Positions 1-22,852 of a DNA stretch of 22,852 nt are shown piece after piece. The stretch is from a virus, in IMG/VR virus record IMGVR_UViG_3300025141_000815, positions 1 through 22,852 of that record; one strand, given 5' to 3'. The first letter of the stretch is position 1. Each line of letters starts with the position of its first letter. The position numbers and the translations under genes were made by a program. Under the pieces are notes generated by a model, which saw nothing but the letters and a program-made list of their open reading frames with translations, searched no databases and was not told the DNA's origin.

Positions 1-116
1 CGAGAGCAACGGCTATTGAAGAAGAAGGTGTCCCAGGCTCCGAGGATGACGAGACAACTCCCCCCCACCCCGTTGAAGAGCAAGAATCCCTTAATATAGA
101 AATTGTGGAAGACTAA
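1..116 (+). CDS. C-terminal end of an unidentified acidic protein (partial)
   Basis: An open frame runs in from the left edge and stops at TAA 114-116. The visible tail of about 37 residues is rich in Glu, Asp and Pro, with a Thr-Pro-Pro-His-Pro stretch near its middle and the ending Ile-Val-Glu-Asp. No family can be recognised from such a tail. It ends one base before the ATG of the next gene, so it belongs to the same transcribed block as the packaging genes. The coding call rests on the clean open frame, the acidic composition and the tight junction. The remainder of the gene lies outside the window. Confidence 0.6.
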   Translation, partial: RATAIEEEGVPGSEDDETTPPHPVEEQESLNIEIVED

Positions 117-117
117 A

Positions 118-414
118 ATGAAAGTATCCAAATCCCAACTTAAGCAGATTATCAAGGAAGAGATAGAAGGTTCTTCGGAGATAATCGAATTATTAAAAGA
201 CATTTCATACAAACTAGATCAGGGCCCCGAACTAAAAGAAATCATAGCTGCAATCGACCGCGTAGATGGCTCATTAGATTATGTGGCGTCTGCATTAACT
301 GGTATGGCTCCGGGTACTATCGGCTCCATGCAAAAAGCGCTGGGTAGATATTATTCTCCTCCGACGCGAAGGTCTATAGATCCGACCGACGTAAATATCA
401 AAGATGATGGATGA
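118..414 (+). CDS. Small helical protein upstream of the large terminase, function unknown
   Basis: A 98-residue protein. I chose ATG 118 rather than the in-frame TTG at 103 because it lies just after the previous stop and begins with the motif MKVSKSQLKQIIKEEIE. Lys/Glu-rich amphipathic N-termini of this kind recur in other proteins of this block. Residues 1-60 look helical; the C-terminus has a basic patch (YYSPPTRRS) followed by an acidic end. Its stop overlaps the terminase start (ATGA at 411-414), which indicates translational coupling. In T4 the small terminase subunit gp16 sits directly before gp17, so this could be a short gp16 equivalent. However, it is much smaller than gp16 and shows no recognisable DNA-binding motif, so I leave it unnamed. 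Confidence 0.75.
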   Translation: MKVSKSQLKQIIKEEIEGSSEIIELLKDISYKLDQGPELKEIIAAIDRVDGSLDYVASALTGMAPGTIGSMQKALGRYYSPPTRRSIDPTDVNIKDDG

Positions 415-1994
415 GCTTTCAACTAGACAAAAAGCAGCAAGTCAAAGAGATTCTCAAGTGTGGCAAGGATCCGTCTTATTTTCTTAAAACATATGCTCGA
501 ATTTCTCACCCCATGCATGGGCTTATTTTATTCGATACCTACAACTTTCAAGATGACCTTCTTCGAAGTTTTAATGATTATCGCTTTAATGTCATCTTAA
601 AAGCACGTCAGCTAGGTATCTCAACGATCACCGCAGGGTATATTGTATGGATGATGTTGTTTCACCGCGACAAAGCCATCCTTGTGATGGCAACAAAATT
701 TGCGACAGCAGGAAACCTCGTAAAGAAAGTCAAAGGAATCATGAGGCAACTCCCAAATTGGCTTAAGATTGCTACAATTGAAGTAGATAACCGCAATTCT
801 TTTGAGCTTTCCAACGGTTCTTCGATTAAAGCAGCATCTACTTCTGGTGATGCTGGTCGTTCGGAAGCTTTGTCGCTTCTCGTTCTCGACGAGGCCGCCC
901 ACATTGAAAATTTAGAAGATTTATGGACAGGTTTGTATCCCACGCTATCGACGGGCGGCCGTTGTATTGCCTTATCAACACCCAATGGTGTTGGGAATTG
1001 GTTCCATAAAACCTGTATTGATGCTGAAGATGCCGCAAATAATTTTCATTTAACAAATCTTCCGTGGAACGTGCACCCGGAAAGAGATGAAGAATGGTAT
1101 AAGAAAGAGACCAAGAATATGTCTAAGCGACAGATTGCACAAGAGCTGGAGTGTAATTTCAACACCTCTGGCGAAACAGTTATAGATCCAGATTGTATGG
1201 AGTGGATGCTATCGATGGTTAAGAAACCCAAGCACCGCACAGGCTTTGATCGTAATTTTTGGATTTGGGAAGAGTTTGATCCTACTTGCAATTATTTAAT
1301 GACAGTCGATGTGTCGAGAGGCGACGGCGCCGATTACTCCACATTTCAGATTCTAAAGATAGAAACATTAGAAATCGTTGGAGAATACCAAGGAAAGCTC
1401 ACACCAGATTTATACGCCAATATGCTTAATCAAGTTGGCCGAGAGTTTGGAAACGCGATGATGGTAGTAGAAAATAATAATATTGGCTATACAGTGCTTG
1501 ACAAACTCGTAGAATACGGTTATCCTAATATATATTATTCTATTAAATCAACACACGAATACATCGAGCAGCATCAAGCAGAAATTCGCAACTCCGCAGT
1601 CGCTGGTTTTACAACTACGATGAAGACACGCCCTCTCATAGTTGCAAAATTAGAAGAGTTTGTAAGAAACAAACTAATTAAAGTGTATTCTTCACGGCTA
1701 GCAAACGAAATGAAAACTTTTATTTGGAAAAATGGCAAACCCCAGGCAATGAAAGGCTATAATGATGATTTAATTATGGCTCTCGCAATTGCTTGTTGGG
1801 TGCGTGATACGGCACTCCAATCAAGCGCAAGAGATTTAAACTATCAGAAAGCTTTTGTTGATGCAATCATTACAACCAAGACAACCATGAATACAAAAAT
1901 TAGTGGCCAACAAGGATACAAGAAAGATGGCGTCTTTGAGCAAATGAGTGAAGCAGAACAACTTTATGAACAATATAAATGGATTATTAAGTGA
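411..1994 (+). CDS. terL: Terminase large subunit (gp17-like ATPase/nuclease)
   Basis: A 527-residue DNA-packaging motor and headful nuclease, which docks on the portal and pumps DNA into the prohead. N-terminal ATPase: an adenine-binding type motif FDTYNFQDDLL (41-51), a Walker A variant KARQLGIST (64-72), Walker B LLVLDE (156-161, with D160 and E161), and the coupling motif ALSTPNG (187-193). C-terminal RNase H-fold nuclease: acidic residues D300 in TVDVSRG, E354 in VVENNN and D452/D453 in NDDLIMALA. These match the spacing of the T4 gp17 nuclease. The usual Walker A lysine (GKT) is replaced by GIST, with a lysine upstream at K64. The length is somewhat below T4 gp17 (610 aa). The start overlaps the preceding stop by four bases, and the portal gene follows nine bases after the stop. 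Confidence 0.95.
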   Translation: MSFQLDKKQQVKEILKCGKDPSYFLKTYARISHPMHGLILFDTYNFQDDLLRSFNDYRFNVILKARQLGISTITAGYIVWMMLFHRDKAILVMATKFATAGNLVKKVKGIMRQLPNWLKIATIEVDNRNSFELSNGSSIKAASTSGDAGRSEALSLLVLDEAAHIENLEDLWTGLYPTLSTGGRCIALSTPNGVGNWFHKTCIDAEDAANNFHLTNLPWNVHPERDEEWYKKETKNMSKRQIAQELECNFNTSGETVIDPDCMEWMLSMVKKPKHRTGFDRNFWIWEEFDPTCNYLMTVDVSRGDGADYSTFQILKIETLEIVGEYQGKLTPDLYANMLNQVGREFGNAMMVVENNNIGYTVLDKLVEYGYPNIYYSIKSTHEYIEQHQAEIRNSAVAGFTTTMKTRPLIVAKLEEFVRNKLIKVYSSRLANEMKTFIWKNGKPQAMKGYNDDLIMALAIACWVRDTALQSSARDLNYQKAFVDAIITTKTTMNTKISGQQGYKKDGVFEQMSEAEQLYEQYKWIIK

Positions 1995-2002
1995 GATTAT
2001 AA

Positions 2003-3982
2003 ATGGCATTACCCGACAACAACCCAGCAAATAGTCAATCAGGATTATTTAAAGCATTAACGCGACTTTTTTCAGGACCGATAGTTAGCTATCGTTCTCA
2101 ATCTGGTCGCAGAATTAGACGACAACACCTTGACAAATTTGGTTCAAGATTTAAGTCAGCATCCGGCCAACAATTTAAGAAGACATTATATAGCCCATTA
2201 GATAGAATTGCCTCAAACGCAATCGGAAACCAGCGGCGCTCAGAACGTTATGTAGATTTCGATCAGATGGAGTATATGCCAGAGATTGCCTCCACAATGG
2301 ATATCTACGCAGACGAGATGACGACCTATTCAGAGTTACGACCCATGTTAAACATCAAATGCCCCAATGAAGAAATTGAAGCAGTGTTGGGGATCTTGTT
2401 TGATAATATTCTTAACATCAAATATAATCTTTTTGGCTGGGCGCGCACAATGTGTAAGTATGGCGACTTCTTTTTGTATCTCGACATCGATGAAAAGTTT
2501 GGTGTCCAATCTGTAATTGCGCTACCAACACAAGAAGTAGAAAGATTAGAAAGCCAAGACTCTACAAACCCTAATTACATTCAATACCAATGGAACTCTG
2601 CTGGTATGACTTTTGAAAATTGGCAGATCGCACATTTTCGTGTGCTAGGAAATGACAAGTATACCCCATACGGAACTTCTATTTTAGAACCATCACGCCG
2701 TATCTGGCGGCAATTAGTACTCATGGAAGATGCTATGATGGCATACCGCGTTATCCGTTCATCTGAGCGACGTATGTTTAAGATTGATGTTGGAGGTATT
2801 CCTCCGCAAGATGTTGAACAATATATGCAGAAGGTTGTGACAAACCTTAAGCGACACTCTGTAGTGGACCCAACGACAGGTAAGATCGATCTTCGCTATA
2901 ATCCAATGAGCATCGAAGAAGACTACTTTATTCCCGTGCGCCCCGGTTCTGCCACAGACATTCAGAACCTTGCTGGCGGAAGCAACACCACCGATATTGA
3001 TGATATCAAATATTTACGCGACAAGCTTTTCTCTGCGCTCAAGATCCCCCAGTCTTATCTCACGATGGGCGAGGGCGCCGAAGAAGATAAGGCAACCCTC
3101 GCACAAAAAGACATTCGGTTTGCAAGAACCATTCAGAGACTACAAAGAGTTATTATCGCAGAACTTACAAAGATCGGCATTATCCATCTCTATACGCTAG
3201 GCTTCAGAGGCGACGATTTATTAAGCTTTGACCTCACTCTAAATAATCCATCAAAGATTGCCGAGCTTCAAGAGATGGAATTTTGGAAGAGTAAGTTCGA
3301 CATTGCGGGAGCAGCTACAGAAGGCTACTTCTCACGGCGCTGGGTCACTGAACACATCTTCGGCATGTCCCATGAAGATTTCATTCGCAATCAACGCGAG
3401 ATGTATTATGATCGCAAGCACGATGCAGCGCTACAGCAGGTTGCAGAAGCCGCAGCCGCAGAAGGCGGAATGGGTGGCGATCTCGGTGGCGAAGACCTCG
3501 GTGGCGATCTCGGTGGCGATCTCGGTGGTGAAGACCTCGGTGGCGATCTCGGTGGCGAAGAGATGCCCGCCGGAGAAGCCGGCGGAGAAGAAGAATCAAC
3601 ACTCCTCGCAGTTCCCCCGGGGTCTCGTAACGAGCCCCGACTCACCCCTGGTGCCAAGGGAAAAGTAGATTATCCCAAGAACGGCCGAAATGACCGTCGC
3701 GTTGCTGGCGCCCGCAAACGTCACAATGCTGCAAAGTGGGTGAGAGAGAAAGGTAGCGGCACAATACGAAATACTCTCCCAGGAAAGCGTGACATTGAAG
3801 CTCTAATTACAATGGATGGCGCCGCAATAGGTATTAATGAAAATGATCAATCTATTTATACAGGAGAAATCTCGGAAGAAAATCAATTGTTTCAAGTAAA
3901 TGATTCTATTCGAGATCTTATTGCAGGATTAGAAAACCAAACTCAAAAGACGCCGGAGCAACAGAATGAAGACAAGACATAA
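2003..3982 (+). CDS. gp20: Portal protein (gp20-like)
   Basis: A 659-residue portal vertex protein, forming the dodecameric ring through which DNA enters and leaves and on which the prohead is started. The N-terminal half has T4-gp20-type features: RRSERYVDFDQMEYMPEIAS near residues 73-92, a MDIYADEMTTYSE segment just after it, and a central region (LKIPQSYLTMGEG, about 347-359) typical of the family. It is longer than T4 gp20 (524 aa) because of a C-terminal extension. That extension contains an Asp-Leu-Gly-Gly repeat (residues 493-519), an acidic stretch, and then a conserved-looking basic segment (LTPGAKGKVDYP and GARKRH). It overlaps the next gene by 17 bases. The core identification is firm; the role of the extension is unknown. 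Confidence 0.94.
   Translation: MALPDNNPANSQSGLFKALTRLFSGPIVSYRSQSGRRIRRQHLDKFGSRFKSASGQQFKKTLYSPLDRIASNAIGNQRRSERYVDFDQMEYMPEIASTMDIYADEMTTYSELRPMLNIKCPNEEIEAVLGILFDNILNIKYNLFGWARTMCKYGDFFLYLDIDEKFGVQSVIALPTQEVERLESQDSTNPNYIQYQWNSAGMTFENWQIAHFRVLGNDKYTPYGTSILEPSRRIWRQLVLMEDAMMAYRVIRSSERRMFKIDVGGIPPQDVEQYMQKVVTNLKRHSVVDPTTGKIDLRYNPMSIEEDYFIPVRPGSATDIQNLAGGSNTTDIDDIKYLRDKLFSALKIPQSYLTMGEGAEEDKATLAQKDIRFARTIQRLQRVIIAELTKIGIIHLYTLGFRGDDLLSFDLTLNNPSKIAELQEMEFWKSKFDIAGAATEGYFSRRWVTEHIFGMSHEDFIRNQREMYYDRKHDAALQQVAEAAAAEGGMGGDLGGEDLGGDLGGDLGGEDLGGDLGGEEMPAGEAGGEEESTLLAVPPGSRNEPRLTPGAKGKVDYPKNGRNDRRVAGARKRHNAAKWVREKGSGTIRNTLPGKRDIEALITMDGAAIGINENDQSIYTGEISEENQLFQVNDSIRDLIAGLENQTQKTPEQQNEDKT
3479..3559 (+). 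repeat. In-frame 12-bp repeat encoding Asp-Leu-Gly-Gly in the portal gene
   Basis: Six copies of a GAT/GAC-CTC-GGT-GGC unit, interrupted by single GAA codons after the first, fourth and sixth copies. They encode DLGG-E-DLGG-DLGG-DLGG-E-DLGG-DLGG-E. The copies are almost identical at nucleotide level, so the tract is probably prone to slippage and length variation. It encodes a flexible acidic linker before the conserved basic C-terminal segment of the portal. Confidence 0.9.
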
Positions 3983-4799
3983 TAAAAAAAGAAACACTGC
4001 TTTTGTTTACGAAGTTCTCGTTAGAGAGGCAACGGTTGCAATGCTAAAAAAAGAGACCAAACGTTGTAACACCGCAGCAAGACTTATCAAGAAGCACTTT
4101 AGAGAAGGCTCGCTGCTTAGAAGAGATCTAGAGTGTCACCGCTCTCTCTATGAAAATCAGAACCTCGACGAGAAAGTTTCTGAAAAGATTCTCAGAGAAG
4201 CCAAGATTGCTAGTCGTTTAATTGATCCTGAAGGATTATTTAAAGAACAAAGCGCGCTAATTCATGATGTCAATAAAGAACTTGAACCCTCTGTGTTCGG
4301 AAATTATGTTCCTAATTATAAAACGCTCGCATCGATAGCGCAGATTTTTTCAGATAAAATCTCCCCAAAGAATCAAGTTATTTTAGAAGGTGAAATTATT
4401 AAAAATATGACGAACTCGTTAGAGAAAACTATAACTATAGATGATATTGACAGTGTGGTAATTAAATCATTTACAAAGAAATTTAATAATAAATATGAAA
4501 CAGAACTTCTTGATGAACAGAAAAAACTTCTGACTTATTATATCTCTTCGTTCGCCGATAATGCACTTGAGCTTAAGACATTTTTGAATGAAGAGATCGC
4601 AAGATTAAAGCTGCAACTCAAAGCCGCAAAATCGATACGAGAGATCCAAAGCGATCCCGATATGATAGAAAAAACCGAACAGGTGATAGCACACCTAAAT
4701 GAGTTTTCTAAGCGATCCGTAGATGATGAGTTGCTGTTAACAGTGATGAAAACACAAAGCCTTGTGAAGGAGATCTATTCAGATGGCAATAACAGTTAG
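3966..4799 (+). CDS. Conserved-looking helical protein between portal and protease, function unknown
   Basis: A 277-residue, Lys/Glu/Leu-rich, mostly helical protein with a very basic N-terminus (MKTRHNKKRNTAFVYEVLVRE). It has no signal peptide or membrane segment. The middle contains heptad-like leucine and isoleucine spacing consistent with coiled coils, especially about residues 185-260. The start codon lies inside the end of the portal gene (17-base overlap) and has a GGAG about eight bases upstream. In T4 the interval between gp20 and gp21 holds the prohead core genes 67 and 68, so a head-core or assembly role is possible by position. I see no sequence match to those short proteins and do not assign a function. 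Confidence 0.82.
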   Translation: MKTRHNKKRNTAFVYEVLVREATVAMLKKETKRCNTAARLIKKHFREGSLLRRDLECHRSLYENQNLDEKVSEKILREAKIASRLIDPEGLFKEQSALIHDVNKELEPSVFGNYVPNYKTLASIAQIFSDKISPKNQVILEGEIIKNMTNSLEKTITIDDIDSVVIKSFTKKFNNKYETELLDEQKKLLTYYISSFADNALELKTFLNEEIARLKLQLKAAKSIREIQSDPDMIEKTEQVIAHLNEFSKRSVDDELLLTVMKTQSLVKEIYSDGNNS

Positions 4800-5322
4800 A
4801 ATAGGCGAAAAAGCTGATGATGCTGTCGTTCGTTTAGAACTAAATGTTCGCAAGAGCATGAGTGGCGACCTGATGATTTTTGATCATGGAGACATCGATA
4901 TTGTTCTATCAACAAATAATAACAAAATCACAGCATTTCCAAAAGAAACAATGAATAATCTTGTGTATGGAGCACAAAACAGACTCTTTGCCCATCTTCG
5001 CAAGAAAGGTTTAGTAATCGGAGACTCTATTCAAGCTGGTTCGTTTTATGGTTCGTTTGAAGCGTTAATGGAAACAGCATCAACTGAAGAGCTTAGCACA
5101 CCAAAGATGGCACTGATCAATATCTCTAATTTTATTGATGAAGAGCGCCCATACTTTGAGTCGACAGAGGCGATTGTCTCGATGGCAGAAGATGAGTTCC
5201 TTCATCCCGAAAAGGAAGACTCGACAGAGCTTGGTGAAGTTCCGCACTCTGATGAGCAAGGCTCAATCCGTCAAGGATTTATCCGAGATCCCTATTCATT
5301 GAGTTATCTGTATACGATTTAG
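4783..5322 (+). CDS. Unknown phage protein, probable beta-rich N-terminal domain
   Basis: A 179-residue protein beginning MAITVRIGEKADDAVVRLEL. Alternating hydrophobic residues over the first 55 positions suggest a beta-sheet domain (LMIFDHGDIDIVLS), followed by a helical region and an acidic C-terminal third ending in DPYSLSYLYTI. AAGGAG at 4767-4772 is a good ribosome binding site, lying inside the preceding gene, which this gene overlaps by 17 bases. The overlapping starts (portal, 277-residue protein, this protein) suggest coordinated, perhaps stoichiometric, expression. No catalytic motif is visible and I do not recognise the family. A virion or assembly role is inferred only from position. 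Confidence 0.8.
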   Translation: MAITVRIGEKADDAVVRLELNVRKSMSGDLMIFDHGDIDIVLSTNNNKITAFPKETMNNLVYGAQNRLFAHLRKKGLVIGDSIQAGSFYGSFEALMETASTEELSTPKMALINISNFIDEERPYFESTEAIVSMAEDEFLHPEKEDSTELGEVPHSDEQGSIRQGFIRDPYSLSYLYTI

Positions 5323-5336
5323 GAGCCTTCTATGTT

Positions 5337-6017
5337 ATGTCTGAAATGAAATTGATAATGGAGCGATGGGATAATTATTTGGATCACGACGCTGCGATGT
5401 TGCCAGTGTCGGAGGCTAGAACCGCTCAATCCGTTTTAGACTTAGCTACTGCCGCAGAAACCCAATTGAAACAAGCAACAGACGAGGCGACCCGGAAAAA
5501 GTTACTCGCTTCTATATTTGTAGGCGTCAGTCTTCTCGCGGCGAGTATTTATCTTGCACCATTATTGGCCGGGATCCTCCCAACCCTAGGGGTCAAAGCT
5601 TCTACTGTTGGAATAATAGCAAGATTTCGTGAGTCTGGCGTTGGAGGGTTTTGGAACGCTCTTGATGATGACGTTAAAGAAGCAGTTGTGGATAAATTGC
5701 CTGACTATAAAGGCAAACTAAGCGATATCGGGTCCAAAATGATAGAGAAGCTTTTACAGATGCCCGACACCGAATCTGCGCAGGTAGACTTTTTGCAAGC
5801 CCTTGATTTACCTGACAACTTAGACGATATGCTTAATGATGATGTTTATGATGCAGTTGTTGAGAGGATTAAAAGTCGGCTAGCGTGGCTCGCTAGCGCA
5901 GGACAGGATTTAGACGAGCCTTCACTAGCTTTAGCATCAAAATTGTTAAGAGACCAATTCGGCCTGTACGTGCAAAAGCAGAACACCAAGGTAGCGGGCC
6001 TTTCAGAACAACAATGA
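5337..6017 (+). CDS. Putative capsid-internal protein with a hydrophobic segment
   Basis: A 226-residue protein whose N-terminus, MKLIMERWDNYLDHD (residues 4-18), resembles the short amphipathic leader with a Trp found on many T4-like virion proteins. It is followed by PVSE26-A27, a possible gp21-type cleavage site. A hydrophobic stretch at about 58-82 (LLASIFVGVSLLAASIYLAP and onward) could span a membrane; the rest is acidic and helical. The start at 5337 is preceded by AGGAG 12 bases upstream; an out-of-frame ATG at 5332 is ignored. Its stop overlaps the next start (ATGA at 6014-6017). Being a possible processed head protein with a membrane segment, it might be ejected with DNA, but that is inference. 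Confidence 0.8.
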   Translation: MSEMKLIMERWDNYLDHDAAMLPVSEARTAQSVLDLATAAETQLKQATDEATRKKLLASIFVGVSLLAASIYLAPLLAGILPTLGVKASTVGIIARFRESGVGGFWNALDDDVKEAVVDKLPDYKGKLSDIGSKMIEKLLQMPDTESAQVDFLQALDLPDNLDDMLNDDVYDAVVERIKSRLAWLASAGQDLDEPSLALASKLLRDQFGLYVQKQNTKVAGLSEQQ

Positions 6018-6331
6018 TAGAACTATTAACATTTATATTAGCAGCCTACGGGCTCACCCAAATTCTAGTATACGGCAAAGTTTTAGAGGGATTAAGGCCA
6101 ACTACTGGATGGCTGGGCCAACTATTTAGTTGCCCCATGTGTATGGGTTTTCATGTAGGGTGGATTTTAATGTTACTTTCTCCCTACACAGAACTATTTA
6201 ATTTTGATGTAACGCCCGTAAATTATTTTATTTTAGGATCGTTATCGTCTGGAACATCCTATATATTAAATATGACATTTGGAGATGAAGGTTTGAAACT
6301 ATTTAAAACCATAGAGGTAAAAAATGAATAA
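6014..6331 (+). CDS. Small membrane protein with a CPMC motif
   Basis: A 105-residue protein with three hydrophobic stretches: residues 1-20, about 44-56, and about 69-85. Between the first two lies FSCPMCMGFHVGW (about 38-50), a Cys-Pro-x-Cys-x-Gly-Phe pattern seen in small uncharacterised membrane proteins of bacteria and phages (DUF1360-like by memory). The paired cysteines could bind metal or be redox active; nothing in the sequence decides between these. It overlaps the previous gene by four bases and is followed by an overlapping minigene. A membrane protein between portal and prohead protease is unexpected. It could act at the inner membrane during head assembly, or be unrelated to the virion. 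Confidence 0.78.
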   Translation: MIELLTFILAAYGLTQILVYGKVLEGLRPTTGWLGQLFSCPMCMGFHVGWILMLLSPYTELFNFDVTPVNYFILGSLSSGTSYILNMTFGDEGLKLFKTIEVKNE

Positions 6332-6434
6332 TTCTTGGACACAAAAATGGATGTTGCAACCAGTAAGGAACTGTTGTAAAGGTTCTATATTCACGCGGGT
6401 GGCGCCCGCAACATTGCAAGGAAATAAATTATGA
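6324..6434 (+). CDS. Possible 36-codon minigene
   Basis: An ATG at 6324 opens a 36-codon frame ending in TGA at 6432-6434. Its start overlaps the end of the CPMC gene (stop 6329-6331), and its stop overlaps the start of the next gene as ATGA (6431-6434), so it exactly fills what would otherwise be a 99-base gap. The peptide has two Trp and a Cys-Cys pair (NNSWTQKW and RNCCKG). A GAGG lies at 6314-6317, seven bases before the ATG. The alternative is an untranslated spacer containing the AAGGA site of the next gene. The precise fit between neighbours is the only support; composition does not prove coding. Confidence 0.4.
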   Translation: MNNSWTQKWMLQPVRNCCKGSIFTRVAPATLQGNKL

Positions 6435-6859
6435 AAGAAATAACTGAATCACAATTAAAAGAAATGGCAGCCGAAGAGCTTCAATTGATGGTAGAAAATG
6501 GAGAAATAGACGAAGGAGTTTTTGGGAGAATGGCCACCCGAGCAAAAGCCGGCGCCGCTGGGCTTGGCGGCAGAGTTAAAGGGGCTGCACAAAAAGGAGT
6601 CGGCAAGCTAGCCGGCGTTGCCGGCATGGAAAAGGTTGCAGCCCAGGCCCAGAAGGCCGGTGAAAAAACACAAGCTGCAGCAATAGGAAAGAGCGAGGCT
6701 ATTAAAGCAGTTCGAACTGTAAAAGTGCACATGAACGCGCTTAAAACAGATTTGGACAAATTAGGGGTTGACACAAACACTGGTCCTGTTGCTACCATTA
6801 TAAAGAAGATGGAAGCACTGATGACTGGAACACTAGCCAAGAAGGCTGGAATGGCATAG
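6431..6859 (+). CDS. Ala/Gly/Lys-rich putative internal head protein
   Basis: A 142-residue low-complexity protein. Residues 1-27 form an acidic helical leader (ITESQLKEMAAEELQLM), ending at IDE28-G29, a good match to the Leu/Ile-x-Glu cleavage site of T4-type prohead proteases. The region from about 34 to 85 is a repetitive Ala/Gly/Lys helix, and the C-terminal third is a regular helix pair. The composition after the putative cut, basic and Ala-rich, resembles T4 internal proteins that bind packaged DNA. AAGGA sits about nine bases before the ATG. The protease gene follows nine bases downstream, a classic place for a protease substrate. The internal-protein role is inferred. Confidence 0.78.
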   Translation: MKEITESQLKEMAAEELQLMVENGEIDEGVFGRMATRAKAGAAGLGGRVKGAAQKGVGKLAGVAGMEKVAAQAQKAGEKTQAAAIGKSEAIKAVRTVKVHMNALKTDLDKLGVDTNTGPVATIIKKMEALMTGTLAKKAGMA

Positions 6860-6868
6860 GGACAAACA

Positions 6869-7477
6869 ATGGGTAAAAAAGTATTATTACGAGAATATTA
6901 TGCACTCTGCGAGGGCGGCGTATGTCAAGATCTTCTTACCGAAGAAGAGAAACGTTTTGTTGCTAGCGGCGGCATGATGTTATCTGGCAAGTTACAAGAA
7001 GCCGATATTCAAAACGGCAATGGTCGCGTATATCCATATAACGTTTTAATGCGCGAGGTCACCAACTATAAAAAATTAGTAAAAGAACGCAGAGCCCTCG
7101 GAGAATTAGACCACCCAGACGATTCAGTTATTAATCTTAAGAACGCTTCTCATATGGTCACAGACGTGTGGATGGAAAACACGGCAGTGATGGGAAAAGT
7201 TAAAGTCTTAGACACCCCTTCGGGCAATATTTTACGTGGGCTTGTAAACAGTGGCGCCCAGCTTGGTATTTCATCCCGAGGCATGGGTTCCGTAAGTGAG
7301 GCAAAGGGACAGACTATTGTAGAAGATGACTTCCAACTTATCTGTTTTGATTTTGTATCCGAACCATCAACTCCCGGCGCATATATGATGAAAGAAGCAA
7401 AAGACTTAAGTGTTCCAAATGTTTTTACAAAAGCAGATCGAATTAATCGATTATTAAACGAGGTTTTAGAAAAATGA
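6869..7477 (+). CDS. gp21: Prohead core protease (gp21-like)
   Basis: A 202-residue serine protease of the T4 gp21/herpesvirus assemblin type. It matures the prohead by cutting scaffold, capsid and internal proteins after Glu. Diagnostic motifs: NGNGRVYP (49-56), LGELDHPDD (78-86) with the catalytic histidine H82, GISSRGMGS (133-141) with the catalytic serine in S135-S136, and CFDFVSEPSTPGA (159-171). The length is close to T4 gp21 (212 aa). The N-terminus has a short leader containing LREYYALCEGG, which might be removed autocatalytically. Its stop overlaps the start of the 585-residue gene (ATGA at 7474-7477). Several neighbouring genes encode candidate substrates. Confidence 0.95.
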   Translation: MGKKVLLREYYALCEGGVCQDLLTEEEKRFVASGGMMLSGKLQEADIQNGNGRVYPYNVLMREVTNYKKLVKERRALGELDHPDDSVINLKNASHMVTDVWMENTAVMGKVKVLDTPSGNILRGLVNSGAQLGISSRGMGSVSEAKGQTIVEDDFQLICFDFVSEPSTPGAYMMKEAKDLSVPNVFTKADRINRLLNEVLEK

Positions 7478-9231
7478 AAAAACAAAAAATAGAGAGCGTA
7501 CAACAAGATTTATTGAGACTTATAAAAGAAGAAATAGAAATAGCAAAAATGAATCAAGAGCTTGTCGAACAAAGAAAGGATTTCTATAGTCTCATAGCAA
7601 TTGCTTTAATTGAAGAAAGCACTGGTAAACCATGGGATGATCCCATGCTTTTAGATGAAGGCATCTGGTCCACATTAAAGCATTGGACCAGCAAGCTCGG
7701 TTCCCTTGAAAAGGGCGGTAAATTATTTGGCGGCAAAAAAGAAAAAGCCAAACAGTACGCAGCTAAAGTTGCGCCGGCTCTTAAGTCAGCTTCGGGGCAA
7801 GCAGTGCAAGGTCTTCTTGATCAGCTTAAAAAAGAACACGGCGATTTCCCAAACAATAAAGAGAACGAAGATTTTTCCAATGCATTAGAAGCTATCGCTG
7901 CCTCCTATGATTCCGTTGCCGCTGCTGTAAAGGCAGGCGAAATGGAAGCGGTCGCAGCTAACGAATTAATTGGTGCGCTCAGAAACGTTGTTGAATACTA
8001 CAGGGATAATGAACTGTCTGATGTTTATAAGCACTTTAAAGAAGGAGAGGAACTGGAAGGCGACGTCCTTAATGAAGTAAATTTAAACAGAATGATTAGG
8101 CTTGTGCAGAGTGGCGACATGAGTGCGATGGATGCAATTAGCCAAATTGAACAAGCGCCCGGCGTTCGCGGCCGCACAAAGCGCGCCGTAATCGACCAGC
8201 TTAAAGGCATTGGTAAGAGTACGTCTGATGCAGCCGCCGCGGCCAGGGCAGCGGCAGCCCCCGGAATCCCCGGTGGTGGCGCGGCGGGGGGAATGCCGAT
8301 GACGCCCCCCACCGTTACTACTCCACCTGCACCGAACCTAGGACAGTCTATGCAACCCAACCTGGGCACTTCTCCAAACTTTACAGGCGCAGCCCAAGGA
8401 ATCGGCGCAACAGGCCTGAGCACCGGAGCAACAGTCGCATATTGGGCAGGTGTTTTAGGAATTGCCGCAGTAGCTAGCGGTGTCGCAGTCGCAGCTTTGA
8501 GGGCGAAAGGACGCCACTCTTCGCGCACACAACAATTCGGCGCCTTGCTAGCCTCGATGACAGATGTTGAGTCACAAACCCCGGTAATAGATAAAATCAT
8601 CGTTGACCCGCCGCAACCACCCGGCCCCGGCCCGGGCGGCACACCACCCGGCCCCGGCCCGGGCGGCACACCACCCGGACCAACTCCACCAGCCGGCGAA
8701 GGAATTTTTGTTTATAAAGGAGTCGCAGGTAAAGGTCTTCAAAGTACTTTAGATAAAGCTGGCATTCCTGGCAATATTAAATCGATTGTTCTTAAGCATG
8801 TTGCCGCACAACTTAAGAAGCAGGGGCTCACTGTTCAAGAATTAAAGAGCCATGGCTTCCCGCTTAATCTTTTGGTTGAGGAATCTCCGGCCGACGAACC
8901 GCCCGAGGAAGAAGAAGAATCTGAGACTACTGATAAGCGCAAATCTGCTCCCGAAGGTACTCAGGCTGCGTTGCAGCAAAAGAAAGTAGGAACTTCCGGC
9001 GCCCCACAAGTTGGTGTATATAATCACCCTGCTGGAAAGCAATATAGCCTTAATCAAGCACTGCAAGATGCTGATTATGCTGGAGAAGATTTAAGTAAAT
9101 TGATGGATATGATAGCGGCTTGGGGGAAGGCTCAAGGACTGAAGATTAATGAAAATGCATTAAGAGGCATTTTAGATAATGTTCTTTCCGAGGCAAGAAT
9201 CGCACGTTGGAAACAATTATTGCGAGGATAA
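7474..9231 (+). CDS. Large modular low-complexity protein, putative capsid-internal/ejected protein
   Basis: A 585-residue protein in clear modules. The leader is helical (DLLRLIKEEIEIA, 12-24) and ends at LLDE62-G63, a gp21-type site. A helical region follows to about residue 250, then an Ala/Gly/Pro/Thr-rich linker. A hydrophobic segment at about 322-346 (VAYWAGVLGIAAVASGVAVA) could be a membrane span. A Pro-Gly repeat lies at about 380-405. A small domain near 410-470 contains VAAQLKKQGLTVQELKSHGF, then a strongly acidic stretch. The C-terminal helix is ILDNVLSEARIARWKQLLRG. I recognise no enzyme domain. The start overlaps the protease stop by four bases. The leader and its position suggest packaging into the head and processing; the membrane segment suggests a possible role at DNA ejection. 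Both are inferences. Confidence 0.85.
   Translation: MKKQKIESVQQDLLRLIKEEIEIAKMNQELVEQRKDFYSLIAIALIEESTGKPWDDPMLLDEGIWSTLKHWTSKLGSLEKGGKLFGGKKEKAKQYAAKVAPALKSASGQAVQGLLDQLKKEHGDFPNNKENEDFSNALEAIAASYDSVAAAVKAGEMEAVAANELIGALRNVVEYYRDNELSDVYKHFKEGEELEGDVLNEVNLNRMIRLVQSGDMSAMDAISQIEQAPGVRGRTKRAVIDQLKGIGKSTSDAAAAARAAAAPGIPGGGAAGGMPMTPPTVTTPPAPNLGQSMQPNLGTSPNFTGAAQGIGATGLSTGATVAYWAGVLGIAAVASGVAVAALRAKGRHSSRTQQFGALLASMTDVESQTPVIDKIIVDPPQPPGPGPGGTPPGPGPGGTPPGPTPPAGEGIFVYKGVAGKGLQSTLDKAGIPGNIKSIVLKHVAAQLKKQGLTVQELKSHGFPLNLLVEESPADEPPEEEEESETTDKRKSAPEGTQAALQQKKVGTSGAPQVGVYNHPAGKQYSLNQALQDADYAGEDLSKLMDMIAAWGKAQGLKINENALRGILDNVLSEARIARWKQLLRG
8617..8670 (+). repeat. Two exact 27-bp tandem repeats encoding a Pro/Gly linker
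   Basis: Positions 8617-8643 and 8644-8670 are identical 27-base units that keep the reading frame; a partial third copy begins at 8671. Each unit encodes PPGPGPGGT. The tract is very GC-rich compared with its surroundings. It encodes a stiff or extended linker between the hydrophobic segment and the C-terminal domains of the 585-residue protein. Confidence 0.92.
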
Positions 9232-9232
9232 C

Positions 9233-9649
9233 ATGAAGAAATCAGATCTTAAACAATTAATCAAACCACTGGTTAAAGAGTGTATTCACGAAGTTCTTTT
9301 AGAAGAAGGTCTTCTGTCGAATGTCGTATCGGAAGTAGTGAAAGGCATGCAACAAAACGTTATTGTCGAGGCAAGGCAGAAAAAGTCCGACACTTTGTTT
9401 AACGAACAGCAGCAATTAAACCGTAAAACAAATGAGTCGAGATCAAAACTAAAAGAACATAGGAAAAGCCTAATCGACTCTATGAACAAAGAGGCATACA
9501 ATGGTGTCAATCTTTTTGAAGGCTCTGAACCGTTACAAAATAGACAATCCAACCAGGGCGCCCCCGATCTTGGAGATCGTAGGGATTCTGGGGTAGACAT
9601 CAGTTCGCTTGTGGGCAATTCATCTGTAATCTGGCAGGCAATGAAATAG
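9233..9649 (+). CDS. Small helical protein with prohead-protease-type site
   Basis: A 138-residue protein. I use ATG 9233, which follows a GCGAGGA ribosome binding site and the stop of the previous gene, rather than the in-frame TTG at 9179 that would overlap it. The N-terminus, KKSDLKQLIKPLVKECIHEV, resembles the leaders of the 98- and 585-residue proteins. LEE25-G26 and IVE46-A47 are possible gp21 cleavage sites. The rest is hydrophilic, with a Gln/Lys/Arg-rich helix at about 50-85 and a polar, probably disordered C-terminus. Function is unknown; by leader and location it may be a minor head-core component. Confidence 0.78.
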   Translation: MKKSDLKQLIKPLVKECIHEVLLEEGLLSNVVSEVVKGMQQNVIVEARQKKSDTLFNEQQQLNRKTNESRSKLKEHRKSLIDSMNKEAYNGVNLFEGSEPLQNRQSNQGAPDLGDRRDSGVDISSLVGNSSVIWQAMK

Positions 9650-9657
9650 GAACAGAG

Positions 9658-9900
9658 ATGGCGAAAGCAGGACATGTAAAAGTTACAGCAAAAGAGTGTC
9701 GAGGGATCCCCGAAAGAATGATTCGGAGGTTTACTAAAAAAGTTAAAAAAGAAGGCGTTCTAGAAACAGCAAAAGGTCGACGTTATTATAAAAAACCTTC
9801 TGTTGCCAAAAAAGAAAAGCGTATTAAGGCCGAACGCCGCCGATTGCGAGAAGAACGAAAACGTAAAAGAGCGCAAGAAAGACGCAATAGAAAAATTTAG
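9658..9900 (+). CDS. rpsU: Ribosomal protein bS21 homologue
   Basis: An 80-residue, very basic protein that aligns with bacterial bS21 over the diagnostic core: a basic RRF at 23-25, KKEGVL at 31-35 (bS21: EKAGVL), and a YYKKPS segment at 43-48 (bS21: FYEKPT). A long Arg/Lys helix runs to the end, as in the host protein. In the small ribosomal subunit bS21 sits near the 3' end of 16S rRNA and helps initiate translation. Phage-encoded bS21 is known from marine and very large phages. It is the last gene of the long first block, eight bases after the previous stop, with AGGA upstream. A role in steering host ribosomes to phage mRNA is plausible but not shown here. The alternative is a generic DNA/RNA-binding basic protein. 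Confidence 0.82.
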   Translation: MAKAGHVKVTAKECRGIPERMIRRFTKKVKKEGVLETAKGRRYYKKPSVAKKEKRIKAERRRLREERKRKRAQERRNRKI

Positions 9901-9902
9901 AG

Positions 9903-9911
9903 ACTATTTAT
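9903..9911 (+). promoter_or_regulatory. Candidate late promoter motif ACTATTTAT
   Basis: It lies in the 41-base gap after the bS21 gene, 39 bases before ATG 9942. It matches the ACTAYTTAY motif found at eight unit boundaries in this window. The sequence from 9905, TATTTATAAT, is repeated at 9918-9927. Confidence 0.55.
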
Positions 9912-9941
9912 AATGAATATTTATAATTTAGGAGTTTTATA

Positions 9942-10403
9942 ATGGCGAATTATCAAATGTGGAATACTTGGGGAAGGACAAGAAGTCCAAAAAACCTGAA
10001 TGGCCCACCGGGCACCGCCGTCAGCGTGTTGCCCAATACTAATGCCTTATTGGGTATTACTGAATCAGCCGAAGGGTATGCCACAGAAAATCAAAGATAC
10101 TTGCACGTTTTACTAACTGATGCCAATGCTACCAATCCCACAAATGCTTTATCTATATATGGATATTGCCACGCTTTTCAAAGGTGGTTTGAAATACCTG
10201 AAAGCGAAGCCGGCGGTGAGGGACAGAACACTGCGAATGCCGCTTCTGCGTTTTCTGTTTCGGACTCCAGCCGGGCTCCTGCAGTCCAGGTACCATCCGA
10301 TAGAGAGTATCGACGTTATGATATATCGGGAATAGACAAGGTTGCCTTTGTTAATGCAGATCCGGATGAAGTTGTAGTTTTCGCTGCTTGTAGCACATTT
10401 TGA
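9942..10403 (+). CDS. Putative small virion protein at the head of the fibre cassette
   Basis: A 153-residue protein with a strong ribosome binding site (TTAGGAG, 9929-9935). It has no signal peptide or membrane span. The composition (Ala, Ser, Asn, Thr, with few Lys) and hydrophobic alternation suggest a beta-sandwich; visible segments include QRYLHVLLTDAN and KVAFVNADPDEVVVFAACSTF at the C-terminus. It is the first gene after a candidate promoter and the next fibre-like gene follows 12 bases later, so it is probably co-expressed with it. It could be a capsid decoration protein or an adaptor for the following fibre. I do not recognise the family. Confidence 0.75.
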   Translation: MANYQMWNTWGRTRSPKNLNGPPGTAVSVLPNTNALLGITESAEGYATENQRYLHVLLTDANATNPTNALSIYGYCHAFQRWFEIPESEAGGEGQNTANAASAFSVSDSSRAPAVQVPSDREYRRYDISGIDKVAFVNADPDEVVVFAACSTF

Positions 10404-10415
10404 GGAGAACTAGTA

Positions 10416-12227
10416 ATGGCTGACTTTGGCTGGGCGTATATAAATTGTTCGTCCACTGGATCCGGTGGCGCCTATGGGCCCACGGGCTCGGTTCAATTTT
10501 TATGGACGAACCTCAATACTACAGGTTCGCAATATCTCATGTTCCATACAGCATCTGTGTATGGTTATCAGGCGAATACTTTAGTCTTAACTGGTGCTCT
10601 TTTAGTTTCAGGCGCGATTACCGCTAGTGATTTACGCGTAGAAACAATTACCAATATCGACGCCACAGGATCAACCTACTTTGGTGACACTAACGATGAC
10701 ATTCACATGCGCACGGGTAGTATGTATGTGGTGGGAACTACATCCGGTTCCGGCAGCTTTTATGTTTCTGGAAGTACCATACTTGCGGGGGCTCTCTCTA
10801 GTTCTGCCGCCTCCCAGCTTTCTGGGAATGTTATGGTTGGTGGTACTTTAAATGTTTCTGGCGCCACCACACTTGCTAGCACTCTTTCCAGTTCCAATAC
10901 TGCAATTATTGTTGGGAACACTATTCTTGGAAACGCTCTAAACGTTTCAGGCGCAACCACACTTGGCGCGGCCCTATCATCCTCTGCGGGCGCCCAAATA
11001 GTTGGTAATTCTATTTTTGGTGGTACTTTAAATGTTTCTGGTGCTAGCGTATTCGCTAGTTCTGTTACCGCAGGCACTTCATTCATCATTGGTTCTGCTG
11101 ATTTGAATGAAACCGATATGGAAAAGCTTGATGGTATCACCGATGGTACTGTTACAGCCAATAAAGCTGTCGTCGTCGACGGTAGCAAAAATATTGGTAC
11201 TCTTGGAACAGTTGCTTGCGCGGCCATTACTACTAGTGGTCTATTTTCTAGTTCTGCTGGCGCAGCATTAGTTGGATCCGTTTCTTCGTCAGGCGATCTG
11301 GCTGTGACGGGAGCGGTGCATGCGACTGCTTTCTATGGTAATGGAAGTGGTTTAACAGGTGTTGTAGATGCTAGCAGTGGCGCCGACACCCGTATAGCAG
11401 TATTTTCGGACAGCGATACGGTCCAGGGGAATCCTAGTTTCGAGTTTGATGACGCCGGCGGCATGGTTACAATAGGTAGGGTGGTTACTACGGGCATTTC
11501 CGCCTCGGGCCCCGCAACTTTTGTTGGTAGTACCACCCTTGTAGGCACCTTGAATGTCTCCGGCGCCGCAACTCTTGCTGGTACAACGACACTTGGTGGC
11601 GCTCTGTCATCTTCTGCTGGAGCAGCATTAGTTGGGTCTCTTTCCTCATCTGGGGATTTGGCTGTGTCCGGCGCCGCGCATGCAGCCGCCTTTTATGGCG
11701 ATGGTTCAGGGCTTACGGGCATAGGTAGCAGTGTTTCTGGCTCTGATAGGGTGTATTCTTCTACTGGTGTTGAGACTTCTGGTTATTTAAAGGCTTCTGG
11801 GAGCGTGGTCCTTGGAGATAATGTTAGTGACATTCACAAGATTTCCGGGAGCCTTTCGGTCTATCGCGATAATAACACGCTTGTAATGGGTGTCGATCCT
11901 AATACTTATACGACTACTATAATGGGACTTAACAGTTCCTATGAGCCTATTACCACCAATGCACAAACTTCATCGGAGGCATCCTTTGTTATTGGTATCA
12001 ACACTGGCGATAGTGATGTAGATTTCCGAGTTCTCAGCGCCTCTACCGCGGGTTCTGGTTCTCTTTTGGTTATTAAAGACGAAGTTACGTCGAGATCTGG
12101 AACAAAAATTTATGTATCTGCATCGGGAGACGACACAATTGATGGACAAACTCACTATATAATCACAGGATCCATGGCATCGATTAACTTATATTCAAAC
12201 GGTACCGATAAATGGTTCATTTTCTAA
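10416..12227 (+). CDS. Repeat-rich fibre-like structural protein
   Basis: A 603-residue protein made almost entirely of Ser/Thr/Gly/Ala-rich beta repeats. Three consecutive 30-residue repeats (116-205) follow the pattern xVSGAxxLxxxLSSSxxxxxxGNxxxGxxL. A module SADLNETDMEKLDGI and two copies of a module ending in AFYGxGSGLTG follow; both modules are common in phage fibres and appendages. The C-terminal domain contains TIDGQ ... ASINLYSNGTDKWFIF. Such repeats usually form long trimeric beta fibres. AGGAG lies ten bases before the ATG. Because it sits between the head genes gp21 and gp22, it may be a capsid fibre rather than a tail fibre. That location argument is inference; the fibre-like nature is well supported. 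Confidence 0.85.
   Translation: MADFGWAYINCSSTGSGGAYGPTGSVQFLWTNLNTTGSQYLMFHTASVYGYQANTLVLTGALLVSGAITASDLRVETITNIDATGSTYFGDTNDDIHMRTGSMYVVGTTSGSGSFYVSGSTILAGALSSSAASQLSGNVMVGGTLNVSGATTLASTLSSSNTAIIVGNTILGNALNVSGATTLGAALSSSAGAQIVGNSIFGGTLNVSGASVFASSVTAGTSFIIGSADLNETDMEKLDGITDGTVTANKAVVVDGSKNIGTLGTVACAAITTSGLFSSSAGAALVGSVSSSGDLAVTGAVHATAFYGNGSGLTGVVDASSGADTRIAVFSDSDTVQGNPSFEFDDAGGMVTIGRVVTTGISASGPATFVGSTTLVGTLNVSGAATLAGTTTLGGALSSSAGAALVGSLSSSGDLAVSGAAHAAAFYGDGSGLTGIGSSVSGSDRVYSSTGVETSGYLKASGSVVLGDNVSDIHKISGSLSVYRDNNTLVMGVDPNTYTTTIMGLNSSYEPITTNAQTSSEASFVIGINTGDSDVDFRVLSASTAGSGSLLVIKDEVTSRSGTKIYVSASGDDTIDGQTHYIITGSMASINLYSNGTDKWFIF
10761..11030 (+). repeat. Three tandem 90-bp coding repeats
   Basis: Three in-frame units of exactly 90 bases start at 10761, 10851 and 10941. 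A truncated fourth begins at 11031 with the same AAT-GTT-TCT-GG start. The units are diverged but share VSGAxTL, LSSS and VGN positions. Related units recur later in this gene and in the gene at 13048. Confidence 0.8.
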
Positions 12228-12245
12228 CAGAGGAGCCGGTACTAA

Positions 12246-12947
12246 ATGGCATACAATTTATTATCAGGTACCGTAATTGCCTCACAGAAGTATTTACCCG
12301 GTGATTTAATAGTAGAGAACCTTGTTTCGGGTTCATTTAAGGGCGACGGAACAAACATTGAAAATGTTCCTCGCGTATCAAATGCTGCTGATAACAGCCT
12401 AATAACTAATGTTGGCGGCAATGCCAACACACTAACTTGTGAATCTAATTTAACATTTAATGGTTCGACACTTAGTATTACTGGACACCTAACTGCCAGT
12501 CTCGGTGTTTCAGCCTCTTATCTTTTTGGAGATGGGAGCAATTTACATGGCGTTAGCAAGGCTTCAGGATCGTCTAGAGTATATACGACAACTGGTGTCG
12601 AGACCGCCGGTTATTTGAAAGTTAGCGGATCTTCATATCTTTCCGGTGGCATGGCCTATAACAGAAGAACATTTACAGCCGTAGCCACAGCCTCTACTGG
12701 TGATTATTATCTTGGATTAGATTCAACTGGCGGTGCTTTCGCACTTAAGTTGGTTGACGCCGCCAGCCTTACTAATGGGCAAACTATCGTTCTCAAAGAT
12801 GAGGGAGGCGCCTCCAATACCAATAATATTACAATTTTTGCCAGCGGATCACAAACAATTGATGGCCAAAATTCAGTAGTTTTAGAATCACCTTATGCAT
12901 CTATCACGCTTTATTGTAATGGCATCAGTAAATATTTCATCTGCTAA
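12246..12947 (+). CDS. Fibre-like structural protein (short paralogue)
   Basis: A 233-residue protein related in its C-terminal half to the 603-residue protein upstream. It has GDGSNLHGV and SSRVYTTTGVETAGYLKVSGSS (the upstream protein has SDRVYSSTGVETSGYLKASGS), and ends in TIDGQNSVVLESPYASITLYCNGISKYFIC. The N-terminus (LSGTVIASQKYLPGDL) is distinct. AGGAG lies about eleven bases before the ATG. It probably trimerises through the same C-terminal beta domain and may be a short fibre or base attached to the same virion site. It looks like a duplication of the neighbour's C-terminal part. Confidence 0.82.
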   Translation: MAYNLLSGTVIASQKYLPGDLIVENLVSGSFKGDGTNIENVPRVSNAADNSLITNVGGNANTLTCESNLTFNGSTLSITGHLTASLGVSASYLFGDGSNLHGVSKASGSSRVYTTTGVETAGYLKVSGSSYLSGGMAYNRRTFTAVATASTGDYYLGLDSTGGAFALKLVDAASLTNGQTIVLKDEGGASNTNNITIFASGSQTIDGQNSVVLESPYASITLYCNGISKYFIC

Positions 12948-12967
12948 AAATTTAAGCCATCGAAGTT

Positions 12968-12976
12968 ACTACTTAT
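12968..12976 (+). promoter_or_regulatory. Candidate late promoter motif ACTACTTAT
   Basis: It lies in the 100-base gap between two fibre-like genes, 80 bases before ATG 13048, and continues as AAAT. There is no obvious terminator before it. A GGGG (13006-13009) and a CCCC (13027-13030) flank an AT-rich loop just before the GGAGG ribosome binding site and could form a weak hairpin. Confidence 0.5.
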
Positions 12977-13047
12977 AAATGAGCAATATATAACTATTTT
13001 GCTTAGGGGCGATTTATATAAGAAGTCCCCCGGAGGATTTTTTAAAT

Positions 13048-14049
13048 ATGGCGTATAAATTTCAACTAGGATCTGGCTCATTTAGCGGATCTATGCGTAT
13101 CGGGCCCGTTGTGAGTACCGGTTCAATTGTGGCCACCGGCTCTGTCACTGCGGGTACTTCGTTTATCCTCGGTTCTGCCGACTTGAGTGAAACCGATTTA
13201 GAGCAGATTGATGGAATTACTCCTGGTACTGCCATAGGCGATAAAGCTCTTGTCGTTGATGGCAACAAAGACATCGGAACCATTGGAACAGTTGCATGCG
13301 GGGCCATTACTACTACCGGACTTCTCTCTAGTTCCGCCGGCGCCAAGATAGTTGGCAACTCTATTTTTGGTGGTACTTTGAATGTCACCGGCGCTGCCAC
13401 GCTTGCCAGCACCCTTACTTGCGGCGCCATCACCACCACCGCGCTCCTCTCTAATTCTGCCGGCGCCAACTTTATTGGTGCTATGGCGCTTGGTGCTACT
13501 TTGAATGTCACCGGCGCTATAGTTGGTAAAAGTACGATTTCAGCGTCTAGCAATATGCATGCTAACCAGCTTCAAATTGCAAATACCGAAGCTAGTGGCT
13601 CAACAATTTCAGGCTCCAATGCTATGATGTTTATTGACGGCGCTGACGGTTTCTTAAAGGGGATGACTTTTCAAAATTATGCCAGCCAGATTGCGGGATC
13701 TGGACTCACAGCTACTAATGGTAAATTAGCTGCATCAGCCGGCGGCGGAGATTCCTTCACCCCTGCAGCATTAGCAGTAAGTGGCACCGCCGCAGCAGGA
13801 ATAAACTACATGACTGTAACAGTTTCAAGCTCCGTTGGGGTCAATTTGCCAGCCAGTCCCGACACGGGCGACCTTGTGTATATCAAAGTCAAAGATGGCC
13901 TCGATCCAGCCGCCACCCCGCCTTCCGTTGTTAGCATTGTTAGACAAGGATCACACACAATAGATGGTCTCACTTCAATAGATCTCGAATCTCCTTATGC
14001 ATCCGTTGGTTTGGTTTATGTTGCTAGTAATGATTGGAGAATTATCTAA
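13048..14049 (+). CDS. Fibre-like structural protein (paralogue sharing repeats)
   Basis: A 333-residue Ser/Thr/Gly/Ala-rich protein. Its first 180 residues repeat modules of the 603-residue protein: VTAGTSFILGSADLSETDLEQ, a VVDG-NKDIGTIGTVACGAITT segment, LSSSAGAKIVGNSIFGGTL, and two NVTGA units. A middle region (about 185-245) is different. The C-terminal domain has SHTIDGLTSIDLESPYASVG and ends NDWRII. GGAGG lies about eleven bases before the ATG. The gene is followed by a strong terminator at 14074-14101. The shared modules and C-terminal domain make it a third member of a paralogous appendage set, probably a beta-fibre. Confidence 0.84.
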   Translation: MAYKFQLGSGSFSGSMRIGPVVSTGSIVATGSVTAGTSFILGSADLSETDLEQIDGITPGTAIGDKALVVDGNKDIGTIGTVACGAITTTGLLSSSAGAKIVGNSIFGGTLNVTGAATLASTLTCGAITTTALLSNSAGANFIGAMALGATLNVTGAIVGKSTISASSNMHANQLQIANTEASGSTISGSNAMMFIDGADGFLKGMTFQNYASQIAGSGLTATNGKLAASAGGGDSFTPAALAVSGTAAAGINYMTVTVSSSVGVNLPASPDTGDLVYIKVKDGLDPAATPPSVVSIVRQGSHTIDGLTSIDLESPYASVGLVYVASNDWRII

Positions 14050-14073
14050 TTTAAGCCTTCTTTCTAAAACATT

Positions 14074-14101
14074 GGACACCCTTCGGGGTGTCCTCTTTTT
14101 T
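14074..14101 (+). terminator. Rho-independent terminator after the fibre-like gene
   Basis: A perfect 8-bp stem GGACACCC (14074-14081) / GGGTGTCC (14086-14093) with a TTCG loop is followed by CTC and six T residues. It ends the unit of the 333-residue protein. Confidence 0.93.
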
Positions 14102-14107
14102 GTGAAG

Positions 14108-14116
14108 ACTACTTAT
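14108..14116 (+). promoter_or_regulatory. Candidate late promoter motif ACTACTTAT
   Basis: It starts seven bases after the T-run of the terminator and 58 bases before ATG 14166, and reads on into AAAAGG. The terminator followed by this motif is the arrangement expected for a fresh transcription start. Confidence 0.6.
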
Positions 14117-14165
14117 AAAAGGAAACTAACCTTCTAATTAATATTAAACGAGGCAAGAAAATATA

Positions 14166-14927
14166 ATGGCTTATAATAAAGACGCCCACATACCACTTGA
14201 GAACGAAGTAAGCAGGAACATCACAGGCCTAAGTGAAGAGCTTAATACAGTAAAAGCAACAGTTAGCGATCTTTTAAATGGCGAAGGCGCCGAATTAGCC
14301 GGCGTTTCTGCCGGAAATCTAACAGACCTCGAACAATTAAAGCTCGATAGTCTACAGAATGCAAATATTCAGGGCCAAACATTAGCAGATTTAGATCTCA
14401 TATTAATATATGATGAATCCCGGGGGGTTCTTAGAAAAACAACATTATCAAACTTGCATAACGGGTATTTAAACTCAAAGGCTATCCATCCTGCAGGCTC
14501 TACCGGTCAGTTACAAATCAAAAGCCCCGATGGTATCGCAGCTACTTCTAATTTAGTTTATAAAACTTCAAACAATACGCTAGAAGTCGAAGGAACAGTT
14601 CACGCTACAAATATAAATGTTAATGGTTCAATTATCGCGGGCATCCATACAGTAACCGGAAGTACGCACAATATTACAGAACATGATTATACTGTTTTAG
14701 CCGATACAGCAGATAACAATATTATCATTAACTTGCCGAGCCCAGCAAGATGCCCCGGCCGGATTCTTAATCTTAAAAAGACAGCAGCATCTAATAACTT
14801 AACGCTCTCATGTAACTCTGGACTTGTTGATGGAATTGGTTCCAGAGTTGTAAAAAACAATAATTCGTCGCGCTCCCTCCAGTCCGATGGCACTAACTGG
14901 TGGATTATAAGCAAGAGTGGCACATAA
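14166..14927 (+). CDS. Appendage-type structural protein with C-terminal beta domain
   Basis: A 253-residue protein. The N-terminal 100 residues are helical and polar (SEELNTVKATVSDLL, then a LADLDLILIYDES segment). A short fibre-like module follows (GTVHATNINVNGSI). The C-terminal 85 residues are a domain common at the ends of phage appendage proteins: ITEHDYTVLADTADNNIIIN, LPSPARCPGRILNLKKTA, VDGIGSR, and SDGTNWWIIS. It is the only gene of its unit, between a terminator-promoter pair at 14074-14116 and the next candidate promoter at 14953. A GAGG lies upstream of the ATG at modest distance. It probably attaches to the same structure as the three fibre-like proteins before it; this is inference. 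Confidence 0.8.
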   Translation: MAYNKDAHIPLENEVSRNITGLSEELNTVKATVSDLLNGEGAELAGVSAGNLTDLEQLKLDSLQNANIQGQTLADLDLILIYDESRGVLRKTTLSNLHNGYLNSKAIHPAGSTGQLQIKSPDGIAATSNLVYKTSNNTLEVEGTVHATNINVNGSIIAGIHTVTGSTHNITEHDYTVLADTADNNIIINLPSPARCPGRILNLKKTAASNNLTLSCNSGLVDGIGSRVVKNNNSSRSLQSDGTNWWIISKSGT

Positions 14928-14952
14928 TATTAGTCTTTTCGAAAGAGAGAGC

Positions 14953-14961
14953 ACTATTTAT
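14953..14961 (+). promoter_or_regulatory. Candidate late promoter motif ACTATTTAT for scaffold and capsid genes
   Basis: It lies in the 65-base gap before the scaffold gene, 40 bases before ATG 14993. A small hairpin, TCTTT-TCG-AAAGA (14934-14946), precedes it but has no T-run, so it is at best a weak terminator. As gp23 has no such motif in front, this element would drive both gp22 and gp23. Confidence 0.6.
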
Positions 14962-14992
14962 TTTGAATTAATGCAATTTTAGGAGCATATTA

Positions 14993-16180
14993 ATGTCTAA
15001 CTTACTTAGGGATGCTATCGTCGATGCAAGGGCGCTTCGTGAAGCTGCCCTCAAAAACGCGGAAACAACCGTAATTGATAAGTATTCAGAAGAAGTCCGC
15101 CAAACGCTAAGCCGGCTTCTGGAACAAGAAGAAGACCCAATGGCCGATCTCATGGCAGATCCTATGGCAGATCCTATGGCAGATCCCATGGCCGATCCTA
15201 TGGCAGATCCTATGGCAGATCCTATGGCAGGCGGCGGCGAGGCTGGAGCAGAAACCGCCGGCACGGGCGAGGTAGTTGCCGAGGATATTCCCCTCGCAGC
15301 AACTGACAATTTTTCTGATAACGAGGGCGAGAATCTGAAAGGTCTCCCTCAATCTGGCAAACCAGTTGATGTTGAGATTAATCTTGACGCCCTTCAAGAA
15401 GCCGTTCAGCACATGCAGAACGAACAAGAGATAGATATTGATGAAGACAACTTACGAGAACTACTTTCCAAAGATGATTTGTATCTTGCAGAAATGTTTG
15501 AGACCTCATCTGGCGATGCAGCCGGTCTCCCACTAGGAAAAAGAGACGAGGATGAAGATCTTGATGAAGAAGTAGAAGCGGAAGCTCCCGAGGCAACCAC
15601 AGAAGAACTGCAGGTTTCCAATGAACTAATTAACTCCATCGTAGAGGAACTTACAGTTGATCTGGGTGCCGATTTATCAGGCTGGGCCGGGCGGCCATCT
15701 TCCCATGTGAAGTACGAGATGGAAAAAGAACTTGCCCATCGCCGCAGCACCGAAGTCGAAGAAGAATTAAAGATTTTAAAGAAGGCTCAAGAAGAGTTGG
15801 TTTTCGAAAATAGCCAACTCAAAGAGTCGCTTGAACAACACAAGCAAGCAGTACAAGAGCTACAGGAGGCCACGCGTGACGTGAACCTTTCTAATGCTCG
15901 CTTGCTTTACACGAACCGTGTTTTGAGAAATACCTCCCTAAATGAGCGGCAAAAGTCAAAAATTGCCGACGCTATTTCAGAAGCTGGTTCAATAACAGAG
16001 GCAAAGACAATATACCAAACGCTCGAAAGCACAGTGGAGAGTTCTCCAAAGCGAGGACCACAATCACTGAGCGAAGCAATCGGTCGTCAGCGCACTTCTG
16101 TTATTCGTGCTTCCCGCAGGGAAAGCACACCATCCGATCCGCATATGGATAGGATGAAAAAACTAGCAGGTATCTTGTGA
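14993..16180 (+). CDS. gp22: Prohead core scaffolding protein (gp22-like)
   Basis: A 395-residue, very acidic, helical protein immediately upstream of the major capsid gene, the position of T4 gene 22. The N-terminus, NLLRDAIVDARALREAALKN, contains LRE17-A18, a possible gp21 cleavage site. A Met-Ala-Asp-Pro repeat spans residues 50-77, followed by acidic stretches. A long coiled coil covers about 245-300 (ELAHRRSTEVEEELKILKKA and on). The C-terminus ends RMKKLAGIL. Scaffold forms the prohead core and is then degraded by gp21. It is longer than T4 gp22 (269 aa), largely because of the repeat and acidic region. TTAGGAG provides a strong ribosome binding site. Confidence 0.85.
   Translation: MSNLLRDAIVDARALREAALKNAETTVIDKYSEEVRQTLSRLLEQEEDPMADLMADPMADPMADPMADPMADPMADPMAGGGEAGAETAGTGEVVAEDIPLAATDNFSDNEGENLKGLPQSGKPVDVEINLDALQEAVQHMQNEQEIDIDEDNLRELLSKDDLYLAEMFETSSGDAAGLPLGKRDEDEDLDEEVEAEAPEATTEELQVSNELINSIVEELTVDLGADLSGWAGRPSSHVKYEMEKELAHRRSTEVEEELKILKKAQEELVFENSQLKESLEQHKQAVQELQEATRDVNLSNARLLYTNRVLRNTSLNERQKSKIADAISEAGSITEAKTIYQTLESTVESSPKRGPQSLSEAIGRQRTSVIRASRRESTPSDPHMDRMKKLAGIL
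15140..15223 (+). repeat. Seven 12-bp repeats encoding Met-Ala-Asp-Pro in the scaffold gene
   Basis: Seven in-frame units of ATG-GCA/GCC-GAT-CCT/CCC encode MADL once and then MADP six times; an eighth partial unit (ATGGCAG) follows. The near identity of the units suggests recent expansion by slippage or unequal recombination. Confidence 0.93.
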
Positions 16181-16214
16181 GATACAAATACATTAACATA
16201 GGAGGTATTTTAAA

Positions 16215-18014
16215 ATGGCTGGTATTGTAGAAAGGTTGACCGAAGGTATTGTCAACCGTGATATGCGTGCCGAAGGGCATGCCGTAGTAGAAAAGTGGGG
16301 GCGCACAGGACTTTTAGAGGGTCTTGATAATGATCGCAAACGCGAATCTATGGCTCGCTTGCTTGAGAACCAAGCAAAGGAGCTTCTTCGTGAGAACAGC
16401 ACAATGGCTGGTGGAGATGTTGAGGGTTTTGCAGCCGTCGCGTTCCCCATCGTTCGGCGCGTTTTCGCAGGGCTGATCGCAAACGATCTCGTTAGTGTTC
16501 AGCCAATGAGTCTGCCAAGTGGACTCATCTTCTTCCTGGATTTCACCGTTTCCACCAATGGCGCAGGTCTTCCTCGCTTAGGTTATGGTGCACCCAGTGG
16601 TTCGGAAGAGTCGCTTTATGGCGGAAACAGGGTGGCTAGCCAGATCACTGGTGGTGTGGTTATTACCAAGGCAGATGCCGAGCGTGGTCCTTATAACTTG
16701 AACAACGCATATGCATCTCCAACTGGTTCTGGCCCAGCAGGTAACTTTATTACATATTTGACTTCAAGTGTGTATAGTTCTAGTGCTGGAGAGGCTTTCC
16801 TTAAGCTTTGTCAGTATGATCCTGAGCTTGAGAGCGCAACAAACCCAACAGTTGCTATTGGTTACCTAAATACTGCTAACCTCGATCAGTTCAACCTTGA
16901 CAACATGGTTTCGCTTACCCTGTCGTCTTCCACTGGTGATTCTGGTGGTAATGGAAAGGTCTGGTTGAGCGGTTCTGACGTTGGTGGTGTTCAGCTTCGT
17001 CGCTTGACGCGCCTTAGTGGTACGAGTCAGACAGTTGTTTTATTGACTGTTGCTGATTATAACGGTGCTGCTACTGCTGCTCAGATGGCTGCTGCTCTTA
17101 CCGGCGCTTGTGGAGCATCTGAGGCTCTTGGTTCAGCCATGTCATGTTCCTGGGCACAGACTGATGACTTCACCGCGGCAAATGCCACTGGTGCTGTTGT
17201 TGGTCAAACGGCTTGGGGCTTGGAGAACAATGAAAAGATCCCCGAGATCGACATCAAGGTCGACAGTATTGCTGTCACCGCGATGACCAAGAAGCTCAAG
17301 GCTAAGTGGACTCCTGAGTTAGGACAAGATCTTAACGCATACCACAACCTGGATGCTGAGGTCGAGCTTACCTCGATTCTCTCTGAGCAGATTGCTCTTG
17401 AGATCGACCGTGAGATCGTCGAAGATCTCGTCGTGGGTGCGACCGCTGGTACATACTACTGGTCTCGCTCTCCCGGCCTGTTCGTGAATCGCGCAACTGG
17501 TGCTGAAATTGGCGCCTCTTCCGCGGCTCCCGACTTCACCGGTACCGTGTCTGAGTGGTATGAGACTCTCGTTGAGACAATCAACGATGTCTCCGCACAG
17601 ATCCACCGCAAGACTCTGCGGGGTGGTGCTAACTTTGTTGTCTGCGGACCCGAAGTTGCCAACATCCTTGAGTTCACCGCTGGATTCCGTGCTTCTGTCA
17701 CTCATGATGACGAGAAGGGTAGCATCGGCGCTGTTAAGGTCGGCTCTCTTTCCAAGAAGTGGGATGTCATCGTTGACCCCTACTTCCTCCGGAATGTCGT
17801 TCTCGTCGGACGTCGTGGTTCCTCTTTCCTTGAAAGTGGATATGTATACGCACCTTACGTGCCACTGCAGACCACACCCACCATCTTTGGCCCCGAAGAC
17901 TTCGTGCCCCGCAAGGGCGTGATGACTCGTTACGCCAAGAAGATGGTCCGTCCTGATATGTACGGTCTTGTTATCGTGCGAGGACTGATGGGCGAAGCGG
18001 GTGCTACTAGCTAA
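16215..18014 (+). CDS. gp23: Major capsid protein precursor (gp23-like)
   Basis: A 599-residue HK97-fold capsid subunit of the T4 gp23 family. Matching signatures are TGLLEGLDNDRK (31-42), LLENQAKELLRE (49-60), VQPMSLPSGLIFF near 95-107, and NNEKIPEIDIKVDSIAV through QDLNAYHNLDAEVEL (about 337-385). The N-terminal 60-70 residues should be removed by gp21; LLRE60-N61 lies near the T4 cut at Glu65. It is longer than T4 gp23 (521 aa), apparently because of a Ser/Gly/Ala-rich region between about 150 and 330, which may be an insertion domain on the capsid surface. AGGAGG at 16200-16205 is the strongest ribosome binding site in the window. There is no promoter motif in the 34-base gap after gp22, so the two are co-transcribed. 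A strong terminator follows. Confidence 0.95.
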   Translation: MAGIVERLTEGIVNRDMRAEGHAVVEKWGRTGLLEGLDNDRKRESMARLLENQAKELLRENSTMAGGDVEGFAAVAFPIVRRVFAGLIANDLVSVQPMSLPSGLIFFLDFTVSTNGAGLPRLGYGAPSGSEESLYGGNRVASQITGGVVITKADAERGPYNLNNAYASPTGSGPAGNFITYLTSSVYSSSAGEAFLKLCQYDPELESATNPTVAIGYLNTANLDQFNLDNMVSLTLSSSTGDSGGNGKVWLSGSDVGGVQLRRLTRLSGTSQTVVLLTVADYNGAATAAQMAAALTGACGASEALGSAMSCSWAQTDDFTAANATGAVVGQTAWGLENNEKIPEIDIKVDSIAVTAMTKKLKAKWTPELGQDLNAYHNLDAEVELTSILSEQIALEIDREIVEDLVVGATAGTYYWSRSPGLFVNRATGAEIGASSAAPDFTGTVSEWYETLVETINDVSAQIHRKTLRGGANFVVCGPEVANILEFTAGFRASVTHDDEKGSIGAVKVGSLSKKWDVIVDPYFLRNVVLVGRRGSSFLESGYVYAPYVPLQTTPTIFGPEDFVPRKGVMTRYAKKMVRPDMYGLVIVRGLMGEAGATS

Positions 18015-18043
18015 TCATTGATTAGAATAGAGTAAACAAAAAG

Positions 18044-18078
18044 GCCCCTATCTTTTTCGAAAGATAGGGGCTTTCTCT
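18044..18078 (+). terminator. Strong terminator after the major capsid gene
   Basis: A perfect 12-bp stem GCCCCTATCTTT (18044-18055) / AAAGATAGGGGC (18060-18071) with a TTCG loop is followed by TTTCTCTT and preceded by an A-run. It is the longest stem in the window and closes the gp22-gp23 unit. Confidence 0.94.
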
Positions 18079-18087
18079 TGTGGTAAG

Positions 18088-18096
18088 ACTATTTAC
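18088..18096 (+). promoter_or_regulatory. Candidate late promoter motif ACTATTTAC
   Basis: It starts about 10 bases after the end of the capsid terminator and 124 bases before ATG 18212, the longest leader in the window. It fits the ACTAYTTAY consensus with C at the last position. Confidence 0.55.
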
Positions 18097-18181
18097 CTGC
18101 GAATGAAAATATCATTCACAACCTAGTTATCGGATAGACTTTGAACTATCCCCTAGTATCGTTGAAACAGGCCGATACAGG
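18096..18181 (+). promoter_or_regulatory. Structured 5' leader with three adjacent hairpins
   Basis: Three perfect 6-bp stems follow one another: GAATGA/TCATTC (18101-18117, loop of 5), GGATAG/CTATCC (18132-18151, loop of 8) and GTATCG/CGATAC (18156-18178, loop of 11). A short CCTG (18096-18099) / CAGG (18178-18181) pairing could close the set, competing for one base with the third stem. TATCGG (18128-18133) can alternatively pair with CCGATA (18172-18177), which would break the second and third hairpins. It lies between the promoter motif and the ribosome binding site AAAAGGAGGG (18196-18205). It may control translation or stabilise the mRNA; this is inferred from pairing by eye. Confidence 0.5.
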
Positions 18182-18211
18182 GACACGATTATAAAAGGAG
18201 GGTTTTTAACT

Positions 18212-18727
18212 ATGGGAACGAAAAGAATAGGCCTCGCGAGGATGGAGGCTTTGATTGAGAATTTGAAGAGAGATCTGGCAATGGGGGGAGGCACTATGTC
18301 AGGCCTTAGAGGCAAGGTGAACAACAGTCTCTTAAATACGGGAAGTGCTGTCACCACTACGCTTACACGCGCTCAGTCTGGAACACACTTCAACATTAAC
18401 GGCACTGACGACATTGTTGTCAATATGCCAGCGTTGAGCACTAGCAACGTAGGAGTGAAATATTCATTCCTTGTGACTACTGCAGTCGCTAGTGGCAAGA
18501 CAGTTACATTCGTGTTACCGGGTGCTGGCGTATCTAACTGGTACGCAACAATATTCCAAGAGGGCTCTGGCAGCGAGCCGAGCAAAGATATCGCCGGCGA
18601 TACCCTAACGCTTATCGCCACATCGGCCATTGGTAGTAAGGTCGAAATGTTGTGCGTTGCTGATGATGGGACAAATTCCACTTGGCAGGTTCTGGTGATT
18701 TCCGATCAATTGGCCACCGTTACTTAA
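18212..18727 (+). CDS. Small putative virion protein after the capsid gene
   Basis: A 171-residue protein with a conserved-looking N-terminus, GTKRIGLARMEALIENLKRD, of a kind I associate with structural proteins of marine T4-like phages. A beta-rich domain follows (about 45-171), with strands such as DDIVVNMPAL, KYSFLVTTAV, GKTVTFVLPG and KVEMLCVADDGTNSTWQVLV. The end resembles, at low level, the C-terminal domain of the fibre-like proteins. AAAAGGAGGG provides a strong ribosome binding site. It is alone in its unit, between two terminators, directly after the major capsid gene. This suits an abundant decoration or head-appendage protein, though the function is inferred. Confidence 0.8.
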   Translation: MGTKRIGLARMEALIENLKRDLAMGGGTMSGLRGKVNNSLLNTGSAVTTTLTRAQSGTHFNINGTDDIVVNMPALSTSNVGVKYSFLVTTAVASGKTVTFVLPGAGVSNWYATIFQEGSGSEPSKDIAGDTLTLIATSAIGSKVEMLCVADDGTNSTWQVLVISDQLATVT

Positions 18728-18756
18728 TAACTAACACTTATTATTAATAAGCTTAA

Positions 18757-18785
18757 AACCCCTCTTCTTCGGAAGGGGGGTTTTT
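18757..18785 (+). terminator. Rho-independent terminator with TTCG loop
   Basis: A stem of 11 pairs, AACCCCTCTTC (18757-18767) with GAAGGGGGGTT (18772-18782) and one G-T pair, has loop TTCG and merges into a T-run to 18785. It closes the unit of the 171-residue protein. Confidence 0.92.
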
Positions 18786-18871
18786 GTTTTCGAGAAAAAA
18801 GCCTAAAAACCCCGATCTGCCGAAAAATACCGCCATCAATTTTTTGAGATTTTCGGTTTTGTCAAATAGGC

Positions 18872-18880
18872 ACTATTTAT
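18872..18880 (+). promoter_or_regulatory. Candidate late promoter motif ACTATTTAT
   Basis: It lies 30 bases before ATG 18902 and about 87 bases after the preceding terminator. The stretch 18786-18871 between them holds no other recognisable element. Confidence 0.58.
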
Positions 18881-18901
18881 TATATAACCAAGGAGTTCCC
18901 C

Positions 18902-19174
18902 ATGGGAAAAAAGAGAAGGCTGAATTCAGCCAAAGCAAAGTTTGCCGCAAAACGCAGCGCTCACCCTAGAGCCAAGCTTTTAGTACAACAAGTAGCTACA
19001 GAAGTAGCCACAGAGGCAGAAACTATTGAAGAAGTGTTGCCTGAAGTGGTCGAAGTTGTAGCCAAAACAACGCCTAAAACGACAAAGGCAAAGAAAGCGA
19101 CAACGACGAAGAAAGCAGCCTCCAAGCCCAAAAAAAGGACCACAAAAAAGGCAACAACCGAAGCTTCTGCATAA
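18902..19174 (+). CDS. Basic histone-H1-like protein
   Basis: A 90-residue protein with a basic N-terminus (GKKRRLNSAKAKFAAKRSAH). An acidic/hydrophobic middle follows (about 38-55, TEAETIEEVLPEVVEVV). The C-terminal tail is Lys/Thr/Ala-rich, with repeated TKKA/TTKK/KPKK units, like the tail of eukaryotic H1 or bacterial H1-like proteins. Such tails bind nucleic acid without sequence preference. CAAGGAG precedes the ATG. It is the only gene of its unit, between the capsid and neck genes, so a DNA-binding internal virion protein or a late nucleoid-binding protein is possible. No catalytic or folded domain is visible. Confidence 0.78.
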   Translation: MGKKRRLNSAKAKFAAKRSAHPRAKLLVQQVATEVATEAETIEEVLPEVVEVVAKTTPKTTKAKKATTTKKAASKPKKRTTKKATTEASA

Positions 19175-19191
19175 AATAACTTAATCTTTCT

Positions 19192-19226
19192 AAAACAGCC
19201 TTTAGCTTGTCTGGGGGTTTTGTTTT
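19192..19226 (+). terminator. Possible weak terminator
   Basis: AAAAC (19192-19196) can pair with GTTTT (19217-19221), with some inner C-G pairs, followed by GTTTTG. The stem is short and interrupted, unlike the three strong terminators. It is supported mainly by its place between a stop codon and the next candidate promoter. Confidence 0.3.
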
Positions 19227-19232
19227 GTCAGA

Positions 19233-19241
19233 ACTATTTAC
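19233..19241 (+). promoter_or_regulatory. Candidate late promoter motif ACTATTTAC
   Basis: It lies 27 bases before ATG 19260, the shortest spacing in the set, so the ribosome binding site AGGAG would be close to the transcript start. It would drive the gp13-gp14-gp15 unit. Confidence 0.55.
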
Positions 19242-19259
19242 AGCAGGAGAACTATATAG

Positions 19260-20531
19260 ATGCCAACAAACCTTAGCCCTACCTCAACAACAAGCGCAAT
19301 TGTCTTGACTTCTACTGGAAGCACTGCGCTAGCGGCTGCAGGGTGCCCATTCGGCATTTATACAGGATCCGCGGACTTCATAAGTGGTGCCTCTACACAA
19401 GTAGCCTATGTTTATAAGAAACTTGGCGGCGATGTTGTGGACATTGAATTAACGCCAAATAATGTATATGCAGCATATGAAGAGGCGGTGCTAGAATACT
19501 CATATATTATTAACCTTCATCAAGGCAAAAATATGCTTTCTGATGTTTTGGGAAACACTACTGGCACGTTCGATCACAAGGGCGATAAAAAAACGGGACC
19601 CGCGAGTGTTAATTTAAAATATCCAAGATTTCAAGTAGCATATTCTAAAAAGATCGGCGACGGGTTATCTAAAATCGCCGGCTTTGGAGGCACTGTGCGC
19701 GAGTATTCAGCTTCTTTTAAGCCAGTTAGTGACGTACAAGATTACAATATACAACAAATTATCATAGACGCATCAGATTCTGGTGTTGATGACGCCGGCA
19801 ATGCGGTCGGCTATGCTGGAAAAGTTAATGATAAGAAGGTAAACGTCACACAAGTTTTTTACAAGTCTCCTAGGGCCATGTGGCGCTTCTATGGGTACTA
19901 TGGTGGCGTAGGTGTCGTTGGTAATGCCTCGACTTACGGCCAGTTCGCAGATGACTCTACTTTTGAGGTTATTCCGACATGGCAAAACAAAATGCAAGCC
20001 ATCATGTATGAAGACTCGATTTATACCAGGACATCACATTATTCATACGAATTAATTGATAATCAATTACGACTTTTTCCAACACCCAGTTATTGGGGAT
20101 TTGACGAGCAGGACAGAATTTGGGTTAAGTTTTATATTGAAGGCAATGCTTGGGATGCAACAAGCGCATATACCGGTAGTATCGATGGTGTGAATAACAT
20201 CAATACAATTCCTTTTGATAATATTCCATATGCAAATATCAATGCAATAGGAAAACAATGGATTCGCAAGTATGCGCTGGCCCTTTGTAAGGAGATGCTG
20301 GGCCAAATTCGCGGAAAATTCACCACAATGCCAATTCCGGGCGAAAGCGTGACTTTAAACCACTCAGAATTGCTCTCACAGGCCAAAGAAGAGCAAACGG
20401 CGCTAAAAGATAAACTGAGAGAGATACTCAAAGAAATGGAATACACAGCATTAGCCAAACAAGACAGCGAAAAGGCCGCAGCCGCCGCAGAAACCTTTAA
20501 GTATTCCCCATTGCCGATTTTTGTAGGATAA
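19260..20531 (+). CDS. gp13: Neck protein (gp13-like, head completion)
   Basis: A 423-residue neck protein that closes the filled head below the portal and prepares it for tail joining. Features matching gp13 of T4-like phages are VVDIELTPNNVYAAYEEAVL (about 58-77), NNQ-type beta segments in the middle (SYELIDNQLRLFPTP), and the conserved helix WIRKYALALCKEMLGQIRGKF followed by PIPGESVTLNHSELLSQAKEE. A C-terminal coiled coil then ends in YSPLPIFVG. It is longer than T4 gp13 (309 aa), with extra sequence in the first 55 residues and in the middle. AGGAG lies about ten bases before the ATG. The gp14 and gp15 equivalents follow directly. Confidence 0.85.
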   Translation: MPTNLSPTSTTSAIVLTSTGSTALAAAGCPFGIYTGSADFISGASTQVAYVYKKLGGDVVDIELTPNNVYAAYEEAVLEYSYIINLHQGKNMLSDVLGNTTGTFDHKGDKKTGPASVNLKYPRFQVAYSKKIGDGLSKIAGFGGTVREYSASFKPVSDVQDYNIQQIIIDASDSGVDDAGNAVGYAGKVNDKKVNVTQVFYKSPRAMWRFYGYYGGVGVVGNASTYGQFADDSTFEVIPTWQNKMQAIMYEDSIYTRTSHYSYELIDNQLRLFPTPSYWGFDEQDRIWVKFYIEGNAWDATSAYTGSIDGVNNINTIPFDNIPYANINAIGKQWIRKYALALCKEMLGQIRGKFTTMPIPGESVTLNHSELLSQAKEEQTALKDKLREILKEMEYTALAKQDSEKAAAAAETFKYSPLPIFVG

Positions 20532-20538
20532 CTAATGA

Positions 20539-21027
20539 ATGTCAGATGAATGGAAGAAACCAGCCGCACCGCCACCGCCTCTTTTCCTAGGAAAAAAAGA
20601 GCGAGACCTTGTAAAACAGGTTAATGATGAATTAATTGAAAAAGTCATTGGTCAGCAAATTCTTTATTATCCTATTGATCTAGAAACCACCAATTTTCAC
20701 GAATTATATGGAGAAGCGGTCGAAAAGACCTATTTGCCTCCAGTTCGAGTATATGCGTTAGTTGAATTTACTAACTATTCCACCGAATACATGGAAGGCA
20801 TCGGAATCGATAAGGCTTGGGAGATTATGGTGCACTTTCATCGTCGCAGACTCACAGAAGACCAAAACTTGTTTGTGCGAGAGGGTGATTTTGTGCTATA
20901 CGGCGATTTCTACTATGAGATCGTAAAACTCTCAGAGCCAAAGAAATTATTTGGTCAAATTGACCATAGTTTCGAGATTGCAGCTACTTGTAAGAGAGCC
21001 AGAAAGGGATTATTCGATGCTACCTGA
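20539..21027 (+). CDS. gp14: Neck protein (gp14-like)
   Basis: A 162-residue protein. The pattern GQQILYYPIDLETTNFHELY, then GEAVEKTYL, then FVREGDFVLYGDFYYEIVKL and SEPKKLFGQ, resembles T4 gp14 (YYVPRE ... FGEDLKNKF ... [21 protein letters not shown] ... YQLGQ). It lacks gp14's C-terminal third, being 162 against 256 residues. gp14 works with gp13 to complete the head and form the collar-side tail junction. It starts eight bases after gp13 and overlaps gp15 by 11 bases, the same 13-14-15 order as T4. The ribosome binding site (TAGGATA) is weak, so its translation may depend on gp13. Confidence 0.75.
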   Translation: MSDEWKKPAAPPPPLFLGKKERDLVKQVNDELIEKVIGQQILYYPIDLETTNFHELYGEAVEKTYLPPVRVYALVEFTNYSTEYMEGIGIDKAWEIMVHFHRRRLTEDQNLFVREGDFVLYGDFYYEIVKLSEPKKLFGQIDHSFEIAATCKRARKGLFDAT

Positions 21028-21910
21028 TAACTTTGACTTTGCAATGTTGCCTGCTGATGCAACCTCAACCACCTTAGAAGAAGTGGGTATTTTAGAATCT
21101 ACTATTGAAACTATCGATTATGCAATGACTTCTTGGATCAAAGAAGATCTCAAGTTAACTACGCACACAAATGAAGGCTTTAAGGAGGTCCCAGTTTTGT
21201 GGCAAGCTCCCGAAAGAGCATTTCAGATTAAAAATGAAAAAGACTTAAGAGATGATGCCGGCGCTTTAAAACTCCCATTAATTAGCATTGAACGCTCTAG
21301 TATTACGAAAGATCCCGCAAGAAAAGGAGGCTTCCAAGCGAATTATTTTTCAAAGGATAAAAACGGCCGCACTGGCCGTATCGTAATTGCTAAAAAGATA
21401 GTTCAAGACAAAACTAGAAATTTTGCCGTCGCTTCCGGCACAAGAACTAACACAGGAGGCACCGAACAGCGCTATTACCCGAGAAAAAATAAAAAAGTAG
21501 TAATTCGTTCTCTATCTATTCCGATTCCTGTATACGTTAATATTGATTATAAGATTATCCTCAAATCTGAATATCAACAACAGATGAATGATATGATAGC
21601 GCCATTTATTGCACGAACCGGACAAATTAATGCTTTTGTTATGAAAAGAAATGGGCACTTATATGAAGCTTTTATTGATCAAAACTTTGCTCACAACAAC
21701 AACGTTAATAATTTAGCTGAGGATGTGCGTATGTTTTCTGCCGAGATTACAATAAAGGTTTTAGGATATCTCATTGGCGAAGGCAAAAGCGACGATCGCC
21801 CAATTGTAAGAATAGACGAAAACACAGTAGAAATCTCGTTTCCCCAGGAACGAACTGCTCTCCCAGGCTCCGAAAACATATTTGGAGATATTTGGGACGG
21901 TAATCTATGA
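21017..21910 (+). CDS. gp15: Tail terminator / sheath stabiliser (gp15-like)
   Basis: A 297-residue protein. I use ATG 21017 (MLPDNFDFAMLP), overlapping gp14 by 11 bases, rather than an upstream non-ATG start deep inside gp14. It resembles T4 gp15 in order and spacing of motifs: FKEVPVLWQAPERAFQIKN (gp15: FIRVPITYASKEHFMMK), LKLPLISIERSSI, PIPVYVNIDYKIILKSEY with MNDMIAPFIARTGQI, and a C-terminal ITIKVLGYLIGEG. Its likely role is to cap the finished tail tube and sheath and bind the neck. The length is close to T4 gp15 (272 aa). It ends the connector unit. Confidence 0.8.
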   Translation: MLPDNFDFAMLPADATSTTLEEVGILESTIETIDYAMTSWIKEDLKLTTHTNEGFKEVPVLWQAPERAFQIKNEKDLRDDAGALKLPLISIERSSITKDPARKGGFQANYFSKDKNGRTGRIVIAKKIVQDKTRNFAVASGTRTNTGGTEQRYYPRKNKKVVIRSLSIPIPVYVNIDYKIILKSEYQQQMNDMIAPFIARTGQINAFVMKRNGHLYEAFIDQNFAHNNNVNNLAEDVRMFSAEITIKVLGYLIGEGKSDDRPIVRIDENTVEISFPQERTALPGSENIFGDIWDGNL

Positions 21911-21917
21911 CCTGATG

Positions 21918-21978
21918 ACGGCTCAAAAAATTAGTTCCTGAAGAGAACCCCTATTTTTCTTTATAGTTCAGGAGCCGT
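21918..21978 (+). terminator. Long bulged hairpin after the tail terminator gene
   Basis: ACGGCT (21918-21923) pairs with AGCCGT (21973-21978) and CCTGAA (21937-21942) pairs with TTCAGG (21967-21972). The 3' arm is therefore continuous, while the 5' arm is split by a 13-base bulge (21924-21936). The loop is 24 bases. AAAAAT in the bulge (21926-21931) could pair with ATTTTT in the loop (21953-21958), giving a more compact fold. Only three T residues follow, so it is not a standard terminator. It could be a processing site, a degenerate terminator or a regulatory structure before the sheath gene. Confidence 0.45.
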
Positions 21979-21992
21979 TTGGTATTAGGAAT

Positions 21993-22001
21993 ACTATTTA
22001 T
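21993..22001 (+). promoter_or_regulatory. Candidate late promoter motif ACTATTTAT for the tail sheath gene
   Basis: It lies 15 bases after the bulged hairpin and 62 bases before ATG 22055. It matches the ACTAYTTAY consensus and continues TTTATG. Confidence 0.58.
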
Positions 22002-22054
22002 TTTATGATTGCAGTAGCGCATATTCTACATTTTATACGAGGGAAAAAAACAGT

Positions 22055-22852
22055 ATGTCAGTAAAGAATTTTAAATTTGTATCTCCCGGAGTGTTTATTA
22101 ACGAAATAGACAACTCCTTTATTCCGCAAAGCCCAGGCGAGATTGGTCCTGTTGTAATTGGACGTTCCTCACGAGGCTTGGCGATGCAGCCAATAAAAGT
22201 TGAATCTTTTGCTGAATTCGTCGAAGCCTTCGGCGATGTTGTTCCTGGTGCTGGCGGCGGCGATATTTCTCGCGACGGCAACAATCAATCTCCAATGTAT
22301 GGAACATATGCCGCAAAAGCTTTTTTGAATGCTAACGTAGCCCCTCTTACTTATATTCGTCTCCTGGGACAACAGGAAACTGGCGCCAGTAGCGATGGCA
22401 TTGCTGGTTGGCAGACAGCCAAAACAGCGGCCCCCGCAACATCTCAAGATCCCGGCAATGGAGGCTCCTATGGCTTGTGGCTGTTCCCAAGTCAGTCAAC
22501 CAGTGTGACTCTCGGTACCGGAATGCTCGGTGCTGTATGGTACCTCAATCATTCTGCATCTATTCGTTTAAGTGGAACCGTTCACATGGGCTCAGTCACA
22601 ACCGCTTCGGTGGGCACAGTTATCGGCACCGACTCAGATAAATTATTTACGGTCCTTATTTCAAGCGAGCTACAAGGTACCCAAAAATTTAAATTTGGAT
22701 TTGACGACGATTCTGAAAAATTCGTTCGCAAACGTTTTAATACAAATCCTCAACTGTGTTCGTCCCCGGGAAGCTTTTATACGACTGCTTCTTCGACAAA
22801 TTATTGGCTTGGAGAGACTTTTGAGCAGGCACTCCGCGATTCTGGGAGCTTG
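22055..22852 (+). CDS. gp18: Tail sheath protein (gp18-like), N-terminal part
   Basis: An open frame from ATG 22055 to the right edge gives 266 residues with no stop. The N-terminus, KFVSPGVFINEIDNS followed by VVIGRSSRG and VESFAEFVEAFGDV, is the hallmark start of contractile tail sheath proteins, in which the first strands hook onto neighbouring subunits. It continues with YAAKAFLNANVAPLTYIRLL, also typical. The middle, from about residue 110, is Ser/Gly/Thr-rich and belongs to the variable surface-exposed domain. T4 gp18 has 659 residues, so more than half is probably missing here. ACGAGGG lies upstream of the ATG. The identification is firm even though the gene is cut. Confidence 0.93.
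   Translation, partial: MSVKNFKFVSPGVFINEIDNSFIPQSPGEIGPVVIGRSSRGLAMQPIKVESFAEFVEAFGDVVPGAGGGDISRDGNNQSPMYGTYAAKAFLNANVAPLTYIRLLGQQETGASSDGIAGWQTAKTAAPATSQDPGNGGSYGLWLFPSQSTSVTLGTGMLGAVWYLNHSASIRLSGTVHMGSVTTASVGTVIGTDSDKLFTVLISSELQGTQKFKFGFDDDSEKFVRKRFNTNPQLCSSPGSFYTTASSTNYWLGETFEQALRDSGSL

Follow-up and report, generated by a model that had tools for sequence, protein, structure and literature searches.

To our knowledge, what tailed phages inject besides their DNA is largely uncharted, and the locus described here may help to list such cargo. The window (IMG/VR stretch IMGVR_UViG_3300025141_000815, 22,852 nt; all features given below lie on the plus strand) is a fragment of an uncultured T4-like phage, in which the original prediction singled out four ORFs, each opening with a leader that ends in [LIV]xE before Gly or Ala. 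Re-reading the sequence places these ORFs and their motifs precisely as predicted: 5337-6017 (..AMLPVSE26|ARTA), 6431-6859 (..ENGEIDE28|GVFGR), 7474-9231 (..DPMLLDE62|GIWS) and 9233-9649 (..EVLLEE25|GLLSN), referred to hereafter by their first nucleotide. The gp21-type prohead protease gene said to lie among them is likewise confirmed; the presumed processing enzyme (6869-7477) is a predicted peptidase S77 (PHROG 207, E=1e-52; PF03420, E=1.8e-28, 99.9 bits vs a Pfam curated cut-off of 27), present in 80/80 related loci. Further downstream, a scaffold (gp22-position) protein (14993-16180) is encoded immediately 5' of the major capsid protein of the gp23 family (16215-18014; PF07068, E=1e-72). 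The propeptide of this capsid protein probably ends at LLRE60|, invariant in an alignment of 18, which serves as a benchmark for the protease motif within the window. Two features had been overlooked, namely a leader protein at 118-414 and, near the C-terminus of 7474, a further site (VLSE573|ARIARWKQLLRG).

Comparison of the 80 related loci reveals that TerL, portal, DUF1360 and gp21 are conserved, and that in the slots flanking gp21 certain leaders recur in front of bodies that are mostly unrelated ('MKLIMENWRKFLxE', 'MKITKSQLKQIIKEELxxxLxE' and 'WSSF..WRxFLxE'). Leader classes defined by regular expressions matched 7-8% of unrelated ORFs and, being too loose, were replaced by leader profiles. 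The profile search returned 847 distinct proteins, whose bodies fall into 412 groups, such that the predicted set of four belongs to a far larger one; the profiles gave 0 matches in reversed DNA and 1 match in 84 random viral contigs, and the class-2 pattern was found in none of the bacterial and archaeal genomes. Eight large contigs each carry 10-21 leader genes, frequently as tandem arrays. Kinase, NUDIX, NT5C, 2H-phosphoesterase, zeta-toxin and J-domain proteins are represented among the bodies, and some leader-tagged multi-domain bodies contain internal copies of the leader.

Within the window, the protein at 118-414 (98 aa, ATG at 118) begins with the class-2 leader MKVSKSQLKQIIKEE (profile score 37.9 bits; relative in 12/80 loci). 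Slot A is occupied by 5337, a 226-residue protein with the class-1 leader MSEMKLIMERWDNYL (41.2 bits), a hydrophobic helix and a helical body, for which a homologue exists in 1/80 loci and two close ones in IMG/VR (its structure model, at pLDDT 48, was too poor for use). The slot B protein 6431 (142 aa, Ala/Gly/Lys-rich) has a class-2 leader (32 bits; 15/80 loci), and the slot C protein 7474 (585 aa, with a Pro-rich middle) a class-2-like one (17.9 bits; 22/80 loci). No homologues of 7474, 9233 or 6014 were found in cultured phages, nor any close relatives of 7474 by direct scan.

A motif as short as [LIV]xE might simply recur by chance, and it does appear in some unrelated conserved proteins; gene 3966 and gp21 itself contain many such motifs, so the motif by itself is no proof. 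For 115 non-redundant proteins taken from the corresponding slots across the 80 loci, motif counts were compared with those in shuffled sequences. Between residues 14 and 100, [LIVM]xE|G was counted 47 times, as against a shuffled mean of 14.3 (z ~8), and [LIVM]xE|A 22 times against 23.3, i.e., with no enrichment. Of the two forms of the proposed site, xE|G is thus enriched and xE|A is not, leaving VSE26|A (the end of the 5337 leader, residues 1-26, 5337-5414) as the weakest of the four. The motif is not enriched in residues 100-400 of the slot proteins, nor in TerL, portal, 4783, DUF1360 or S21. Family alignments add a second line of evidence: at the end of the 6431 leader (residues 1-28, 6431-6514), D27 and E28 are invariant (16/16) and G29 is kept in 15/16 while the remainder varies; the LDE|G junction closing the 7474 propeptide (residues 1-62, 7474-7659) recurs in eight relatives, some of which bear a class-3 leader. 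This conservation, the controls on shuffled sequences, on reversed DNA and on random contigs, and the bacterial genomes refute chance for the leaders, and we consider chance barely credible as an account of the system; single sites, above all VSE26|A, could still be fortuitous.

Selection acts on the leader peptide: in leader codons the synonymous positions vary as the residues stay fixed. Leader identity is 0.50/0.60/0.31, with body identity within slots at the shuffled level. One body is found behind either of two leader classes. Tandem arrays, and the exchange of bodies behind near-identical leaders, would also be expected if the similarity arose in the DNA, from recombination tracts or mobile cassettes sharing a 5' end, but the fixed residues amid varying synonymous codons and the single body with two different leader classes make this explanation very improbable. 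The conservation of leaders against body turnover, their exchange and the motif enrichment are properties of the sequences themselves, as is co-occurrence with gp21: S77 is encoded on 14/14 pattern-found leader-bearing contigs of at least 125 kb, as read against a small control set of unmatched phage types. No S77 was seen on 17 shorter leader-bearing contigs, an absence that fragmentation would explain, if not prove.

What, then, might the leaders do? The N-terminus of T4 IPIII, MKTYQEFIAE|A, is a capsid-targeting sequence (CTS) in which residues 4 and 7 serve targeting and residues 8 and 10 processing (PMC9026906). The W/L, F/Y/I, L/I/V and E positions of the leaders match these four residues in spacing, giving a common pattern, hydrophobic-x-x-hydrophobic-[LIV]-x-E, which is short and was fitted to T4 after the fact. 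Among proteins outside the search patterns, [LIVMF]xE stands at the CTS position in 190/248, 274/284 and 19/27. A hydrophobic residue at 4 and 7, Ile, Leu or Val at 8 and Glu at 10 are found in the leader set, 118 and 7474, and only in part in 5337 (with His in place of the Glu), 6431 (Ala at 8) and 9233 (Pro). In T4 IPI the first suitable site is ITE19, and since the canonical CTS cut is degenerate in 5337 and 6431, the downstream sites of the original prediction may, by analogy, be the functional ones in these two proteins. Queries with the 20-residue leader consensus found no T-even records (a T4 CTS query finds 548), such that the leaders appear to be like the T4 CTS in pattern without sequence identity, and the searches lend no support to homology. 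On balance, we think it likely that the leaders are the CTS of a T4-like head-maturation system. That many bodies are enzymes, and not evident virion proteins, would fit some other kind of tag unconnected with the head (such as one that directs proteins to a phage compartment or a host partner, or that regulates their degradation). This we regard as improbable, given the CTS spacing and [LIV]xE ends, the cut-site enrichment, the position of the slots around gp21, the co-occurrence of S77 and the same motif in the capsid propeptide.

If the leaders are such targeting sequences, these amphipathic leaders would bind the prohead core as it assembles and bring the attached proteins in, the scaffold protein being the probable binding partner. 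The gp21 protease would then cut where the leader ends, behind the [LIV]xE Glu, and often also downstream before Gly, so that the mature protein would be freed inside the head and later ejected along with the DNA; packaging, cleavage, ejection and action in the host are all proposed by analogy with T4. Bodies would be swapped behind leaders within the phage population, and this exchange would yield the 10-21 tagged proteins per genome (small proteins, multi-domain basic proteins and enzymes).

The capsid-targeted, gp21-processed cargo of the original prediction is strongly supported by the retention of leaders over varying bodies, the interchangeable leader classes, the gp21 co-occurrence and the CTS residue pattern, but it does not suit every protein of the window. 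We regard 118, 5337 and 6431 as cargo candidates on their sequences. The 9233 product (138 aa) is retained in almost all loci that extend that far (61 loci), and alignment of 58 distinct sequences shows E24 at 100%, E25 at 91% and G26 at 100% where its leader ends (residues 1-25, 9233-9307); here site and gene are both conserved, and 9233 looks like a conserved, head-core-like component with a similar site rather than variable cargo, although PHROGs and Pfam hold no match between it and known core proteins. Slot C proteins share an RxxxLAGI-type tail with the scaffold (RMKKLAGIL at 16151-16177), and the residues of 7474 after VLSE573| (9193-9228) are a divergent form of this RWxxLAGI tail. With its scaffold-type tail, 7474 may be a core protein; it may also be cargo, and in either case could be processed at both ends.

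These observations allow a different account of the window genes, 6431, 7474 and 9233 especially, as prohead-core components like T4 gp67, gp68 and gp22, imported by the tag, degraded by gp21 and gone before DNA packaging. The T4 proteins are gp21 substrates (PMC5694885) located near portal and gp21, and 9233 and 7474 might act in a similar, scaffold-like way, given that the three genes flank the protease gene, that 9233 is so widely retained and that the tail is shared. Slots A-C are, however, hypervariable, turning over much faster than essential core proteins should; non-homologous bodies occupy them, and the same leaders sit on enzymes elsewhere in the genome. We therefore hold the core account to be possible but doubtful. 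PHROGs and Pfam give no match to the T4 core proteins.

Returning to targeted cargo, a more ambitious form of this reading, to which we are evenly disposed, holds that the interchangeable leaders are a general protein-delivery code, with 10-20 rapidly exchanged effectors loaded per genome and the leader alone predicting the injected proteome. The effectors would be kinases, phosphoesterases, nucleotide enzymes and basic multi-domain proteins that gp21 would cut into several peptides; cyanophage virions are known to contain enzymes (PMC10665884, PMC9602691). An ADP-ribosyltransferase reading of L082:18256-18981 (YHAT..GFYLW) is no more than an impression, as this protein has no Pfam match, no sequence relative in the PDB and a low-confidence model (pLDDT 55) that matched no PDB fold at E below 2. 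Many unrelated proteins of a large group of uncultured marine phages carry these short, interchangeable tags, which very probably serve head packing, trimming by the head protease and host delivery. A tag that marks candidate injected proteins would turn hundreds of functionally uncharacterized proteins (847 here) into a testable effector catalogue, and so provide a means of listing what common marine phages may inject; it would add capsid-loading tags beyond T4 and reveal how phage populations swap first-contact effectors.

Other phages offer partial parallels. Many head proteins of phiKZ and SPN3US, ejection proteins included, are cut after Glu by an S77-related protease, with multi-site propeptides, but their motif is S/A/G-x-E (PMC5694885), in contrast to the [LIV]-x-E of the leaders and capsid propeptide here, and the literature examined describes no shared leader code of such a kind. 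Some leader-tagged multi-domain proteins have basic Cys-rich domains in common with cyanophage T4-GC119 proteins, some of which are annotated 'structural protein'; the cyanophage proteins we looked at are without class 1-3 leaders, and T4-GC119, described simply as hypothetical and encoded in a mobile cassette (PMC3037559), gives no virion evidence.

The closest counterparts are IPI-IPIII and Alt of T4 and the T-even phages. T4 internal proteins are anti-restriction factors. They likewise have a short N-terminal leader that ends in [LIV]xE and has its hydrophobic residues spaced as here, S77 in the genome and unrelated, variable bodies behind a leader common to them; Alt is processed at both termini, which is also what we propose for slot C proteins. 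The T4 internal proteins nonetheless have no detectable sequence relation to the leader proteins, whose leaders differ (falling into two main classes, with a third variant) and which fill slots around the gp21 gene, with multi-domain bodies carrying internal leader copies. The system is probably a variant of T4 capsid targeting, with leaders that lack a cultured match, and an unusually large one: T4 has three internal proteins plus Alt, and related phages at least 10 internal proteins in total (PMC12373910), as against 10-21 tagged genes on each large contig here.

The window, a complete IMG/VR record of 22,852 bases, derives from an uncultured T4-like phage and encodes TerL, portal, a gp21-type S77 prohead protease (PF03420, 6869-7477), a scaffold-position protein and a gp23-type capsid protein; judged by the protease, its closest cultured relatives are the Flavobacterium phages 'immuto' and Microcystis phage Mel-JY01 (43-52% identity). 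Across 80 related contigs, collected using the window protease as query, the conserved genes are TerL, portal, those starting at 3966, 4783 and 6014, and gp21, together with 9233 and the S21 gene. The 6014 product (6014-6331), a DUF1360-like membrane protein recognized by a weak match just below the cut-off, occurs in 80/80 loci between two variable slots, and no relatives of it were found among cultured phages. The S21 gene (9658-9900) specifies a phage-encoded ribosomal protein bS21 (PF01165, E=1.9e-11); it adjoins 9233 across related loci, and Mel-JY01 too encodes it, beside the protease.

Four window proteins (5337, 6431, 7474 and 9233) had been put forward in the original prediction as candidate gp21-processed capsid cargo, and these proteins and their [LIV]xE sites lie exactly where it placed them. 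Three of them occupy slots around 6014 and gp21: 5337 in slot A (upstream of 6014), 6431 in slot B (upstream of gp21) and 7474 in slot C (downstream of gp21). Homologues are found in 1, 15 and 22 of the 80 loci, respectively, although the slots are frequently filled. The bodies are preceded by a short N-terminal leader: MSEMKLIMENW..[FY]L in slot A, MKITKSQLKQIIKEEL in slot B, and either WSSF..WRxFLxE or a class-2 leader in slot C. Median leader identity is 0.50 (A), 0.60 (B) and 0.31 (C), whereas the bodies align barely above the level of shuffled sequence; the alignment check proposed with the prediction is thereby answered, the leader being conserved while the remainder varies. Slot A bodies may nevertheless constitute a single fast-evolving family. 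Codons vary at fixed leader residues, which shows that selection acts on the leader peptide.

Leader profiles (classes 1-3, by sequence) retrieved 847 distinct proteins, whose bodies form 412 groups, from 3.7 Mb of loci, a density that is not a population estimate because some loci were chosen through leader patterns. The same profiles gave zero matches on the reversed sequence of these loci and a single weak match in 759 kb of random viral DNA (84 contigs). In the collection of bacterial and archaeal genomes, the exact class-2 pattern does not occur. On each of eight contigs 154-204 kb long there are 10-21 leader genes, often in tandem arrays (a few of the lowest-scoring rows look false positive), and their reversed DNA yielded no leader match. 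The S77 protease is encoded by 14/14 pattern-found contigs of at least 125 kb; the 17 leader contigs that lack it are all <125 kb. Random large contigs gave 0/16, a small control unmatched for phage type.

In residue pattern, the leaders resemble the T4 capsid-targeting sequence (CTS). The N-terminus of T4 IPIII, read from T4 DNA, is MKTYQEFIAE/A (a slash marks the proposed cut), and a published suppressor analysis assigned residues 4 and 7 to targeting and 8 and 10 to processing (PMC9026906). Class 1 (W-R-K-[FY]-L-x-E), class 3 (W-R-x-F-L-x-E) and class 2 (L-K-Q-I-I-K-E) share the IPIII spacing. Counting only proteins missed by the exact search patterns, the CTS-equivalent position holds [LIVMF]xE in 190/248, 274/284 and 19/27. 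T4 IPI (MKTFKEFTSTTTPVSTITE/A) is without Glu at position 10, its first suitable site lying further on, and window 5337 (W-D-N-Y-L-D-H ... VSE26/A) looks like IPI in this respect. The group's capsid proteins, in which LLRE is invariant at the presumed propeptide end, provide an internal reference for the motif.

Within residues 14-100 of slot proteins, [LIVM]xE/G is threefold enriched (47 versus 14.3 expected; z about 8, somewhat inflated by kinship among the proteins), and [LIVM]xE/A is not enriched. In the 6431 and 9233 families, few residues are as conserved as IDE/G and LEE/G, respectively. Eight relatives have the LDE/G of 7474 as well; two of them (L033, L047) bear a class-3 leader yet remain 39-41% identical to the window over the first 100 post-cut residues. 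The C-terminus of slot C proteins often reads [LIV]xE and then R[WM]xxLAGI, a tail present in 15/38 of them, 0/78 slot A/B proteins and 19/1013 other ORFs; 18 of those 19 are scaffold proteins, to which the tail is otherwise nearly confined. The tail of 7474 is a divergent form (VLSE573/ARIARWKQLLRG). T4 Alt, processed at both ends (ITE-6 and LTE-619; PMC5694885), offers a precedent for the two-end processing proposed here. The scaffold-position protein itself (14993-16180) retains a conserved C-terminal RMKKLAGI and contains an in-frame DPMA repeat whose length differs between relatives. In phage immuto, RMxxLAGI may instead serve near the N-terminus, since the protein at L344:1974-2438 begins QFRRMQKLAGIITE/S.

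Most likely, the leaders would direct proteins into the prohead core, gp21 would then cut them off, and the mature proteins would exit together with the DNA. What the sequences show is the anatomy of the leaders, how they are conserved and exchanged, the enrichment of the motif and its company with the protease; targeting, cleavage, ejection and any effect are inferred. Within the window, we count the proteins starting at 118, 5337 and 6431 among the cargo candidates; 7474 may be either cargo or core, and 9233 is a putative core protein.

The body KCWPGYEKKGMKKMFGKMYPNC... stands behind both a class-1 and a class-2 leader, the two bodies being 91% identical, so these leaders are probably interchangeable. 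In some tagged proteins, several basic Cys-rich domains follow one another, set between LxE motifs and extra leader-like helices, and internal leader copies occur in 24/676 leader proteins versus 2/627 other ORFs (2.6 by shuffling); such proteins might be cleaved into several peptides. Leader-tagged examples (L340:1957-3195, minus strand, and relatives) look like polyproteins with LxE spacers. The same domains are also seen in Pelagibacter, Roseobacter and Methylophilales phages and in the T4-GC119 proteins of cyanophages, some of which carry the annotation 'structural protein'.

Most bodies have no Pfam or PHROG match. Those that do include protein kinase, zeta toxin/AAA, tRNA nucleotidyltransferase, NUDIX, peptidase M23, DnaJ, HD, GNAT, NT5C/HAD, LigT-type 2H phosphoesterase and ParB; class-2 bodies also matched a TseH-like domain and repeat proteins. 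The enzymes would fit host control at first contact or counter-defence. Only the leader is common to T4 Ip1-3, which are anti-restriction proteins (PMC12373910), and cyanophage virions were found to contain kinases and nucleotidylyltransferases (PMC10665884, PMC9602691). Two leader-tagged proteins, G026:92358 and G026:94117 (loci L454-L462), resemble by eye a 2H phosphoesterase and a YHYT-type ADP-ribosyltransferase, and are possible counter-defence enzymes.

T4 was already known for CTS-tagged internal proteins, and a review of Black's work had put forward the idea that, by means of the CTS, T4-like phages can load a range of proteins (PMC9026906). As far as our searches go (for the literature, open full texts), what is new are the leader families, for which sequence query found no cultured match while the same method recovered the T4 CTS in 548 records; how many tagged genes each genome carries and how varied they are; the interchangeable leader classes; the multi-domain proteins with internal leaders; and the arrangement of slots around the protease gene.

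Elsewhere in the window, three adjacent proteins between the protease and capsid genes (10416-14049) resemble one another in their C-terminal domains and contain numerous Ser/Gly/Ala-rich repeats (LSSSAGA, GTLNVSGA); they are probably fibre or head-decoration proteins. A 90-aa Lys/Thr/Ala-rich, histone-H1-like protein without an obvious leader (18902-19174) is a possible DNA-binding virion protein.
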